A DNA stretch of 64,000 bases from the NCBI GenBank assembly GCA_036378675.1, contig DASUWA010000024.1, positions 1 to 64,000 of the forward strand, written 5' to 3'. This document shows, in pieces, positions 1 through 64,000 of the stretch (position 1 is its first letter; each line of letters begins with the position of its first letter). Made by a program: the position numbers and the translations under genes. The notes below the pieces were generated by a model, which was not told where the DNA came from, ran no database searches, and saw only the letters and a program-made list of their open reading frames with translations. This DNA is from Acidimicrobiales bacterium (GTDB lineage Bacteria; Actinomycetota; Acidimicrobiia; Acidimicrobiales; Palsa-688).

Positions 1-1011
1 GCTGGAGACCACGTCCGCGCTCTTGGAGAACTCGTCCAGGAGCGACGCGATCTCGTAGGGGCGCTCCTGCATCAACTGGTGGCCGGCGCCGTCGAGAACC
101 TCGAAGCGCGCGTAGGGAAGGAAGTTTGCAATCCGTCTCGCCGCCCACACCGGGGTCAGGAGATCCATCGAACCCACGAGCACCATTGACGGGGTCTTGG
201 TTGCCTGAAGGGCGACCCGCGCGTCGTGGTCGAGCAGGTCGATCCCCGATGGCAGCGAAGTCGACTGGGGGACCTCCTCGGCGTAGCGCCTGACCTGGTC
301 CACGGCTTTAGCCGAGGGGTTCCGGCCGAACGCGACCCTAGCCAGCACCCACGACAGGTCGTCTTCGCCGAACGGCCGCTGAGGTACCGGCTTCCCGTGA
401 TCGAACCGGGTGTTGATCCGCCGCCCCAGGGCTTTCGCGATCGGCAACGCCGGCTTGGGCAGGACCTGGTAGGCGGCGGTGTCCATGAACACCAGACCGG
501 CGACGCGTTCGGTCAGGAGCTCGGGGAAGTCGCCGGCGAGCTCCATCACGATCATCCCGCCCATCGAGTGACCTACGAGGATGACGTCATGCAGATCGAA
601 ATGATCGAGCACCGACTTGACGTCGCGCGCCGCGATCCTCCGCCCGAAGCCGTCGCTGCCCGCAACCGATTGGCCGTGGCCCCGAACGTCCATCGCCATG
701 ACGCGATAGCGGTCGGCGAGAAGGTGGAACTGCGGTGCCCAGATCCCGGCTTGCAGCGTTATGCCGTGGACGAGCAGCAACGGCCGGCCGATTCCCCGCT
801 CGACCACGTGCAGAGAACCCCCGTCGTCGCTCGGTATCTGATGGTGGGTTACATCGGGCGGCAGGTCGTAGAGCGGATCGAGGTCGGGGTCGGAGCGTGA
901 TTTGATCGAGTTCGCCGACTGCTTGACCAGCAGCCGCCCTCCCGCCGCCGCTGCTCCGATCGCTGCGATTGCGGCTGCGCCGACGGCGAGGCGTCCACGG
1001 TTCCCGGGCAT
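1..1011 (-). CDS. alpha/beta-fold hydrolase (partial, cut by left edge)
   Basis: The gene begins with ATG at 1011 and 337 codons are visible with no stop, so the C-terminus lies outside the window. An N-terminal Ala/Gly-rich hydrophobic stretch (residues about 8-25) could be a signal or anchor. Next come the oxyanion-loop HGIT (82-85), the nucleophile elbow GHSMGG with Ser150, an acid candidate in GSMDLLTP and a terminal His in GAGHQLMQERP. All three triad members are therefore present. The fold is established for this superfamily; the substrate is unknown. It lies 32 bp downstream of the TetR gene on the same strand, so the two are probably cotranscribed. Confidence 0.9.
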   Translation of the reverse strand, partial: MPGNRGRLAVGAAAIAAIGAAAAGGRLLVKQSANSIKSRSDPDLDPLYDLPPDVTHHQIPSDDGGSLHVVERGIGRPLLLVHGITLQAGIWAPQFHLLADRYRVMAMDVRGHGQSVAGSDGFGRRIAARDVKSVLDHFDLHDVILVGHSMGGMIVMELAGDFPELLTERVAGLVFMDTAAYQVLPKPALPIAKALGRRINTRFDHGKPVPQRPFGEDDLSWVLARVAFGRNPSAKAVDQVRRYAEEVPQSTSLPSGIDLLDHDARVALQATKTPSMVLVGSMDLLTPVWAARRIANFLPYARFEVLDGAGHQLMQERPYEIASLLDEFSKSADVVSS

Positions 1012-1043
1012 ATCAACCCGATGGTAGGCCCGAAAGGCCCGCG

Positions 1044-1688
1044 CTATCGAGCCTCGCGAGAGAGCCTTTCGAGCCCCCCGGTGACCAGGCCTAAGTAGGT
1101 CTCCTCGAGGGCGGCGGCATTTTCTGCCGTGCGTCGGGTCCGCCATTGCAGCATGATCGAGTCGATCGCACCGAGCAGCATGGCGATCGCCCGCTGCGCG
1201 TCTCGTATGGGAAGCGAATACTCCTTGGCAGCCCGGGTAGCGAAGGCTTTCACGGTTGCGCGGTCGCGACCTCGCTGCTCCGCCCGAAGCTCGCGATTCC
1301 ACGCGCCCGCCGCTCGGAGTGCAGCGAACAGCGCGCCCCTTTCGACCGACACGCGCATCGAAGCGCGGATCAGCGCACGGAACATCCCCTCCAGCGAGTC
1401 CGCGCTGCGGACCTCGGCCGCCATCTCCTCGTGGAGCAGCCCGGCTTCACGCCGGTAAACCGCGGTGAGGAGTTCGCTCCGGTTTGCGAAGTGCTTGTAC
1501 ACCAGCGCCCTGCTGACCCGAGCCTCATCGGCGACGGAGTCCATAGTGACCGCTTCGACGCCTCGCACGGCAGCGATCTCGGCGGCGCTGTCGAGCAGCG
1601 ACTCCCGGCGCTCGATCCCGTTGAGCCGCGCTGCATCCCCGGCTCCGGCGGCTCTCACGCGAACGGGTGTTGTGCCGGACGAGGACAT
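1044..1688 (-). CDS. TetR/AcrR family transcriptional regulator
   Basis: A 214-residue protein with a typical TetR N-terminal helix-turn-helix: ERRESLLDSAAEIAAVRG, then the recognition-helix region SRALVYKHFANRSELL. The variable C-terminal ligand domain contains no recognisable signature. The ATG at 1688 lies directly against a palindrome at 1689-1705 and has no obvious ribosome-binding site. A GTG at 1658 would also give a normal TetR length, so the start is uncertain. It diverges from the amidohydrolase at 1767. It probably autoregulates and controls the amidohydrolase and the transporter operon, because matching palindromes lie upstream of both (inference). Confidence 0.93.
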   Translation of the reverse strand: MSSSGTTPVRVRAAGAGDAARLNGIERRESLLDSAAEIAAVRGVEAVTMDSVADEARVSRALVYKHFANRSELLTAVYRREAGLLHEEMAAEVRSADSLEGMFRALIRASMRVSVERGALFAALRAAGAWNRELRAEQRGRDRATVKAFATRAAKEYSLPIRDAQRAIAMLLGAIDSIMLQWRTRRTAENAAALEETYLGLVTGGLERLSREAR

Positions 1689-1705
1689 GGTGGCATTCTG
1701 TCACC
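1689..1705. promoter_or_regulatory. probable TetR operator, site 1
   Basis: GGTGGC-ATTCT-GTCACC is an imperfect inverted repeat with one mismatch between the arms, directly upstream of the TetR start codon. It has the same 6-5-6 layout as the perfect site centred 25 bp away and as the site at 2967. The role in autorepression is inferred. Confidence 0.6.
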
Positions 1706-1713
1706 ACCGAGCC

Positions 1714-1730
1714 GGTGACGAAATGTCACC
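1714..1730. promoter_or_regulatory. probable TetR operator, site 2 (perfect palindrome)
   Basis: GGTGAC-GAAAT-GTCACC has perfect 6-bp arms around a 5-bp spacer and lies in the TetR/amidohydrolase divergent region, 37 bp before the amidohydrolase ATG. The arms GGTGAC/GTCACC recur at 1689 and 2967. Confidence 0.72.
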
Positions 1731-1766
1731 ACGCTCCAGGCACAACCTAGAACGGGGAAAACAACG

Positions 1767-2924
1767 ATGAGCTACGCCACTGGGCGCACTGTCATGGATG
1801 CGGACAGCCACCTGATGGAGTTGCCGGACATCCTTGACAGGTATTTGCCCAAGGAGAAGGTCGAGCAACTGGCGAAGGGGATGTTCGAATCCCGCCGCGA
1901 GATCCTCGACCGCGCCGTAGCAGCCGCCGAGGAGCGGCGCGCAGACCAGGAGGTTGCGTCGCAAGCGGAGGACCGGCTTCTCCGCGACAAGGGCTGGATG
2001 GCGATGGGTGGCTGGGACCCGGAGGAGCGGAGCCGGGTTCTCGACTTGCTCGGTTTCGACGCTCAGTTGGTGTTCCCGACGTTCGCCCCGCTTCTCTACA
2101 GACTGAGCAACGGGGTCGGAACCTACGCCGGGGCCGACGCTTTGAACCGGGCGATCGCCGATTTCTGCGCCAAGGATCGGCGGCTTCTGGCGGTCGCCAG
2201 CGTTTCGCTCAAGGACCCGTCCCGCGCGGTTGCCGCCGCCACCAAGGCGATCGATTCGGGATGCGCAGCGATCATGGTCCCGTCCACTGCGCCGGGGGAG
2301 CGGGCTCCGACCCATCCCGACCTCGACCCCTTCTGGGAGGTGCTCGCAGAGTCGGACACGCCGTTCGTGTTGCACGTCGGCGGCGGAGGCAGCCTGCTCG
2401 ACAGGGCGTTCCACAACAACGACATGCCGGTTCCCGACCACCTCGGTGGCGGCGAGAACATACGGTCGAAGGACTACCTGGCGATCCACCATTCGCCGGC
2501 GGTGTTCCTCGGCGTGCTGGTGCTCGACGGTCTGTTCGACCGGTTCCCCAAGCTGCGCGGCGGGTGCATCGAGCAGGGCGCGGCCTGGGTCCCGTCGTGG
2601 ATCCGGCATCTCGACTGCGCCCAGCGCTCCTTCTCACGCACCGAGCCGCCGCTCACCCGCCTGTCGAGGAAGCCTTCGGAGTACGTGCGGGGCCACCTGA
2701 AGTTCACTCCGTTCCCGGGGGAACCGGTCGGGTGGATGATCGAGCAGGCGGGCCCGGAGCTGTTCATGTTCTCGTCGGACTACCCGCACCCTGAAGGAAG
2801 CACGGACCCGATAGCGAAGTTTGAGGCGACGCTCGACGGGACGGACGCTGACGCTCTTGACCGGTTCTATTCGGACAACTTCACGGAGCTGATGGGCTCG
2901 AAGCTGGAGATGGCGCGGGCTTGA
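1767..2924 (+). CDS. amidohydrolase family protein (Amidohydro_2/ACMSD-like)
   Basis: A 385-residue TIM-barrel metal-dependent hydrolase of the amidohydrolase-2 (ACMSD/2-amino-3-carboxymuconate decarboxylase-like) family. The N-terminal motif MDADSHLME (10-18) replaces the HxH metal motif, as is usual in this subgroup. A later His (VLHVGGGGS) and Asp (SSDYPHPEG) complete a metal site. Family members hydrolyse or decarboxylate cyclic and aromatic acids; the substrate here is unknown. ATG at 1767 follows GGGGAAAA. It stands alone between the two operator regions and is presumably induced together with the downstream transporter, perhaps acting on the imported compound (inference). Confidence 0.88.
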   Translation: MSYATGRTVMDADSHLMELPDILDRYLPKEKVEQLAKGMFESRREILDRAVAAAEERRADQEVASQAEDRLLRDKGWMAMGGWDPEERSRVLDLLGFDAQLVFPTFAPLLYRLSNGVGTYAGADALNRAIADFCAKDRRLLAVASVSLKDPSRAVAAATKAIDSGCAAIMVPSTAPGERAPTHPDLDPFWEVLAESDTPFVLHVGGGGSLLDRAFHNNDMPVPDHLGGGENIRSKDYLAIHHSPAVFLGVLVLDGLFDRFPKLRGGCIEQGAAWVPSWIRHLDCAQRSFSRTEPPLTRLSRKPSEYVRGHLKFTPFPGEPVGWMIEQAGPELFMFSSDYPHPEGSTDPIAKFEATLDGTDADALDRFYSDNFTELMGSKLEMARA

Positions 2925-2966
2925 CGCAGCCACGGCCGGACACCGCTCCGCCACCATGGGACGGGA

Positions 2967-2983
2967 AGTGACGACTTGTCACC
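2967..2983. promoter_or_regulatory. probable TetR operator, site 3, before the transporter operon
   Basis: AGTGAC-GACTT-GTCACC: the arms GTGAC/GTCAC match perfectly and share the 5-bp spacer and half-site of the sites at 1689 and 1714. It lies about 140 bp before the binding-protein start and overlaps the -35 box of a candidate promoter. Confidence 0.65.
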
Positions 2984-3003
2984 AGAGCAGTTAGCTGTAC
3001 AAA
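2976..3003 (+). promoter_or_regulatory. candidate promoter of transporter operon
   Basis: TTGTCA (2976-2981) and TACAAA (2998-3003) are separated by 16 bp and lie in a short AT-rich stretch. The -35 element is inside the palindrome at 2967-2983, a repressor-blocked arrangement. Assigned by eye only. Confidence 0.4.
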
Positions 3004-3125
3004 ATGACCGATATGCGTACGGGAGGAAACGCCGGCCCGGCGGGGGAAGGGAGGAAGCGGGCCGGCAACTAGCAGGCACCGAGGCGCACGGGAGATCGGC
3101 GCCATCGAGTTCAGGGGGGATTTGA

Positions 3126-4967
3126 TTGCCGACGGGAGGAACTTCCAAACGGGAGCGTGACGAGACGTTGGCGAAGGTGAGCGATCCCTTCGCCCGCAAC
3201 ACCCTGCGGGCTGCTTACCACGTTCGCCGATTCCTCGTGATCTACGTGTGCGGTGGTTTGATCGCGATCGCACTGGCTCTGCTCCCAACCGTCGCCAACA
3301 ACGGACGGACCGCGGTCGGCGCCGGCTCCACCGGCGGCAGCCCTTACGGCGCCAACGCAGGCCCGAACGGTCCGGCGAACGCGAGCGCCGCCTCGAGCGC
3401 CGGGACTCTCGCCAGCAGCGGAGCGTCTGGCGCGTCGGGGGCAACATCCGCCAGCGGCCCGGCACAGGCTTCGGGTGCGGCGGCGGGCGCAGCATCGCAA
3501 GGTCCGGTCGGGAATACCGGGGGCCAGGTCGGCCACGGAATCACCGTCGGGGGCGCTGCCTGCGCGCCAGGCGTGCGCCAGATCTCCTACTCCGAATACG
3601 CCGCGCCTTGCGTCAGCAAGTGGTCCGGCAACAACGGCGGGGGAACCTGGAACGGCGTCACCGGGAACACCATCACCATCGCGATCAGGCACACGGCCGA
3701 CTCGTCCGGTCCGAATGCGGTAGCGACCGAGGCGGAGATCGAAGCTGCGGGAGGCGTGCAGTACAGCGTGGCGGAGCAGTACACCCAGCAGCTGGTCGCC
3801 TACTTCAACAAGGTCTTCGAGTTGTACGGCCGGCAGGTAAAGCTGGTCGACTTCAACGGGCAGGGCAACTACACCAACGAGGAGCTCGATCAGGATCAGG
3901 CTGCCGCCTGCGCCGACGCCGACGCGGCGGCGTCATCGATCCACGCCTTCGGGGTGATCGACTTCGAAGGCAATTTCGAACCGGCGCCGTTCGCTGAGTG
4001 CGCGCAGCGTTACAAGCTCTACATTCCCGAGGGCGCCGCCTACTTCCCGGAGTCGTTCTACCAGCGGCTGAACCCCTACGTATGGGGCATCACCATGAAC
4101 TGCACGCTCATATCTCAGGAGTTCGCCCAGTTCGCCGGGCAGCAGCTCTTCCCGTCCAATGCCAAGTGGGCCGGAATGGACGGCGTGCTCAACCTGGCCT
4201 CGCTGCCGCGCAAGATTGCCACCTACATCCCGAACAACGCCGGGTACCAGGACTGTCAGACGTACCAGAAGCAGCTTGTCCAACAGAACTACGGGATCGG
4301 CTCCAACCGCCAGGACCAGTACAACTACGCGCTCGACATCTCCACCTTCCCGCAAGACGCGCAGCGTGCAATCGTGCAGTTCTCCGCGAACGACGACACG
4401 AGCATCGAGCTCGCGTGCGACCCGATATCCCCGATCTTTCTTACCCAGGACGCGGTTCAACAGAACTACTACCCCGAGTGGGTTCTGAATGGTGTCGCGC
4501 TCACCGACAGCGACAACTTCGCGCAGCTATGGGACCAGCAAGCAATCAACGGCCACTTGTTCGGCATGTCCCAGGCCGGGGACACGGCCGCCCTCCTGAG
4601 CCCGAACGGTGAAGCCGGGCGGGTCCTCACGGCGGCGGGTGTGCCGGTCAACCCGTCTTCGGTGGTCGACTACTACGAGCTGCTGCCGATGTTCAACCAG
4701 CTGCAAGCCGCCGGACCAAACCTGACGCCGGCGAACATTGCGGCCGGGTCGGCCGGGCTTCCCGCCGGCGGGAGCGACACCAGCCCCGAAGGCCCGTGGT
4801 ACTTCGGTAACACCCACACGCTCATCCGCGGATCGCGCGAGGTCTGGTGGAACGGCAGCGGTCACTCCCAGGCCGACAACAAGACCGGAACCTACGTCTC
4901 GGTCTACGGCGGGCGGTTCTTCCAAGTCAACGAGTTCCCGAGCGGCCAGCCCCCGTTCTACCCGTGA
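3126..4967 (+). CDS. membrane-anchored ABC solute-binding protein (branched-chain amino acid type)
   Basis: A 613-residue protein starting at TTG 3126 behind a strong AGGGGGG ribosome-binding site. An uncleaved-looking transmembrane segment (about 36-57) is followed by an Ala/Gly/Ser-rich linker (about 60-155) and then a large periplasmic-binding-protein type I domain (from about 170, beginning WNGVTGNTITIAIRH). Anchoring by an N-terminal helix and flexible linker instead of a lipobox is unusual for an importer receptor. It overlaps the LivHM-like permease gene by 4 bp (GTGA), which argues that it delivers substrate to that permease. The ligand is unknown. Confidence 0.8.
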   Translation: MPTGGTSKRERDETLAKVSDPFARNTLRAAYHVRRFLVIYVCGGLIAIALALLPTVANNGRTAVGAGSTGGSPYGANAGPNGPANASAASSAGTLASSGASGASGATSASGPAQASGAAAGAASQGPVGNTGGQVGHGITVGGAACAPGVRQISYSEYAAPCVSKWSGNNGGGTWNGVTGNTITIAIRHTADSSGPNAVATEAEIEAAGGVQYSVAEQYTQQLVAYFNKVFELYGRQVKLVDFNGQGNYTNEELDQDQAAACADADAAASSIHAFGVIDFEGNFEPAPFAECAQRYKLYIPEGAAYFPESFYQRLNPYVWGITMNCTLISQEFAQFAGQQLFPSNAKWAGMDGVLNLASLPRKIATYIPNNAGYQDCQTYQKQLVQQNYGIGSNRQDQYNYALDISTFPQDAQRAIVQFSANDDTSIELACDPISPIFLTQDAVQQNYYPEWVLNGVALTDSDNFAQLWDQQAINGHLFGMSQAGDTAALLSPNGEAGRVLTAAGVPVNPSSVVDYYELLPMFNQLQAAGPNLTPANIAAGSAGLPAGGSDTSPEGPWYFGNTHTLIRGSREVWWNGSGHSQADNKTGTYVSVYGGRFFQVNEFPSGQPPFYP

Positions 4968-7108
4968 GTGTCCTACCGGTTGCCGTAGGTCGGGTACCGA
5001 AGCTCCCATCCGCTGCTCGGCCTCTGGCGGGCTTCGCCGGTGCGCTCATCGCGTGGGCGGTGCTTGCGCGGATCCTTCCCCACGGCGCTCCTGCGGGGAT
5101 CATCCTCGCCGGCGCGGTATTCGGAGGGATCAACTCGCTGGTCGCCATCTCCATCGTGCTGGTGTACAAGGCGAACCGGTTCATCAACTTCGCCGCAGCG
5201 GAGTTCGGGTCGGTCGCCGCTGTGATAGCGATCGAGCTCCACATCAGGGTCCATCTGAACTATTTCCTGTCGATCGCCACCGGTCTTGCCTTGTCGGCCG
5301 TTCTGGGGGCGGTGACCGAGGTGGCGATCCTCCGTCGGTTTGCAAAGGCCCCCAGGCTCATCGTCGCCGTAGCGACTATCGGGCTCGCGCAACTGCTCAA
5401 CGGGTTGTCGGTGATCATCCCGACGGAATGGAGCCACTACGGCAACGCCGGAACGTTCACGACTCCGTTCAACGTGCACTTCCTGCTTCGCCCGGTTCTA
5501 TTCAACGGTAACTACATCGTCGCGATCGTCGTGGTCCCGGTCGTTCTGGCGGCACTCGCGTGGTTCCTGCGCGGTACCAGCTACGGGACCGCCATCAGAG
5601 CGGCGGCCGACAACAGCGACCGCGCTCGGCTCATGGGTGTCCCGGTCGCAAGGCTCTCGACGATCGTTTGGACGATCACAGGAATTCTCTCCGCGCTGGC
5701 AGTCCTTCTGCGGGTTCCGATCCTCGGTTTCGAGTCCTTCGCCAGCGTCTCGGGAGGGGGCATCGACTTACTTCTCCAAACGCTGACTGCGGCTGTGATC
5801 GCGAGCATGACCAGCATCCCGGTCGCGCTGGTCGCCGCGGTGGGGCTTGGAATCGCCGAGCAGCTGGGAGCCTGGACTTTCCAGAATTCCACCTACGTCG
5901 ACGCGCTGTTGCTCGGGGTAATCCTGGCCACGCTCTTGTTGAGAAGGGACCGGCTCACCCGGGCTTCCGAAACCGGTATCGGCAACTGGCAGGCCATTCG
6001 CCCGGTCCGGCCCGTCCCGGCGGAGCTGGCCAACCTGCGGGAGGTTCGGCTCGGGCGCTCCGGGGTTCGCCTGGCCCTTCTCGCGTTCGGTCTCGTGCTC
6101 CCCTTCTTGATCACCCCCGCGAGGTCGCAGCTGGCGTCGCTCGTGCTGATCTACGCGATCGTCGCGGTGTCGCTGGTCGTATTGACCGGCTGGGCGGGAC
6201 ACATCTCCCTGGGTCAGGTCGCGCTGATGGGGTTCGGCGCGGCGGTGACCGGGAACCTTTTCGCCAATCACGGTTGGGACCTGTTCTTCGCGCTCGGTGC
6301 CGGTTGCGTGGTGTCGGGACTGTTGGCGCTCCTGATAGGCATCCCCGCACTTCGCATCAGCGGTCCCTACCTAGCGGTCGTAACCCTCGCGTTCGCGGTG
6401 ACGTCCGCGAACTACTTCCTCGTGCCGCGGTACTTCCACTGGCTGGACCCGTCGTCCCTGATTCAGCGCGCGCCTTTGTTCGGGAGGATCGGAATCTCCT
6501 CCGACCGGCAGATGTACTACGTGTGCTTCATAGCGCTCGTGCTGGTGCTCGTCGCCGCCCGTACTCTCCGATCGAGCCACGCCGGGCGCGCGATCATCGC
6601 GGGCAAGGAGAACCGCCTGGCCACGCAGTCGATCGGGCTAAGCACCACCCGCCTCGACCTTGTGGCGTTCGCCCTCTCGGGGATGATCGCCGGTCTCGCG
6701 GGAGGCCTGTTCGTAGTGCAGCAGCAGGCCTTCAACTTCAGCGCGTTCGATGCGTACAGCGGCCTGCTCTTTTTCACCATGGTCGTCATCGGGGGGCTCG
6801 GGTCGATTCCGGGCGCGGTGCTCGGTGCCATCTATGTCTACGGGTCCATCTACCTCCTCAAGCCGGGATTCCAGTTTCTTGCAACCGGTGCGGGCCTCCT
6901 GATCCTCCTGATGTTTCTGCCGGGCGGACTCGGTGAGCTCGTCTTCAGGGTCCGCGACCGGCTGCTTCGGCTCGTCGCCGATCGCCATAGGATCCTCGTC
7001 CCCAGCCTCGTCGCCGACCGCCGGGACGACCAGGAGCATCAGAGCTCCGAGCAGGAAGACGTCACGTCTCTCATCAGCGCGGGCCTCGTGAGGGAGCCGG
7101 CGAAGTGA
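4964..7108 (+). CDS. LivH-LivM fusion permease of a branched-chain-amino-acid-type ABC importer
   Basis: GTG at 4964 overlaps the preceding TGA and gives 714 residues. The open frame extends further upstream but only inside the binding-protein gene. The N-terminal half is LivH-like (VYKANRFINFAAAEFG near 68-83). The second half is LivM-like (LTGWAGHISLGQ near 405). Each half has multiple transmembrane segments. Normally these are two separate permeases; here one polypeptide supplies the whole membrane channel. A hydrophilic C-terminal tail rich in Asp/Glu/Gln follows the last helix. It is coupled to the downstream MFS-ATPase gene by a second GTGA overlap. Confidence 0.92.
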   Translation: MSVLPVAVGRVPKLPSAARPLAGFAGALIAWAVLARILPHGAPAGIILAGAVFGGINSLVAISIVLVYKANRFINFAAAEFGSVAAVIAIELHIRVHLNYFLSIATGLALSAVLGAVTEVAILRRFAKAPRLIVAVATIGLAQLLNGLSVIIPTEWSHYGNAGTFTTPFNVHFLLRPVLFNGNYIVAIVVVPVVLAALAWFLRGTSYGTAIRAAADNSDRARLMGVPVARLSTIVWTITGILSALAVLLRVPILGFESFASVSGGGIDLLLQTLTAAVIASMTSIPVALVAAVGLGIAEQLGAWTFQNSTYVDALLLGVILATLLLRRDRLTRASETGIGNWQAIRPVRPVPAELANLREVRLGRSGVRLALLAFGLVLPFLITPARSQLASLVLIYAIVAVSLVVLTGWAGHISLGQVALMGFGAAVTGNLFANHGWDLFFALGAGCVVSGLLALLIGIPALRISGPYLAVVTLAFAVTSANYFLVPRYFHWLDPSSLIQRAPLFGRIGISSDRQMYYVCFIALVLVLVAARTLRSSHAGRAIIAGKENRLATQSIGLSTTRLDLVAFALSGMIAGLAGGLFVVQQQAFNFSAFDAYSGLLFFTMVVIGGLGSIPGAVLGAIYVYGSIYLLKPGFQFLATGAGLLILLMFLPGGLGELVFRVRDRLLRLVADRHRILVPSLVADRRDDQEHQSSEQEDVTSLISAGLVREPAK

Positions 7109-10100
7109 TCGGCTCCCTCAAGCGGACGTGGTCCGAGCTCCAGGTTGCTCTGGAGCCGATCGGGGTCACCCCTCTACTGATCCTCCTTGGACTGGCGAGC
7201 GTCCAGACCTTCGATATCACCGCCTTCGGAGTTCTGTCGCCTGACATCCGCCACACCTTCCATCTCAGCAACTCGGGCATAGACGCGGTGGCGGGGCTAA
7301 CCGGTGCGCTGCCGATCGTCTTCGCGGTTGGGATCGGCTACCTCGGGGACCGCCACAGCAGGATTCGCCTGTCGGCGATCGCCGCAATCGTTTGGGGCGT
7401 AACCGCGATCGTCACCGGCCTGGCTCCGGTGCTGGCGATCCTGGTGATCGCCCGGATAGTCGGAGGGGTCGGCTTCATCGGCTCCGAAACCGTCTACCCG
7501 AGCCTCCTCTCCGACTACTACCGCCCCCAGGGCTTGGGTGAAGTATTCACGGGTTATCGGTTGGGGGCCCAGGGAATCGGCCTGCTCGGAGCCCCGCTCG
7601 CGGGATTCATCGCAACCCTCGTGGGATGGCGGCCGACCTTCGTCATCCTCGCCCTTCCCACCTTCGCGTTGGTCGCCTGCCTCGCCTTGATGCGCGAACC
7701 CGCCCGGGGCGCGTCGATCGGACTGTCGATGACCCAGCGCTCCTCCGCATCCCTTGGCGAGGGCTTCAGGAGGGTGAAGGCGATCCGCTCGCTCAGGAGA
7801 ACCTGGGGGTCGTCGTTCCTGTTCGGCGCCGGCACCATCCCCTTCGCCACCGTCGCCAGCAACTTCTTCAAGGACGTCTATCACCTGGGCGACACCGCCC
7901 GCGGCGGTGTAAGCGCTCTCCTCGGCATCGGCGGTCTGGTGGGCATCGCGCTAGGCGGATGGATGACCTCGAAGGCCCTCGCCGCACGGCGGCCCGATCG
8001 GTTGCCGGCGATCAGCGGGTTCCTGATCGTTTCTTTCGGCGGGCTGAGCCTCCTCATGGCGGTGGTCCCCAACCTCGCGGTCGCTGTGCTTCTCGCCGGA
8101 TTCGTCACCATCGGGGCGTTCGGCTACCTGCCGTCATACACGACGATGGTCTCGTTGGTTTCACCGCCGACCCTGCGCTCTCAGGCTTACGCGTGGTCGC
8201 TGCTCTTCTACGCCATAGGCGCTGTCGTCATCACCCCGATCATCGGCAGTGTCGGTGACTCGAACGGCCAGCGGGTGTCGCTTGCAGTTCTCGGCGTGAT
8301 CGTTGCTGCGGGGGGATTGGTCCAGGCGAGCGTGCAACGCTTCGTCGAAAAGGACGCCGAGTCGGCGATGCGCGCTCAAGAAGCGACCGGAGCCGATGCG
8401 CTGCTGTCGTGCCGCGGGGTGGATGCGTCTTACGACGGGGTGCAGGTGCTGTTCGGCGTGGACTTCGATCTCGGAGCCGGGGAGATGGTCGCAATTCTCG
8501 GAACCAACGGCGCAGGTAAGTCGACCTTCCTCAAGACCATCACCGGCCTTCTCGATCCAGTCGGCGGGACGGTCGTCTTCGACGGAGCGGAAATAACCCA
8601 CGCTGATCCTCAAGCCACCGCTCGAGCGGGGATCGTCCAGGTGCCCGGAGGAAGGGGCGTTTTCCCGACCCTTACCGTCGCCGAGAACCTGCGCATGGCG
8701 GGATGGCTCTACCGCAAGGACAAGCGGTACGTCGACGACGCGATCGCGCGGACCGTCGAGTACTTCCCGATCCTCGGGGAGCGGTCCCAAACCCTCGCCG
8801 GGTCCCTTTCCGGCGGTGAGCAGCAGATGCTGTCGCTCGCGCAGGCCTTCATAGGCAAGCCGAAGCTTCTACTGATCGACGAGCTGTCGCTCGGCTTGGC
8901 GCCCACGATCGTGAATCGCCTGGTCGAAATCGTGAGGGCCATTCACGATTCGGGAACGACCGTGGTCATCGTCGAGCAGTCGGTGAACACTGCACTCCGG
9001 CTTGCCGATCGCGCGGTCTTCATGGAAAAAGGGGAGGTCCGGTTCTCGGGACCGACCGCCGACCTGCTCGAGCGCCCCGACATATTGAGGGCCGTCTTCC
9101 TCCAAGGAGCAGGCGCCGTCAACGGCGCGGGGCCGGTGTCTCGAGATCGGACTGTCCGCGCGTCGCGTTCAACCCGCCGGTCGAGCGAGACCGAGCATCG
9201 TGTCGCGGGGGCTGACGAGCTGTCACACGAATTGGTCGATGAAGTTGCGGACCCGGCGGCTGCGCTGCAGACGTTCGGGCTTACCAAGACCTACGGAGGC
9301 ATCACCGCTGTCAACGATGTCGGCGTCTCGCTCCAACGCGGTGAGATCCTCGGGTTCATCGGCGCCAACGGCGCCGGCAAGACGACCCTGTTCGATCTGA
9401 TCTCCGGGTTCGCCCGGGCCGATCGCGGGCTCGTACTTCTCGAAGGACAGGACGTCAGCGGTTGGGGACCGCACCGCCGTGCGGCGGCGGGCCTGGGCAG
9501 GTCCTTCCAGGACGCGAGGCTGTGGCCGGCGTTGACGGTCGGCGAATCGCTGGCGCTGGCGATGCACGAGGAGGCGGAGATAACCGGCGTTTTCCCCTCA
9601 TTGCTCGGGCCACCCCGATTGGCCGATTCCGAAGCCGGGCTCCGTGCTCGAGTCGAAGAGCTGATCGCGTTGATGGGGCTCGGCGCGTTTCGGGACAAGT
9701 TCGTTTCGGAGCTGTCGACGGGGTCGCGGCGGATGGTAGAGCTCGCGGCGATAGTCGCGCGACGGCCCAAGGTCCTCCTTTTCGATGAACCGTCGTCGGG
9801 AATCGCACAGAGAGAGACCGAGGCGCTCGGCCCCTTGATTCACCGGATCCGGGATGAGCTCGATTGCAGCATCCTGATCATCGAGCACGACGTTCCTTTG
9901 TTGAGATCTGTCGCCGACCGGATGGTTGCGTTGGAGCTCGGCAGCGTCATCGCCACCGGTACGCCCGAAGAAGTGCTCCACGATCCGAAGGTGATCGAGT
10001 CCTACCTCGGGGCACCTGTCGGCCAGCCTGACGGGATGGAACGGGTCGAGCGCCCGCCCGAACTGGCCGAGAATCCGATCGTCGAGGATCCGACCGTCGA

Positions 10101-10137
10101 GCTTCCTGTAGTTGCAAGAGGCTCCAGCGGTGCCTAG
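7105..10137 (+). CDS. MFS transporter-LivF-LivG triple fusion protein
   Basis: A 1010-residue protein starting at GTG 7105. Residues about 20-415 form a 12-helix MFS-like domain with loop motif GYLGDRHSRIRL (78-89). Residues about 432-670 form a LivF-like ABC ATPase: Walker A GTNGAGKST (466-474), LSGGE (568-572), Walker B LLLIDE (588-593). A linker (about 670-718) leads to a LivG-like ATPase (about 720-970): Walker A GANGAGKTT (753-761), LSTGSRR (870-876), LLFDEP, IIEHD. One chain therefore carries both ATPases for the preceding permease plus an entire secondary-transporter domain. The reading frame is continuous with no frameshift. Confidence 0.92.
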   Translation: MIGSLKRTWSELQVALEPIGVTPLLILLGLASVQTFDITAFGVLSPDIRHTFHLSNSGIDAVAGLTGALPIVFAVGIGYLGDRHSRIRLSAIAAIVWGVTAIVTGLAPVLAILVIARIVGGVGFIGSETVYPSLLSDYYRPQGLGEVFTGYRLGAQGIGLLGAPLAGFIATLVGWRPTFVILALPTFALVACLALMREPARGASIGLSMTQRSSASLGEGFRRVKAIRSLRRTWGSSFLFGAGTIPFATVASNFFKDVYHLGDTARGGVSALLGIGGLVGIALGGWMTSKALAARRPDRLPAISGFLIVSFGGLSLLMAVVPNLAVAVLLAGFVTIGAFGYLPSYTTMVSLVSPPTLRSQAYAWSLLFYAIGAVVITPIIGSVGDSNGQRVSLAVLGVIVAAGGLVQASVQRFVEKDAESAMRAQEATGADALLSCRGVDASYDGVQVLFGVDFDLGAGEMVAILGTNGAGKSTFLKTITGLLDPVGGTVVFDGAEITHADPQATARAGIVQVPGGRGVFPTLTVAENLRMAGWLYRKDKRYVDDAIARTVEYFPILGERSQTLAGSLSGGEQQMLSLAQAFIGKPKLLLIDELSLGLAPTIVNRLVEIVRAIHDSGTTVVIVEQSVNTALRLADRAVFMEKGEVRFSGPTADLLERPDILRAVFLQGAGAVNGAGPVSRDRTVRASRSTRRSSETEHRVAGADELSHELVDEVADPAAALQTFGLTKTYGGITAVNDVGVSLQRGEILGFIGANGAGKTTLFDLISGFARADRGLVLLEGQDVSGWGPHRRAAAGLGRSFQDARLWPALTVGESLALAMHEEAEITGVFPSLLGPPRLADSEAGLRARVEELIALMGLGAFRDKFVSELSTGSRRMVELAAIVARRPKVLLFDEPSSGIAQRETEALGPLIHRIRDELDCSILIIEHDVPLLRSVADRMVALELGSVIATGTPEEVLHDPKVIESYLGAPVGQPDGMERVERPPELAENPIVEDPTVELPVVARGSSGA

Positions 10138-11137
10138 GCGCCGGCTCATCCTCATCGCGACGGCCGTCGCGTTGGGCGGCTCGTCTGCCGGGCTTTGGGC
10201 CGTTCCCGCGCACGCGGCAGCCCCGGTGAAGGATGGTTGGTGGACCGTCACCAACACCGGCTTCGGCGTGGCACCGCCCGCGCCGCCCCAAGTCCCGTCC
10301 GGCGGTCTGTACATCGAAAACGGTTTCACCGGCCCCACCGCGATCTCCGCCCTCACCTTCCAGGTCGGCGCCGGCGACGAAGTCGGATCGATCACTCTCA
10401 AAGTCGCGGGCAACCCGGTCATCACCAGCCCACCGGTCGCCTGCCCGATTACCCCCGCCGGCCAGAACTACAAACCCGCGCAGGGGGGACCATGGACGGA
10501 CGTCCCTGCATACGACTGCACCAAATCTCAGGTGACGGGAACGGTTAGCTCGAACAGCACGACGGTCACGTTCGCCGCCGGACCTCTGCTCGAGAACGGA
10601 ACCGTTGCTGCCGTCATCAAGGCTGGCGGCACCGCCGACCGGGTCGCTTTCGATCAACCAGGCCCCGACACCCTCCAGGTAACCCCCGCCGGCGAGCCGA
10701 GCGGCGGTGCCACGGGAGCGCCGGCAGGAACACCGGCCGATCAGGGCGCGTCCTCTCCTGTCGGCACCGGTGACAACGGCAGCTTCGGCAGCGCCGCACC
10801 CGCTGCTCCGAGCTCACCGTTGTCGTTAGTTCCGGCCGCTCCCGCCGCCGGCACCCCGCCCGCAATTGCGCCGGGGGTGCCGTCGGGAGTGTCTCCGACC
10901 GGCAGCCCGGGTACCGGGTCTCCGAGCGGGTCTGCCCCAACTGCGCGGCAGCGAACCCAACTTTCCCGCTCAACCGGTTCCGGCTCGTCGGTTCGCAAGG
11001 ACCTCGCCGAGGCGATCGGCATCGCCGCAGTCCTCGCGGCCCTCGTCGCTTACACGGAGGGATTCGGTCTTCTCGGTGGGCGAATCGACCGTCCCTCTGC
11101 GCGTCAACGGCCGGCGAGAGCGAGCTCCGAAGCGTAA
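10130..11137 (+). CDS. secreted/surface protein of unknown function, last gene of transporter operon
   Basis: GTG at 10130 (AGAGG about 8 nt upstream) is preferred to a TTG at 10112; it overlaps the fusion gene by 8 bp. The N-terminus PRRRLILIATAVALGG with cleavage after AHA is a clear signal peptide. Then comes a beta-rich domain (about 35-190) with paired cysteines and no recognised family, a long Pro/Gly/Ser linker, and a C-terminal transmembrane helix (EAIGIAAVLAALVAYTEGF) followed by an Arg-rich tail. The topology is an extracytoplasmic domain held by one C-terminal helix. Its place at the end of the operon suggests a surface partner of the transporter. It overlaps the convergent lipoprotein gene by 34 bp. 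Confidence 0.7.
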   Translation: MPRRRLILIATAVALGGSSAGLWAVPAHAAAPVKDGWWTVTNTGFGVAPPAPPQVPSGGLYIENGFTGPTAISALTFQVGAGDEVGSITLKVAGNPVITSPPVACPITPAGQNYKPAQGGPWTDVPAYDCTKSQVTGTVSSNSTTVTFAAGPLLENGTVAAVIKAGGTADRVAFDQPGPDTLQVTPAGEPSGGATGAPAGTPADQGASSPVGTGDNGSFGSAAPAAPSSPLSLVPAAPAAGTPPAIAPGVPSGVSPTGSPGTGSPSGSAPTARQRTQLSRSTGSGSSVRKDLAEAIGIAAVLAALVAYTEGFGLLGGRIDRPSARQRPARASSEA

Positions 11138-12237
11138 CGGGAGAGCTGCACAGGCGGCACCGTGCCGCGAACCCGGACCCAACGGTTCTGGTCGAGCTCG
11201 ATTCGGACTTCGGGACCGTCCGACCGCAGCGCCAAAGCGGCGCGGCCCAGGCCTTTCAGTTCGAGTGCGCCGGAGGGTGTGTCACCCGGCGACCAGGGCA
11301 ACTGGCCCTGTCCGGCTTCGACCGTGATAACGGCTCCGCCATCGGAGAACGACCAGATCGTTGACAGATCGGTCACCTGAGATGGATCCGAGGGGCTGAA
11401 CGCGATCGTCGTCGCCACCGGCTGAGCAGTGAATCCCGCCGGCGCCGGCGGCGTTGCAAGGTAGGACTGTGGCGCGTTGATCTGGTCGGGCCGTTCGGTG
11501 ACTTTCAAGATCGCGGGCGCACCAGACGTCTGCGCAGTCGACAGCGCCGGCGCGCCGTGAATCGCAGAGTCCGAAGACCCGACCCTGACTTCAACCGCTG
11601 TTCGCTCGAGGACCACCCGCCCGTGGTATGTCCAGGCTTCGTGAGCCTCCAGGCCCGACCGGTCGATGCATATGTCGTCGGTGCCGCTTCCATTCGGCGC
11701 GGTGATCGGACCGACAGGCGGCTCGCCGAAGCGCACCACCGTGCAGGGCTCGCCCGCTGCTGCCGAGCGACCTTTGATGGCGGCAATGCGGCGTTGGGCG
11801 AGTTCCGCCACTTCTACCCCGGCTCCCGGCGCCCCGCTCCCCGGTCCTGGTTGCCGGTCGGAGACCAGTGTCAGACGTCCCCCTGCAAGCTCGTAGAGGT
11901 GATCGAACGACGACACCGTTCCCGTACTCGGATCGGCTCCCGAGCGAGGATCGGATCGGTACACGAGATCGCTCACATCGAACGGACCGGATTGGGTCAG
12001 CACCTCCCAGGACTGCTGGGAGGACGAGCCGTGCGAAGTCTCCACGCGATAGACGACCTGATAGGTGGCCGGCAGCGCGGTGACGTCGGACGCCTTGGGC
12101 GAGGCCTGCGAACCTCCGCACGACGACGCGCATGCGGCCAGGAAGGCGCCGCCACAGATTGCTGCTGCGCCGGCCGCCGCTGGGCTCAACCACCTCCGCT
12201 GGTACGGGGCGAGGAGGCTTTTGTTGCATTTATGCAC
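11104..12237 (-). CDS. lipoprotein of unknown function
   Basis: GTG at 12237 is chosen because it immediately precedes a lipoprotein signal: Lys/Arg residues, then AAAGAAAICGGAFLAAC, with LAAC as a plausible lipobox. A TTG one codon earlier is an alternative, and GAGG lies 8-9 nt upstream. The longer frame to 12399 runs into the D-aminoacylase gene. The mature part (about 330 residues) alternates beta-type strands (VYRVETSHGSSSQQSWEV; YHGRVVLERTAVEV), which is reminiscent of LolA/RseB-like lipid-binding folds, but this is weak. It is downstream of, and probably cotranscribed with, the amidohydrolase gene. Confidence 0.65.
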   Translation of the reverse strand: MHKCNKSLLAPYQRRWLSPAAAGAAAICGGAFLAACASSCGGSQASPKASDVTALPATYQVVYRVETSHGSSSQQSWEVLTQSGPFDVSDLVYRSDPRSGADPSTGTVSSFDHLYELAGGRLTLVSDRQPGPGSGAPGAGVEVAELAQRRIAAIKGRSAAAGEPCTVVRFGEPPVGPITAPNGSGTDDICIDRSGLEAHEAWTYHGRVVLERTAVEVRVGSSDSAIHGAPALSTAQTSGAPAILKVTERPDQINAPQSYLATPPAPAGFTAQPVATTIAFSPSDPSQVTDLSTIWSFSDGGAVITVEAGQGQLPWSPGDTPSGALELKGLGRAALALRSDGPEVRIELDQNRWVRVRGTVPPVQLSRYASELALAGR

Positions 12238-12261
12238 CAAAAACGACCTCAAATTGCAAAT

Positions 12262-12302
12262 AAACCCTCGCCGGGGCGCGGCAAAACCCTCGCCGGGGCG
12301 CG
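12262..12302. repeat. 19-bp direct repeat, two copies, period 22
   Basis: AAACCCTCGCCGGGGCGCG occurs at 12262-12280 and again at 12284-12302, separated by three bases. It lies between the D-aminoacylase stop and the lipoprotein start. Function unknown. Confidence 0.85.
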
Positions 12303-12328
12303 ACTCGCGGTCGGCGGCGGCCAGCTGT

Positions 12329-14080
12329 TCACCCGAACTCGCCGGCGTGCATCGTGTAGGTGTCGCGGCCCGAACGAAGGAGACGCCCGGGAAGTTCACC
12401 TGAAAGAGTCCCCGAACTCGCGATGACCGTGCCGTTGACCACTACGTGCTCGACGCCGACCGCTTCCGAGTACAGGCGTGGAGCTCCGGCGGGGAGGTCA
12501 TAGCGCGTCCGGGGCGGACGGTGCCCGATCCGCTCGGCATCGAACAGCACCAAATCGGCGTGCCACCCCTCCTCGACCCGACCCCGTTCCCGAAGCCCGT
12601 ATAGGCGTGCCGGCACGTCGGTGAGTTGGTGGACCGCCTCCTCCAACGGAAGCAGCTGCCGTTCCCGGACCGCGTCGCCGAGCAACGAAGTGGAGTAGAT
12701 CGCACCGCACATCATGTCGAGGTGCGCGCCCGCGTCGGAACCGCCGACAACCGTGCGCGGGTCCAGCCACACCTCAGCGCGGAGCTTCCAGTCATCCGGG
12801 TTGTCGGTCGCGATCGGAGGTTGGAGGCCGGTACGGAGCTCATCGGCGAGGACGACGTCGAGAAGGAAGTCGAACGCCGAATCGGTGCCGCCGCTGAGGT
12901 CGATGCCGCGGGCGGCCGCGGCCGCCGCCACCGTCATTCCCGCCAGACCCTCGTTCTCCTGAGCGAACGTTTCGGCGATCACCATGCTTGACCACCGCGC
13001 GAGCCCTCGGAGCAAGCCCGCCTCGTCGGACCGGGCGCCTTCGCCGAGACGCCGGCGGACCGAAGGATCGCGCAGCGCCGTCATTCTCTCCGGGACGGCC
13101 AGGGCGAAGGTCGGGCGCCAGCCGGGCAGCCCGTCCAGGACGAACCCGGTGAGGAACGACAACCTGATCTGCATCTGGTGCGGCAGCGTCAGCGCGACCA
13201 CGGTCGCGCCGCGAGACGCCGCGACGGTGGAGGCGTCGAGCTGATGCACGTACCCCTCCGGATCCGCCGCGGATACGCCGAGCACGTTCCAGTTCAGCGG
13301 CCGGTCGGCTGCGATTGACATCGAGGACATCAGGTCGACCTCATCGCCTGAGAATCGACCGAGGCAACCGGCCAGGATGAGCTCGAGCGTCGTGCCGGGG
13401 TGCTCTTTTACCTGCGCCGCCAGAGCAAGCAGCTCCGCGTCGTCGGCGAACCGGGACGGCACCGGGTTCCCATCGCCGTCGTTGTGCGTGTGCGCCCGCG
13501 ATGAAGAAAACCCGAGCCCTCCGGCAGCGAGCCCGGCCCGCAGAAGCTGCACCATCCGGTCCACCTCGGCCGGCGACGCAGGCCCGCCGATCGCTCCTTC
13601 TCCCATCGCCGCCCGCCGCAGCGCCGAGTGCCCGATTAGGAAGCCGGCGTTGACACCGATCCGGCCGTCCAGACGGTCGAGCCACTCCGAAAACGACCCC
13701 CACCGCCAATCCAGACCCCCCTCCAGCGCGGCGAGCGGCATGCCTTCGACCCGGGCCATCATCCGGGTCAGGTACGCGGAATGCTCGGAGCCCGCCGGGG
13801 CGAGGGTGAAGCCGCAGTTCCCGCCGAGGACCGTCGTGACCCCATGAAGACAGGACGGCGTAGCGAACGGGTCCCAGAAGAGCTGGGCATCGTAGTGGGT
13901 GTGCAGGTCGACAAAACCCGGTGCGACGACCAGGCCGGCGGCGTCGATGGTTCTCCGCGCGGGCTCGTCGATCGTCCCTACCGTGCTTATCCGGTCCCCG
14001 CTGATCCCCACGTCTGCGGTGCGGCCGGGTGCCCCCGAGCCATCGATGAGCGTGCCGCCACGGATCAGAAGGTCGAGCAT
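12329..14080 (-). CDS. N-acyl-D-amino-acid deacylase (D-aminoacylase) family amidohydrolase
   Basis: A 583-residue member of the D-aminoacylase/dihydroorotase-like amidohydrolases. Seen: MLDLLIRGGTLIDGSGAPG at the N-terminus, the metal motif HTHYD (60-64), and GNCGF (87-91) with the cysteine that can coordinate metal in this family. Later come the DAGAHLDMMCG Asp region and the C-terminal beta-sandwich signature (GWHADLVLFD). Length is normal for the family. Established relatives cleave N-acyl-D-amino acids, but many family members have other substrates, so specificity is not assigned. ATG at 14080 follows AGGGAGA. Confidence 0.88.
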   Translation of the reverse strand: MLDLLIRGGTLIDGSGAPGRTADVGISGDRISTVGTIDEPARRTIDAAGLVVAPGFVDLHTHYDAQLFWDPFATPSCLHGVTTVLGGNCGFTLAPAGSEHSAYLTRMMARVEGMPLAALEGGLDWRWGSFSEWLDRLDGRIGVNAGFLIGHSALRRAAMGEGAIGGPASPAEVDRMVQLLRAGLAAGGLGFSSSRAHTHNDGDGNPVPSRFADDAELLALAAQVKEHPGTTLELILAGCLGRFSGDEVDLMSSMSIAADRPLNWNVLGVSAADPEGYVHQLDASTVAASRGATVVALTLPHQMQIRLSFLTGFVLDGLPGWRPTFALAVPERMTALRDPSVRRRLGEGARSDEAGLLRGLARWSSMVIAETFAQENEGLAGMTVAAAAAARGIDLSGGTDSAFDFLLDVVLADELRTGLQPPIATDNPDDWKLRAEVWLDPRTVVGGSDAGAHLDMMCGAIYSTSLLGDAVRERQLLPLEEAVHQLTDVPARLYGLRERGRVEEGWHADLVLFDAERIGHRPPRTRYDLPAGAPRLYSEAVGVEHVVVNGTVIASSGTLSGELPGRLLRSGRDTYTMHAGEFG

Positions 14081-14096
14081 GAGCTTTTCTCCCTGC

Positions 14097-14143
14097 TTGC
14101 TAGTGGTGGGGCTTGCTAGTGGTGGGGCTTTCTAGTGGTGGGC
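14097..14143. repeat. 16-bp tandem repeat, three units
   Basis: TTGCTAGTGGTGGGGC occurs twice in succession (14097-14112 and 14113-14128), followed by a third imperfect unit (14129-14143). The array straddles the stop codon of the upstream esterase (14132-14134) and encodes its Ala-His-His end. Slippage here could alter that C-terminus. Confidence 0.85.
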
Positions 14144-15148
14144 TGCGCCGGCGTCCAGGATCGACGCGATCTGAGGCAGGGCCCAGTGCAGGTCCGCCTG
14201 CCAGTATGGCCAACCGTGGTAACCGCCGGGGTAGAAGTCGTCGGTGTGCGCCACGCCGGCAAGATCGAGTGCGCGGACCATCGAGAGGTTCATCTGGAAG
14301 ATCCCGTTTTCCAGGGCGTAGCCGCCGGGGTTGCCCGGATCGTCGCCGTGGGCTCCGCCAGGAGTGCCGGTTCCCGAAGCGAGAAACACCGCAGTCCCCT
14401 TCAACCGAGCGGCTAGCGACGCGGGATTGTGGCTCGACCAGGTTCGGTAGTTCTGGATCTGGTCTCCCCACACCCCTGCGTTCGGCGTGCCGTACATGGA
14501 GTGCAGCTGGGTGAACACCACGCCCGTCACGGGCGCTCCGTACAGCATGTCGAGCGCGCCCGAGAAGCTTGCCGCCGCCTTGAACATGCCCGGGTGGCGG
14601 GCGGCGTACGACATGGCCCCGAAGCCTCCCATCGAGAGGCCCGCGATCCCGAGATCGTCACGCAAGGTGCGGTAGTTGTCGTCGATGAACCCCTGCAGGA
14701 CAGCGATGTGGTACGTCTCCCACTGGTACTCGCCGTCAAGCCAGTTCGAGTACCAGCCGGCGGTCTTGTTGGCGCCACCATCGGGCATCACGATGATCAG
14801 CCGGTAGGCCTTGGAAAAAGACACCACGTCGGTCTTGGCCGCCCAGGCTCCATACGTGTCCCCCGCCCCGTGGAGTAGGTAGAGGACGGGATACCGGGCG
14901 GAGCCCCTGGAAGGGTCGCAGTAGCCCTGAGGGAGGATCACGTTCACATGGTCGTCGGTGATGTTCACGCCCTTCGGTGGAGGGACCGTGATGGTGTTGA
15001 GGCCGTCATGCGAGTTGAGCCGGTCGTGACAACCTGCCGGCGGCTGCTGCCCAGCTAGAGGCGAAACGGCCGCGGCTGCCGGGAGTCCGGCGCCGAGGAG
15101 GCAAGTAAGAGCCAGGGCGATGCCAGGCCTGGTGAGCCGCCGACGCAT
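14132..15148 (-). CDS. secreted esterase (esterase D/antigen-85-like alpha/beta hydrolase)
   Basis: 338 residues with a Sec signal peptide (RRRLTRPGIALALTCLLGAG, cleavage near AAAA). The domain matches the putative-esterase family (PF00756: esterase D, mycolyltransferase, feruloyl esterase). Seen: LLHG (91-94), DDNYRT before the nucleophile elbow GLSMGG (Ser172), and a terminal His in GGYHGWPYW. The acid residue is not certain. Likely role is hydrolysis or transfer of an acyl ester outside the cell. It is upstream of the D-aminoacylase gene on the same strand with about 50 bp between. Confidence 0.85.
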   Translation of the reverse strand: MRRRLTRPGIALALTCLLGAGLPAAAAVSPLAGQQPPAGCHDRLNSHDGLNTITVPPPKGVNITDDHVNVILPQGYCDPSRGSARYPVLYLLHGAGDTYGAWAAKTDVVSFSKAYRLIIVMPDGGANKTAGWYSNWLDGEYQWETYHIAVLQGFIDDNYRTLRDDLGIAGLSMGGFGAMSYAARHPGMFKAAASFSGALDMLYGAPVTGVVFTQLHSMYGTPNAGVWGDQIQNYRTWSSHNPASLAARLKGTAVFLASGTGTPGGAHGDDPGNPGGYALENGIFQMNLSMVRALDLAGVAHTDDFYPGGYHGWPYWQADLHWALPQIASILDAGAAHH

Positions 15149-15509
15149 CGAAAATTACATTCTCGCTGTCGCTGCCCGGTTCCTCCAAGGGACCCCTCGG
15201 TCTGCGCAAAAGGCTGAATTAGGATGCCCGCGCTTTTGGATCAAAAAAAGGACGTGGATTCGCCACTATCAGTGGCTATAGCGACACGATCAGCGCGTAT
15301 TAAAACAATTTTCCGCGACAGAGAGGTTGACGTCCGGAGTTTGGAGAAAAAGGATACGTGTCATAAGGGAATTGCCCCTTTTGAGCAGTTTGGTTTCAGG
15401 GGCGAAGTTTCTCTCCCTGCGACACAAAGTGTTTAGAGGCACGAAGAACAAACCATAAAGACGAGGACGGAAAAGTACCTCTAGCTCTATGAAAAGGATG
15501 GAGGAATAG
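15149..15509 (+). promoter_or_regulatory. AT-rich leader region without a gene, upstream of surface protein
   Basis: This 361-bp stretch is much richer in A/T than its surroundings. It holds the divergent promoters of the esterase and of the LAXTG surface protein. A possible hairpin lies at 15372-15405 (TTGCCCCT paired with AGGGGCGA, one G-U pair, 18-nt loop). A weak stem (AGAGG...CCTCT) lies close to the surface gene. It may be a long 5' untranslated region. I could not fit it to a known riboswitch class and the short open frames in it are not convincing. Confidence 0.5.
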
Positions 15510-16841
15510 ATGCGAATCGCACGGTGGGGAGCGGCGGCAGGAGCAGTTCTGCTCGTTAGCCTCCCGATAGCCGCGCAGGCGGAGGTTACGCCTTCACCCG
15601 GCACCAACGTCGGTGCCCCCTCGCTTCCGGCGGGGGCCCCTTCCGGGGCGGGCGGCACCTCGGTCGCGCAACCAAGCGGTGCCAGCAACGTAACCAGCGG
15701 TGCAAGCCACGTCGCACCCGTTTCGCATGTCGGAACGAGCAGCGTGAGGGGCACGGTGGTCCGGCACTCTGTGAACAGGTCGTCGAACGTCAGGACGTCC
15801 TCGACCCATAACTCCGTCACCCATGCGGGCACGGTTCATTCCGCCGGCACCGGGGTTGTCGTCGTTCCTGCGCCGCCCTCGGTGGCGGAGGCCTACGCGG
15901 CGAACATCCTCAATGCCATTGCAATCAGCCACACGAAGGCGTCGGCTGGCGGTAGCGGCGGTACCACCGGCTCGGCCACCGCGAACGCGCTCGAGCTGGG
16001 CGGGAACCCGCCGGCCAGTGCGTTTGGCGGAACGGTGACGAACGGCAGCGGAAGTGGTGACGTCATCGACACCACCAAGCTGATGATCCCGACCAATGCG
16101 CTGTATCTCGCGGTTGCTCCGTGGTCGGCCAGTGCTTCGCCCACCAACTCCAGCGCGATCGCAGACCTGCTGGTGCTCACCCTCGGCGACACCCAGGGCA
16201 ACCCCAGCCAGTCGGCGACGGTCAAGGTGCTGCAGTCCACGTCCAACGCCAACTGGACGTCGGGCCAGAGCACCAGCAACGCCACTTCGGACGGCGCCTT
16301 CATCAACCTCGGGGGGCCGAGTGGTCTCACCATCGACCTGTTGCACTCCGACACGTCGTCGACCACACCTGGGACCAGCTACCTGATCTCGATCAACGGC
16401 AACCAGATCCCGCCTAACGGGTCGGTCGGCAGTGCCTGTGCGATCAACATCCCGAGCCTTCTGTCGCTGAGCTGCCTCACCGCAACCGGCGGCCTCGGAA
16501 GCACCGGGTTGAACACGGGTAGCAGCGGCGTGATCACCAGCACTCTGCTGCCTGGCCCGGGCAACCTGCCCCTAAACCTCTTCACCAGCAACGCCGGCAG
16601 CGGCCTCGGCAGCTCGCTTCCCGGCGTGAGTGGTGGATCGGGTGGCGGGGGCCTGACGGGCAACGGAGGAACCGGTCCTAAGCAGGCAGCCCCGCACGCA
16701 GCAGCGTCGGGCGCGCATCATCGCCTGGCCTTCACCGGGCTCGACACCCCGATGCTCCTCGGCATCGCGGTGCTGCTGCTCACCGCCGGCACGGGGATCA
16801 TCTGGTTGGTCCGCCGGCCCCGGGCAGCGGGACTCGCCTAA
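15510..16841 (+). CDS. LAXTG-anchored secreted surface protein
   Basis: ATG at 15510 follows GGATGGAGGAATAG, a good ribosome-binding site. The 443-residue product has a Sec signal peptide ending AQA (about 1-24), a Ser/Thr/Gly-rich low-complexity region, a longer domain (about 125-330) of unknown family, and a Gly-rich stalk. The C-terminus carries the sorting signal LAFTG (about 406-410), a hydrophobic helix and a positively charged tail (RRPRAAGLA). LAXTG is the motif of class E sortases of high-GC actinobacteria, so the protein is probably linked to peptidoglycan. No sortase gene is visible in this window. A strong terminator follows at 16870. Confidence 0.82.
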   Translation: MRIARWGAAAGAVLLVSLPIAAQAEVTPSPGTNVGAPSLPAGAPSGAGGTSVAQPSGASNVTSGASHVAPVSHVGTSSVRGTVVRHSVNRSSNVRTSSTHNSVTHAGTVHSAGTGVVVVPAPPSVAEAYAANILNAIAISHTKASAGGSGGTTGSATANALELGGNPPASAFGGTVTNGSGSGDVIDTTKLMIPTNALYLAVAPWSASASPTNSSAIADLLVLTLGDTQGNPSQSATVKVLQSTSNANWTSGQSTSNATSDGAFINLGGPSGLTIDLLHSDTSSTTPGTSYLISINGNQIPPNGSVGSACAINIPSLLSLSCLTATGGLGSTGLNTGSSGVITSTLLPGPGNLPLNLFTSNAGSGLGSSLPGVSGGSGGGGLTGNGGTGPKQAAPHAAASGAHHRLAFTGLDTPMLLGIAVLLLTAGTGIIWLVRRPRAAGLA

Positions 16842-16869
16842 GCAGTTAGGCCCGAAATCTGCGGGCGCT

Positions 16870-16894
16870 GGGGAGCCGGGTGTACCGGCTCCCC
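16870..16894 (+). terminator. strong hairpin terminator after surface protein gene
   Basis: GGGGAGCCGG and CCGGCTCCCC form a perfect 10-bp stem with a 5-nt loop, 29 bp after the LAXTG-protein stop codon. There is no U tract, as is common in high-GC actinobacteria. A small second stem (GCCTAA/TTAGGC, 16836-16851) overlaps the stop codon. Confidence 0.75.
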
Positions 16895-16970
16895 GGTGAC
16901 CGCGGAGGATTCATGACCTCCATCCATCTTTCTGGCGAGGCCTCGTTTTCGACCTTTAACATTCGGCGTC

Positions 16971-17576
16971 GTGGCCAGACGACGCCGGCGGTCGAAGGCG
17001 GGGCCTCCCAACGCGCCCGGACTGAACGGGGTCGAGGAGCTGCGGGGCGAGCTCGAATCGTTGAAGGCGGAGCTGAGCAGCGCCCAGGCAGAGGCGTCGG
17101 AGCGCGAGCAGTCGCCGCGTCGCAGCCGGCGGCGCGTCGCGATCGCAGCGGGCATGGTCACGGCAGGGGCGGGGGTGACGGCCGGTGTTCTCCTATCGGA
17201 GCAGGGCTCGCAATCGCGCGTGGCCGCTCCGGTCACCGCGGCGCCGTCCACGCACTCCTCCGCTCCCAGGACCCAGCCGACCGCGCCGGCTCCGACATCA
17301 CCAGCCACGACGCCCATCACCACACCTCCCGCCACGACCGTCCCCTCGCCGGCGCCTGGGAACACGGCAGGCGGTCTGGTCATCGTGCAGCCCGGGCAGA
17401 GCTTCTGGTCGATCGCCCAGGCGGTGGAGACACAGTCGTCGGGGCGGGTGGCCACCACGGCAGAGGTGACCCGGTACTGGCTGGCGGTCGTCGCCGCGAA
17501 CGCCTCGCGGTTGCCGCGACCCGGCGATCCGAACCTCCTTTACATCGGCCAGAGGATTCTTCTTCCTCCGATCTAG
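16971..17576 (+). CDS. membrane protein with C-terminal LysM-like domain
   Basis: 201 residues from GTG 16971. An Arg/Lys-rich N-terminus and a short coiled coil (about 20-45) come first, then a transmembrane segment (about 54-76) and a Thr/Pro/Ala-rich extracellular linker (about 85-130). The C-terminal module fits LysM: VQPGQSFWSIAQAV ... WLAVVAANA ... GDPNLLYIGQRILLPP. LysM binds peptidoglycan GlcNAc chains, so the domain probably tethers to the wall. The ribosome-binding site is weak. It is the first of a group of coiled-coil and membrane genes that runs to the diguanylate cyclase. Confidence 0.75.
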   Translation: MARRRRRSKAGPPNAPGLNGVEELRGELESLKAELSSAQAEASEREQSPRRSRRRVAIAAGMVTAGAGVTAGVLLSEQGSQSRVAAPVTAAPSTHSSAPRTQPTAPAPTSPATTPITTPPATTVPSPAPGNTAGGLVIVQPGQSFWSIAQAVETQSSGRVATTAEVTRYWLAVVAANASRLPRPGDPNLLYIGQRILLPPI

Positions 17577-17692
17577 ACCCGGATGTCCGAAGTGCGTCGC
17601 GGCACTTGGCCCATATTTGACGATCAGTGGAGCGCAACTTTGTTGTGCGCCGCTATCGTCCGACGTCCCTAGTAGGACTAGTAGGAATAGAA

Positions 17693-18691
17693 ATGCGCCC
17701 GCTCAGTCACAGAACCTCGACTTCTGAACTAGACACCGCACGCCGGTTGGTGACGAGGGCTGAGAGGCGCGCGCTCGAGACGGCCGAGCGACTCCGCCAG
17801 CACGCGGAGGAGGTCCTTCGCGCCGCGGAGTCCCGGGTCATGGAAGCGCAGGAGAAGGCTGAACGTGCGGTAGCAGCGGAGGTCGAAGCTGCAAAGCGCG
17901 ATGCTGAGGAAGCTCGCCGCCGCGCTGCTGGTGCCGAAGGCGCTCTCGCCGAGGCACAGAACGAGCTGGCGAGGGCACACGGCCAGCTCGGGAACCTTGC
18001 CGCTCTGGTGGCCACAAACGACGTTCCTGACGGGGAGACCCAACAGGCGAGAGAAGGGGAGGGTCCGCACGGGCCCGGGTCGGAGAAAATGAACAGCGAC
18101 AATGACCAAGGGGGCGGCGCCGGGTCGTCGACCGACCCCAACAGGCAGCAGGGGTTCATCGGCGGGGTCGAGGAGATCTCGAAGAGCCTCGCCGAATTGC
18201 TGTCCCGGGTTTCGGAGGACTCTCGCCTACTGACCGAGGCGGCGAGCAAAGAGGGGGAGCGGCTGCGGTCGGCCGCTGAAGCCGAAGCCGAAACCACCCG
18301 ACGGGAAACCGAGGAACTGCTCGCGTCTGCTCGCGCAGAAGCCGAGAAGATTCGTCACGGGGCGCGCGAAGAAGCCGAAGGGGAACGGAACGCAGCTCGC
18401 CGGGCGCGCGAAGAGGCCGAGCGTGAGAGGGACGCGGCCGCCGCTGACCGCCGTGAAGCACAGCGCCTGCTCGAAGAGGCGCGCGATCAATCGACCCGAA
18501 TGGTGACGGACGTGCAGGAGGAGTGCAACCGGCTCATGGAGGCCGCTCGGGCGGCTGCCGACGCCGAGTTCGGGGGACTGAGACGCGAGTTCGAAACCCA
18601 CGTCCTCGCTTTACGTGACGCTCTCGGAGTCGCCAGGGACACGCTGGATCGTTTCATCCAGGCCGGCGGGTCCACCGGTCCGGTCGACTGA
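17693..18691 (+). CDS. long coiled-coil protein (DivIVA-like organisation)
   Basis: ATG at 17693, preceded by AGTAGGA, is preferred over a GTG 66 bp upstream. The protein (332 residues) is almost entirely alpha-helical and rich in Ala, Glu and Arg. Two coiled-coil segments (about 15-110 and about 165-300) are separated by a Gly/Gln/Ser-rich linker containing GGGAGSSTDPNRQQG. The second contains repeated AEAE.TRRE/ARAEAEKIR heptads similar to those of DivIVA/Wag31 and other scaffold proteins, but the N-terminal DivIVA membrane-targeting motif is not evident. Possible polar-growth or envelope scaffold; function is inferred from shape only. Confidence 0.65.
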   Translation: MRPLSHRTSTSELDTARRLVTRAERRALETAERLRQHAEEVLRAAESRVMEAQEKAERAVAAEVEAAKRDAEEARRRAAGAEGALAEAQNELARAHGQLGNLAALVATNDVPDGETQQAREGEGPHGPGSEKMNSDNDQGGGAGSSTDPNRQQGFIGGVEEISKSLAELLSRVSEDSRLLTEAASKEGERLRSAAEAEAETTRRETEELLASARAEAEKIRHGAREEAEGERNAARRAREEAERERDAAAADRREAQRLLEEARDQSTRMVTDVQEECNRLMEAARAAADAEFGGLRREFETHVLALRDALGVARDTLDRFIQAGGSTGPVD

Positions 18692-18709
18692 CCTCCCGAG
18701 GACGTCGGA

Positions 18710-19222
18710 ATGAACGGCGGCGGGCCAGGGGCCCCGCAGCCTGAAATCCACCAGGAGCAAGCTCCAGAGGTCTCGGATCTGCACGCGGCCCTCGACCGGC
18801 TGCGCGCCCGAATCGAGGAGGTTTCCGCCTGGGCGGAAAGCGCTTCGCTTTCGACGCCCACCGGCGGCGGGGAAGGCGAGGCCGAGGCACCACAGGTCAT
18901 CGAGGAGACCGCCGCGCAGGGGCCTCTCGACGTCCTGCGGAGTATGGCGAAGTCCGGCGCGGTGGCGGGCGGAGTCTTCAGCACCGGCAACGAGATCATC
19001 GACCTGACCGCGTCCGGAGACCGTGCGCAGGTGCAAGAATCCGGCCTGGTGGCATTGCTGAACCTTGTTCCATCAGACACCGTGCTCGAGGTACGCACGA
19101 CGAACTCGGAGCTGAGGGCCGCCCGAATCGGCGGTGACGCCTTCGCGGTCGAACTGGCGCAGGGCGCCGAGCAAGAGGTCGACGAATGGCTAAGTTCGCT
19201 GCTTCCGTCAAGGAAAGCCTGA
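18710..19222 (+). CDS. hypothetical protein
   Basis: 170 residues from ATG 18710 with a GAGGA ribosome-binding site 18 bp after the coiled-coil gene. A Pro/Gln-rich start is followed by a short coiled coil (HAALDRLRARIEEVSAWAE) and then a soluble alpha/beta region from about 75 (PLDVLRSMAKSGAVAGG ... LVPSDTVLEVRTTNSELRAARIGGDAFAVEL). I recognise no family. It overlaps the following small membrane-protein gene by 37 bp, so the two are probably translated together. Confidence 0.6.
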   Translation: MNGGGPGAPQPEIHQEQAPEVSDLHAALDRLRARIEEVSAWAESASLSTPTGGGEGEAEAPQVIEETAAQGPLDVLRSMAKSGAVAGGVFSTGNEIIDLTASGDRAQVQESGLVALLNLVPSDTVLEVRTTNSELRAARIGGDAFAVELAQGAEQEVDEWLSSLLPSRKA

Positions 19223-19512
19223 GCGGAGGACGGTTGCCAGAATTGTTTGCCACCATCGGCGCGATCGTCGCGGTGGCGATGGCCCTGGCCTGGAGAGTCC
19301 GTTTTCGGCCCGGGCGCCTCGATCTGGTCGGACCGGCCGCTGTGGATCCGGAGCCGGACATCCAGCAGCCGCAGCCGGCACCGGAGGCCCCGCTTCCCCC
19401 GTCGGCGTTTCTGTCCGCAGTCGAAGAAGCCCTCGGCCAAACGGTCGTGTCACTCCGGCTGCGGACCCCCTCGGACGTCTTCAAGCTGGAACCACCTACC
19501 CGGCGCGCCTGA
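19186..19512 (+). CDS. small single-pass membrane protein
   Basis: 108 residues; ATG 19186 with AGAGG about 7 nt upstream, inside the 3' end of the preceding gene. One transmembrane helix (LFATIGAIVAVAMALAWRV, about 19-38), a Pro-rich stretch and a short C-terminal domain (SAFLSAVEEALGQTVVSLRLRTPSDVFKLE). No family recognised. With the two genes before it, it makes a compact scaffold/membrane cluster. Confidence 0.55.
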   Translation: MAKFAASVKESLSGGRLPELFATIGAIVAVAMALAWRVRFRPGRLDLVGPAAVDPEPDIQQPQPAPEAPLPPSAFLSAVEEALGQTVVSLRLRTPSDVFKLEPPTRRA

Positions 19513-19799
19513 TCGCCCGAGCAGCCCGGTGTCGCCTTGGTCCGCGGCACCGCTCCAGGACCCGGAGGCGTGGCCTGGGTTGAGTGCTCGCTCCGTCTAG
19601 CCTGGTCCCGGGTCTGCAAATCGCGCTTGTAGAGGAGGCCGGTCCCGATTTACGTGGATGTCCTTTTTTTCAGCCGGGCTTCGTAGATCGGAGATCGTCA
19701 TTGTTGGCAAGCGGCCAGCTGGCAAGTCATGATTTACACCCATGGGGCGCAAATGGGGTCTTGCTTCGCGCACAGCCGAACCATGCGCGGTCTAGGCCC
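19513..19799 (+). other. 287-bp region before the diguanylate cyclase gene
   Basis: An open frame from GTG 19584 runs through this region into the cyclase gene, but its first 72 codons have no domain and an unusual composition. The middle (about 19625-19770) is locally AT-richer and contains a run of T residues near 19663. It probably holds the promoter and leader of the cyclase gene; no defined structure is visible. Confidence 0.4.
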
Positions 19800-21635
19800 G
19801 TGGCCGTCCCCCTAGCTCGCCCCTCCGGGCAGAGCGTCGCGGCGGTCCTCCGCCGTTCCGCGCGCGCGATACAGATCCTTCTCGGGGCGGCGATCATTGT
19901 CGCCGGCATAACCGCTTACGCGGCCGCCGGCGTCCTCCATCCCCGGGTCGACCGCTTGAACTCCGCCGTAGCCGGGCTGAACCAGGCACGGACCGGGCTC
20001 GAACAGGAGCGGTTCGCGCTCACCCAATACCTGACGACGGGTGACCGCGGGAGCCTCGCTGCGTACACGCAGGCAAAGGCTCAGGTCGCCAACGGTGATG
20101 CGCAGGTGTTGCGCTCAGGCCTTGGTGGTCACGACGTTCTCACCAAGCTTGTTGCGGTTCGCTCGGCCGAGCAGGCCTGGACCGCAGGGTGGGCGAACCA
20201 GCTCGTGGCGGGGACGGAACCTGGCACGACGGGAGTTGCCGCGTTCGAGGCTCAGGGCAGCCAGTTGTTTTCGTCTTATCTGACCGCCTCATCCCAAGCC
20301 GTGGCCGATCTCGGAGCGAAAGCTCAAACCGCCTCGAATGACCTCCGGGAAGCCGTGATAGCGGGGCTCGCCGGCATGGCGGTTCTCGCAGTCGCAAGCG
20401 GGTTCCTCGCTGCCGATCACCGTCGTTTGGTCGCGAACGGGTTCCGGAGGGGCGTCCAACCGCTGGTCGATGCCGCCCGCAGGATCGAGTCAGGAGACCC
20501 CGCCAACGTCGACTCCATCACGGTTCCGGCTGAGATGGAGGACCTGGCTCGGGTTGTCTTCGGACTGGCGCACGAGTTGGAAACCTTGAGAGAGGCGGCC
20601 GACGCCGGCGCCGCCCAGGCCGACGCCCGGGCGAGGAAGCTGTTGCAGGTGCTCGATCTGACCCGGGCGATCGGTGGCAACTTGAGCCTCCGCCCGGTGA
20701 TGGATTCCGTCGCTTCGGCCGCGTTGAAACTGAGTGGCGCGTCGCGAGCGGTCCTTTGGATATCGGACGACGGTGAGCTCAGACCTTCCGCTGACACCGG
20801 CGGGGGTCCTCCGGTGAACGGGTCGGAACCGCCGGATGCGGTTGTTCAAGCCGCGACGTACGGGCGGTCGAGCCGTTCGGGAATGGACGAAGCGCTCGGC
20901 CCCCGCGCGGGCCAGCAGGTTGTAGACCTCCGAGAAACGGGATCTGCCTACGCGGCAGTGGCGACGGTCCTTCCTCGGCTCGCGGTGCCGATGACGTTCA
21001 CGGGAAGGGTTGTCGGTGTGATCGAGCTTCGGGGAGGGTCGATAGGCCAGCTGTCGCCGGACGACGTCGAACTCGTGGAGACGCTCGCGTCCCACGGAGC
21101 AAGCGCGATCGAAGCCGCGCGAGCACACGGGGTGACCGAGTCACTGAGCATGACCGACCCCCTCACCAGGCTCCCGAACCGGCGGCAACTGGAACACGAC
21201 CTGGCTACCGAGACCGAACGCGCCCGCCGCTACCGACGCTCGTCCGCTCTGATCATGCTGGATGTCGACGGCTTCAAAGCCTTCAACGACAGGTATGGTC
21301 ACCAGGCCGGCGACCAGGTCCTCGCCCAGTTCGGCGAGCTGCTCGCCGACTCGGTCCGGGCGAGCGATTCGGCCTATCGCTACGGAGGTGAGGAGTTCGC
21401 CGTTCTGGTGCGTGAAGCGTCAGTCGCTGCTGCGGTGGACCTTGCCGAGCGACTGCGGCAAAAGGTGGCTGAGAGGTTTTCGGTGCTGCCGCCCGACGCG
21501 CCGGTTACTGCCTCGTTCGGTGTGGTCGGCGTGGAACAGGTCGAACCCGAACCCGCCGCGCTGATCAGGGCCGCGGACGAGGCGCTGTACGCCGCGAAGG
21601 AACGCGGTCGCAACCGGGTCGTCGCGTTCAAGTGA
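19800..21635 (+). CDS. membrane-bound diguanylate cyclase (CHASE3-like/HAMP/GAF/GGDEF)
   Basis: The GTG at 19800 (611 residues) places a short charged N-terminus before transmembrane helix 1 (about 21-45); a frame to 19584 exists but looks non-coding. An extracytoplasmic helical segment (about 46-190, CHASE3-like) is followed by helix 2, a HAMP-like linker, a coiled coil, a GAF domain (about 290-450) and a GGDEF domain. The catalytic motif is YGGEEF. RASD sits five residues upstream, matching the RxxD inhibitory I-site, so product feedback is likely. The role is c-di-GMP synthesis in response to an envelope or ligand signal. Confidence 0.9.
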   Translation: MAVPLARPSGQSVAAVLRRSARAIQILLGAAIIVAGITAYAAAGVLHPRVDRLNSAVAGLNQARTGLEQERFALTQYLTTGDRGSLAAYTQAKAQVANGDAQVLRSGLGGHDVLTKLVAVRSAEQAWTAGWANQLVAGTEPGTTGVAAFEAQGSQLFSSYLTASSQAVADLGAKAQTASNDLREAVIAGLAGMAVLAVASGFLAADHRRLVANGFRRGVQPLVDAARRIESGDPANVDSITVPAEMEDLARVVFGLAHELETLREAADAGAAQADARARKLLQVLDLTRAIGGNLSLRPVMDSVASAALKLSGASRAVLWISDDGELRPSADTGGGPPVNGSEPPDAVVQAATYGRSSRSGMDEALGPRAGQQVVDLRETGSAYAAVATVLPRLAVPMTFTGRVVGVIELRGGSIGQLSPDDVELVETLASHGASAIEAARAHGVTESLSMTDPLTRLPNRRQLEHDLATETERARRYRRSSALIMLDVDGFKAFNDRYGHQAGDQVLAQFGELLADSVRASDSAYRYGGEEFAVLVREASVAAAVDLAERLRQKVAERFSVLPPDAPVTASFGVVGVEQVEPEPAALIRAADEALYAAKERGRNRVVAFK

Positions 21636-21681
21636 TTCCCGAGCCGGCCCCCATCCTCGATTGAACCGTTCCCCTCATTGA

Positions 21682-23619
21682 TCAGCCCCAAAGGTGCCGG
21701 GTAAGGCCGGACGCACGTGCGACCGGCCGGCTAACAGCGACACGAAGCGATTCCTCGGGACCGACGATCGTCAGACTTCGTCTGGCTCGGGTAACTGCGG
21801 TGTAAAGAAGTTCCCGGGTGAGCAGAGGGGACTCTGGCGGGGGAAGCACCAGGGCAGCCTGCTCGAACTCCGACCCCTGGGACTTGTGGACTGTCGTCGC
21901 GAAGATCGTCTCGACCGATGAGAGTCTCGAGGGGCCGACAGTGACGGTCGACTCGCCGCGGGGGAAAACCACGCCGAGACTCCCGTCGGCGCGCACTACC
22001 GCGGCGCCGGTGTCGCCGTTGAACAGACGGAGGCTGTAGTCGTTCACCGTCATCATGACCGGTCGTCCGGGATACCAGACAGGGTCCGGGTCGAACCCTT
22101 CTACTTCCTGCGCCAACCAGGTTTCGACGAGTTGTGTCCAGACTTCGACACCACCGGCGCCCCGGCGATGCGCGCAGAGGAGCCTGAATTTTGCCAAGGC
22201 CTCGAGAGCGCCTGCAGCGTCGGAGGCGGACGCCGCGCTGAAGAGGGTCCGTCCCGCGCTGACCGCCATCTCACGGACCGGGCCGATCTCGTCGGGGATC
22301 CTGCCGTTCTCGATCGCGTCGGCGATGTCGAGATCGACCCACCTCAGCGTCGTGCCTGCGTTGTTCAACACCGAAACCGCTGCGTCGGCCTCGCCTTTGC
22401 GGATCGCCGACGCGAATTCCGAAAGGTGCCCGGTGAAACGGAAATTCGATCGGAGCATCACTATCCCATCGGCCACGGAGGAGGCCGGGCCGAGATCGCT
22501 GGACGCGCGCGGTGTCACACCGGTCAACCTTGCCGCGATCTCGGACCCCTGCTTCGACATCCGAATCTCATTCGCTGCCGGACCAACGATGTCACCCAGG
22601 ACCGCGCCGGCCTCGACCGACGCCAGCTGTTCAGGGTCGCCGACGAGAATGACCGCCGCGTCAGGTCGAACTGCCTCGAGCAACCTCGCCATGAGCGACA
22701 GCGAGACCATCGATGTCTCGTCGACGATGACCACGTCGTGAGGGAGACGGCGGTTCCGATCGTGGCGGAAGCGGCTGGAGCTGTCGGGGCGCCTTCGCAG
22801 CAAGCGGTGAATGGTGAGTCCTTCGGCGGCACGAAGGCGGTCTCGTATTGCGTCGGTCAAGTCAAGACGTGACGCGGATTCCCTCACTGCTTCCTCCATG
22901 CGAGCAGCGGCTTTCCCGGTCGGAGCTGCAAGCGCAATCAACGGATAGGCGCGTCCGAATGACTCGGCTTGCTGATGAAGCAACGCGATGACCCGAGCGA
23001 CGGTCGTCGTCTTCCCGGTTCCCGGGCCTCCCGCGATGACGGAGAACTTTCGTAGAGCGGCCACGGCTCCCGCCCATCGTTGTTCTGTCGACGATTCATT
23101 TCCGAAGAGCCGCCGGATACCTTCCTGCAGCGCAGGTTCGTCGACTGCGCCCATGCCGAAGGCGCAACGGCGAAGGATATCGTCAGCGACGAAGCACTCG
23201 TCACGCCAGTAGCGATCCAGATAGAGAGCATCATCGACGAGACGCAACGGCCGGTCGCCAAAGCCGTTCGGTCCGACGGCGACGAGCGGGCTTGCAGCGA
23301 CCGCTTCCAGCCAGCTCTCCTCCTCTGGCCAGTCAAGTGATTCGATCGACGCGCGATCTTCGACGTCGGCGATCACCGTCGAGCGGATCCCGCGCAAGCC
23401 GGTTCGCACGTGCCCGAACCGCGGGCCGCGAACAGTGAGAGCTGCGGCAAGGATGACGCTCTCGTCGGTCTCGCCGCCGAGCTTTGCCAGGCGTGCCGCC
23501 ACGTGAACGTCGGCAGGCGCGACAACTCCTGCGACGTTGAACTCGGCTAGCAGGCCGCCGACATTGAGTACGACGTCGACGGCGAAGGGGTCCCGGCTGC
23601 CGGCTTCGGCAAGGATCAT
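21682..23619 (-). CDS. recD: exodeoxyribonuclease V alpha subunit RecD
   Basis: 645 residues, superfamily 1 helicase. Walker A GGPGTGKTT (197-205), Walker B VIVDETSM, a conserved SMVSLSLMARLL stretch, and C-terminal motif VI region (TTVHKSQGSEF ... LLYTAVTRARRSL). As the 5'-3' helicase of RecBCD it works with RecB and RecC in end resection and recombination repair. ATG 23619 overlaps the RecB stop by 4 bp (ATGA), so it is the last gene of the recC-recB-recD operon. The N-terminal domain is short, as is usual for actinobacterial RecD. Confidence 0.95.
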   Translation of the reverse strand: MILAEAGSRDPFAVDVVLNVGGLLAEFNVAGVVAPADVHVAARLAKLGGETDESVILAAALTVRGPRFGHVRTGLRGIRSTVIADVEDRASIESLDWPEEESWLEAVAASPLVAVGPNGFGDRPLRLVDDALYLDRYWRDECFVADDILRRCAFGMGAVDEPALQEGIRRLFGNESSTEQRWAGAVAALRKFSVIAGGPGTGKTTTVARVIALLHQQAESFGRAYPLIALAAPTGKAAARMEEAVRESASRLDLTDAIRDRLRAAEGLTIHRLLRRRPDSSSRFRHDRNRRLPHDVVIVDETSMVSLSLMARLLEAVRPDAAVILVGDPEQLASVEAGAVLGDIVGPAANEIRMSKQGSEIAARLTGVTPRASSDLGPASSVADGIVMLRSNFRFTGHLSEFASAIRKGEADAAVSVLNNAGTTLRWVDLDIADAIENGRIPDEIGPVREMAVSAGRTLFSAASASDAAGALEALAKFRLLCAHRRGAGGVEVWTQLVETWLAQEVEGFDPDPVWYPGRPVMMTVNDYSLRLFNGDTGAAVVRADGSLGVVFPRGESTVTVGPSRLSSVETIFATTVHKSQGSEFEQAALVLPPPESPLLTRELLYTAVTRARRSLTIVGPEESLRVAVSRPVARASGLTRHLWG

Positions 23620-26600
23620 CGGGCTCCTCCCCCGGCGTCCGCCAGGTCAAAAAGCTCGGACAGCTCGATTACAAGTGCCGCGGGAGGCTTCCACGAGAAC
23701 ACTCCGCACGTTTGGTCGCCTAGCACCGGGCAGTCACTGCCGGTCATCCCGCGCAGGAAAAGGTAAAGGACACCGCCCAGGTTGACCTCCGGGTCGTAAG
23801 CGGGAAGTCGCCACCGGAGGTACCGGTGAAGCGCCACGGTGTAGAGGATCGCCTGCAGCGGGTAGTGGGCGTGCTGCATTGCGGCGTCCAGCGCATCAGG
23901 CCGGTAGTGCCATGCGGTGAGTGTCTCTTCCGGGCCGCTCAGCCGGTTGGTCTTGTAGTCCGCCACGAAATATCGGTCGCTTCCGGTCTGGCCGGGGCGC
24001 CTGAAGACCAGGTCGAGGCTCCCGGTGAGATACCCGCGCAGGTCCACGTTGAGGGCTGGACTCGCGAGACGGTCCGCGTAGCCGCGCAGCGGGCCGGTTG
24101 CATCAAGATGGAAACCGAAGAGTTTCGAGATCTCCCTGACGAGCACGGCGCCTCGGGGTGCATCGCCGCCGGCCAACGGGAGTTCGAAACCGACCTCGTC
24201 CAGGCGATCGTTGCGTGATATGCCGCGGAGACTCACGTCGCCGGCGAAAGGACCGAGGGGCGTGCTAATCGCCGCGACCAAACCGTCAACCATCAGCTGC
24301 TGGTCGTCCAGCTCCACTGGACGTCTCGCCCATTCGGCAGCTATCACAGACCCGACTTCGGCCGGCAGGTCCGCGGCAGCGAAGTCCAACCGCTCGAGAA
24401 CGCGGTGAACGAAGGTCCCGACTCCGGTGCCTCCCGGCATCGCGGCCAAGGGGAGCTCGTGCTCCCTCAGCGACCGCTCTGTCTCAGGAGGTAAGCCGGC
24501 GATGGCGAGAGGCTCGGGTAACGCGTCGGGCTCGTCGAGCACACCACCCTGCTCCGGTTCGCTTCGAACCAACTCCGATTGCTGCTGGTGGCCGCCGGCG
24601 AGGATCGCCGAGTACGACGTCCGGCGCCACGCGAGGTCCAGGGCGCGCGAGAAGGTCGCCGCCCTCAATTGCGGGGTGACTGGCTGGTTGGCACCATCCG
24701 CAACGCTGCCGGTGGCCGTCGCCATGGCTTCGATACTCGGCTTATGAGAGCAGTGCTCGACGGTGATGCGACCGGGCCGCGACGCGGCAAGGCGCAAGAG
24801 CCTCTGCTCAACCTCGGAGTCCTTGGGCTGACGCGGTCTTTGCTCGAAGGACCCGTCAGGCCTGCGACCGGCAAGCACCCGGTACAGAGGCGACTGCTCG
24901 CAGTCCTTCACCCGAACCCACCACACGACAGCCTGGTGGCGCGCGCGGGTGAGAGCGACGTACAGCAGCCGCAGATCCTCGCAGCGGTGCTCCTCGAGTT
25001 CGATGTGCCGGTGCGCGGCGATTCTGCTTCCCGAGTCGGCGGTGCCCACGTCGAGAACACGGGCGAACTCGCGGTCGGGATCGTGGTAGACGACGGGGGC
25101 ATCCCGGTCGGGTCCGCGGGCGCAGTCCCACAGGTAGGGGCAATAGACCACCGGGAACTCGAGCCCCTTTGCTCGGTGGATGGTCAGGACCTGGACAGCG
25201 TCGGCGTCGGATTCGAGCCTTCTGGTTCGCTCCTCGACGTCGCCGTCTGCGCTGACGTCGTCGACCCGGTGGGACAGCCAGCTTCTGAGCCCGGGAGCCC
25301 CGAGCAAGCTCGTGGAGCTCTCCGAGTGGAGGAGCTGAGCAACATGAGCCAGGTCGGTCAGGATGCGGGAACCACCCAGGTCGCCGAGGATCCGCCCGGG
25401 CATCTGACCGTCGGCGAGCACCCAGCGGAACAGTCCCGCGACCCCCCTCATCCGAAGCACCTCGGCCCATGAGTGCAGCCGGGCGTGAACGTCCTCCCAA
25501 TCCGATTCGCTTGCCGTTGCGACCCGAGCCGCGGGCATCCCGACGAACGGAGTCAACGCGACGGCGGCAGCCCGCGATCGCGACGCGGGTTGCTCGAGCG
25601 CTTCGAGCAACCTCAGCCAGTGTTTCGCGCTCGGAGTCGAGAACACGCTGTCCGCGCCGGCGGTAACCACCGGGATTCCCACCGCCCGGAGGGCCTCCTG
25701 CACCCGTTGAGCCTGCCGGTTGGTTCGGACCAGCACCGCGACGTCTCCGGGACTGATGACGGACTGTTCGCTGGAGCGCGCCCTTCTTAGCCGAGCTCCG
25801 CTCGCGAGCAACATCCGGACATCCAGAGCGAGGTCGCTCGCGATGCACTTCTCCGCCGAAGGCTTCGAGACTCCATATCTGTTTCGGATGAGATCGGGAT
25901 TGTCCGACCCACGCAACAGGCGGATGCGAAATGGAGCCTCGGCAGGCGCTCCGACCAGGCCGGGCTCCTCGTGCTCTCTCGGAACGGTCACTTCGCGATA
26001 GAGAATCTCCGGATGACCCAGTTCGGCCGCCGAGAGAAGAGCGTCATACGCGTCTACCAGGCCCGCGTCACAGCGCCAATTCTCTGCGAGGGTGAACCGG
26101 TTCGATGCCAGACGCGCCGCGTCCAGATAGGAGTAGACGTCACCACCTCGGAACGAGTAGATCGCCTGCTTGGGGTCGCCAATCAGGACGAGGACAGTCT
26201 CGCCGCTCGCAAACGCGTTCTTCACGACGTTCCATTGGATCGGGTCGGTGTCTTGGAACTCGTCGATGAGCACGACGTCGTATCGATCTCGAAGTAGCCC
26301 GCAGGCCGCCTCGCGGCGAGCCCCTTCCCCGTCCTTGCCCCCGAGAGCTTCGCTCAGGCGCGAGAGAAGATCGTCGTAAGTGAGGAGGCTCGCCTCTGTC
26401 AACCGGCGGGTGACTTCCGCACGCGCGGCGTTCGCCAGGCGGCTCTGCAGGTCGGCGACAGATTCCTCGGGCGCGGAAGCGAGCTCTGTTCCCGGGTTGC
26501 CCAGCGCTGCTCGCACCGCCGAGCGAGCAGCTGAGAGAGGAAAGGGCTGCCCGTGGATCAAGCATCTGCGGGTGTAAAGGTCGTCCACGACCTCGTCCAC

Positions 26601-27101
26601 AATGTCGCCTGGATCCTCGGTCAGTTCCGAGCCGAAGGCAACACCGCCCGCGACCCCGAGGCTGGCCAGGACCAGGTGGCAGAACCCGTGGGTCGTCGTG
26701 ATCGTCGCCGCGTCGAAGTACGCGATCGCCTCAGAGATGCGGGCACGGCGCATCTCGACCATTTCGGGGGGCCCCGCAGCCAGAGCAGCGTCGACCAGAT
26801 CCGCTGTCGCGGCGGGAGCTCCTTCCACTGACAGAATCCGAAGCCGATCCTCCGACATGACCAAACGGTCGCGAACCCTGCCGCGAAGCTCCGCCGTCGC
26901 CATGCGGGTGAAAGTCACCGCCAGGATCCGGTCGACCGGAACGCCCTCCGCGACGAACCTGGCAACCAACCCGGCAATCGTGAACGTCTTGCCGGTTCCA
27001 GCGCTTGCTTCGAGCAGTGTCACTCCGCGGCCGGGTAGCGCACCCGCGATGTCGAAACGGGTTGGCTCGGCCGTGCCTTCTCCCTGGGCAAAGGCGGTCA
27101 C
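23616..27101 (-). CDS. recB: exodeoxyribonuclease V beta subunit RecB
   Basis: GTG at 27101 overlaps the recC stop (GTGA) and gives 1161 residues; a frame to 27191 lies within recC. A UvrD-like helicase: EASAGTGKT (31-39), Walker B VLIDEFQDTDPIQW, and TIHRAKGLEFPVVY. The C-terminal RecB nuclease domain is intact: GSLDLVF, then DYKTN near 1047 and the YPLQAILYTVALHRY motif. It should act as the 3'-5' helicase and the nuclease of the complex. Confidence 0.95.
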   Translation of the reverse strand: MTAFAQGEGTAEPTRFDIAGALPGRGVTLLEASAGTGKTFTIAGLVARFVAEGVPVDRILAVTFTRMATAELRGRVRDRLVMSEDRLRILSVEGAPAATADLVDAALAAGPPEMVEMRRARISEAIAYFDAATITTTHGFCHLVLASLGVAGGVAFGSELTEDPGDIVDEVVDDLYTRRCLIHGQPFPLSAARSAVRAALGNPGTELASAPEESVADLQSRLANAARAEVTRRLTEASLLTYDDLLSRLSEALGGKDGEGARREAACGLLRDRYDVVLIDEFQDTDPIQWNVVKNAFASGETVLVLIGDPKQAIYSFRGGDVYSYLDAARLASNRFTLAENWRCDAGLVDAYDALLSAAELGHPEILYREVTVPREHEEPGLVGAPAEAPFRIRLLRGSDNPDLIRNRYGVSKPSAEKCIASDLALDVRMLLASGARLRRARSSEQSVISPGDVAVLVRTNRQAQRVQEALRAVGIPVVTAGADSVFSTPSAKHWLRLLEALEQPASRSRAAAVALTPFVGMPAARVATASESDWEDVHARLHSWAEVLRMRGVAGLFRWVLADGQMPGRILGDLGGSRILTDLAHVAQLLHSESSTSLLGAPGLRSWLSHRVDDVSADGDVEERTRRLESDADAVQVLTIHRAKGLEFPVVYCPYLWDCARGPDRDAPVVYHDPDREFARVLDVGTADSGSRIAAHRHIELEEHRCEDLRLLYVALTRARHQAVVWWVRVKDCEQSPLYRVLAGRRPDGSFEQRPRQPKDSEVEQRLLRLAASRPGRITVEHCSHKPSIEAMATATGSVADGANQPVTPQLRAATFSRALDLAWRRTSYSAILAGGHQQQSELVRSEPEQGGVLDEPDALPEPLAIAGLPPETERSLREHELPLAAMPGGTGVGTFVHRVLERLDFAAADLPAEVGSVIAAEWARRPVELDDQQLMVDGLVAAISTPLGPFAGDVSLRGISRNDRLDEVGFELPLAGGDAPRGAVLVREISKLFGFHLDATGPLRGYADRLASPALNVDLRGYLTGSLDLVFRRPGQTGSDRYFVADYKTNRLSGPEETLTAWHYRPDALDAAMQHAHYPLQAILYTVALHRYLRWRLPAYDPEVNLGGVLYLFLRGMTGSDCPVLGDQTCGVFSWKPPAALVIELSELFDLADAGGGAR

Positions 27102-30100
27102 GTCAAGCTCCGCGGCGATTCGTTGTCCAGGAGGTCGTCCCACAGGCGCCGGGCCAGTCTCCCGAAGCGCGATCTCTCCGATTCCACCCATCCGGGCCCG
27201 CGCTCATCGTCGCGCGGCGCTTGCTCGAAAAGCGCGCTGAAGGGAGCCCGACCCCCGAGAACCATCACGTGTGCTTCTTCGCTCGACTCACCGTCGAACC
27301 GGTCGCCATCCCATGCCTCGCGCGCATACTTGTCTGAGTCGTCACCCCTCCGGCTCATAGCTGCCCACTCGGACGAGGTCTTGCAGTAGACGGGGAGCGG
27401 TTCCGTGATCCCTCGTTCGTAGAGATCGATCAACTTCCCGAGCAGTACGACGGCGATGCTACGAGCAGAGCCGCCTTCGGCTTGGACCCGCATCTCCGAG
27501 ATCGCCACCCGCCCCGCCGTCCGCCTGCCAGAACGCCCGAGCGTGATCGCCGAGGGAGCGAGATCGGTTCCGCTGGCAGTCAAGGCGAGCAGCCGGACCC
27601 ACGACTCGAGGCGGTGCTTGGCAGCAAGTTTGGAGTAGATGCAGTTCACGATCGTCGAATCTCTGACTCCTGCCACGGTTCCGACCAGAGAACGCCCGCT
27701 CGGTAGCTGGACATTGATCTCGACTGAACGCGGCTTCGTCTCGAAGCACGGGAGTGAGCCCGCCTCCTGTGCAAGCTCCTCGACCACGGGCACGACCGTG
27801 TCGAGCACGGACCCGATAAGTGGTTCGGGGGGTAAGAAACCGCGCGCTCGTTCGACCTTCAGGGCCTCCTCGAGATCGGCAGCATCGAGCAGCGCCCTCA
27901 ACAGCCGGTCTCCGAATCCCCATTCTTCGAGAGACGACAACTCGATAGGAAGGCGGTCTTCGACCTCGTCCCTGCTGCCGTTGACGTAGATGCCCATCCT
28001 CTCTCTGAGGAACCATTGGACCGGGCTCTTCACGAAACCAACCAACGATTCGAGGGACATCACACGGTCGCCTTGTGCGGGAAGCGGTGAGTCGAGGAAA
28101 GGCGATGTCGAACGGCGAGGGCCGACGAGGGCTCGGGCCCCCTCCAGATCCACCTGGCTGAATCCCCACGGGCCGTTGGCGCCGAGAGCCCCGCTTTGAA
28201 AGTTCCGTGAATCGAACGATTGCAGAGGATGCTGTGCGAGGACGAGGTCGCGCGGAAGCGTGAATCCCGCCGGGGCTCGCATCGTCCGATCGATGGTGTC
28301 GAGCAACTCGGCGACCGGAACGGCCGGGGGTCTGACGCGGTTGGTTCGCTCGTCTCGGCCGGAGTAGGTGACGACGAGATGGTCGGTCGTGGCGAGGATG
28401 GCGTCGAGCAGTAACTGGCGGTCCTCGCTTCGAGGATCCCTGTCACCCACGTAAGGATCTGAAGAGATGATGTCGTCGCCGTCGCGCCCCGGGTGGCGCG
28501 GGAACAAACCGTCGTCCAGCCCGAGCAGGCAGATGACCCGGTGCGGCACCGAACGCATCGGTACCAGCGTGCAAACAGTCAGATCGCCCGTGCGGAAGTT
28601 CGCGCGTGTCGGCCGACCCTTCAGACGGTTGCCCAGAAGCGAACGGAGTTCGGGGACGGAGAGAAGCGGCTGTGTCCGCCGGTTGCCCGCTTCCTCGGCG
28701 ACCTCGTCGAGGACTCTCCTGAGCTGGTCTGATTGCCACGATTCGCGCGCATCGGCGGAGGCGAGCGTTTCGGTCGCGCGTGCGAGCGAGCCGACCCATT
28801 CTTCGACCGTTCTGCGGCCTGCCAGGCGGCGCATGGCGTCGGCGAGCCGGGAAACGTACTCGGCAAGCCGGCCGGCAAGGTCGACGTCGGTGCTGGCGAC
28901 ATCGTCGACCGGCAGCGTCCCTCCGAACAGCCGGTAGTCCTCCTCCGCCATGGCGACCCCGAGTAGCAGTCGGTCGAGCCCGGTCTCCCAAGTGTTCGTT
29001 CGCAGAGCGCCGAGTTTCCAGTGCTGTCGGTGCTCCCCGTCCAGACCCCACCGAGTGCCCATGTCGATCACCCATCGCTCGAGCAGCGCGAGATCGTCGT
29101 CGTCGAAACGGAACCGCCGCCGCACAGGATCGCGGCCGGCGAGGTCAAGGACTTGAGAAGCGGTCAGTCGACCTTCGGCCAGCTCGAGGAGAGCGGCGGC
29201 TACGCCAAGAAGCGGGTTGGTCTGGCGAAGGGATCGATCGGCGAGCCGAACCCGCAACTCCTGCAATGACGCCTCCCCCGATTGCGATACAGGTTCGGCC
29301 GCGAAGACGGCTTGCACCAAAGGGGCGAAGGCTTCGACATCGGGGCACATGACGATGACGTCTCGAAGTTCGAGGGTTGAGTCGCTCGAGAGCAGATGGA
29401 GGATGGAGTCGCGTAGGACTTCGACCTGCCGGTACCGCCCGTGGCACGAGTGGATTTGAATGCTCCGGTCGTCGTTCTGCATTACCGGACGCCTGTCTTC
29501 GACTTCGGGGCGCGGAACGCCGAGTGGTTCGCCGTTCGACCGGATGGCTGATTGGACCAGGTGAAGTAGCCGCCCTCGAGGATCTTGCTCGACGGGTCGG
29601 TAGATGCCATCCGAGGCGCCCTTCGCGGTAAGAACTAATTGCATCTCTCGAGCGTCGCGGCCCCAGGATTTCAGCAAAGGGTTCCTCGCAAGGCTCGCGC
29701 TTGGATCGTCGCTCCGCCGCAGCGGCGCGGACGCCGGCGCGACGGCCTTCAGCACCGAGTCCCACAGGGCGCCTGAGGGATGCAGAAGGAAAAGGTGGAC
29801 GTCGCGCGCTCGAGCGAGAGCTTCCAAGACCACCAGGTAGCTGACGGGAAGCCGCGTCAATCCGAAGAGAGAGACGCGAGGCGGTGCATCCACGAGAGTC
29901 GGGTCGTTCGTAATGCTAAGGGCAGCGGTCTCGAGGCGCTCCGCCGGGCTCTCGACAGCGATCCGCTCTCGCAAGAGCCGCCACAGAAATGCCTGCCACT
30001 TGTGCCGGCCGTCCAAGCTCTCGATCTCGTCGCCGCGCGCCCAAGATCGGATCATCTCGGGCCGGTGAACGCCGTACTGGTCGTAGAGGTCGGCGATATG

Positions 30101-30523
30101 CCTGACCGCGGCGAACCTGGTGAGAGCGCCGTCCTCACGTCTTGGCGATGACGCCTCCAGGTGCTTGGCGAGAGGCTCGAGAAATGGGACCGTCAGGTGA
30201 TCGTCGACGACTTCGAGCAGCGGCCAGACCGCGCGCTCCGGAGTCCAGGGATCCTTCTCCGGCTCGAGAGCGGTCGCGTTCGCTATCGCGGCCCCGACGA
30301 GCGATCCCGGAAAGGGGAAATCGATGTTCGCGGCTACCCCGTCGGCCCGCCCGGCGCTGCATCCGAGTCGATGCGACAGCCGTTGAGTCAGCCACCGCTC
30401 CACCCCGCGTGTCGGCACGGCGACCACCTCGGGGGTGAACGGATCTTCCAGTGGAACCGAGAGGATGTCCGCCAGGACTTCGAGAAGGTGATCGGCGCGC
30501 TCGGAGCGGTGTACGTACAGCAT
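27098..30523 (-). CDS. recC: exodeoxyribonuclease V gamma subunit RecC
   Basis: 1141 residues with the characteristic N-terminus LYVHRSERADHLLEVLADIL and the VPTRGVERWLTQRLS region of RecC. Inactive helicase-like domains follow, including LFGLTRLPVSYL and FCPH-type segments such as VICLLGLDDGLFPRHPG. RecC holds RecB and RecD together and scans for Chi. ATG 30523 has GGAG about 8 nt upstream and is the first gene of the operon. Upstream is a 420-bp repeat-rich intergenic region that must contain the promoter. Confidence 0.94.
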   Translation of the reverse strand: MLYVHRSERADHLLEVLADILSVPLEDPFTPEVVAVPTRGVERWLTQRLSHRLGCSAGRADGVAANIDFPFPGSLVGAAIANATALEPEKDPWTPERAVWPLLEVVDDHLTVPFLEPLAKHLEASSPRREDGALTRFAAVRHIADLYDQYGVHRPEMIRSWARGDEIESLDGRHKWQAFLWRLLRERIAVESPAERLETAALSITNDPTLVDAPPRVSLFGLTRLPVSYLVVLEALARARDVHLFLLHPSGALWDSVLKAVAPASAPLRRSDDPSASLARNPLLKSWGRDAREMQLVLTAKGASDGIYRPVEQDPRGRLLHLVQSAIRSNGEPLGVPRPEVEDRRPVMQNDDRSIQIHSCHGRYRQVEVLRDSILHLLSSDSTLELRDVIVMCPDVEAFAPLVQAVFAAEPVSQSGEASLQELRVRLADRSLRQTNPLLGVAAALLELAEGRLTASQVLDLAGRDPVRRRFRFDDDDLALLERWVIDMGTRWGLDGEHRQHWKLGALRTNTWETGLDRLLLGVAMAEEDYRLFGGTLPVDDVASTDVDLAGRLAEYVSRLADAMRRLAGRRTVEEWVGSLARATETLASADARESWQSDQLRRVLDEVAEEAGNRRTQPLLSVPELRSLLGNRLKGRPTRANFRTGDLTVCTLVPMRSVPHRVICLLGLDDGLFPRHPGRDGDDIISSDPYVGDRDPRSEDRQLLLDAILATTDHLVVTYSGRDERTNRVRPPAVPVAELLDTIDRTMRAPAGFTLPRDLVLAQHPLQSFDSRNFQSGALGANGPWGFSQVDLEGARALVGPRRSTSPFLDSPLPAQGDRVMSLESLVGFVKSPVQWFLRERMGIYVNGSRDEVEDRLPIELSSLEEWGFGDRLLRALLDAADLEEALKVERARGFLPPEPLIGSVLDTVVPVVEELAQEAGSLPCFETKPRSVEINVQLPSGRSLVGTVAGVRDSTIVNCIYSKLAAKHRLESWVRLLALTASGTDLAPSAITLGRSGRRTAGRVAISEMRVQAEGGSARSIAVVLLGKLIDLYERGITEPLPVYCKTSSEWAAMSRRGDDSDKYAREAWDGDRFDGESSEEAHVMVLGGRAPFSALFEQAPRDDERGPGWVESERSRFGRLARRLWDDLLDNESPRSLT

Positions 30524-30649
30524 CTTCAGCTCCGAGCGTAGAGATCCGGTGCGACGGCCTGGGTGAGCCGACTCGGCCGTGTCGGCCTCATGTTCGAGCG
30601 GACGTCACGAACCGGTCACGCTCCCGCGGGCTCGGGGGATTTTCGGGGC

Positions 30650-30725
30650 GGGTTCGGGCGGGCCTCAGGCGGGCTCAGGCGGGTTCGGACGGGTTCGGAC
30701 GGGTTCGGGCGGGCTCGGGCGGGCT
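30650..30725. repeat. 10-bp tandem repeat array (GGGYTCRGRC)
   Basis: Seven to eight units of GGGTTCGGGC-like sequence in a row, with one 11-bp unit (30660-30670). Variants alternate GGGTTCGGAC, GGGCTCAGGC and GGGCTCGGGC. It is strand-asymmetric (G-rich on the plus strand), so it could form G-rich secondary structure. Copy number is probably variable. Confidence 0.85.
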
Positions 30726-30733
30726 CCCCGAGG

Positions 30734-30816
30734 TTGGGCGTGGAATCCGCACTTCGGGCGTGGATTTGAGCAGCTCACTGCACAGATCCACACCCAAACG
30801 CGGAAGTTACGCCCAA
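30734..30816. repeat. nested inverted-repeat element, copy A
   Basis: An 83-bp imperfect hairpin with three nested arm pairs: TTGGGCGT with ACGCCCAA, TCCGC with GCGGA, and GGGCGTGGATTTG with CAGATCCACACCC (two mismatches). A shorter element with the same ends occurs at 40757-40819. It resembles a small palindromic intergenic repeat (REP/MITE-like). Confidence 0.75.
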
Positions 30817-30900
30817 ACAGCGGACGGCAACCTCAGACGGGCGTGGGCCATAGCTCAAAGCGCTTCGGAGCGCTTAACCGACATTTCTCGGCGCGCCGGC

Positions 30901-30976
30901 GCTCAGCCGCCGTGGTCGCCTTGATCCCCACCGCCGCCTGCGCTCAGCCGCCGTGGTCGCCTTGATCCCCGCCGCC
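30901..30976. repeat. 35-bp direct duplication of the kinase 3' end
   Basis: The sequence at 30942-30976, which includes the kinase stop codon (30944-30946) and its last codons, is repeated at 30901-30935 with a single mismatch at the 30th base (period 41). The outer copy lies beyond the stop and is not translated as part of the kinase. Confidence 0.85.
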
Positions 30977-32092
30977 CCCGCCCCCGGCACCCTTGCCGTC
31001 CGGATGATGTTGTACGGGCGGAGTCGTGACGACCGGCAACGTGGTCGGAGGCGCAATCGTGGTGGTCACCTGCACAGTCGTGGGAGGCGTGCGCGCGCTA
31101 CCCCCGCCTTCGGTTGCGGCCAGTGCAATGGAAGCGGCCACCAGTACGGCGAGAACCGCAGCCAAGCCGGCCGGCCGGAACCGCCTGTGCCGGCGGACGG
31201 CGCCGGCCGGAAGCACCTCCGTCGCCTGGTCGTCGAAGGGCGTCGCCGGGGCGATCGCCGTCCAACCGGTTGGCTCGTGACTCTGGCCGGACGGAGCCGC
31301 TTGGATAGCCGCCGTCATCTCGCCGGCGCCCACGAACCGCTGCCCCGGGTCTCTGGACATGCTGCGCTCGATCGCGGCGGCCAGGGCCGGCGGAACGTCC
31401 GGCCGGACATGGTTGAGCGGCGTCGGTCCGGCGGTCGTCGCGGATACCCAGCCAGCGGGGTCAGTCGCTTGGTACGGCTTTCCCCCCGCCAGCGCCTCGT
31501 AGAGGATGACGCCAAGGGCGTACAGGTCTCCGCTCGCTGTCGCGTCGCCTCCCAACAGTCGCTCGGGTGGGAGGTAGGCGGGCGTACCGAGCACAACCCC
31601 GGTTACAGTGTCGTCCCCGGACGGCTGAACGCTCTTTGCGATCCCGAAGTCGGCGACCTTCCACTGTCCCCGACTCGAGCGGAGGATGTTCGCCGGCTTG
31701 ATGTCGCGGTGCAACAACCCGGACTCGTGCGCAGCGTCCAGCGCTGCCAGCACCTGAAGCGCGATGTCGCAGGCCTCTTGCGGCGACAGTTTGCGCTTCG
31801 CGATCTCGTCGCGAAGGGAGTGACCGGGGAGCCTTTCCATCACCATGAACGGGATGCCACGATCCTCGCCGGAGTCATAGACCTGGACGATGTTCGGGTG
31901 CACCAGCCGTGCCGCTGCCCTTGCTTCGGATTCGAATCGGCGCCGGACGAGGGGGTCCGAGGCGACGTCCTCGCGTAGGACCTTGACGGCAACCGGCCGA
32001 TCGAGGACCTTGTCCCAACCGGCGCGCACCTCTCCCATGCCTCCCCGCCCGAGGAGTTCGCCGACCGAATAGCGCCCTGCGAGAGTCGGCAT
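30944..32092 (-). CDS. membrane-anchored serine/threonine protein kinase (PknB-type)
   Basis: ATG 32092 (382 residues) begins right at the kinase fold (MPTLAGRYSVGELLG); longer starts up to TTG 32173 add no domain. Gly-loop GRGGMGEV (15-22), catalytic Lys37, HRDIKPAN (128-135), DFG (148-150), then a VLGTPAYLPPERLL activation segment. A transmembrane helix lies at about 307-327, followed by a Thr/Pro-rich tail and a Gly/Asp/His-rich end. There are no PASTA repeats, so the external part is a short low-complexity tail. Hanks-type kinases regulate growth and the cell wall in actinobacteria; the target here is unknown. Confidence 0.93.
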   Translation of the reverse strand: MPTLAGRYSVGELLGRGGMGEVRAGWDKVLDRPVAVKVLREDVASDPLVRRRFESEARAAARLVHPNIVQVYDSGEDRGIPFMVMERLPGHSLRDEIAKRKLSPQEACDIALQVLAALDAAHESGLLHRDIKPANILRSSRGQWKVADFGIAKSVQPSGDDTVTGVVLGTPAYLPPERLLGGDATASGDLYALGVILYEALAGGKPYQATDPAGWVSATTAGPTPLNHVRPDVPPALAAAIERSMSRDPGQRFVGAGEMTAAIQAAPSGQSHEPTGWTAIAPATPFDDQATEVLPAGAVRRHRRFRPAGLAAVLAVLVAASIALAATEGGGSARTPPTTVQVTTTIAPPTTLPVVTTPPVQHHPDGKGAGGGGGGDQGDHGG

Positions 32093-32176
32093 GCGCGCCG
32101 TATCGCGGAACGAGGTCACAGCACTATTTGATACCCGCTGGCCGGCGGGCGGTAACTCCGGTGGCGGGCTCAAGGA

Positions 32177-33145
32177 TCAGGTCTGCAGGTCGAGCAGGGA
32201 GTCCGCCAGCCAGGCAAGCTCGTCCTCCGAGGACGATGCAGGAGCGATGCGCCTCACCACGAACTTGGACAAGCCTGAGTCGATCAGGTCGCCCACGAGG
32301 TCGCGCAGACCCTGTCTCCCGATCGGCACGACCTCGCTGAGATCGACCGGCGGCCGGCGGCGTATGGGCGTGGTCCTTTCCAGGTCGCTCTTCTCCCGGG
32401 CGTAGCCGATGCTGAGCCCGAAATGCTCCGGGTCTATCGTCCGGCCCGCGGCCGTGGCTTCTTGCTCGATACGGACCTTGATCTCCTCGGCTCGGGCGGG
32501 AGTCATCAACGATCCCAACCATCCATCCGAAAGCCGGCCCGCGCGGACCACCGCCTCGGGTCCCGAGCCTCCGAGCCAGATCTCGAGTGGGTCCTGCAAG
32601 GGTGTCGTCGGGAGGGCCGGGATCTCCTCCGGGGCACTGCCGGCTTCGACCCCGCCGCCGGCTCCGCTTGCGTCGCCGGCTTCGACCCCGCCGCCGGCTC
32701 CGCTTGCGTCGCTGGCTTCGACCGCACCGCCGGCACCGACCGTGTCGCCGGCCCAAAACGACCGCAGTTTGGGGATGAGGTCGTCGAGGAGGTTCCCCCT
32801 GTGGGCCTTGCCGATCCCTAGCGCTCCCCGTTCGCCCGGCTGGTCCAACCCCGGCACGATCGTGAGCAGGAGCCTCCCGCCGCTCAAACGGTCGAGTTGA
32901 GCCACCTGCCTTGCGAACACGAACGGTTCGTATCCGAAGGGGACCAGGTTCACCCCGAGCTTGATGCGCTCCGTCCAGGCTGCTGCCATCGCAACCGACA
33001 ACATCGGGTCGGTGGACGGCAGGACCGGGAGGTCCGAGAACCAGAGCGTGTCGAAGCCCAAACGCTCGGCGACGGTGACGAAACCCTTCAGCTCAGCCGG
33101 ATCGGGCCGTCCGGCGCCGGCGGATACTGCGAAGCGGACCTTCAT
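32177..33145 (-). CDS. LLM-class (F420-type) flavin/deazaflavin-dependent oxidoreductase with repeat insertion
   Basis: 322 residues with a luciferase-like TIM-barrel: KVRFAVSAGAG, AERLGFDTLWFSDL, and LSGGRLLLTIVPGLDQPGERGALG. The C-terminal part has PLEIWLGGSGPEAVVRAGRLSDGWLG. Residues about 135-172 are a low-complexity insert of three 12-residue units (DASGAGGGVEAG type), encoded by 36-bp DNA repeats. The insert sits before the PLEIWLGG strand, where family members normally have a short loop. Cofactor F420 is likely from family and host but is not proven. Confidence 0.85.
   Translation of the reverse strand: MKVRFAVSAGAGRPDPAELKGFVTVAERLGFDTLWFSDLPVLPSTDPMLSVAMAAAWTERIKLGVNLVPFGYEPFVFARQVAQLDRLSGGRLLLTIVPGLDQPGERGALGIGKAHRGNLLDDLIPKLRSFWAGDTVGAGGAVEASDASGAGGGVEAGDASGAGGGVEAGSAPEEIPALPTTPLQDPLEIWLGGSGPEAVVRAGRLSDGWLGSLMTPARAEEIKVRIEQEATAAGRTIDPEHFGLSIGYAREKSDLERTTPIRRRPPVDLSEVVPIGRQGLRDLVGDLIDSGLSKFVVRRIAPASSSEDELAWLADSLLDLQT
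32639..32746. repeat. 36-bp in-frame tandem repeat inside LLM oxidoreductase gene
   Basis: Three units at 32639-32674, 32675-32710 and 32711-32746. The first two are identical and the third has diverged. 36 bp preserves the reading frame, and each unit adds 12 small or acidic residues to the protein. Confidence 0.9.
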
Positions 33146-33233
33146 GTCGGCAGCGTATGTCGCCGTCGCGCAGTGGGGGTCCGCCAGGGTGCCGTGTGCG
33201 CCGTTCTACCTGGCGCCGTAACCTGTCCGGCCG

Positions 33234-33461
33234 ATGCTGCGAATTCGCCGCCGGTTGATCAAATGGGCCCTGCTCGCACTGGGCCTTCCTCTCGCCGCCC
33301 GCATCCTCCACAGCGCTGCCGATCTCGTGGAATCCCGTCAAGGTGAAACGCCGGCGGTGCGGAACCTTCACCGGGCAGGCGCGACCGTAGAATCCGTGCA
33401 GGACCGAGTCCGCGGCAAGCCACGCCGGCAAAGCGGCCGACCTCCAACGACCTGGGAGTGA
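33234..33461 (+). CDS. small basic protein with one hydrophobic segment
   Basis: 75 residues from ATG 33234: an Arg/Lys-rich N-terminus, a hydrophobic stretch (IKWALLALGLPLAARIL, about 9-25) and a charged tail. It diverges from the LLM gene with 88 bp between. Composition and third-position GC fit a coding gene, but no family is recognised and the ribosome-binding site is poor. Confidence 0.4.
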   Translation: MLRIRRRLIKWALLALGLPLAARILHSAADLVESRQGETPAVRNLHRAGATVESVQDRVRGKPRRQSGRPPTTWE

Positions 33462-33499
33462 TCCCGACACCGGGCTAGGGGGCTTTCTATGCGGGGACT

Positions 33500-34213
33500 C
33501 TATCTGCGGGATTTCCGGGTCGCGCCGAACGTCGCCCCGCACACGGTGCAGTAGGCCACGTCGAAGTCGGCGCCGGAGGGTGACGAAACCACCGCGTGCG
33601 CCATGGACGAATCCAGCGGCGCACCGCAGGTCGCGCACAGCGGATGGGTGAACGCGGGTGATGCTGGTTGTTCGGAGGATTGGGCGAGAACCGAGTCAGC
33701 GAGACCCGCGGCACCAGCCTCTTTCAACGGATCTCTTTCCACGCCCGTCGGGCCCCCTTCGGTGACCTCTCCCGCGAGCCCGTCGCGGACCGCGGTCAGA
33801 TCGACGGACAAGCCCCTCAGGACCTGACCGGCTGTCCCCTCAACGTCGAGGACGCTCACCAGCATGTGCGAGGTTTCCACCTCGTCGCTCTTCAGCCGCG
33901 CAGACAACCGTCCGGCTCGGTCGAGCGCCCTGGTCGCGCGGTCGGTCATCTCTAGCCGCTCGGAAGGAACGCCCGCTAGGTCCGAGCGGGCTCGGGGACC
34001 GCTCCGGCTCGCCAAGGCCTCGGCGACTTTCTCCCGGCACAATGCGAGCGACGCTCCAGCGCGTTGCAACGACCGTGCGGCGGCGTTGTCACCCTCGGCG
34101 AGAAGCCCGAGCAGCAGGTGCTCCGTTCCAACATACGGGTGCCCCAACTGGTGGGCCTCGTCATGGGCGAGGGCCACCGCTTTACGGGCCTCCGCGCTGT
34201 AGCGGTCGAGCAC
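33500..34213 (-). CDS. orphan double Clp-N domain protein with C-terminal zinc ribbon
   Basis: 237 residues from GTG 34213. Two ClpA/ClpC N-terminal repeats are visible: FSAEARKAV-like RYSAEARKAVALAHDEAHQL with YVGTEHLLLGLL (about 5-40), then a second unit ending in SHMLVSVL (about 85-150). There is no AAA+ ATPase domain. The C-terminus has CATC and CTVC (about 193-225), a four-cysteine zinc-ribbon-like module. Clp-N domains bind adaptors and substrates, so it could be a decoy, an adaptor or a regulator of ClpC. The zinc-ribbon assignment is from the cysteine spacing. Confidence 0.8.
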   Translation of the reverse strand: MLDRYSAEARKAVALAHDEAHQLGHPYVGTEHLLLGLLAEGDNAAARSLQRAGASLALCREKVAEALASRSGPRARSDLAGVPSERLEMTDRATRALDRAGRLSARLKSDEVETSHMLVSVLDVEGTAGQVLRGLSVDLTAVRDGLAGEVTEGGPTGVERDPLKEAGAAGLADSVLAQSSEQPASPAFTHPLCATCGAPLDSSMAHAVVSSPSGADFDVAYCTVCGATFGATRKSRR

Positions 34214-34243
34214 GGCACCAACGGTAGGGCACCGAGGGGGAAC

Positions 34244-34858
34244 TCAGTAGCCGTATCCGCCGCCGCTCCGTGACGTCGTTGCGGGCGTCGTGGAACCAGA
34301 TCCCCCGGCCGCCCCGGCCGGATTGCCGGACGTGTTGACAGCGTGCCAGGTCCCCCCGAAGCTGGTGATTCCGACGCCGTTGGCCGTTCCAGCGGCGGAG
34401 TCCCCTGTGAAGGTGTACAGCGGCCAGCCGCCATACGTCACGTAGAGGTCGCCCGTCGAGGTCTTGAGCGTGGCGAGCTTCGAGCTGTCGATCCCGCTGC
34501 CGGCGACCGGTTGGGTCACGCCGCTCGGCAACTCGACCGGGGGCCAGATCTTGGTGCAGCCGTTGGCGTCGGTGCAGGTGATCTTGCCGCCCTGCTCCGA
34601 GCTGAGCAGGTAGAGCGTCCTCCCCTGACCGTTGACGAGGACCGTGCCGGCGCTGCCGACCGATTGAGCAGAAACCGTGTAGGCCGCCGCGGATGCCGAG
34701 CCCGAAGAGCTCGGTGCGCTCGTTCCAGCCGGTGTCGAGGAGTGAGACGAGGAACCGCACGCCGCCGCAACCAGGGCCACGCCGGCGGCCGCAACGAGGC
34801 CCCGGGTGAACGGGGCGCCTCGGCCGGGTTTCATTTCGTTCGTCTTCATGTGATACAT
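34244..34858 (-). CDS. lipoprotein with PF03640-type secreted repeats
   Basis: 204 residues; lipobox region GVALVAAAC gives a lipid-modified Cys near 34. The mature part contains two copies of the secreted repeat of unknown function (lipoprotein_15, PF03640): GRTLYLLSSEQGGKITCTDANGC...WPP and TYGGWPLYTFTGDSAAGTANGVGI. Such proteins are common and abundant in actinobacteria, but their role is not established. In-frame ATGs at 34858, 34849 and 34834 are all possible starts. Confidence 0.85.
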   Translation of the reverse strand: MYHMKTNEMKPGRGAPFTRGLVAAAGVALVAAACGSSSHSSTPAGTSAPSSSGSASAAAYTVSAQSVGSAGTVLVNGQGRTLYLLSSEQGGKITCTDANGCTKIWPPVELPSGVTQPVAGSGIDSSKLATLKTSTGDLYVTYGGWPLYTFTGDSAAGTANGVGITSFGGTWHAVNTSGNPAGAAGGSGSTTPATTSRSGGGYGY

Positions 34859-34911
34859 ACGCCGGGAGCCGGGCCGTGGATTGCCACCAATGATGACGCT
34901 ACCCTCCGAGC

Positions 34912-35238
34912 GTGGTCCTGACGCTGTTTCTGGTCCTGGTGGTCCTGTTCGTAGTGTTTCCGCTGGTGGGCCTGGCCGCCGGGGCCCTAATTTCGACGTT
35001 GTTCGTTGGCCTTATCATCGGCGCCCTTGCCCGCCTCGTGGTGCCGGGGCGGCAGCCCCTGAGCCTCCTGATGACGATCTTCGCCGGCCTGATCGGGGCG
35101 ATCGTCGGCGCGTTCGTCGGAGACCGGGTCCTCTACGTCGGTGGGTTCGCGACGACGCTGCTCGAGATCGGCGTCGCGGCCGTCGTGGTCGCCGCGCTGT
35201 CGGCGCCGAGGAACCGCAGGATCACCCGGATTCGCTGA
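34912..35238 (+). CDS. GlsB/YeaQ/YmgE family small membrane protein
   Basis: 108 residues from GTG 34912 with three hydrophobic segments. The family signature is visible in GLIIGALARLVVPGRQPLS followed by a Gly-rich helix (IFAGLIGAIVGAFVG). These are stress-associated membrane proteins of unknown biochemical function. The 3' end overlaps the convergent gene at 35222 by 17 bp. Confidence 0.85.
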   Translation: MVLTLFLVLVVLFVVFPLVGLAAGALISTLFVGLIIGALARLVVPGRQPLSLLMTIFAGLIGAIVGAFVGDRVLYVGGFATTLLEIGVAAVVVAALSAPRNRRITRIR

Positions 35239-35602
35239 GCCGAATGCCAGCGGCTGCCGCGATCGAAGCAGCCAGGTCGGCAGCCCGCTGCTCGCCGGGG
35301 ACCGACACCAGCCACCGCATGAAACGCCCGGTCGACAGCTCGACCTGTACGACCGGCTGCATTCGCCGCAAGACCGTGAAGTCGTAGCCGGTTCCGTGCC
35401 GGCGAGTCCCGAAGGCGAAGAACGCCGGGATGGCAAGGCCGGCCATCCTCCATCCGCGCAACTCCAACCACGGGTTGGAGATCACCTTGACCGACAGCAC
35501 CGACGACAACGGCGCCGAGATGTTCGCGTGGAACCCCGCCGCCTTCTCACGCCAAGTCATGTGCAAGACGAGGTCTTCGCCATCGACGCGGAGGGTCGCC
35601 AT
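35222..35602 (-). CDS. conserved hypothetical protein (possible PH-like fold)
   Basis: 126 residues from ATG 35602. Alternating strands and a C-terminal amphipathic helix (SVPGEQRAADLAASIAAAAG), with aromatic residues in GWRMAGLAIPAFFAFGTRR. The pattern suggests a bacterial PH-like domain, but that is a guess from secondary structure. It diverges from the amidase at 35635 with 32 bp between. Confidence 0.6.
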   Translation of the reverse strand: MATLRVDGEDLVLHMTWREKAAGFHANISAPLSSVLSVKVISNPWLELRGWRMAGLAIPAFFAFGTRRHGTGYDFTVLRRMQPVVQVELSTGRFMRWLVSVPGEQRAADLAASIAAAAGIRLSESG

Positions 35603-35634
35603 CGCCTAAGCATAAGGACCGTGAACGGTGCAAC

Positions 35635-37062
35635 ATGAAGCTCGATTCCGAACTCGCGTGGATCGACGCGACCGAGACCGCCGGCTTGATAGCCCAGAAG
35701 GAGATAACCCCGATCGAGGCTGTCGATGCAGCGATCGCCAGAGCGGAACGAGCCCAGCCGCTGCTCAACTTCCTCGCCGCCGACCTCTTCGAGCGAGCCC
35801 GGGGACGGGCGGCGGGCATTGCGCCTGCCTCGGAACGGAATGCTCCTTTTTCCGGCGTGCCCTTTCTGGTGAAGGACATGTACGACGTCGCCGGCGTGCC
35901 GACCCGATGGGGAGCGCGTTTTGGGCCGCTGCTTCCGCCGGCATCCGCGAACAGCCCGCAAGTAGACAGGTTCGAAGCGGCCGGCTTGGTGGTGCTCGGC
36001 AAGTCTGCGTTGGGGGAGATCGGTTTTCTGCCCACGACCGAGCCGCTGGCATCGGGTCCGACCCACAACCCGTGGGACCTCGATATGTCGCCGGGAGGCT
36101 CTTCCGGAGGCTCGGCCGCAGCAGTCGCCGCCGGCGTCGTGCCGATCGCAGACGCAGCAGACGGCGGTGGGTCGATCAGGATCCCCGCATCGGCTTGCGG
36201 CGTGTTCGGGCTGAAGCCGTCGACCGGCCGCCTCGTCGGGCACCAGGATGCCGCCGGCGGCTACCCGCTGACCGTCGAGCACTGCTTATCGCGCTCAGTC
36301 CGGGACTCGGCTGCATTGTTCGCGTTCATGGAGCTCGAAGACCTGCCGGAGGGACTTCCGCGCGTCGGGCATGTCGCAGGTCCGTCGAAGCGACGCCTCC
36401 GCGTCGGCGTCCTTTCTCGGGGTTTCGGCGGCAGTGCTCCCGATGGCGACGTTGCCGCCGCGCTCGAGGCGGCTGGCACGCTCCTCGGTAGCCTCGGCCA
36501 TCAAGTCGACGAGGCGTCGTATCCGTTCGACACCGGGCCGATCATGGCGGACTTCTCGGTTCTCTATGCCAACGCCGCTTTGGGTGTGAGCCATCTGGTT
36601 GCCGGCGTCATCGGCCACGAGCCCGACGAGACGCTGCTGGAACCGTTTACTCTCGCCATGGCAGCCGCCGCCGCGTCGATGCCGGAAGGGGCGCTCGACG
36701 AGACCAAGCAGCGGCTCGAGTCGGTGAAGCCGATGTACCAGTCGACGTTCGAGGAATTCGATGTCATCCTCTCGCCGGTGACCCTGACGCCAACGGTGCC
36801 GATCGGTTACATAGATGGTGGCGTGCCGTTCGACGACCTCGTGACCCGGATCGGCGGTTACGCCGACTGCACCGTGTTGCACAACATCGTCGGTGCCCCC
36901 GCGATGAGTGTCCCGCTCCATTGGACGCCCGGCGGGTTGCCGGTCGGGGTGCAGTTCTCGGCCGCGGTCGGTGACGAGCGGACGCTCTTCGAGCTGGCGT
37001 ACGAGCTCGAGCAAGCCCATCCCTGGCGGGACCGTCGCCCGCCGATCTTCACACTTCCTTAA
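35635..37062 (+). CDS. amidase signature family hydrolase
   Basis: 475 residues. The Ser-cisSer-Lys triad is visible: Lys80 (PFLVKDMYDVAG), cis-Ser156 in SPGGSSGGSAAA and nucleophile Ser180 in ADGGGSIRIPA. Length is normal for the family. Amidase-signature enzymes cleave carbon-nitrogen amide bonds in diverse substrates, so specificity is not assigned. The gene precedes the response regulator by 25 bp, so the three genes may form one transcript. A second, different amidase lies just after the histidine kinase. Confidence 0.92.
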   Translation: MKLDSELAWIDATETAGLIAQKEITPIEAVDAAIARAERAQPLLNFLAADLFERARGRAAGIAPASERNAPFSGVPFLVKDMYDVAGVPTRWGARFGPLLPPASANSPQVDRFEAAGLVVLGKSALGEIGFLPTTEPLASGPTHNPWDLDMSPGGSSGGSAAAVAAGVVPIADAADGGGSIRIPASACGVFGLKPSTGRLVGHQDAAGGYPLTVEHCLSRSVRDSAALFAFMELEDLPEGLPRVGHVAGPSKRRLRVGVLSRGFGGSAPDGDVAAALEAAGTLLGSLGHQVDEASYPFDTGPIMADFSVLYANAALGVSHLVAGVIGHEPDETLLEPFTLAMAAAAASMPEGALDETKQRLESVKPMYQSTFEEFDVILSPVTLTPTVPIGYIDGGVPFDDLVTRIGGYADCTVLHNIVGAPAMSVPLHWTPGGLPVGVQFSAAVGDERTLFELAYELEQAHPWRDRRPPIFTLP

Positions 37063-37087
37063 TCATTCCCTGGCACGCTTGTTCCCC

Positions 37088-37765
37088 ATGCCGGGAGATG
37101 CGGGCACCATCGTGGTCGTAGAGGACGATCCCAACATCGCCGATCTTGTCGACCTCTACCTGCGCCGGGACGGTTTCAGGGTGATCCAGGCGACGTCTGG
37201 ATCGGCGGGGCTTGCGGCGGTGGACAGAGAGCAACCGAGGCTCGTCCTGCTCGACGTCGGCCTACCCGGGGACATCGACGGGTTCGAAGTGTGCCGCCGC
37301 CTGCAGTCGAAGAGCCGGGTTCCCGTTCTGATGCTCACAGCCCGCGACAGTGAGATGGACCGCGTGGTCGGATTGGAGCTCGGCGCCGACGATTACGTGA
37401 CCAAACCGTTCTCACCGCGTGAACTGGTGGCGAGGGTTCGCGCCATCCTTCGCAGGGCAGAGGGCGCCCCACCCGCCAAGGACGTCGCCCAGATTGGAGG
37501 CGTCGAAGTCGACCGGCCGCGCCGTGAAGCGCGGGTCGACGGGTCGGTGGTTCAGCTGACCGCAAAGGAGTTCGACCTGCTCTCCTATCTGACCGACAGC
37601 GTCGGGTTGGTGCTCACCCGGCGCCAGCTTCTCGACGGAGTATGGGGACCGGGCTGGTACGGCGACGAGCGGACCGTTGATGTCCACGTCCGCCAGCTTC
37701 GCAAGAAGCTCGGCGACGCGCTTCCGCTGACAACCGTGTGGGGCGTCGGATACAGGATGGGCTGA
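37088..37765 (+). CDS. OmpR/PhoB-family response regulator
   Basis: 225 residues from ATG 37088; the open frame extends to 36908 but only within the amidase gene. Receiver domain: acidic pair in VVEDDP, phosphoacceptor Asp56 (LLDVGLPG), Lys in DYVTKPF. Winged-helix DNA-binding domain: LTAKEFDLLSYL, TRRQLLDGVWG, RTVDVHVRQLRKKLG. It is followed after 3 bp by its histidine kinase. Targets cannot be told from the sequence. Confidence 0.95.
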   Translation: MPGDAGTIVVVEDDPNIADLVDLYLRRDGFRVIQATSGSAGLAAVDREQPRLVLLDVGLPGDIDGFEVCRRLQSKSRVPVLMLTARDSEMDRVVGLELGADDYVTKPFSPRELVARVRAILRRAEGAPPAKDVAQIGGVEVDRPRREARVDGSVVQLTAKEFDLLSYLTDSVGLVLTRRQLLDGVWGPGWYGDERTVDVHVRQLRKKLGDALPLTTVWGVGYRMG

Positions 37766-37768
37766 GCT

Positions 37769-39283
37769 GTGCGCCGGCGCCTGACCCTCGCCATCGTCGC
37801 GGTTGTTGTCGGAGCGCTAGCGGTCGCGGGCGTCGGGAGCCTGCTGCTCGCCGCCCGGGCGGAGCGGGCCCATTTCCAGCAACGGCTGCGGTCGCAGGCG
37901 CAGGTCATCTCCAGCAATCTCGACACCCTCGTGTTCGGCAAGACCAGCGCCAATCGAAAGAGCGTCCTGGCGATCGTCGCGGAAGTGTCGCGCCTCGAAG
38001 GCGTCGCGATCGCAGTGGTCGAACCGAACGGCACGATCACCCCGATGCAACCCTCGGCTCCGCTTCTGGGCCTGTTCGGACGTGCCGAACCGTTGCCGTC
38101 GGGGCTCAGCTCGGCCGACCTTCAACCGGGCCGCTTGCGAAACGGGGTGACCACGTCGGGTAGCCACGGGGCGTTCACTTGGGTCGCGGTGCCGACCTCG
38201 ATCAACACTTCGGCGCTCATGCCGTCCGGGCTCACCGCTGAACGCACCGCCGCCCTGGAACAGCGTTTGGCAAGCGTCGCACCCAGCGGCAGGATTCCCA
38301 TCGCTGTCATCGTCACTGGAAAAGAGACCGGAAGCCCCGGAGCGAACACGTGGTTCGCCTTGGCTGCCATCGCGGCATTGGCGGTCGCCGCGGTTGTCGC
38401 AGGTGTTCTTGCGAGGCGGATCACCCGGCCTCTGCAAGCGGTCGAGCAGGCAGCCGGTCGGATAGCCGCGGGAGATCTCGAACGGCGCGTCGACCTTGAC
38501 GGTCGCGAGTACCCGGAGCTGGCCTCGCTTGCCTCGTCGATCAACACGATGACCGACAGCCTGCAGGACGCAAAGCTGCGCGAACGACAGTTCTTCCTGT
38601 CCGTCTCCCACGACCTTCGGACCCCGCTCACGTCGATACGCGGATGGGCTGAGGCGATCGCCGACGGGGCGGCGACCGATCAAGAGCAGGCAGCCCGGGT
38701 GATCGGATCCGAAGCGCGAAGACTCGAGCGGCTGGTCCAGGATCTTCTCGACCTAGCCAGGCTGGACTCGCACGCCTTTTCCTTGCATGTCTCTCCCGTG
38801 GATATCGCGGCGGTAGTGGGCGACACCGCCGAAGGGTTCCGGCCGATGGTGGAACAGGCCGGCTTGCACCTTCAGCTGCAAATGCCTGATCAGGTCCTCG
38901 AGGCCATCGCCGATCCCGACCGGCTCGCCCAGGTTGTGGCGAACCTGGTGGAAAACGCGTACAAGTACGCATCGACCAGCGTCCACGTCACCGTGTCGGC
39001 GAACGAAGGGTCGATCGTGGTGGCCGTCGAGGACGACGGCCCGGGCATACCGCAAACTGAGCAAGGCCACGTCTTCGAGCGGCTGTACCAGTCCGCGCGT
39101 TCGCCGGCGAGGCAAGCGGGATCGGGGCTCGGTCTTGCCATCGTTAAAGAGCTGACCGCCGCAATGGGGGGAACGGTCGTAGTCGGATCATCGACTGCGG
39201 GACGCGGAAGTGTCCTGTCGGTAATCCTGCACGCAGCCCGCGACGCGCAGCCGGCGTCTTACGCTCCAGGCGGAGGCCTGTAA
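37769..39283 (+). CDS. sensor histidine kinase
   Basis: 504 residues from GTG 37769. Transmembrane helix 1 at about 5-25, an extracytoplasmic sensor region to about 190, helix 2 (WFALAAIAALAVAAVVAGVLA), HAMP, then HisKA with His in SVSHDLRTPLTS near 281. The HATPase_c boxes NLVENAYKYA, DDGPGIP and GSGLGLAIVKEL are all present. Forms a two-component system with the regulator immediately upstream. The 3' end overlaps the convergent second amidase gene by 25 bp. Confidence 0.94.
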   Translation: MRRRLTLAIVAVVVGALAVAGVGSLLLAARAERAHFQQRLRSQAQVISSNLDTLVFGKTSANRKSVLAIVAEVSRLEGVAIAVVEPNGTITPMQPSAPLLGLFGRAEPLPSGLSSADLQPGRLRNGVTTSGSHGAFTWVAVPTSINTSALMPSGLTAERTAALEQRLASVAPSGRIPIAVIVTGKETGSPGANTWFALAAIAALAVAAVVAGVLARRITRPLQAVEQAAGRIAAGDLERRVDLDGREYPELASLASSINTMTDSLQDAKLRERQFFLSVSHDLRTPLTSIRGWAEAIADGAATDQEQAARVIGSEARRLERLVQDLLDLARLDSHAFSLHVSPVDIAAVVGDTAEGFRPMVEQAGLHLQLQMPDQVLEAIADPDRLAQVVANLVENAYKYASTSVHVTVSANEGSIVVAVEDDGPGIPQTEQGHVFERLYQSARSPARQAGSGLGLAIVKELTAAMGGTVVVGSSTAGRGSVLSVILHAARDAQPASYAPGGGL

Positions 39284-40662
39284 CCGCCCGTCAGCGTCTC
39301 CAGCTCGCCTGCGACGAACAACGACGTCCGGTCCTCGAGATAGGGCCCGACCACCTGCACGCCAACCGGAAGGCCCTCGGGCGTAAACCCAACCGGAACC
39401 ACTGTGGACGGCAGGTATACGACGCCGACGAGCCCGGTCCACACAAGCGTGTCTATGTGGGCGCGGGGCCGTCCGTTGATGGTCACCACGCGACTGATGA
39501 TCTCGCCGGACTGGTCGTGGGCGAACGCGGCCATCGGCATTACCGGGCAGAGCAGAACATCGAACTCGCGGAACCACTCCTCCCAGACCGATCGCATCTG
39601 CGTGCGCGCTTGATGATTGTCCAGCCAGGTGCGGTGAGTCCCGCTGATCGCGTCGCCGATCTCCTTGTCGGTGCTGACCGATATCGCCGGCGCTATCAAA
39701 GAGCTGAACAGGGCCGCCGCGTCGGCAAGCTTGATCGGGGGTCGGGAATCCGACACGTTGGCGCCGACCTTCGCCAACGCCTCCGCCGCAGTCGAGAGCA
39801 CGTCGCCGACCTCGGTCGCCACTTCTCCCACCGGGTCGTCGAGCCAGGTACCGATCCGGTACTCGCGAATGTCGGCGCGCCGGGGGGCGGGCAGATCCAG
39901 CCTCCAGGCCTTGGCGTCCTCTCCGGATGCGCCGGCCATCACGTCGACCAGCTCAGCCAGATCGCCGGCGCTGCGAGCGATCGGGCCGAACACGTTTATG
40001 TCCGCGTCGATCAGGCCCCCGCCCACCCGATCGAGGTAGCCCTTCTGCGGGATCACGCCGAAGCTCGGCTTGTGGCCGCACACCCCGCAGAAGTTGGACG
40101 GGATGCGCACCGATCCGCCTATGTCCGTGCCGAGCTCGAACGAGGTGAGCCCCGCCGACACCGCGGCCGCCGCTCCTCCGGAGGAACCCCCCGGCGTTCG
40201 GGAGTGGTCCCACGGGTTGTTGGTCGTACCGAACACGTCGTTGAACGTCTGAACGTCACCTGACCACCGCGGCGCGTTCGTTTTGCCGAACACGATCGCC
40301 CCCGCGTCCCTTAGGCGCTTGACCGCCGGGGCATCGCGCGCCGGGACATGGTTGATCAGCTCACGCGCGCCTCCGGTCGAGCGGATGCCCGCGGTCTCGA
40401 TGGCGTCCTTGATGGTGGTGGGTAGGCCGTGGAGCGAACCGAGGTTGCCGGTGCCTTTTGCGGTCGCTTCGTCGGCGCAGGCGGCGGCTTCCTTCGCCGC
40501 GTCTGGCTCGAGTGTCACGACCGCGTTCAGGGAGGGGTTGATTCTCTCGATCCTCGACAGGTACTCGTCGAGCAGCTCGCGACTGGAGATACGCCGCGCC
40601 TTGATGGCAGCGGCCTGGTCCCTCAGAGTCCACAGCGCCGGCGAGTCGTTGGTTTCTGTCAT
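39259..40662 (-). CDS. amidase signature family hydrolase (second)
   Basis: 467 residues; Lys85 in TTIKDAIET, cis-Ser160 in TPGGSSGGAAAA and nucleophile Ser184 in GTDIGGSVRIP. Only distantly similar to the amidase at 35635, so not a recent duplication. Typical relatives hydrolyse aryl or acyl amides. Transcribed towards the histidine kinase. Upstream is a 186-bp gap holding a hairpin element. Confidence 0.92.
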   Translation of the reverse strand: MTETNDSPALWTLRDQAAAIKARRISSRELLDEYLSRIERINPSLNAVVTLEPDAAKEAAACADEATAKGTGNLGSLHGLPTTIKDAIETAGIRSTGGARELINHVPARDAPAVKRLRDAGAIVFGKTNAPRWSGDVQTFNDVFGTTNNPWDHSRTPGGSSGGAAAAVSAGLTSFELGTDIGGSVRIPSNFCGVCGHKPSFGVIPQKGYLDRVGGGLIDADINVFGPIARSAGDLAELVDVMAGASGEDAKAWRLDLPAPRRADIREYRIGTWLDDPVGEVATEVGDVLSTAAEALAKVGANVSDSRPPIKLADAAALFSSLIAPAISVSTDKEIGDAISGTHRTWLDNHQARTQMRSVWEEWFREFDVLLCPVMPMAAFAHDQSGEIISRVVTINGRPRAHIDTLVWTGLVGVVYLPSTVVPVGFTPEGLPVGVQVVGPYLEDRTSLFVAGELETLTGGYRPPPGA

Positions 40663-40756
40663 CGGTGGGACCTCCAGTGGTGACGGGGTGTCGATCGGCG
40701 GGTCTTTGAGGGCTTACCGGGCGCTGACGGTGCTTGATGGGTTTCTTGAGGGCCGA

Positions 40757-40819
40757 TTGGGCGTGGATCCTGCGTTTGGGTGTGCGGTTGAGCACCGGCG
40801 TGCTGATTCTTACGCCCGA
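40757..40819. repeat. nested inverted-repeat element, copy B
   Basis: 63 bp with end arms TTGGGCGT and ACGCCCGA (one G-T pair) and an inner hairpin AGCAC-CGGCG-TGCT-like. The left end TTGGGCGTGGA and the right end ACGCCC(A/G)AAC match copy A at 30734-30816. It lies between the second amidase and the glyoxalase gene. Confidence 0.65.
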
Positions 40820-40848
40820 ACGCAGCGATCGCTATCCAGTTGCCCGAA

Positions 40849-41229
40849 TCAGTCCCGAGTCAGAGGCCGAGCGAAACTGAGCTCGTGGCCGTCCGGGTCG
40901 AGCACATGGAAAAAGCGTTCCCCCCAAGGTGCGTCTGCCGGGGGCGACCCCGGCTTCACGCCGGTGGACTCGACGCTCTTGTACATCGCGTCGACATCGT
41001 CAACCCAGAAAACGATCCGTCCCCAGATCGGGTTTTGATTGGAGCGAGTCGCGTCGAGTTGGAGGTTGAGGTAGCTGCTCCCGGCTCGGAAGCTGGTGAA
41101 CTCGGCGTGCTCGCCGCCGTACAGGAGATCGAACCCGATCGATCGGTAGAAGCGGACGGCCCTCTGCATCTCCACCGTCAGAAGTGTTACAGCGCTGATG
41201 CTTTCGATCGGGCTTGGCGCGTGAGCCAT
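40849..41229 (-). CDS. glyoxalase/bleomycin-resistance (VOC) family protein
   Basis: 126 residues from ATG 41229; the frame to 41508 runs through the divergent DinB gene and is rejected. Two beta-alpha-beta-beta-beta units are apparent (VTLLTVEMQRAVRFYRSIGFD and IVFWVDDVDAMYKSVESTG), ending with FFHVLDPDGHELSFARPL, the usual VOC terminus with a metal-type Glu. Members bind metal and act on small thiol or electrophile substrates; function unassigned. Divergent from the DinB-like gene across a perfect palindrome. Confidence 0.85.
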   Translation of the reverse strand: MAHAPSPIESISAVTLLTVEMQRAVRFYRSIGFDLLYGGEHAEFTSFRAGSSYLNLQLDATRSNQNPIWGRIVFWVDDVDAMYKSVESTGVKPGSPPADAPWGERFFHVLDPDGHELSFARPLTRD

Positions 41230-41271
41230 GCCGGTCAGCTTGTCAGCTCGACGCTTCCGAGCGGCTGGCGT

Positions 41272-41296
41272 TTTGCGGACATGTTCTGTCCGCAAA
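41272..41296. promoter_or_regulatory. perfect 25-bp palindrome between glyoxalase and DinB genes
   Basis: TTTGCGGACA and TGTCCGCAAA are exact reverse complements around the 5-bp spacer TGTTC. The position in a divergent intergenic region of about 85 bp, 18 bp before the DinB-like ATG, marks a repressor or activator site. No cognate regulator gene is adjacent. Confidence 0.75.
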
Positions 41297-41314
41297 GAGT
41301 GGGAGGATGGACCG

Positions 41315-41827
41315 ATGAGCGAAAGAACCACGTCAACGGAACGGTCCGACTTCATCGCAGCTCTGGCGAAGCAGAGATCCTTTCTCCGCGGGACAGTCGA
41401 GGGCCTCTCTGATGAGCAAGCGCAACGGCGAACCACCTCGAGCGAGCTGTGTCTCGCCGGGATCATCAAGCACGTGGCGGCTGTAGAGGACTCGTGGGTG
41501 CAGTTCATGCTCCGGGGACCCGGAGTGATGACCTTCAGCCCCGAGAGGATGGAGGCACACGCTCAGACCTTTCAAGTGATGCCGGGCGAATCCCTCGACG
41601 TTCTTCTATCCCGCTACGACGAGGTAGCGAGGCGTACCGCAGAAGTGGTTGCCGAGGTGCCGTCGTTGGACGATACCCAGCCTCTGCCCGATGCTCCGTG
41701 GTTCCCGCCGGGCGCGCGCTGGTCGGCCCGTACGGTGCTCGCTCACATTCTCGCGGAGACCGCGCAGCATTCGGGCCACGCCGACATCATCAGAGAGTCG
41801 CTCGACGGCGCCAAGACCATGGGCTAA
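41315..41827 (+). CDS. DinB/DUF664 family protein (mycothiol-type metalloprotein)
   Basis: 170 residues from ATG 41315, a four-helix bundle with candidate metal-binding histidines in IIKHVAAVEDSW and HILAETAQHSGHADIIRE. These match the three-His pattern of DinB/DUF664 thiol-dependent enzymes. In mycothiol-containing actinobacteria, such proteins are often mycothiol-dependent isomerases or transferases. The specific reaction is not assigned. Confidence 0.88.
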   Translation: MSERTTSTERSDFIAALAKQRSFLRGTVEGLSDEQAQRRTTSSELCLAGIIKHVAAVEDSWVQFMLRGPGVMTFSPERMEAHAQTFQVMPGESLDVLLSRYDEVARRTAEVVAEVPSLDDTQPLPDAPWFPPGARWSARTVLAHILAETAQHSGHADIIRESLDGAKTMG

Positions 41828-41875
41828 CTCGATCGCACCAGCCGCCGATTGCGAGCCACCGGTAATGTCCGCTCG

Positions 41876-42622
41876 GTGAGCGGCCTTCCCAGAGCCGAAG
41901 CCGAGGCTTGGCTGGAATCGTGGGATCGGCAGCAGGAGCGTTATCTCCCCGATCGGGAGGAACGGTTCGGGTATTTGACCGCCCTGGTCTGCGTTGCCCC
42001 GCCGGATCGGGCGCTTCGTGTCTTGGATCTCGCCTGCGGTCCCGGTTCCCTGACCAAAAGGATCCTCGCGGTCCGGGCCGACGCCGAGATCGTCGCAGTT
42101 GATCTTGACCCGGCACTTTTGGCCATCTACCGGTCGCTCAATCCCGAGGTACTCGTGGTCGAGGCCGACCTGCGTCGCAGCGGATGGTCCGAGGCCGCCG
42201 GCGGCGAGTTCGACGCTGTCGTAACGGCTACTGCCTTGCACTGGCTGAGCGGCCCCGAAGTCCGCCGGCTGTACGCCGAACTGTTCCGGAAGCTGCGGTC
42301 TGGAGGGGTGTTCCTCAATGCTGATCACGCGCCGCTCGACGGGAGCCCGGACCTGGCCCGCAGGTGCGCCGATGTGTTGAACGGGGAGATAGATGCGCTT
42401 CCAGGCGAACGACATGATTGGGAAAGCTGGTGGTCCCGGATGCACGAGGACTTAGTGCTCGGTCCACTGGTCGCCGAACGCAATCGCCGGTTCGCCGATC
42501 GGGGTGACGAGTTCGCCCCGCCTGAAGATTGGCATCTGTCGGCGCTCGCGGATGCTGGTTTTGCGGAGTGTGCTGTTGTGTGGCGGCGGGGACGCGACGC
42601 CATCATCGCCGCCGTCAGATAG
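41876..42622 (+). CDS. SAM-dependent methyltransferase
   Basis: 248 residues from GTG 41876 (a TTG at 41849 is also open). Class I Rossmann methyltransferase: motif I VLDLACGPGSLTKRIL, motif II IVAVDLDP, and the post-motif FDAVVTATALHWLSGPEVRRLYAELFRKL. The ALHW stretch recalls trans-aconitate and related small-molecule methyltransferases. Substrate unknown. Confidence 0.87.
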   Translation: MSGLPRAEAEAWLESWDRQQERYLPDREERFGYLTALVCVAPPDRALRVLDLACGPGSLTKRILAVRADAEIVAVDLDPALLAIYRSLNPEVLVVEADLRRSGWSEAAGGEFDAVVTATALHWLSGPEVRRLYAELFRKLRSGGVFLNADHAPLDGSPDLARRCADVLNGEIDALPGERHDWESWWSRMHEDLVLGPLVAERNRRFADRGDEFAPPEDWHLSALADAGFAECAVVWRRGRDAIIAAVR

Positions 42623-42659
42623 GGCGATGAGTCGCTCGGTTCAGTTAGCCTCGCTACCT

Positions 42660-43547
42660 ATGACGCGTGCTTTGGTACTCGGGGGAGGCGGTCCGGTAGG
42701 CATCGGGTGGGAAGCCGGCCTCCTTGTAGGACTCAGAGGCAACGGGGTGGACGTTTCAAAATCAGACACCGTGATCGGTACCTCTGCTGGTTCGGTGGTT
42801 GGATTCACTCTCGCCTCCGGAGACGACCTGACCCAGGCGATCGGAGATGTTGGGGCAGCAGCCGGGGTGGAAGAAGGCGGCCCAACCTCCGCCGACGCGA
42901 GCGAAGACCTCGAGCTGCTCATTGCCGCGCTTGCGGAAGCCGCTGCCCACCCGGAAGCGGCCGAAGCGGTTCGCGCCCGTCTTGGAAAGACAGCACTTGC
43001 TGCTCGAACAATGGACGAGGAGCGCTGGTTGGGGATGTTCTCGAGATTTGACGGCGCCGCGTGGCCCACGGGTTTCTCTTGCACCGCCGTCGACACCGAA
43101 GACGGGAAGTTCCAGGTTTGGGACGAACGTTCAGGAGTGGACGCACGGGCTGCGGTCGCGTCAAGTTGCGCCGTCCCCGGAATCTTCCCGCCCGTCACGA
43201 TCAACGGAAGGCGTTGGATGGACGGAGGCGTCAGGGACATGCTCAACGCCGACGTGGCCGACGGACACGACGTCGTGCTGGCGGTGTCCTGCACGCTCCT
43301 CGAAGTCCCGGAAGAATTCGGATTGCCGGCCCTCGATGCAGTGATGGGCGCGACCCGCTCCCAGCTCGACCGGCTTCGCGACGGCGGGTCAAAGGTCGAG
43401 GTCATCGTCCCCGGGGCGGAGATGCTCGACATCAGTGGGTACGGGTTGAACCTCATGGACTTCTCGCTGGCAGTTGCGGCCTATGCGGCCGGAATCCGGC
43501 AGGGCGAGTCGGAAGCCGCTCGTCTCGAGGGTTTCTGGTCGTCCTAG
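42660..43547 (+). CDS. patatin-like phospholipase
   Basis: ATG 42660 (295 residues) fits the family's usual start, with the oxyanion loop at residues 8-14 (LGGGGPVGIGWEAG). Nucleophile Ser42 in GTSAG and catalytic Asp in WMDGGVRD (about 187) complete the Ser-Asp dyad. An upstream ATG at 42627 is possible but adds 11 residues with no role. Likely a lipid acyl hydrolase. Confidence 0.9.
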   Translation: MTRALVLGGGGPVGIGWEAGLLVGLRGNGVDVSKSDTVIGTSAGSVVGFTLASGDDLTQAIGDVGAAAGVEEGGPTSADASEDLELLIAALAEAAAHPEAAEAVRARLGKTALAARTMDEERWLGMFSRFDGAAWPTGFSCTAVDTEDGKFQVWDERSGVDARAAVASSCAVPGIFPPVTINGRRWMDGGVRDMLNADVADGHDVVLAVSCTLLEVPEEFGLPALDAVMGATRSQLDRLRDGGSKVEVIVPGAEMLDISGYGLNLMDFSLAVAAYAAGIRQGESEAARLEGFWSS

Positions 43548-43661
43548 GTACGTTGCCTGGTCAGAGGTTTGATCCTGCATTAACCACGCACCTGAGCCTT
43601 AAGGCACCTGTGCCGTGAGACACGTTGCGCCATCGGACCTGTTGAGCAACGATTGAATCTG

Positions 43662-45215
43662 ATGGGGGATCAGCCAACCGGGGTCCAGGAGACCAGGGAA
43701 CTCGTGCTTCGGCGGATCTCGACGAGGAACCATCGGAACATCGTCCTGGCCAATGTCGTCGGTGCTGGGCTTGCTGCCATTTCCGGCGCGCTGACCAGTC
43801 AGCACATCAAGGGGCAAAGCGGGTTCGGCTTGGGCGATTTCATAACCCTGTGTGTCTACCTGGTCGCATCGCTCTTGGTCGGCTCGTGGTTCTTCCCGAG
43901 AATCGCCACGAAAGCGACCGAGTGGGTAATGGCCGGCCGGGGGCCGAACCCCGCCGAACAGCGTCGCACCCTGAACCTCCCAGTCATGTACGCAGCGTTC
44001 TCACTGGTTGGCTGGCTAGGTGCCGCGGCGCTCTGGGCCGGGATAACCGCGGTAGGCCACCCGTGGGGCGCGGTCGTTCGAGTCACGGCTTCGATACTTC
44101 TCGGAGGGTTCACAACGAGCGCTCTCATCTATCTGCTCGCCGAATCTGCTTTTCGGCCCTTGGTGCGGCTTACGCTTGCGACGCGAGTTCCCGAGCGGAC
44201 AATGGTTCCCGGTGTGCGGACCCGGCTGATTGCGTCCTGGGCGGTCGGTGCCGACGTCTTTCTGCTGATGATCGGTCTTACCTTCATCGGTCGCCCTGCC
44301 AGCGAGCCACCGAGTGCGGCAGCGATTTGGTTCATCGTGGGCGCCGGCCTTGCCTCGGGCACCCTCGTCGTTTACGTCGCTGCGCGTTCTCTTGCGCTGC
44401 CGATGCGCAACCTCCGGTCGGCGGTGAGTCAAGTGCAGCGTGGACAGCTCGACGTGACGGTGGACGTCGATGATGCAGGGGAGCTCGGTCTGTTGCAGGC
44501 CGGATTCAACCAGATGGTTTCGGGGCTGCGTGAGCGCAACGCTCTACAGGATCTCTTCGGACGTCACGTCGGTGACGAGGTGGCTCGGCAGGCGGTGGAG
44601 CGCGGGATATCACTTGGAGGGGAGCGGCGAGAAGTCGGAGTTCTATTCGTCGACATCCTCGGGTCGACGACGCTGTCGCTCCGTTACCCTCCCGATCAGG
44701 TTGTCAGCCTGCTGAACGAGTTCTTCGGAGCCATCATCAAGGTGGTGTCAGCCGAGGGCGGGTGGGTCAACAAGTTCGAGGGCGACGGCGCTCTTTGCGT
44801 GTTCGGCGCCCCGATCGCGATGGAGGATTGCGCGATGCGGGCGTTACGCGCCGCTCGGACGATCCGAAGGGAGCTTCTCACCCTCGCGGCGTTACACCCT
44901 GATCTCGACGCGGCCGTTGGCGTTTCCGCTGGGTCGGTAGTCGCCGGGAATGTGGGTGCCGAGCAGCGCTACGAGTACACGGTGATCGGAATTCCGGTGA
45001 ACGAAGCGTCCCGTCTGACCGACCAGGCGAAGCGACGATTCAGCAGAGTGCTCGCAAGCGAGGAAGCGATAGCGCGGTCGGGTCGCGAGTCGAAGGAGTG
45101 GATGGTCGCGGACGAGATCGAGCTCCGTGGCCTCGAGCAGAGGACGCTCGTTTACGAGCCGGCTGCAGAGGTGGCTGCGAGGCGAGAGGCGCCGGCGGTC
45201 GGCGACGCCCGGTAG
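43662..45215 (+). CDS. membrane class III adenylate/guanylate cyclase with HAMP domain
   Basis: 517 residues from ATG 43662. Six hydrophobic helices (about 30-245), a HAMP domain (about 240-292) and a cyclase domain, in the layout of mycobacterial Rv1318c-type cyclases. Metal Asp331 (LFVDILGST) and Asp375 (EGDGAL), Lys371 and the Asn447/Arg451 pair are present. The base-selecting position that is usually Asp in VIGDPVN is Ile444 (VIGIPVN), so nucleotide choice may be altered. Product is cAMP or another cyclic nucleotide. Confidence 0.9.
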   Translation: MGDQPTGVQETRELVLRRISTRNHRNIVLANVVGAGLAAISGALTSQHIKGQSGFGLGDFITLCVYLVASLLVGSWFFPRIATKATEWVMAGRGPNPAEQRRTLNLPVMYAAFSLVGWLGAAALWAGITAVGHPWGAVVRVTASILLGGFTTSALIYLLAESAFRPLVRLTLATRVPERTMVPGVRTRLIASWAVGADVFLLMIGLTFIGRPASEPPSAAAIWFIVGAGLASGTLVVYVAARSLALPMRNLRSAVSQVQRGQLDVTVDVDDAGELGLLQAGFNQMVSGLRERNALQDLFGRHVGDEVARQAVERGISLGGERREVGVLFVDILGSTTLSLRYPPDQVVSLLNEFFGAIIKVVSAEGGWVNKFEGDGALCVFGAPIAMEDCAMRALRAARTIRRELLTLAALHPDLDAAVGVSAGSVVAGNVGAEQRYEYTVIGIPVNEASRLTDQAKRRFSRVLASEEAIARSGRESKEWMVADEIELRGLEQRTLVYEPAAEVAARREAPAVGDAR

Positions 45216-45227
45216 TCCAGCGCGACG

Positions 45228-46028
45228 TTGATAGTCGAGGTCGACGATCCGGCCGACCCTCGGCTCGACTTGTACCGCAATCTCCGTGACGTGGAGCTGA
45301 GACGGTCACTCGAGGCCGATCATGGTGTCTTCGTCGTCGAGGGATTGCGAACCGTCCGTGTGCTGCTCGAGTCTCAATGGCCGGTGCTCTCGCTCTTGCT
45401 GACGCCGAGCCGCCTCAGTTCGGCCACTGACGTGTTGGAGCAGGCGGAAGACCGTGGCGTGCATGCGTACATTGCGGGTTCGGAGGTCTTCGACGAGATA
45501 GCCGGATTTCGCGTGCACCGAGGCGTCCTCGCACTGGCCGAGCGGCTGCCAACGAGACAACCCAGCGAGATCTTCGAAGGCTGTGACGCTGTCGTGGTGG
45601 TCGAGGGTGTCAACGACCACGAGAACCTGGGCGCAATCTTCCGCAACGCGGCTGCGCTCGGTGCCGGAGCGGTATTCCTTGACCCGACTTGTTGCGATCC
45701 CCTTTACCGTCGGTCTGTGCGCGTGTCGCTCGGGCACGTGCTGAGGGTTCCGTTCACTCGGATTGTCCCATGGCCTGCCGGGTTGTCCGAGCTTGCGGGA
45801 CACGGGTTTTCGATCGTGGCGCTCGATCCGCGTTCGCCTCACACGGTTGGTTCGATGAGCCCTCCCGAGAAGATCGCTGTCATCGTCGGAGCCGAGGGCC
45901 ACGGGTTGAGCCAGGCTGCCCGGCTTTCGGCGTCGTGCAGCGTGCGGATACCGATGGCCCCGGGGGTCGACTCCCTGAATGTGGCCACAGCTCTCGCGAT
46001 CGCCCTCGACAGGCTGGTTCGCCGCTGA
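45228..46028 (+). CDS. TrmH/SpoU family RNA 2'-O-methyltransferase
   Basis: 266 residues from TTG 45228. N-terminal substrate-binding domain (VFVVEGLRTVRVLLES) and a SPOUT knot: VVEGVNDHENLGAIFRNAAALGA, IVGAEGHGLS, IPMAPGVDSLNVATALAIAL. It methylates a ribose in rRNA or tRNA; the site cannot be predicted. It ends 3 bp from the stop codon of the convergent polyprenyl synthase gene. Confidence 0.92.
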   Translation: MIVEVDDPADPRLDLYRNLRDVELRRSLEADHGVFVVEGLRTVRVLLESQWPVLSLLLTPSRLSSATDVLEQAEDRGVHAYIAGSEVFDEIAGFRVHRGVLALAERLPTRQPSEIFEGCDAVVVVEGVNDHENLGAIFRNAAALGAGAVFLDPTCCDPLYRRSVRVSLGHVLRVPFTRIVPWPAGLSELAGHGFSIVALDPRSPHTVGSMSPPEKIAVIVGAEGHGLSQAARLSASCSVRIPMAPGVDSLNVATALAIALDRLVRR

Positions 46029-46031
46029 CCG

Positions 46032-47069
46032 CTAGCGCTCCCGCTCCACCATGAACTGCACCAGCTCGCCGAGGAACCGACGCGCAGGCGTCTCGGGAAG
46101 CCCTGCGAATGCTGCGTCCATCGCGGCCCGGGCGCTACTCGCGACGCCTCTTGCGAACTCACCGGCGAAGCTGATGCTCCCGTAGGCCACCATGAGGTCG
46201 AAGACCTTCCCGACCTCTGAAGGACGACGCAGCGACGACGGCCGGCCCAGGTAGTCGCGTAGCCATCCGAAGTCCGAAGCGTCGGCAGCGGCGAGGAGGT
46301 GGATGAGGATTAGCGTCCGCTTACCTTCTCTAAGGTCGCCGAATCGCTCCTTGCCGTACAGAGCTTCGTCGCCCGTGAGGTTGAGAATGTCGTCGCGGAT
46401 TTGGAAGGCGGCACCAAGGTGGAACCCGCACGCGATCATCGGCTCGAGGTTCGCAGCGCCACGCGATCCGATCAGAGCCCCTACCCGCAACGGTAAGACG
46501 GTGGTGTACCAGCAGGTCTTCTTCATGACCAGATCGAGGTAGTCGTCCGGAGTGAGATCGAGCCGTGCGTCACGCAACCACCCCAGTTCGAGGGCCTGCC
46601 CTGCGACCGTCTGCCGGCTCATGAAATCGAACTCGGTCATCACCTGGTGTGCCAGCCGGGCACCCATGCGGTCGATGTTGTTTCGGAGCGTTCCCATGGC
46701 GTACAGCGCGAGTGCGTCGCCGGCGTTGATGGCAAGAGGGGTGCCGTAGATCCGGTGGAGGGTCGGCTTGCCCCTGCGGAGAACGCTCCCGTCCTCGATG
46801 TCGTCGTGCACCAGGAACGCGTTGTGAAGAAGCTCGATCGCGACCGCGGACGGGAGAGCGTCGTCGAGGGCCCCACCGAACGCTTCGGCCGTTGCAAGGC
46901 ACATGCTCGGCCGCAGCGCCTTGCCGGTTCGCGACGGGTACTCGGACAAAAGAGGGCCCAGGTACGCGGAAGTCGCCATCGGCTCCAGTTCGCTCCGGAT
47001 GGCCTCCGAGACGGTCGCCCCGTAACGGGACAAGCTCTCGATGACCGAAGCGGCCCGGGCGGCGATCAT
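46032..47069 (-). CDS. polyprenyl diphosphate synthase (trans-isoprenyl)
   Basis: 345 residues from ATG 47069, which overlaps the previous stop (ATGA). Signatures: GKALRPS (49-55), first Asp-rich motif DDIED (89-93), GDALALYAMG, second Asp-rich motif DDILN (226-230) and GDLREGKRTL. All catalytic residues are present. It condenses isopentenyl diphosphate with allylic diphosphates. Product chain length is not predicted. Last gene of the five-gene operon, where it should supply a prenyl substrate or product for the FAD enzyme (inference). Confidence 0.92.
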   Translation of the reverse strand: MIAARAASVIESLSRYGATVSEAIRSELEPMATSAYLGPLLSEYPSRTGKALRPSMCLATAEAFGGALDDALPSAVAIELLHNAFLVHDDIEDGSVLRRGKPTLHRIYGTPLAINAGDALALYAMGTLRNNIDRMGARLAHQVMTEFDFMSRQTVAGQALELGWLRDARLDLTPDDYLDLVMKKTCWYTTVLPLRVGALIGSRGAANLEPMIACGFHLGAAFQIRDDILNLTGDEALYGKERFGDLREGKRTLILIHLLAAADASDFGWLRDYLGRPSSLRRPSEVGKVFDLMVAYGSISFAGEFARGVASSARAAMDAAFAGLPETPARRFLGELVQFMVERER

Positions 47070-47608
47070 CGTGCTTCCAAAACGGCGATGCACACGGGAA
47101 ACGAGGTATCCGGCAACCCTTCCACCAAGATCTGACCGTGGTACTTACCGGGGCGAGCGTCGTTGGGGACGGAAACGGTGACCAGGATGTCGAGGCTCGA
47201 GTCGGCTTCGATCGCCGTGACGGTCGAGGGGGTGAAGACGATCGCTGAGGGATCGAGCGTGTGGCCGTCGTGGGTCAGAAGCGGCGGTGCCCAAAGGCGC
47301 AACCTCGGACTGGCCTGGGCGGTCGGGTTGTGCAGCCAGATCTGGCGGTTGCTCCGCCGTCCTGGTTCCGTATCGGGAAGGGTGAAGTGGGCTCCATCAG
47401 CAGTCCGATCCACCAGACCGCCGTCCCCGAACAACAGAAACTCTGGGATCACTCCTGCGATGCCAACCCCGCTCTGAAAACGCTCGAACATCTCGGCGAA
47501 CCGGTTGACCACGACACGCGCCGAGTCGAAGCCGAACTCCTGCACCTGTGAGATCAATCCCAACTTTCCGCCGGGACGTTCGACCCGTGCGTCCGGGCCG
47601 CCGCTCAT
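47066..47608 (-). CDS. hypothetical protein with C-terminal Ig-like beta-sandwich
   Basis: 180 residues from ATG 47608, overlapping the FAD-enzyme stop (ATGA). The N-terminal half includes ISQVQEFGFDSARVVVNRFAEMFERF. The C-terminal half from about 95 looks like an Ig/fibronectin-type sandwich (RQIWLHNPTAQASPRLRLWAP ... VPNDARPGKYHGQILVEGL). There is no signal peptide. The final strand motif PGKYHGQILV resembles PGLYEGELTL at the end of the first gene of the operon, suggesting related accessory domains. Function unknown. Confidence 0.65.
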   Translation of the reverse strand: MSGGPDARVERPGGKLGLISQVQEFGFDSARVVVNRFAEMFERFQSGVGIAGVIPEFLLFGDGGLVDRTADGAHFTLPDTEPGRRSNRQIWLHNPTAQASPRLRLWAPPLLTHDGHTLDPSAIVFTPSTVTAIEADSSLDILVTVSVPNDARPGKYHGQILVEGLPDTSFPVCIAVLEAR

Positions 47609-49689
47609 CTGCACGTTGCCCGCTCGGTGACCGCAGCCGCAGCGAGCTTCCCCGACATCGTCGCGGCTTCCAGGCAGCCGGCGTTGAGGCCGCAATCGGT
47701 CCAGTCGCCGGTGACCAGCAGGTTGTCAAAGCCCGTGGCATTGGGAGCCATCCGAAAGCTATCTGTTCCCGGCAGCGACTGAACGTACAGATCCGAGGGA
47801 TCGACGTTCGCCTTCCAGAACTGGCTCGTGAGCCGGCCCGCTCCATCCCCGTCGCATAGGAGATCCCATCGGAACCCTTTTGGCCCCACGGCTCGCGGCC
47901 AAAGGACCTTCACCTCGCGGTCGAGGAACTCCCGGGTTCGGGCGAGAACGGCGTCCGACGCGGACACCTGGGATCGCGGCGGCTCTGGGCTGAGGGGGCT
48001 GCAGAAGTATGCGATCGACTTCGGGCGTTCGGCATCGGGCCAGTCCTCGAACTCCAGCAGATGCGACATGGAAGCCCACGTGTCGAACGGTTCGGTGAAC
48101 CCGCTGACGATGTCGCCCGGATTGCCCGGCCACCCGAGTTCCCGCTCGTCGGCCTTGAGCCACAACTGGAATGCTTGAGTCGCCACCGTCCCCACCCCGC
48201 TGACCATCGACCGCCACGCGGGCGATTCTTCGATCAACTCCCCGCAGACGTACGGCACCATCCCGAGCGAAATACCAAAAACGACCTGGTCGAAGTCCTC
48301 GCCCGCCCGGAGAACCACCTTCCCGGAATCTCGACGGGGAGACCAGTACGACTCCAGATCCAGGTCCTCGATCCACTCTGGTCGAACGACCTGCCCTTTC
48401 AATGGCTCAGCCGGCCAGCACGGGAGGCCGTTGACCTCGGCCAGCGGCGAATAGACCCCGGTAGACGAAGCTGGCTCAGCCTGGAGGCCCATTTCAATGG
48501 CCTGGACGGAGCGACGGTCGGTGCTGAGGCGAACCGAATCAACCCGGTGGAAGAACCTGAAGTCCACACCTCGGTTGAACAGAACCTGATAGAGCGGTGC
48601 GAACACGATCTCACCCATCCCGGCGCGCATCTTCCAGAAGGGTCCGCCCGAGTAGCCAAGAAGCATGCGGGTGGCCAACTGAAGTCCGAGACCGGCGCTG
48701 AACCGGGGACGGGACGGATCACCTTGTTCGTAGGCGAAGGTCAGGTCGTACATCCCGCGAAGTAGAGGCGAGGAGAGGGCTTCCGGATCAATACCGTGAC
48801 CCGAGAGCCACTCCCGATAGTCGAGATGGTCGATCGATCGATAATCCTCGTTTGCTTCGAGCAAACCGTCGCCGAAGATTCCCACCAGGTTGGCGGTGAC
48901 GATCTCGACGAGGTGAAGCGTCCGCCGTGATATCGCGTTCGAGTTCACCGCGCCTCTGAGGCCCACCCGGAGATCCTCGAGCATCCTCGGCAGCCCACCG
49001 TCAGGGCTCCCAGAGACGAGGTTGCCCACCGATGTAAGCCTTCGGGCCATGCTGAACGGAATGACCAGGCCGAGAACGGCTGCTCCCCTCACGAGCGCGT
49101 CGATATCGCCAAGCTGCTCGGTCTTTCCTCCCTCCGGGAGCGGCGAGGCGCTCAGGTAGATCCGGTCGCGGGTTCGACTCGGTCGCGCCGGGGCCAACGA
49201 GCGTAAGAAGTCGGCAAGCAGTTGCAGAGATCGTCGGGCGATCTCAGCGGGGCTCGCCGGCCACGAGCTCGTATTGCCGGGCGTGCCGGGCATGCCGGGT
49301 GTGGCCGAGAAACGGGCCATCCACGGGACCCATCTGCCGTCGTGCAAGTCGGCGACGCCGACTCGATTGGCGGGTGACACCGCGTCGTCCCACGATCGGA
49401 TCGGGCAGCGGGGGTCGGTCACCGCGCGATCCAGCTCGTCGTAGCAGCGGCGCATCAGCTCGAAGGTGTGGTCGTAGTACCCGAGGAGGACGTGAAGGCC
49501 GTGCTCCTCGATCCGTCCGTTGGCACCTCGGCTGCTTGCGCCCTTGCCGCCGAGACGCCACCCGCGCTGGTAGACGGTGATTCGCTGGAACCGGTCCCGC
49601 CACCGTCCTTCGGAAAGCTCGAATGCGGCTGTCAGCGCCGCCATCCCACCTCCGAGGATGGCGACGGAGGGCCGCCCCGACGCGTCCAC
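47605..49689 (-). CDS. large FAD-dependent oxidoreductase (phytoene desaturase/amine oxidase-like)
   Basis: 694 residues from GTG 49689, placed directly after the TAA of the preceding gene. N-terminal Rossmann ADP-binding motif ILGGGMAALTAAFELSE (11-27), then a YQRGWRLGGKGASSRG flavin-contact segment and EEHGLHVLLGYYD. The C-terminal FAD motif is NLLVTGDWTDCGLNAGCLEAA. These match the carotenoid/squalene desaturase-like amine-oxidase superfamily, but the protein is longer than typical desaturases (about 500). With the prenyl synthase in the operon, the substrate is probably an isoprenoid (inference). Confidence 0.85.
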   Translation of the reverse strand: MDASGRPSVAILGGGMAALTAAFELSEGRWRDRFQRITVYQRGWRLGGKGASSRGANGRIEEHGLHVLLGYYDHTFELMRRCYDELDRAVTDPRCPIRSWDDAVSPANRVGVADLHDGRWVPWMARFSATPGMPGTPGNTSSWPASPAEIARRSLQLLADFLRSLAPARPSRTRDRIYLSASPLPEGGKTEQLGDIDALVRGAAVLGLVIPFSMARRLTSVGNLVSGSPDGGLPRMLEDLRVGLRGAVNSNAISRRTLHLVEIVTANLVGIFGDGLLEANEDYRSIDHLDYREWLSGHGIDPEALSSPLLRGMYDLTFAYEQGDPSRPRFSAGLGLQLATRMLLGYSGGPFWKMRAGMGEIVFAPLYQVLFNRGVDFRFFHRVDSVRLSTDRRSVQAIEMGLQAEPASSTGVYSPLAEVNGLPCWPAEPLKGQVVRPEWIEDLDLESYWSPRRDSGKVVLRAGEDFDQVVFGISLGMVPYVCGELIEESPAWRSMVSGVGTVATQAFQLWLKADERELGWPGNPGDIVSGFTEPFDTWASMSHLLEFEDWPDAERPKSIAYFCSPLSPEPPRSQVSASDAVLARTREFLDREVKVLWPRAVGPKGFRWDLLCDGDGAGRLTSQFWKANVDPSDLYVQSLPGTDSFRMAPNATGFDNLLVTGDWTDCGLNAGCLEAATMSGKLAAAAVTERATCR

Positions 49690-52600
49690 TTAAGAGCCGA
49701 GCAGGGCTCGAGCTTCCGCCAACTCTCGGCTGGTCGACGATGGCGTCATCAAGTCAGCGGTCGTGCGCAAGAGTTCCGGCCAGTCCGCAGGGCGCGATCG
49801 CCCGGGGAGGTGAGCGATCTGGTTGGCGGCTCGCAGGGCGAGCAGGAGGGAACCTTGCTTCTTACCAAGATCAACGGCAGCCCGCAGATCGGCGATCACC
49901 TCGTCGGTCCGGTCGGGGAACGCCTGTGCCACCAGCTCGGCGCGCAAGATCAGAAGGTAGGGCTCGTGTACCCGCTCGCCAGACTTCTCGACTCTGTCGA
50001 ATCCTTCGTCAACCTCGTCGAGGGCTCGCTTCAGGTCACCTCGAGCAGCGTGGTTGCGCGCGGCGATCCAATGAAAGCCTGCTCTGAACGCCGCGTGCCC
50101 GACCATGTCCATGGCGGCTTCCCATCCTGCCAACTCATCCTCTGATGCTCCGGTGTCACCGTCCGGAACGAGGACGTACTGGTATCCGATCGCTCGGAAG
50201 TAATCGAATCGGTGCAGGTCCGCGATTTCGACTGTTCGACGGCCTAGCGCTCGCGCGCCAGCGTTGTCTCCCATGATCATGCGCAGCCACGACAGATAGG
50301 TGGTGACGAAAGCAAGGCTGAACGGTCCGCGTGGAAATCCGACGCTTTCAGCCACCGATATGGCCCGCTCCTCCCATGCCGCGCTTTCGAGAGGGTTTCC
50401 TTCGAGGCCATAGACGCACGCAAGTGCCACCGCAGACACTGCGATCGGATCGTTTGGCAGCGGCCACACGGGTGAAACCCTGACCCCTTCGGGCCTGCTC
50501 ATGTATCCCTCCCAGGCCTCCAAAAGCAGCCGCTTCGCGTCGGCAAGCTCGCCCGCGTAAAGACAGTTGTAGCCGATGCACGACTTGATCTCCGGCGCGA
50601 ACCAGGAGACCTCTGGCGAGTCGACCGAATTGCTCAACGGAGCCAGGAACCATGTCGCCATCCCGAGCTCGCCGCGGACGAACATGTAGCTCCAGATGCC
50701 CACCTGCGCCGGGATGATCGCAGCGTTGTTGCTGTGCCTACGGCAGATTGCTTCGGCGCAGTGGAAGTCGTCGTAGACCTCCTGGTAGCCATAGCCGAAC
50801 AGCGAGCTGACGCTCATGCTGCGGAGCAGCCGGATGTTCAACTCGGTGAGATCACGCTCGTCGCCCCCCGGGGTTGACAGAAGGAGTTCGAGCGCCCGGT
50901 CCAGCAGCCGCCTCGCCTCGGTGTGGCTTGCCTCGGCCTGCGCGGCGAGCGCCGCCGAGATGTAGCCCGGGATGCTCCGCGCGTGATCACCGGCAAGGTC
51001 GTAGTGATGGGCGACGATCGCCAAGTCGCCCGGACCAACAGCCCTGGGCTCGAGCAGGCGAGCTATGCGGCCGTGACGGTCGCGCCTTGCGTCGAGGACC
51101 TGGGTTTCGTAGGCGGCGTCCCGCAGGAGGACATGGCGAAACTGGTAACTGGCGTGCCGGGCGTCACCGACCGGCTCGATTATCCCGGCAGCGTGCAGTT
51201 GCGAAAGGGCGTCGGAGACTGGAGCCTCAGCGAGTTCTCTGAGCGCTCCTTCTTCGAAGACGGGCCCGAGCGTCGCCGCCAGCTGCGCTGTCCGAAGATC
51301 AATTCCGGGAGCACGCAGGCGAGCGGCGAGGAGTTCCTGTAACCGGACGGGGACCGTCTCGCCTGATGTGCTCCGCAACGCGCTGCGTACGAGCTCCTGA
51401 ACGAACAGAGGGACACCCTGTGCACGGTCGACGATCATTCGGCGCTGATCGTCGCTGAGCTCGTGGCCCTGGGTCATCTCGTCGATCAGTTCCTCTGACT
51501 TGTCTGCGGAGAGAGCGCCGAGCTCGACGTCGGCGGCCAGGGCGGACCATGGTGCGATCAGCTGCTCGCGGCTGGTGGCGACGACGAGGACGCCGGGTGA
51601 GGATTCCTTGGCAAGCAGCCCCATGAGCTCGACGGTCGTCGGGTCGGCCCAGTGAAGATCTTCGACCACCAGCAGGGTCGGGTTGGCCTTTGCGAAACGG
51701 GTTAGCCAGTTCACGAGCGCCGCGAGGGTCTCGGCGCGCAACGCGATGGGGTCAACCTCGAGACGTGATCTCTCCTCCGCCATCTGAATCCCGAGGAGCG
51801 GCATGAGCAACGGGAGGAATTCATAGGTTCCCATACCAACCGCGCTGATGCGCCGCTCGACCGCGGCGATGCGTTCCTCCTCCGGTTGCTCCGGATAGAG
51901 ACCGAGGCGATACTCGAGCATTCGAGACATCGGCCACAGCGCGACGTTGGTGTGGTACGGCGAACAGTATGCGCGAAGGACCGTGCCACCCTCGCCCGCG
52001 ACTCGCGTGCAGAAATCGGCGACCAGCCGTGACTTTCCGATACCCGCCTGGCCCCGGACGATGACGGCAGGGGTTGCAGGCCCTCGGTCGTCGCGCGCGG
52101 CGGCGAGCACCCCGCGCCAGTGGCTCGACAGCTCGTCGAGCGGGGCATCCCGGCCGATCAGGGTCGCTTGCAGGGGTGTTCCGTCATCGAGGCGGCCCGC
52201 GTCGAATGAGCGCAGGACGCGGTAGACCTCGACGGGCCGAGAGATCCCTTTGAGATTGCGCATACCCAACGGGGAAAGCTCGAAGTACTCCTCGACCAGT
52301 TGCTTCGTGGCGTCGCTTATGACCACGGTGTCCGGTTGGGCCTCTGCCTGGAGCCGTGAGGTCATGTTGGCGACCAGACCGAAGATCGAGGGCGATCCCA
52401 ACGGGCCCGGCGTGCGGCCGGCCACCACGACGGTCCCGGTGTGTATGCCAACCCGGACGGACGCCTCGATCCCATAGCGTCGCCGCAGCTCCGGTTCAAC
52501 GGACGCCATCCGCTCCACCAGGCCGAGCCCGGCGAGGACGGCTCGCCTAGCGTCGTCTTCGAACACCGCTGGATAGCCAAAGCACGCCACGACTCCGTCG

Positions 52601-52959
52601 CCCACGAACTGCAGTACGCAACCTCCCAACCCCTCGATCGCCTCGGTAACCGCCTGGCGGTACACGCGAAAAAGGTCGCGGACGATTTCGGGCTCCCGGA
52701 CGTCCGCTAGATCTGTCGAGCGAACGAGGTCCGAAAAGAGCATGGTCACAAAGGCGCGCTGACCCTCGGCAAGGGATTCCTCCGCGCGCACACGCTCGAG
52801 GAGCCCTTTTGCGCGGTCGTTCGCCGGCGCAACTTCGAGAACATCCGAACAGATGTCGCGTACCCGCTCCCAATCCCCGGATGACGCAGCTGTTTCGGCT
52901 GAGGAGAGGAGACGCTCGACTAGTCGACCTAGCCGGTCCTCGGCTCTCTCATCATCCAT
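49690..52959 (-). CDS. adenylate/guanylate cyclase-AAA/STAND ATPase regulatory protein
   Basis: ATG 52959 (ribosome-binding site GGAAGGA) gives 1089 residues; a longer frame to 53001 overlaps the upstream gene. Residues about 1-60 are helical. A class III cyclase domain follows: metal Asp77 (LFSDLVRST), Asp121 (VGDGVV) and ANMTSRLQ with the Asn/Arg pair; the base-selecting Asp is Leu. A STAND-type ATPase comes next: Walker A GQAGIGKS (about 305-312) and Walker B LLVVEDLHWADP. The rest (about 600-1089) is helical and TPR-like. Such proteins are large signal integrators. It is the second gene of the operon. Confidence 0.88.
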   Translation of the reverse strand: MDDERAEDRLGRLVERLLSSAETAASSGDWERVRDICSDVLEVAPANDRAKGLLERVRAEESLAEGQRAFVTMLFSDLVRSTDLADVREPEIVRDLFRVYRQAVTEAIEGLGGCVLQFVGDGVVACFGYPAVFEDDARRAVLAGLGLVERMASVEPELRRRYGIEASVRVGIHTGTVVVAGRTPGPLGSPSIFGLVANMTSRLQAEAQPDTVVISDATKQLVEEYFELSPLGMRNLKGISRPVEVYRVLRSFDAGRLDDGTPLQATLIGRDAPLDELSSHWRGVLAAARDDRGPATPAVIVRGQAGIGKSRLVADFCTRVAGEGGTVLRAYCSPYHTNVALWPMSRMLEYRLGLYPEQPEEERIAAVERRISAVGMGTYEFLPLLMPLLGIQMAEERSRLEVDPIALRAETLAALVNWLTRFAKANPTLLVVEDLHWADPTTVELMGLLAKESSPGVLVVATSREQLIAPWSALAADVELGALSADKSEELIDEMTQGHELSDDQRRMIVDRAQGVPLFVQELVRSALRSTSGETVPVRLQELLAARLRAPGIDLRTAQLAATLGPVFEEGALRELAEAPVSDALSQLHAAGIIEPVGDARHASYQFRHVLLRDAAYETQVLDARRDRHGRIARLLEPRAVGPGDLAIVAHHYDLAGDHARSIPGYISAALAAQAEASHTEARRLLDRALELLLSTPGGDERDLTELNIRLLRSMSVSSLFGYGYQEVYDDFHCAEAICRRHSNNAAIIPAQVGIWSYMFVRGELGMATWFLAPLSNSVDSPEVSWFAPEIKSCIGYNCLYAGELADAKRLLLEAWEGYMSRPEGVRVSPVWPLPNDPIAVSAVALACVYGLEGNPLESAAWEERAISVAESVGFPRGPFSLAFVTTYLSWLRMIMGDNAGARALGRRTVEIADLHRFDYFRAIGYQYVLVPDGDTGASEDELAGWEAAMDMVGHAAFRAGFHWIAARNHAARGDLKRALDEVDEGFDRVEKSGERVHEPYLLILRAELVAQAFPDRTDEVIADLRAAVDLGKKQGSLLLALRAANQIAHLPGRSRPADWPELLRTTADLMTPSSTSRELAEARALLGS

Positions 52960-52963
52960 GCGG

Positions 52964-54160
52964 TCATCCTTCCTTCGGCGTCGGGCGAGCCCCGCTCGCA
53001 TAGAAGAGCGCCGGCGCCGTGGTGTCGTGGCCGTCTTTGGAACGAAGTGTCAGCTCTCCCTCGTAGAGGCCAGGTGGTAACGCGGTTGTATCGGTGAGAA
53101 GCCTGACCGACACCGGCTCGCTGCCCCCGTTGCCGGGACGCCCGTCGATTCGCGCCGGGTCGACCTTGATCGCCTTGGACCGGATCGTCGCCTGCTTCTT
53201 GGCGACACGCGACAGGTCCGATACCTCGACGGTCACGGTTGTGCTCGGCGCCGGCACGAAGACCGTCGAGTACTCGAGTGACCTCTTCCAGGCACCGCCG
53301 CCCGACGGCACTCCCCCGCTCGGGGGAACGTCGGCTCCGGCCAACCCCTCGGCCACGACATTCCCGGCGCGCCAAACCCGTGACCAGTCCCGGGCCAGCC
53401 TGAGGAAGAGACGGCTGCTGTCTTCGGCAGCATCCTTAGGACCGTATTGCCCCGACCAAAGACGGTTGCCAACGTCGGTAGCGTAGTTCCCGTAGAAGTC
53501 CGTCATTCCTGACATGCAATCGGCCCACTGCTGCGCGTAACCACGTGTGAATCCCGCGGCGGCTTCGGTCGCACTCGCGTCGTCCGCTCCCGCATCGCCC
53601 AGTGCTCCGTGGGTTTCGCCCACCGGGCTCCCTTCGAGCTGTTCCGCAGCGGTCTTGGTGGCCTCCTTCATCCACTCGGTCCATTCCGGGCACACGGCTG
53701 TGGCCAGAGCGTTGTCGACCGGGTCCGTGAAACCCACGATCTTGAGGGCCTTGACGAGACGCCTTTTCCCGAGATCCAGAGCACAGAGAAAACCTCTGTC
53801 GACGGTCAAGACGTCGACAACGCTGTGGTCGAGGTCGTACGTCATCGCCGCCCATTTCGACGTCTGCTTCCCGTCGCACTGCAGGACGGTATGAAGTTTC
53901 CGCCCTCCGATGTTCACCGCCTCGAGGTATTTGCCGTGCCACCGGTCACCGTCGCTGTCTTTTGCCGTGGTGCGCTCGCCGACGGGCGTCATGGATTCGA
54001 AAAGCTTCCCGCCCCACTGGGGCCAGTCCGTTGGCTCGAGCCAGGCGCTCAGCTGCGTTACCGTCCGGTCGGTCTGGAACTCGGCGAAGATCCAAGCAGC
54101 CTGCTTGTTGCCGACGGCCACGATTCTGGGGGTGCAGACGTCTTTCTGGCCGGTGCCCAT
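52964..54160 (-). CDS. hypothetical protein, first gene of cyclase/prenyl-synthase operon
   Basis: 398 residues from ATG 54160 (AAGGGG 9 nt upstream); an ATG at 54169 has that box directly against it. The N-terminal part is Trp-rich (WIFAEFQTDRTVTQLSAWLEPTDWPQWGG), the centre is acidic and Ala-rich, and a C-terminal beta-rich segment ends in LPPGLYEGELTLRSKDG. There is no signal peptide or membrane segment. I recognise no family. The stop codon lies 2 bp before the cyclase-ATPase start. It diverges from the deacetylase across an operator-like palindrome. Confidence 0.65.
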   Translation of the reverse strand: MGTGQKDVCTPRIVAVGNKQAAWIFAEFQTDRTVTQLSAWLEPTDWPQWGGKLFESMTPVGERTTAKDSDGDRWHGKYLEAVNIGGRKLHTVLQCDGKQTSKWAAMTYDLDHSVVDVLTVDRGFLCALDLGKRRLVKALKIVGFTDPVDNALATAVCPEWTEWMKEATKTAAEQLEGSPVGETHGALGDAGADDASATEAAAGFTRGYAQQWADCMSGMTDFYGNYATDVGNRLWSGQYGPKDAAEDSSRLFLRLARDWSRVWRAGNVVAEGLAGADVPPSGGVPSGGGAWKRSLEYSTVFVPAPSTTVTVEVSDLSRVAKKQATIRSKAIKVDPARIDGRPGNGGSEPVSVRLLTDTTALPPGLYEGELTLRSKDGHDTTAPALFYASGARPTPKEG

Positions 54161-54230
54161 TTCGACCATCCCCTTCTATTCCGGCAGTGACGTCTAGACG
54201 CTACTCCTAGACTGACCGTGCGTTTCATGT

Positions 54231-54248
54231 GGTGACCGTTCGGTCACC
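54231..54248. promoter_or_regulatory. perfect 18-bp palindrome in divergent promoter region
   Basis: GGTGACCG-TT-CGGTCACC has exact 8-bp arms. It lies between the divergent hypothetical protein (start 54160) and polysaccharide deacetylase (start 54267), 19 bp before the latter. This is the classic layout of a repressor site controlling one or both operons. The outer half GGTGAC resembles the TetR sites at 1689-2983, but the spacer differs. Confidence 0.72.
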
Positions 54249-54266
54249 TGAGGAAAGATCGGTGGA

Positions 54267-55286
54267 ATGAGCTTCATGGGGCGTTTCTCACGCCTGGCCC
54301 GACCAAGGGTGGCAACTGCGATCGCCGGGGCCGCGGCGGCGGCGATATTGCTTGCTGCTCTGGTCGTCGCGGTGCCGGGTTCACCCCGCCGCAAGGCCGA
54401 GACCGTTGCACCCTCTACGACCACCCCTACCCTGCCGTTCTTTGTGGGGCCGTCAACGACAACTCCACCGCTCGCCCAGCCAACCGACACAGAGCCCTCT
54501 GTTCCGGCCACTCCGACTGCACCGGCCGCGACCCCCCTTCTGACCTCCAACGCCGCGGCCGCCCCAGTGTTCTACCGGCTCCACCTGTCTTCGCCGGTCG
54601 TGTTCGTCACGATCGACGACGGGTGGGTGCGGGACCCTCGGGTCATCGGATTTCTCGGCCAGACCGGTTGGCCGATTTCCATCTTCCTAATCGAGCGGGC
54701 GGCCGCCGGGGATCCGAACTACTTCCGTCAGATGTCGGCGGCCGGCGCGACGATCGAGGACCATACCTACGACCATCCTTACCTCACCTCGCTCGGACCG
54801 GACCGGCAGAGCTACGAGGTGTGTCGTCCCGTCCGTGACTACGCCGGGCTGCTCGGTCACACCCCGACTCTGCTTCGACCGCCGTACGGGGCATGGAACC
54901 CGACCACCCAGAAAGTCGCTCACGGCTGCGGTCTCGGCGCAGTCGTCGAATGGTCTGCCACGATGTCGGCGGGCCGGCTGGCCGTGGCCGGACAGAGGCT
55001 GCGCGGCGGGGACATCATCCTCCTCCACTTCACTCCCACCCTGTATTCCGATCTCGTAACTCTTCGCAGCATCCTTGCCGCCGACGGCTTGTCGGTGGGA
55101 CGTCTGGAGTCCTATCTCTCTTCGGCAACCTCTGGTGGATCCACTGTCGAGGCTGTCCCGACTTCGGCCACGTCGCAGATGACGACAACATCGGTGGAGC
55201 GCGCGAATCCAAATCCGGCCCCGTCGAACACAACCACGACGACGATTACGACTGCACCGCCGGGATCGACCCCACCGACGACGTAG
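54267..55286 (+). CDS. polysaccharide deacetylase (NodB/CE4) family protein, membrane-anchored
   Basis: 339 residues from ATG 54267. N-terminal transmembrane segment (about 13-36), Thr/Pro linker, then a NodB domain: VTIDDGW (two Asp), HTYDHPYL with the zinc His pair, RPPYGAWN and LLHF. The C-terminus is a Thr-rich tail (TTTTITTAPP). Family members remove N-acetyl groups from peptidoglycan or chitin-like polymers outside the cell. Followed 41 bp later by the GH5 gene, so a shared role in envelope or polysaccharide processing is possible. Confidence 0.88.
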   Translation: MSFMGRFSRLARPRVATAIAGAAAAAILLAALVVAVPGSPRRKAETVAPSTTTPTLPFFVGPSTTTPPLAQPTDTEPSVPATPTAPAATPLLTSNAAAAPVFYRLHLSSPVVFVTIDDGWVRDPRVIGFLGQTGWPISIFLIERAAAGDPNYFRQMSAAGATIEDHTYDHPYLTSLGPDRQSYEVCRPVRDYAGLLGHTPTLLRPPYGAWNPTTQKVAHGCGLGAVVEWSATMSAGRLAVAGQRLRGGDIILLHFTPTLYSDLVTLRSILAADGLSVGRLESYLSSATSGGSTVEAVPTSATSQMTTTSVERANPNPAPSNTTTTTITTAPPGSTPPTT

Positions 55287-55327
55287 ACGCCACTTGAGTC
55301 GCGGCGGAATGGCGCCGAAATCTCCTA

Positions 55328-57079
55328 TTGGTGCTAGTTTCCGCAGCAATCAAAGGAGTCGCGCGCGCGGTCGTCGGTGTGCTTCCCGCCGGAGCGCTCG
55401 TGGGAGCCGCGACTTTTGTGATACCGGCGGGGACGCACGCTTCAACAAGTGCACTGACATTCGCGTCCAGCGCGACAGCGGGGCTATCCGTCAGGGTCGC
55501 GGGAAATGCGCTTGTCGATGGGTCGGGCCGACCGGTGCGGATGCTCGGTGTCGATCGTTCTGGAACGGAGTACGCCTGTACCGGCGGTTGGGGGATATTC
55601 GACGGCCCTTCGGATGCCGGCTCCGTGTCCACCATGGCTTCTTGGCACATCGACGCGGTACGCGTCCCTCTCAACGAGGATTGCTGGCTTGGTATCAACG
55701 GCGTCAAGCCGGCCGACTCAGGGCCTAACTACAGCGCCGCGATCGAGGGGTACGTGTCCGAGCTCAACGCCGCCGGCATCGTTGCGATTCTCGATCTTCA
55801 CTGGTCGGCCCCGGGAACGACCCTCGCACAGGGGCAGCAGGTAATGGCGGACGCCGACCATTCGCCGGCCTTCTGGTCGTCTGTTGCCTCCGCGTTCAAG
55901 TCCAACCCCGCGGTCGTGTTCGACCTATACAACGAGCCTCACGACATCTCCTGGTCCTGTTGGCGCAACGGTTGTGTCACCTCCGGTGGGTGGCAGGCGG
56001 CCGGCATGCAGACTCTTGTGGACGCCGTTCGCTCCACGGGGGCGTCCCAGCCGATCATGATCGGGGGACTGGGTTGGGCAGGCGACCTGTCCGGTTGGCT
56101 TGCCAACAAACCGGTCGACCCTGACAACCAATTGGCGGCTTCGGTGCACGTCTACAACTTCGGAGGGTGTTCCGCCAGTTGCTGGGATTCGACGATCGCC
56201 CCCGTCGCCCGAACGGTTCCGGTCGTCACCGGTGAGCTCGGTGAGGACGACTGCGCGGCCGGTTTCATCGATTCGTACATGTCGTGGGCGGACGCTCATG
56301 GCGTGTCGTATCTCGGGTGGGCCTGGGACACATACAGCTGTGGCGGATTCCCGGCGCTGATCAGCTCCTACGACGGCACCCCGACTGCTTTCGGTGCGGG
56401 CCTCAAGTCTCACCTCGCATCCTTGTCGGTGTCGGGAGCGGTGGCCACCCCCTCCCCTGAGGGTTACCGAGTCGCCGGCGCCGATGGCGCGGTCTACGCC
56501 TTCGGTGAACCCGCGTACGGTTCGATGGCCGGGGTTGCCCTGAACCGTCCGATCGTCGGGCTGGCGAACACTGGCGGAGGAGGCGGCTACTGGTTGGTCG
56601 GGTCAGACGGCGGCGTCTTCGCGTTCGGGAACGCTCCGTATTACGGGTCGACGGGGAACATCAGGCTCAACCAGCCGATCACTGGTATTTCCCTCGATCC
56701 GGCAACGGGTGGGTACTGGCTGGTCGCGTCCGACGGCGGGATCTTCTCGTTCAACGCACCATTTGACGGGTCTACCGGAGCCATTCACCTCAATCAACCT
56801 GTCGTCGCGATGGCGGCGACTCCGGATGGGCGGGGGTACTGGCTGGTCGCTCGGGACGGAGGTGTCTTCACGTTCGGTGACGCGGGCTTTTACGGATCGA
56901 CCGGTGCCCAGCATCTCAACCAGCCGGTCGTCGGGATCGCTTCTACCCCGGATGGTCGCGGCTACAACCTGGTCGCCGCGGACGGCGGGCTATTTACCTT
57001 CGGGGATGCGAGCTACCTCGGATCCGTGCCAGGTCTAGGCATAGGCACCACTGACATCGTCGACGTTTCCCCCGGCTGA
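55328..57079 (+). CDS. secreted GH5 glycoside hydrolase with C-terminal DGGVFxFG repeats
   Basis: 583 residues; start TTG 55328 (GTG 55331 is an alternative). Signal peptide (GVARAVVGVLPAGALVGAATFV), then a GH5 cellulase-like barrel (about 50-370). Acid/base Glu is in DLYNEPH (about 202) and nucleophile Glu in VTGELGEDDC (about 301). Residues about 377-575 hold four to five repeats of about 50 residues (GYWLVGSDGGVFAFGNAPYYGS type), a propeller-like module found widely in Acidimicrobiia secreted proteins. Likely degrades beta-glucan-type polysaccharides outside the cell. A terminator overlaps the stop codon. Confidence 0.87.
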   Translation: MVLVSAAIKGVARAVVGVLPAGALVGAATFVIPAGTHASTSALTFASSATAGLSVRVAGNALVDGSGRPVRMLGVDRSGTEYACTGGWGIFDGPSDAGSVSTMASWHIDAVRVPLNEDCWLGINGVKPADSGPNYSAAIEGYVSELNAAGIVAILDLHWSAPGTTLAQGQQVMADADHSPAFWSSVASAFKSNPAVVFDLYNEPHDISWSCWRNGCVTSGGWQAAGMQTLVDAVRSTGASQPIMIGGLGWAGDLSGWLANKPVDPDNQLAASVHVYNFGGCSASCWDSTIAPVARTVPVVTGELGEDDCAAGFIDSYMSWADAHGVSYLGWAWDTYSCGGFPALISSYDGTPTAFGAGLKSHLASLSVSGAVATPSPEGYRVAGADGAVYAFGEPAYGSMAGVALNRPIVGLANTGGGGGYWLVGSDGGVFAFGNAPYYGSTGNIRLNQPITGISLDPATGGYWLVASDGGIFSFNAPFDGSTGAIHLNQPVVAMAATPDGRGYWLVARDGGVFTFGDAGFYGSTGAQHLNQPVVGIASTPDGRGYNLVAADGGLFTFGDASYLGSVPGLGIGTTDIVDVSPG

Positions 57080-57094
57080 CCAACCGCCGGGGGA
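57068..57094 (+). terminator. hairpin terminator after GH5 gene
   Basis: TCCCCCGGC and GCCGGGGGA form a perfect 9-bp stem around a 9-nt loop that contains the GH5 stop codon (57077-57079). There is no U tract. Confidence 0.75.
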
Positions 57095-57173
57095 GACTCG
57101 GCGAACCCCCTGAACTGCGGGTTTGTGAGGTGCGTTCGTCGCCGCTCTTGGCCGAAGCTGGCTGGTATACGCC

Positions 57174-57653
57174 GTGGCTAGGAGGATTCTCGAGTGCCGT
57201 TCCGCCGAGCAGACCAGCTGGCTGCGCCGCTACGCCCGCCAGTCGGTAGCGGTGGGAACGACGAGGGTGTTTGTGGTCACCGAGCCTGGCGATGTGCGGG
57301 TGGTGGCCTACTACGCGTGGTGCATGGCCCACGTGACTGCCGAGGCCGCCACGCCCCGGGTCCGCAAAGGCGCCGCCAGGTATCCCCAGCCGGCGGCCCT
57401 GCTCGCCCGCCTCGGGGTCAATACCCGCCACGAAGGCCAAGGTCTAGGAGCCGCCCTTCTCCAAGACGTGTTCGCCCGGCTGGTCGAACTGTCCGACCGG
57501 ATCGGCTGTCGCGGTCTGCTGATCCACGCCGAGACACCACAAGCCCGGGACTTCTATCTGCATCTCGTACCCGAATTCCGACCCAGCCCGACCAACGAGC
57601 TTCACCTCCTACTACTCATGAAGGACATCCGAGGGACCCTGACCGGCACTTGA
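57174..57653 (+). CDS. GNAT acetyltransferase, TacT-like, without visible antitoxin
   Basis: 159 residues from GTG 57174. GNAT fold with the acetyl-CoA loop VNTRHEGQGLGAALL, and C-terminal RDFYLHLVPEFRPSP with the Tyr in the position of the TacT/AtaT catalytic Tyr. The core WLRRYARQSVAVGTTRVFVV and LARLGVN resemble tRNA-acetylating toxins of type II modules. These normally follow an RHH antitoxin gene; only 94 bp and a terminator lie upstream here. The family's usual N-terminal 15 residues or so look missing or altered. It may be an orphan, a truncated toxin or a housekeeping GNAT. Confidence 0.72.
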   Translation: MARRILECRSAEQTSWLRRYARQSVAVGTTRVFVVTEPGDVRVVAYYAWCMAHVTAEAATPRVRKGAARYPQPAALLARLGVNTRHEGQGLGAALLQDVFARLVELSDRIGCRGLLIHAETPQARDFYLHLVPEFRPSPTNELHLLLLMKDIRGTLTGT

Positions 57654-57735
57654 CCAGTCGTGATCGCAGAGAAGCCCTTGGCTGGACGATGCAGGGTGCC
57701 CAGCTTCGGCACAGCCGAGGCTCGACGTCTGGCGG

Positions 57736-57773
57736 TTGGGGAGGCTCCTGCCCGTGTTGTCGGGCCACCCCAA
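57736..57773. terminator. nested hairpin between convergent genes
   Basis: GCCCG-TGTTGT-CGGGC with outer arms TTGGGG and CCCCAA. It sits between the ends of the GNAT gene (57653) and the convergent MarR gene (57913), so it could stop transcription from either side. The rest of this 259-bp gap shows no supportable gene. Confidence 0.45.
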
Positions 57774-57912
57774 CGACCCGATAACCGATCACCCGTATAA
57801 CCATCCCGGATCGACATCTTTGGGGTGGTCGATCGATTGAGCCTCCGGGTTCGTTCTGGGGCAGTCCGGGACTGTGGTGCGTCCTGGCGAGCTTGGGGAA
57901 GGGCAGCCCGGG

Positions 57913-58362
57913 CTACGTGCCGTCGGCTGGGACGGCGGTGGGGTCCTCTTCGGCAATCTGATCGAGCACGGCCCGGAAGACTGCCCAGGCCGGTTCGCCG
58001 ATCCGTTCCTCCCACGTCTTCTCGACGTCGCGTCCTGCCTGCCAAATGGCCGCCTCCAGGCGCCGGCCGCGAGCGGTAAGTCGAACGATACGGGCCCGGC
58101 CATCATCGGGGTGGGGTTGGCGTTTGAGATATCCGGAGCGCTCGAGCTGACCGAGGATGTCGTTGACTGTTTGCTTGGAGAGGTGGGCGGTGGTGGCGAT
58201 CTCGCTCGGTTGACGACCCTCGGGTCCTTGGTAGCGGAAGATCGGGATGTGTGCGTAGCTGACGTCGGGGTATCCGGCTCGGTGGAGGCGCCCGAGCATT
58301 TCGAGTCGCATTACGCGAGCGGCCTGTCGGAGCCGTCCCGCGGCGCTCGGTGTCCGCGCCAA
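57913..58362 (-). CDS. MarR-family transcriptional regulator
   Basis: Winged-helix core visible: RLRQAARVMRLEMLGRLH, then QPSEIATTAHLSKQTVNDILGQLERSGYLKRQPHPDDGRARIVRLTARG and a C-terminal dimer helix. TTG 58362 (149 residues) places the start just before the first helix. A GTG at 58416 is also open, but it lies inside the second operator. It diverges from the SnoaL-like gene, and two matching palindromes between them argue for autoregulation and control of the SnoaL-RidA-amidohydrolase genes. Confidence 0.87.
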   Translation of the reverse strand: MARTPSAAGRLRQAARVMRLEMLGRLHRAGYPDVSYAHIPIFRYQGPEGRQPSEIATTAHLSKQTVNDILGQLERSGYLKRQPHPDDGRARIVRLTARGRRLEAAIWQAGRDVEKTWEERIGEPAWAVFRAVLDQIAEEDPTAVPADGT

Positions 58363-58380
58363 TGAATCGCTTGCCCCGGG

Positions 58381-58399
58381 TAGTACGGCTCCTGTACTA
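58381..58399. promoter_or_regulatory. MarR operator site 1
   Basis: TAGTAC-GGCTCCT-GTACTA: perfect 6-bp arms, 7-bp spacer. Site 2 begins 23 bp further on. Between the divergent MarR and SnoaL genes. Confidence 0.75.
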
Positions 58400-58403
58400 T
58401 CGT

Positions 58404-58422
58404 TAGTACGGATCACGTACTA
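58404..58422. promoter_or_regulatory. MarR operator site 2
   Basis: TAGTAC-GGATCAC-GTACTA: same arms and spacer length as site 1, with spacer positions 1-2 and 4-5 (GG, TC) also shared. It ends 18 bp before the SnoaL-like ATG (58441). Confidence 0.75.
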
Positions 58423-58440
58423 AATCATATAGGGGGCTTC

Positions 58441-58866
58441 ATGCAACCGGTAGAGATGAATCGGCTCATCGAAGCACACCTGGCCGCGGAGGCCGCCGCA
58501 GACACCAACGGGTGTGTGGCGATGTACACCGACGACGTGATCCACGATGTCGTCGGGGCACCACACGGCCCACTCAGCGGCCCCCAGGCCGCGAGAGGCT
58601 TCTATGAGATGCTCACCACGAACCTCGAGACGGAGCGGATGGACGTGAACCGCGCCTGGTATGGAGCGGACTTCTGCGTAATCGAGCACCAATGGTACGG
58701 AAGCGTTCCTGGCGAATTCCTCGGTGTGGCGGGTCAAGGCAAGCGGATCTCGTTCCGGATGCTGCACCTGTGGGAATTCAAGGACCAACGGATGTCGCGT
58801 GAAAACGTCTGGCTCGATGCTGGGTCAATAATCCGGCAGTTGACATCCGCCGACTCCGAACCATGA
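58441..58866 (+). CDS. SnoaL/NTF2-like fold protein
   Basis: 141 residues from ATG 58441 behind a GGGGG ribosome-binding site. NTF2-like cone fold pattern: LAAEAAADTNGCVAMYTDDVIHDVVG, HGPLSGPQAARGFYEML, ending in FRMLHLWEFKDQRMSRENVWLDAG. Family members include polyketide cyclases, hydrolases and small binding proteins; catalytic activity is not assigned. First gene of the MarR-controlled set. Confidence 0.82.
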   Translation: MQPVEMNRLIEAHLAAEAAADTNGCVAMYTDDVIHDVVGAPHGPLSGPQAARGFYEMLTTNLETERMDVNRAWYGADFCVIEHQWYGSVPGEFLGVAGQGKRISFRMLHLWEFKDQRMSRENVWLDAGSIIRQLTSADSEP

Positions 58867-58897
58867 CCCATTTTGAACAACCGACAGGAGGACAATC

Positions 58898-59293
58898 ATG
58901 CAAAGAGAATTCGTCAACCCCTGGACCTGGCAGGACCAGTTCGGATTCGTGCAGGCGCACGTCGTGGCCGAAGCGCAACGCGTCGTCTACTGCGCTGGAC
59001 AAACCTCTGTGGATCCAGACGGCGCGCCCGTGCACCCCGGCGACATGGACAAGCAGATCACGCAGGCGGTCGCGAACCTCGAACTGGTCCTCTCGCAAAG
59101 CGGAATGCAGCTTTCCGACGTAGTCCGGCTCAACTACTACGTAACTGACATCGACGCGTTCTTCGCATCTGGACCGACGCTTGGAGAACTGTTGACGAAG
59201 GCCCGCTGCCGCCCGGCGTCGACCCTGCTCGGTGTGCAACGTCTGGCTTTCCCCGAATTCCTTATCGAGATAGAAGCCACGGCTGCGAAGTAG
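58898..59293 (+). CDS. RidA/YjgF family enamine/imine deaminase
   Basis: 131 residues from ATG 58898 with AGGAGG upstream. RidA features: VVYCAGQTSVDPDGAPVHPGDM, QITQAVANLELVLSQSGMQLSDVVRLNYYVTD, and RPASTLLGVQRLAFPEFLIEIEATA with the conserved Arg. Family members hydrolyse reactive enamines and imines to keto acids. Here it probably handles imine products of nitrogen-compound catabolism (inference from the amidohydrolase neighbours). Confidence 0.88.
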   Translation: MQREFVNPWTWQDQFGFVQAHVVAEAQRVVYCAGQTSVDPDGAPVHPGDMDKQITQAVANLELVLSQSGMQLSDVVRLNYYVTDIDAFFASGPTLGELLTKARCRPASTLLGVQRLAFPEFLIEIEATAAK

Positions 59294-59387
59294 AGACTGT
59301 CCCATATCCGCCGGAACGACATCGGCTTGATACGTCACCCACCGCCGGTTATCGGGTACGGATTCAGCCCACACCACGTCACGTGTC

Positions 59388-59729
59388 GTGTACCGTTCGG
59401 GGCTCACCGTGGGCTTGGGCAGCGACAACGCAACTCTCAATTGCAACTCCGACAGCATCGACGAGATGCGCCGAGCGGTGCTCACCTCGCGGATCGCCGG
59501 AGCGCCCCACGGGGATCTGACGCCCTCCGCTGCCGCACGGATGGCGACGATCGACGGCGCACGCGCCGCGGGGCTCGACCACCTGATCGGTTCCCTCGTA
59601 CCAGGAAAGCGGCCCGACGTCGTCGTCCGGGACACGTCGGGGCCGCACTGGTGGCCCCGTCACGACTGGTTTGACACCCTGGCCATCGCGGTCGAAGCCG
59701 GGACGGCCACGGCAGGCAACATTCGCTGA
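59388..59729 (+). pseudogene. C-terminal fragment of an amidohydrolase (TrzN/SsnA/MTA-deaminase-like)
   Basis: 113 codons from GTG 59388 correspond only to the C-terminal third of a chlorohydrolase or deaminase-type amidohydrolase: GLTVGLGSDNATLNCNSDSIDEMRRAVL with the metal Asp in GSDN, then LIGSLVPGKRPDVVV. The frame upstream is closed by a stop at 59328-59330 and does not match the family. The rest of the barrel is missing, so it is a truncated remnant. The stop is directly followed by the GTG of a full-length relative (59731). Confidence 0.75.
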
Positions 59730-59730
59730 A

Positions 59731-61089
59731 GTGCGAACCCTCCTGAGTGGCTTTGACTGCCTTGCCTGCTTCGACGACGCCGGCACGGAGCTCGAGGGGG
59801 CGGACGTCCTCATAGACGGGTCGACCATTGCCGACGTCGGCATAGACCTCTCGACCGAAGTCGATCGGCGGGTCGACTGCCGTGGGCTTGTCGGCCTGCC
59901 CGGGCTCATCAACGCCCATCAGCACCTGTATCAGGGCGCATGCCGTGCCGTCCCCGAGCTGGAGCGAGCACCGATCGAACCGTGGCTGGCAGGGCTGGGG
60001 CGGCGGGTCAAAGGCTGGTACCAGGCCGGCGCCTTCGGCCCTGACGTGGTCGAGGCGGTGGCTGCGGCAGTGCTCACCGAGTCGCTGATGGGCGGGGTGA
60101 CGACCGTCGCGGACCAGCACTACTTTTTCCCCGCTGGGCCCTCCCTTCCCTACGTGGAAGCCACTGTCGCCGCGGCCCGGGAAGTGGGGGTGCGCCTCCA
60201 CGCCTGCCGAGGGACGATCACCCTCGGCCCGGACCTCGACTTGGTCCAGACGGTGGATGAGGTGGTCTCTCACAGTTTGAGCCTGATCGACGCGTTCCAT
60301 GACCCCAATCCCGGCTCCCGGGTCAGGATTGCCTTGGCGCCCTGCGGTGTGCACGTCGATGAGCCGGAGCTGTTCGACCTGCTCGCAGAGGTCGCGGCCG
60401 ACCACGACGCCGTCAGGCTGCACACTCACCTCTACGAGGAGATCGATGCAACGGTGTGCGGGGAGCGCTACGGGTGCACCCCGTGGCGGCTGCTTGCCGA
60501 GCACGGCTGGGCTCAGCCTCGGACGTGGCTGGCACACGTCGTCGATCCGCCCGAGTCCGAGATATCTGAGATGGCCGCGGCCGGCGTCGGCGTGGTTCAC
60601 CTTCCCGCTCCCGACCTGCGCATGGGGTGGGGTGTCGCCCCGCTACGTCAGTTCTTCGATGCCGGCATCACGGTGGGGTTCGGAACCACTGGCTCGGCCT
60701 CGAACGACGGAGCCAACCTCCTCGGCGACCTGCGCCTGGCCGCCCTGGTGCATCGGGCCGCCCACCGGGCTGTGCCGGAGCGGTGGCCGTCGGCAAGAGA
60801 ACTGCTCGCCGCCGCCACCCGTGGCTCGGCGGCATGCCTGGGACGCGACGACCTGGGGGTGATCGCCCCCGGCCGGCAGGCGGATCTCGCGGCGTGGGAC
60901 CTGCGAACGGTCGACCGGGTCGGCGTTCACGACCCGCTCTCGGGGCTGCTGTTGACCGGGCTGAGCAGCCGTGCCGCGCTCGTAATGGTCGCGGGTGAAG
61001 TCGTCGTCGAGGACGGCCAGCCGGTGCACCTTGACCCCGATGCCATCGCAGCCCGGGCCCGGGGGTTGCTCAGAACCCGATCTCCTTGA
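59731..61089 (+). CDS. amidohydrolase, 8-oxoguanine deaminase/AtzB-like, with altered metal site
   Basis: 452 residues from GTG 59731. Most metal and catalytic residues of the 8-oxoguanine deaminase/hydroxyatrazine hydrolase group are present: HQH (63-65), HTHLYE (231-236) and AHVVDPPESE (His269). The C-terminus has DDLGVIAPGRQADLAAWDL. The family motif GVDGSASND is here GTTGSASND, so the metal-binding Asp is Thr320. The enzyme may be inactive, use a different metal geometry or act on another substrate. It overlaps the convergent Rieske gene by 20 bp. Confidence 0.83.
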   Translation: MRTLLSGFDCLACFDDAGTELEGADVLIDGSTIADVGIDLSTEVDRRVDCRGLVGLPGLINAHQHLYQGACRAVPELERAPIEPWLAGLGRRVKGWYQAGAFGPDVVEAVAAAVLTESLMGGVTTVADQHYFFPAGPSLPYVEATVAAAREVGVRLHACRGTITLGPDLDLVQTVDEVVSHSLSLIDAFHDPNPGSRVRIALAPCGVHVDEPELFDLLAEVAADHDAVRLHTHLYEEIDATVCGERYGCTPWRLLAEHGWAQPRTWLAHVVDPPESEISEMAAAGVGVVHLPAPDLRMGWGVAPLRQFFDAGITVGFGTTGSASNDGANLLGDLRLAALVHRAAHRAVPERWPSARELLAAATRGSAACLGRDDLGVIAPGRQADLAAWDLRTVDRVGVHDPLSGLLLTGLSSRAALVMVAGEVVVEDGQPVHLDPDAIAARARGLLRTRSP

Positions 61090-62044
61090 GTCGCTTTCGG
61101 TAGGCGACGGCGAACCGGTCGAAGGACAGATGCAGCTCCTCGAGCGGGTCGAGTGGAAGCCGGACCGGACGCTGGCTTTCGACTATGGCTCGATCGGGGT
61201 TCCAGATGCGGGCCTCGATCGCTTCGTACGCCTCCTCGTCCACCTCGATGTCGAGGGGGAACGTGCACACCCAGAACACCCGGGTCTCGGTCGCGGAAAG
61301 AGGCGAGGAGGCCATGCACAACGACGTGCCAGGACCGCTGGCGTTACCCAACGACACCGAGAACGGCAGGTCGATCTCGTACTCGAAGACCATCGGCGCC
61401 GGCGGCCGGCTCCCCGTCGGGTCGCACGCCTCATAGGGGAAGTCGAACGACAGCCGCCAACCGTCGTCGCTCACCTCGACGGCTAAGGGAGCGACAACCT
61501 CCAGGGCGGGATTGCCGAATGTATCGACGTGGAGGACGGAAAAGTGGGCCACGTCGCAGAAGTTCTCGACCTGACGGAAGGCCTGCGCCTTCCAGTCGTA
61601 CACCTCCCCGACGTGCACTTGGTGTCGGCCGTCGGTGGCTGCCGCCCACGTGGGCCGAGGCCGCAGTTCGTCCGCCTCGTCAACCAGGCAGGCCCAGACC
61701 AAGCCGGCGTGCTCGGACACCCGGTAGGCTCGGACATCGGCTTGCCGTGGAATGGGGCGGGACGGAGCGAGTTGGGGAACGAGTGTGCATCTCCCGGAGC
61801 CGTCGAACCGCCAACCGTGGTATGGGCAGCGCAGGCAACCGTCGATGGTCACGTCACCAAGCGCGAGGCTCGTTCCGCGGTGGGGGCAGATGCCGTCGAC
61901 GACCTGCGCCCGGCCGTCGCCGTCCCGCCACACGGCCAAAGGACGGTCGAGCAGCCGGGTCCCGGTCACTTGGCCCGAGCGGACGTCGGCGCTTCGGGCC
62001 ACCGGATGCCAGAAGCAGGCGGCGAGCTGCTCGAAGACTTGCAC
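61070..62044 (-). CDS. Rieske non-heme iron oxygenase, alpha-subunit type
   Basis: 324 residues from GTG 62044 (a GTG at 62068 is also possible); the much longer open frame to 63001 covers the permease gene and is rejected. Rieske cluster CPHRG-CPYHGW (Cys53, His55, Cys73, His76). Mononuclear iron motif NFCDVAHFSVLH (Asn161, Asp164, His167, His172). It resembles VanA/phthalate-type and N-demethylating ring oxygenases. It needs a separate reductase, none of which is visible. Downstream of the two ABC permease genes. Confidence 0.9.
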   Translation of the reverse strand: MQVFEQLAACFWHPVARSADVRSGQVTGTRLLDRPLAVWRDGDGRAQVVDGICPHRGTSLALGDVTIDGCLRCPYHGWRFDGSGRCTLVPQLAPSRPIPRQADVRAYRVSEHAGLVWACLVDEADELRPRPTWAAATDGRHQVHVGEVYDWKAQAFRQVENFCDVAHFSVLHVDTFGNPALEVVAPLAVEVSDDGWRLSFDFPYEACDPTGSRPPAPMVFEYEIDLPFSVSLGNASGPGTSLCMASSPLSATETRVFWVCTFPLDIEVDEEAYEAIEARIWNPDRAIVESQRPVRLPLDPLEELHLSFDRFAVAYRKRLKEIGF

Positions 62045-62073
62045 TGCGCCCGATCCGCAGACCGACACCGATG

Positions 62074-62943
62074 TCAGCGTGACTGGGGGGGCCCGAATCG
62101 GGCCAGCACGATCGTCTCCAGAGCGCCGATCAGGCGATAGAGGATGAACGAGTAGACGGTCACCAAGGCGACTCGTGACCACAGTCCGTTGTAATCGGAG
62201 AGCGCCCCGACTTGCAGGATCCGGTAGCCCAGGCCCTTGCCAGTCGCGAGCCACTCGGCGAGTAGCGCGCCGATGAGGGCGAGGGGCGCCGCGATGCGCA
62301 TCGATGCCATGAGGGCCGGCAGGGATGTCGGGATCTGGACTCGACGCAGTGTCTCCGCGCGAGACGCCCCGTAGGCGTGGCAGAGGTCCAGCGACTCCTG
62401 GGGCGTCCGGCGCAGCGCCAAGTTGACGTTGACGAGAGTCGGGAAGAAGGTGACGATCCCCGCGATTACGGCGACGGTCTTGAGGTTCCGGCCGAATAGC
62501 AGGACAATCAACGGCGTCATGGCCATCAGCGGGACTGACCGCAGGACCATCGCGATCGGCATGACGGTGCGCTCGAACGGGCGTGACAGGTTGAAGGCGA
62601 CGGCGCACCCGACCGCCGCGACGGTACCCACGCCGAGCCCGATGAACGCGTCGCGGAGCGTCGTCGCCGATTCGTGCCACACCGCCGTGCGGTTCGCCCC
62701 CGCGGATTGCGACGTGACGAGGTAGCGCCAGACGTCCGCGGGTGTCTTGCCGATGAAGTGGTTGACATGGAACAGCTTCAGGAACAGCAGCCAGGCTCCG
62801 AGCACGACGGCGATCGAAACAAGCGTGCCCAGCGTCCGGCGAACGAGCCGGACAGCGAGACCTGACTCCCGCTCGGCGCCCAACCGCGCTGACCTCGCCC
62901 ATTCGATGTCGATGGTGAGCGGTGGCGTCTCTGTCGACGTCAT
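62074..62943 (-). CDS. ABC transporter permease (NitT/TauT, SsuC-like)
   Basis: 289 residues from ATG 62943, which overlaps the previous permease stop (ATGA). Six transmembrane helices; the cytoplasmic EAA-type loop is DLCHAYGASRAETLRRVQIPTSLPALMASMRIAAPLALIGALLAEW. It belongs to the sulfonate/nitrate/taurine/pyrimidine uptake group. The Rieske gene follows 30 bp downstream. Confidence 0.92.
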   Translation of the reverse strand: MTSTETPPLTIDIEWARSARLGAERESGLAVRLVRRTLGTLVSIAVVLGAWLLFLKLFHVNHFIGKTPADVWRYLVTSQSAGANRTAVWHESATTLRDAFIGLGVGTVAAVGCAVAFNLSRPFERTVMPIAMVLRSVPLMAMTPLIVLLFGRNLKTVAVIAGIVTFFPTLVNVNLALRRTPQESLDLCHAYGASRAETLRRVQIPTSLPALMASMRIAAPLALIGALLAEWLATGKGLGYRILQVGALSDYNGLWSRVALVTVYSFILYRLIGALETIVLARFGPPQSR

Positions 62944-63740
62944 CGGACACCCGCCGGCGCCCATGGTGTGAGCAGCCGACCGACGAGGTGGGTGAGGCCA
63001 AAACCGGCGCCGGCGGCCGCGGTCGCGACTATGGCGATGCCCCAGGTTCTGGCGACCTCGAGCGCCTGCATGGAGTTGATCATCGCCACGCCCAGCCCTT
63101 GCGTCCCACCGAGGAACTCGCCGATGATGGCGCCAAGGACAGCTGCAGGTGCGGCAATGCAGAGACCGGCGAACATGCTGGGCAGAGATGCCCGGAGCCG
63201 CACCTTCGTCAACTGCTTGAGCCGCCCTCCACCATACGCGTACACGACATCCAGCGCCGCCGGGTCGGCGCTGCGCAGTCCGACGAGCGTTCCGATGAGC
63301 GTCGTGAAGAACACGGACATAGCGGCGAGCACCACCTTCGGTGTCTCGCCGGTGAATACGATCGCGAAGGTCGGCAGTATGGCGACGGGCGGCAGGCAGT
63401 ACGACGCCACGCCCAACTGCAGAAGGGGGCGTTCGAAGAGGGGCGCCACGAGGAAGAGCATTGCGGTGGCTATCCCGAGGAGGTTCCCCCAGAACCAACC
63501 CTTAATGGCCTCGGCGAGGGTGGTCTGCAGGTTGGGCCAGTAGAAGTGCCACCCGTCCTTCACCATCTTGCTCACCACCGCGGTCGGAGTCGGCACGGCG
63601 TGCGACTTGTGGAACACCGTCGCGCCGAGCAGCTCCCAGAGCAGGAGGAGGGCGACCAGACCGACCGACTCGGTGATCCTGGACAGGGAGAGGCGCATCC
63701 GGCGTGAATACACACCAGGGAGGACCGTCGAGTCCTGCAC
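62940..63740 (-). CDS. ABC transporter permease (NitT/TauT type)
   Basis: 266 residues from GTG 63740. Six helices; the EAA-type loop is DVVYAYGGGRLKQLTKVRLRASLPSMFAGLCIAAPAAVLGAIIGEF. The loop differs from that of the next permease, so the pair forms a heterodimeric channel. It starts 3 bp after the stop of the ATPase gene. Confidence 0.92.
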   Translation of the reverse strand: MQDSTVLPGVYSRRMRLSLSRITESVGLVALLLLWELLGATVFHKSHAVPTPTAVVSKMVKDGWHFYWPNLQTTLAEAIKGWFWGNLLGIATAMLFLVAPLFERPLLQLGVASYCLPPVAILPTFAIVFTGETPKVVLAAMSVFFTTLIGTLVGLRSADPAALDVVYAYGGGRLKQLTKVRLRASLPSMFAGLCIAAPAAVLGAIIGEFLGGTQGLGVAMINSMQALEVARTWGIAIVATAAAGAGFGLTHLVGRLLTPWAPAGVR

Positions 63741-63743
63741 GGC

Positions 63744-64000
63744 TCAGGCCTGGTCAGGGTTGACGCGGCCGAACAACAGCTCGCTGAAGTGGTCGCACAG
63801 TTCGTGGAACCGGGTCGACCGCATCATCTCCGGGGTCCGCGGACGGGGCAAATCGATCTCCGTGCGAGCGATGATGCGCCCCGGCCGCGGGCTCATCACG
63901 GCCACGACGTCGGCCAGGAACACGGCTTCCGCGATGGAGTGAGTGACCAGCAGCGTGGTGGTAGCCCGCTCCGTCCAGATCCGCTGGAGCTCGAGGTTGA
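63744..64000 (-). CDS. ABC transporter ATPase (partial, cut by right edge)
   Basis: Only the last 84 codons are in the window. The H-loop [27 protein letters not shown] and the C-terminus [26 protein letters not shown] match SsuB/TauB-type ATPases. It precedes the two permease genes in the same operon. Confidence 0.85.

Follow-up and report, generated by a model that had tools for sequence, protein, structure and literature searches.

Near the start of the window (the whole stretch of 64,000 nucleotides that was analysed) lies a cluster of overlapping genes with the following features.

3126..4967, + strand: putative extracytoplasmic substrate-binding protein, 613 aa counted from TTG (start uncertain)
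4964..7108, + strand: LivH-LivM fused permease (HM), 714 aa; BPD_transp_2 twice, E 1e-55 (Pfam)
7105-10137, + strand: MFS-LivF-LivG fusion frame (MFS-F-G), GTG start; 1010 codons open, no stop inside
7105..8334, + strand: Spinster-type MFS domain, residues 1-410 (MFS_1; AlphaFold; HnSpns top match in the PDB profile search)
8335..8397, + strand: short helical link from TM12 to the first strand of LivF, residues 411-431 (secondary structure, spacing statistics)
8398..9102, + strand: LivF-type ABC ATPase, residues 432-666 (Pfam, NCBIfam, invariant alignment columns)
9103..9255, + strand: flexible F-G linker, residues 667-717 (low model confidence)
9256..10017, + strand: LivG-type ABC ATPase with BCA_ABC_TP_C tail, residues 718-971 (Pfam, NCBIfam)
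10018..10137, + strand: disordered C-terminal tail (pLDDT <50) and stop codon of the fusion gene
10130..11137, + strand: accessory protein, 335 aa, named SEC here; overlaps the end of the fusion gene

The permease gene shares a four-base GTGA overlap with each of its neighbours, the binding-protein gene and the fusion gene, and therefore the genes are considered to form an operon in the order binding protein, HM, MFS-F-G and SEC, the last being secreted or membrane-anchored. A TetR-type regulator is encoded upstream on the opposite strand (window positions 1044-1688), and about 22 related loci likewise have a TetR gene upstream of the operon. Neighbouring genes (TetR, uracil-DNA glycosylase, PLP enzyme, AMP-ligase-like protein, hydrolases, sulfatase) were considered as a guide to the substrate and gave no coherent pathway; those that recur look like clade synteny or regulation.

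The 1010-residue product of the fusion gene matches MFS_1 (E 5e-32, residues 30-373), ABC_tran twice (E 5e-60) and BCA_ABC_TP_C (residues 948-970) in Pfam. In NCBIfam an UrtE/LivF-like ATPase is followed by an UrtD/LivG-like one; the equivalog cut-off of UrtE is reached and those of LivF, LivG and UrtD are missed. Passing the UrtE cut-off does not show urea transport. The ATPase motif residues coincide with invariant columns of the family alignment. The LivF-type ATPase has Walker A GTNGAGKS (466-473), signature LSGGE (568-572), Walker B with Glu593, and Gln in place of the switch His. The LivG-type ATPase has Walker A GANGAGKT (753-760), a degenerate signature LSTGS (870-874), Walker B with Glu895, and the switch His928. 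The AlphaFold model contains 12 confident transmembrane helices (TM1-TM12, residues ~21-408), and in this model, which is based on an alignment of 28 sequences, the helix 411-427 runs straight into the first strand of LivF. In the full model the F-G linker is disordered and G is folded; the MFS domain modelled alone has pLDDT 88 and pTM 0.84. A BFVD fold search with the full fusion model gave nothing informative. The preliminary description had read an uninterrupted frame with a 12-helix MFS domain carrying motif A and two ATPases with complete motifs. This holds for the open frame, the domains and the helices, but the signature of G is not canonical. The junction, placed there near 8350, lies near 8330-8400.

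A search for the same domain order, suggested in that description, found it in many genomes. At a strict threshold, 42 of the class's 296 genomes, from 33 of its 148 genera, contain full-length fusions with 41-52% identity; these relatives share the domain order, and internal stops are absent from nearly all of them. When public species genomes were scanned separately with the MFS profile, 146 relatives were obtained, 80 of which were kept. On 69 of the 80 contigs the order is MFS-F-G, and the rest encode MFS-F or MFS, mostly truncated by contig ends; this set overlaps the 296 class genomes in some genomes. The public matches are almost all labelled as Acidimicrobiia or other actinobacteria, the complete genome IMCC26256 among them, and fusions occur in further classes of the phylum besides Acidimicrobiia. 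The plasmid collection gave no match. Seven to eleven copies matching the MFS profile, mostly fused frames, were observed in G662, G079, G329, G655 and other genomes, which is a large lineage-specific expansion. Three public records labelled Bifidobacterium breve (L094, L141, L144) carry an Acidimicrobiia-type fusion and are probably mislabelled metagenome bins.

Domain maps of whole-genome loci show several architectures. Class A loci encode HM, MFS-F-G and the binding protein separately. Class B loci encode MFS-F and HM-G, with no recognisable binding protein of the window's family close by. Further layouts are HM, MFS-F, G and MFS-F, HM, G. In a partly redundant set of 150 proteins the domain C-terminal to the MFS is F in 143 and G in none, the other seven being free-standing or cut by contig ends. 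Thus G may be joined to F or to HM or stand alone, whereas the MFS-to-F junction is constant. In one assembly HM-MFS-F-G appears to run through a single frame of 1728 residues (L050:5374-10560, G064:C115). Many other frames of about 1700 residues were considered as whole-transporter fusions and rejected, as most are upstream read-through over the HM gene, with HM in another frame; L050 is the only case left.

The window's genome also encodes systems of the types HM-F-G, HM with F-G, and HM-G with F, all without MFS; its paralogues C32, C11 and C56 have F-G or HM-F-G. On another contig of the same genome, C68, MFS-F lies beside HM-G (L073:7043-9385). Its MFS is strongly degenerate (53 bits) and possibly has lost transport and kept its place.

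The HM permease adjoins 64 of 66 fusions, both exceptions being at contig ends. In H as well as in M, the NBD-docking (coupling) loop is conserved across classes A and B. Thus it is most likely that ATP hydrolysis drives the separate LivHM permease, as the preliminary description had proposed. With their usual docking sites on HM preserved, the two ATPases have no need of the MFS as a membrane partner. The putative binding protein of the window has an N-terminal membrane segment followed by a stretch rich in Ala, Gly and Ser. In 43 of 50 class A loci, a homologue is encoded no more than 4 kb from the fusion. Three of 16 family members have a weak match to Peripla_BP_6; the window copy has no match in Pfam, and the profile search of the binding protein against PDB gave none, so that the protein offered no usable hint of the substrate. 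SEC has a predicted signal peptide, a small domain with the pattern GWW...GGLYV, for which no match was found in Pfam, a Pro/Ala-rich stretch and a C-terminal membrane segment. In each of the first five matches, a homologue flanks an operon of this ABC clade, and in further loci homologues directly follow F-G with the MFS present or absent. Members of the family were observed at window positions 10130-11137 and at L079:7305-8369, L192:6603-7598, L053:4196-5713 and L213:9016-9936. SEC looks like an extracytoplasmic subunit.

Between D417 of the MFS and the Walker A lysine of F, 47 of 51 class A proteins have 64-65 residues and 13 of 16 class B proteins have 64-66. In the window and its two nearest relatives this distance is 55 residues, the link being nine residues shorter in this clade. 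Unlike the MFS-F link, the F-G linker is variable, with 134-196 residues between Walker B of F and Walker A of G. A loose tether would not be expected to hold its length to one residue over such divergence. This near-fixed spacing is the best evidence that MFS and F make up a single rigid unit, and the two may move together.

In 33 main-clade operons the median pairwise identity is 39% for the binding protein, 43% for H, 46% for M, 49% for the MFS, 60% for G and 68% for F. Rough pairwise dN/dS values of the MFS (NG86, with dS partly saturated) range from 0.08 to 0.37, close to those of F and G and mostly not above those of H and M. The MFS is under purifying selection. The main groupings around the window are concordant in the MFS and F trees; therefore, the unit has been inherited together. 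Four free-standing MFS relatives (L191, L195, L243, L245) are nested among the fusions or score highly, and they keep most of the cavity residues. Thus the MFS is able to stand as a separate protein. A further free MFS, at L244, is divergent to a binding-protein/HM-F operon. The closest relative of the window fusion belongs to another class, and five of seven genomes of the window's own family have no match to the MFS profile; by these sequence comparisons, horizontal transfer of the window fusion is likely. At L221:5787-8033, the MFS of an MFS-F protein groups with an ordinary free-standing Spinster-like MFS on long branches, which possibly reflects an independent capture or a tree artefact.

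In a PDB profile search with 22 family members, HnSpns was the first match (E 4.5e-34) and Spns1 the second (1.6e-23). Fold searches agreed that the domain has a complete and ordinary MFS fold, placed near Spns1/2, OxlT and SV2, with many MFS proteins nearly tied. The reference residues of HnSpns are Asp41, Arg42, Arg122, the motif-A relay Asp87-Arg91-Asp142 and the proton switch Glu129 (PMC9440201). Asp41, Arg122 and the relay correspond to D37, R117 and D82-R86-D137 of the family and are kept in almost all class A proteins. Arg42 corresponds to R38, which is present in most members and replaced by Ile38 in the window copy. Thus, of the Asp-Arg pair in TM1 and the Arg in TM4, the window copy keeps D37 and R117 and lacks R38, the substrate arginine. 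Most main-clade members have Lys or Arg at position 124, the equivalent of Glu129, where the window copy has Phe. The main clade has additional conserved residues, His131 and His151-Arg152; His131 and His151 are missing from the window copy. The motif REPxRG after TM6 is common to the family and the Spinster proteins. The charged helix residues, which the preliminary description had singled out, are therefore kept in the family, but several are lost in the window copy. As the Glu129 switch is absent, the known proton-coupled cycle of Spns cannot be assumed. The motif-A relay and the other retained residues, together with the loss of Glu129, mean that the alternating-access hardware has been retained and the known proton switch has not. 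Judged by fold and sequence, the MFS domain is Spinster-like, but it is not classed with the proton-coupled Spns.

The alignments and models show a conserved architecture with fixed spacing, a complete co-encoded importer, ATPases with intact catalytic motifs, and an intact MFS fold with an intact motif-A relay. The most likely explanation, to which we give about an even chance, is an importer of the LivJHMFG/HAAT type with a Spinster-type MFS carrier as a built-in module of LivF. The binding protein would hand the substrate to the LivHM permease. Uptake would be powered by the F and G ATPases, which are carried on one chain and would engage both coupling loops of HM. The MFS module may lie beside HM and pack against it; the helix that joins it to F, almost constant in length, would tie its alternating-access state mechanically to the open or closed state of the ATPase pair. 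As a partner carrier, its most likely role, it could export or exchange a product or co-substrate, or provide a second route for the same compound. It would be gated by the ATPases, or gate them. Against this explanation count the loss of the Glu129 switch, the missing R38, His131 and His151 of the window copy, and the degenerate MFS on C68, which is still fused.

A bolder version, which we regard as doubtful, makes the whole a hybrid transporter. The alternating access of the MFS would be geared to the ABC ATPases, or the reverse, so that hydrolysis, LivHM uptake and MFS movement would form one cycle, possibly an ATP-driven exchange.

Next after the partner carrier, and a tentative candidate, is an MFS that does not transport. 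As a ligand sensor or allosteric regulator (transceptor-like), it would signal the level of substrate or product to LivF through the helix. The fixed MFS-F spacing and the retained fold and relay are consistent with such a role, as are the loss of the Glu129 switch and the loss of cavity charges in some clades, including that of the window. Fusions of regulatory domains to MFS or ABC transporters are well documented (PMC10710835). On the other hand, ABC importers are usually regulated by small soluble domains, and the conserved central charges of the main clade, together with the free-standing relatives having the same charges, resemble a working carrier.

The preliminary description had also allowed that the MFS might simply be a membrane anchor, or an assembly aid, for the ATPases. 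Degenerate members such as the C68 copy point in this direction, and most loci encode the permease as a separate chain. However, this explanation is unlikely. It is weakened because the same genome runs paralogous systems without any MFS, because conservation of the MFS equals or exceeds that of the permease and because free-standing relatives share the cavity residues. Indeed, an anchor has no need of invariant motif-A and cavity residues, and in class B, where G is already fused to HM, F still bears an MFS.

It is possible, although improbable and weakly supported, that the ATPases drive the MFS itself, closure of the NBDs powering alternating access in a hybrid primary/secondary pump beside HM or in step with it. 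The conserved length of the helix from TM12 to F would suit such a pump, and loss of the proton switch takes away the usual energy source; however, the natural motor partner is the co-encoded HM with both docking loops, the MFS is tied to just one of the two NBDs, and the free-standing MFS relatives have no ATPase. Finally, a sequencing error, or a frameshift or misassembly joining separate genes, is ruled out, because dozens of independent genomes carry the same fusion, with internal stops absent from almost all of them, and because the trees are concordant.

Textbooks treat secondary carriers and ABC transporters as separate classes. An MFS welded to LivF at near-invariant spacing, in a family that extends across a bacterial class with up to about ten copies of the MFS profile per genome, is a natural experiment on whether two such mechanisms can be coupled. 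The question can be put to a direct test: all parts are intact, split forms and forms lacking the MFS can serve as controls, and two or three polypeptides hold everything. Automated annotation may label such fusions after one half only.

The HAAT/Liv importers of branched-chain amino acids (LivKHMGF; also UrtABCDE) constitute TC 3.A.1.4. The operon resembles them in having H and M with both coupling loops, F and G ATPases, BCA_ABC_TP_C on G and a putative binding protein. It differs by the fusion of H to M and of F to G, by a large and highly divergent binding protein, and by the MFS on F. With the Spinster proteins HnSpns, Spns1 and Spns2 the MFS shares the fold, the family residues D37/R38 and R117, the motif-A relay and REPxRG after TM6, whereas Glu129 is replaced by Lys or Arg or lost, the main clade has His131 and His151-Arg152, and an ABC ATPase follows at the C-terminus.

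MFS proteins with fused C-terminal domains have been surveyed (Willson et al. 2019, as cited in PMC10710835). No description of a fusion between an MFS protein and an ABC ATPase was found in the open-access full-text literature; absence there is not proof, and the 2019 survey may list ABC_tran fusions. A known example of a C-terminal fusion is LplT-Aas, in which a lysophospholipid transporter is joined to an acyltransferase (PMC11416262). Similarly to the protein described here, such fusions combine a 12-helix MFS with a functional cytoplasmic C-terminal domain; here, however, the MFS is joined to the motor of another complete transporter. All component families are known, and it is their conserved combination that appears to be new.
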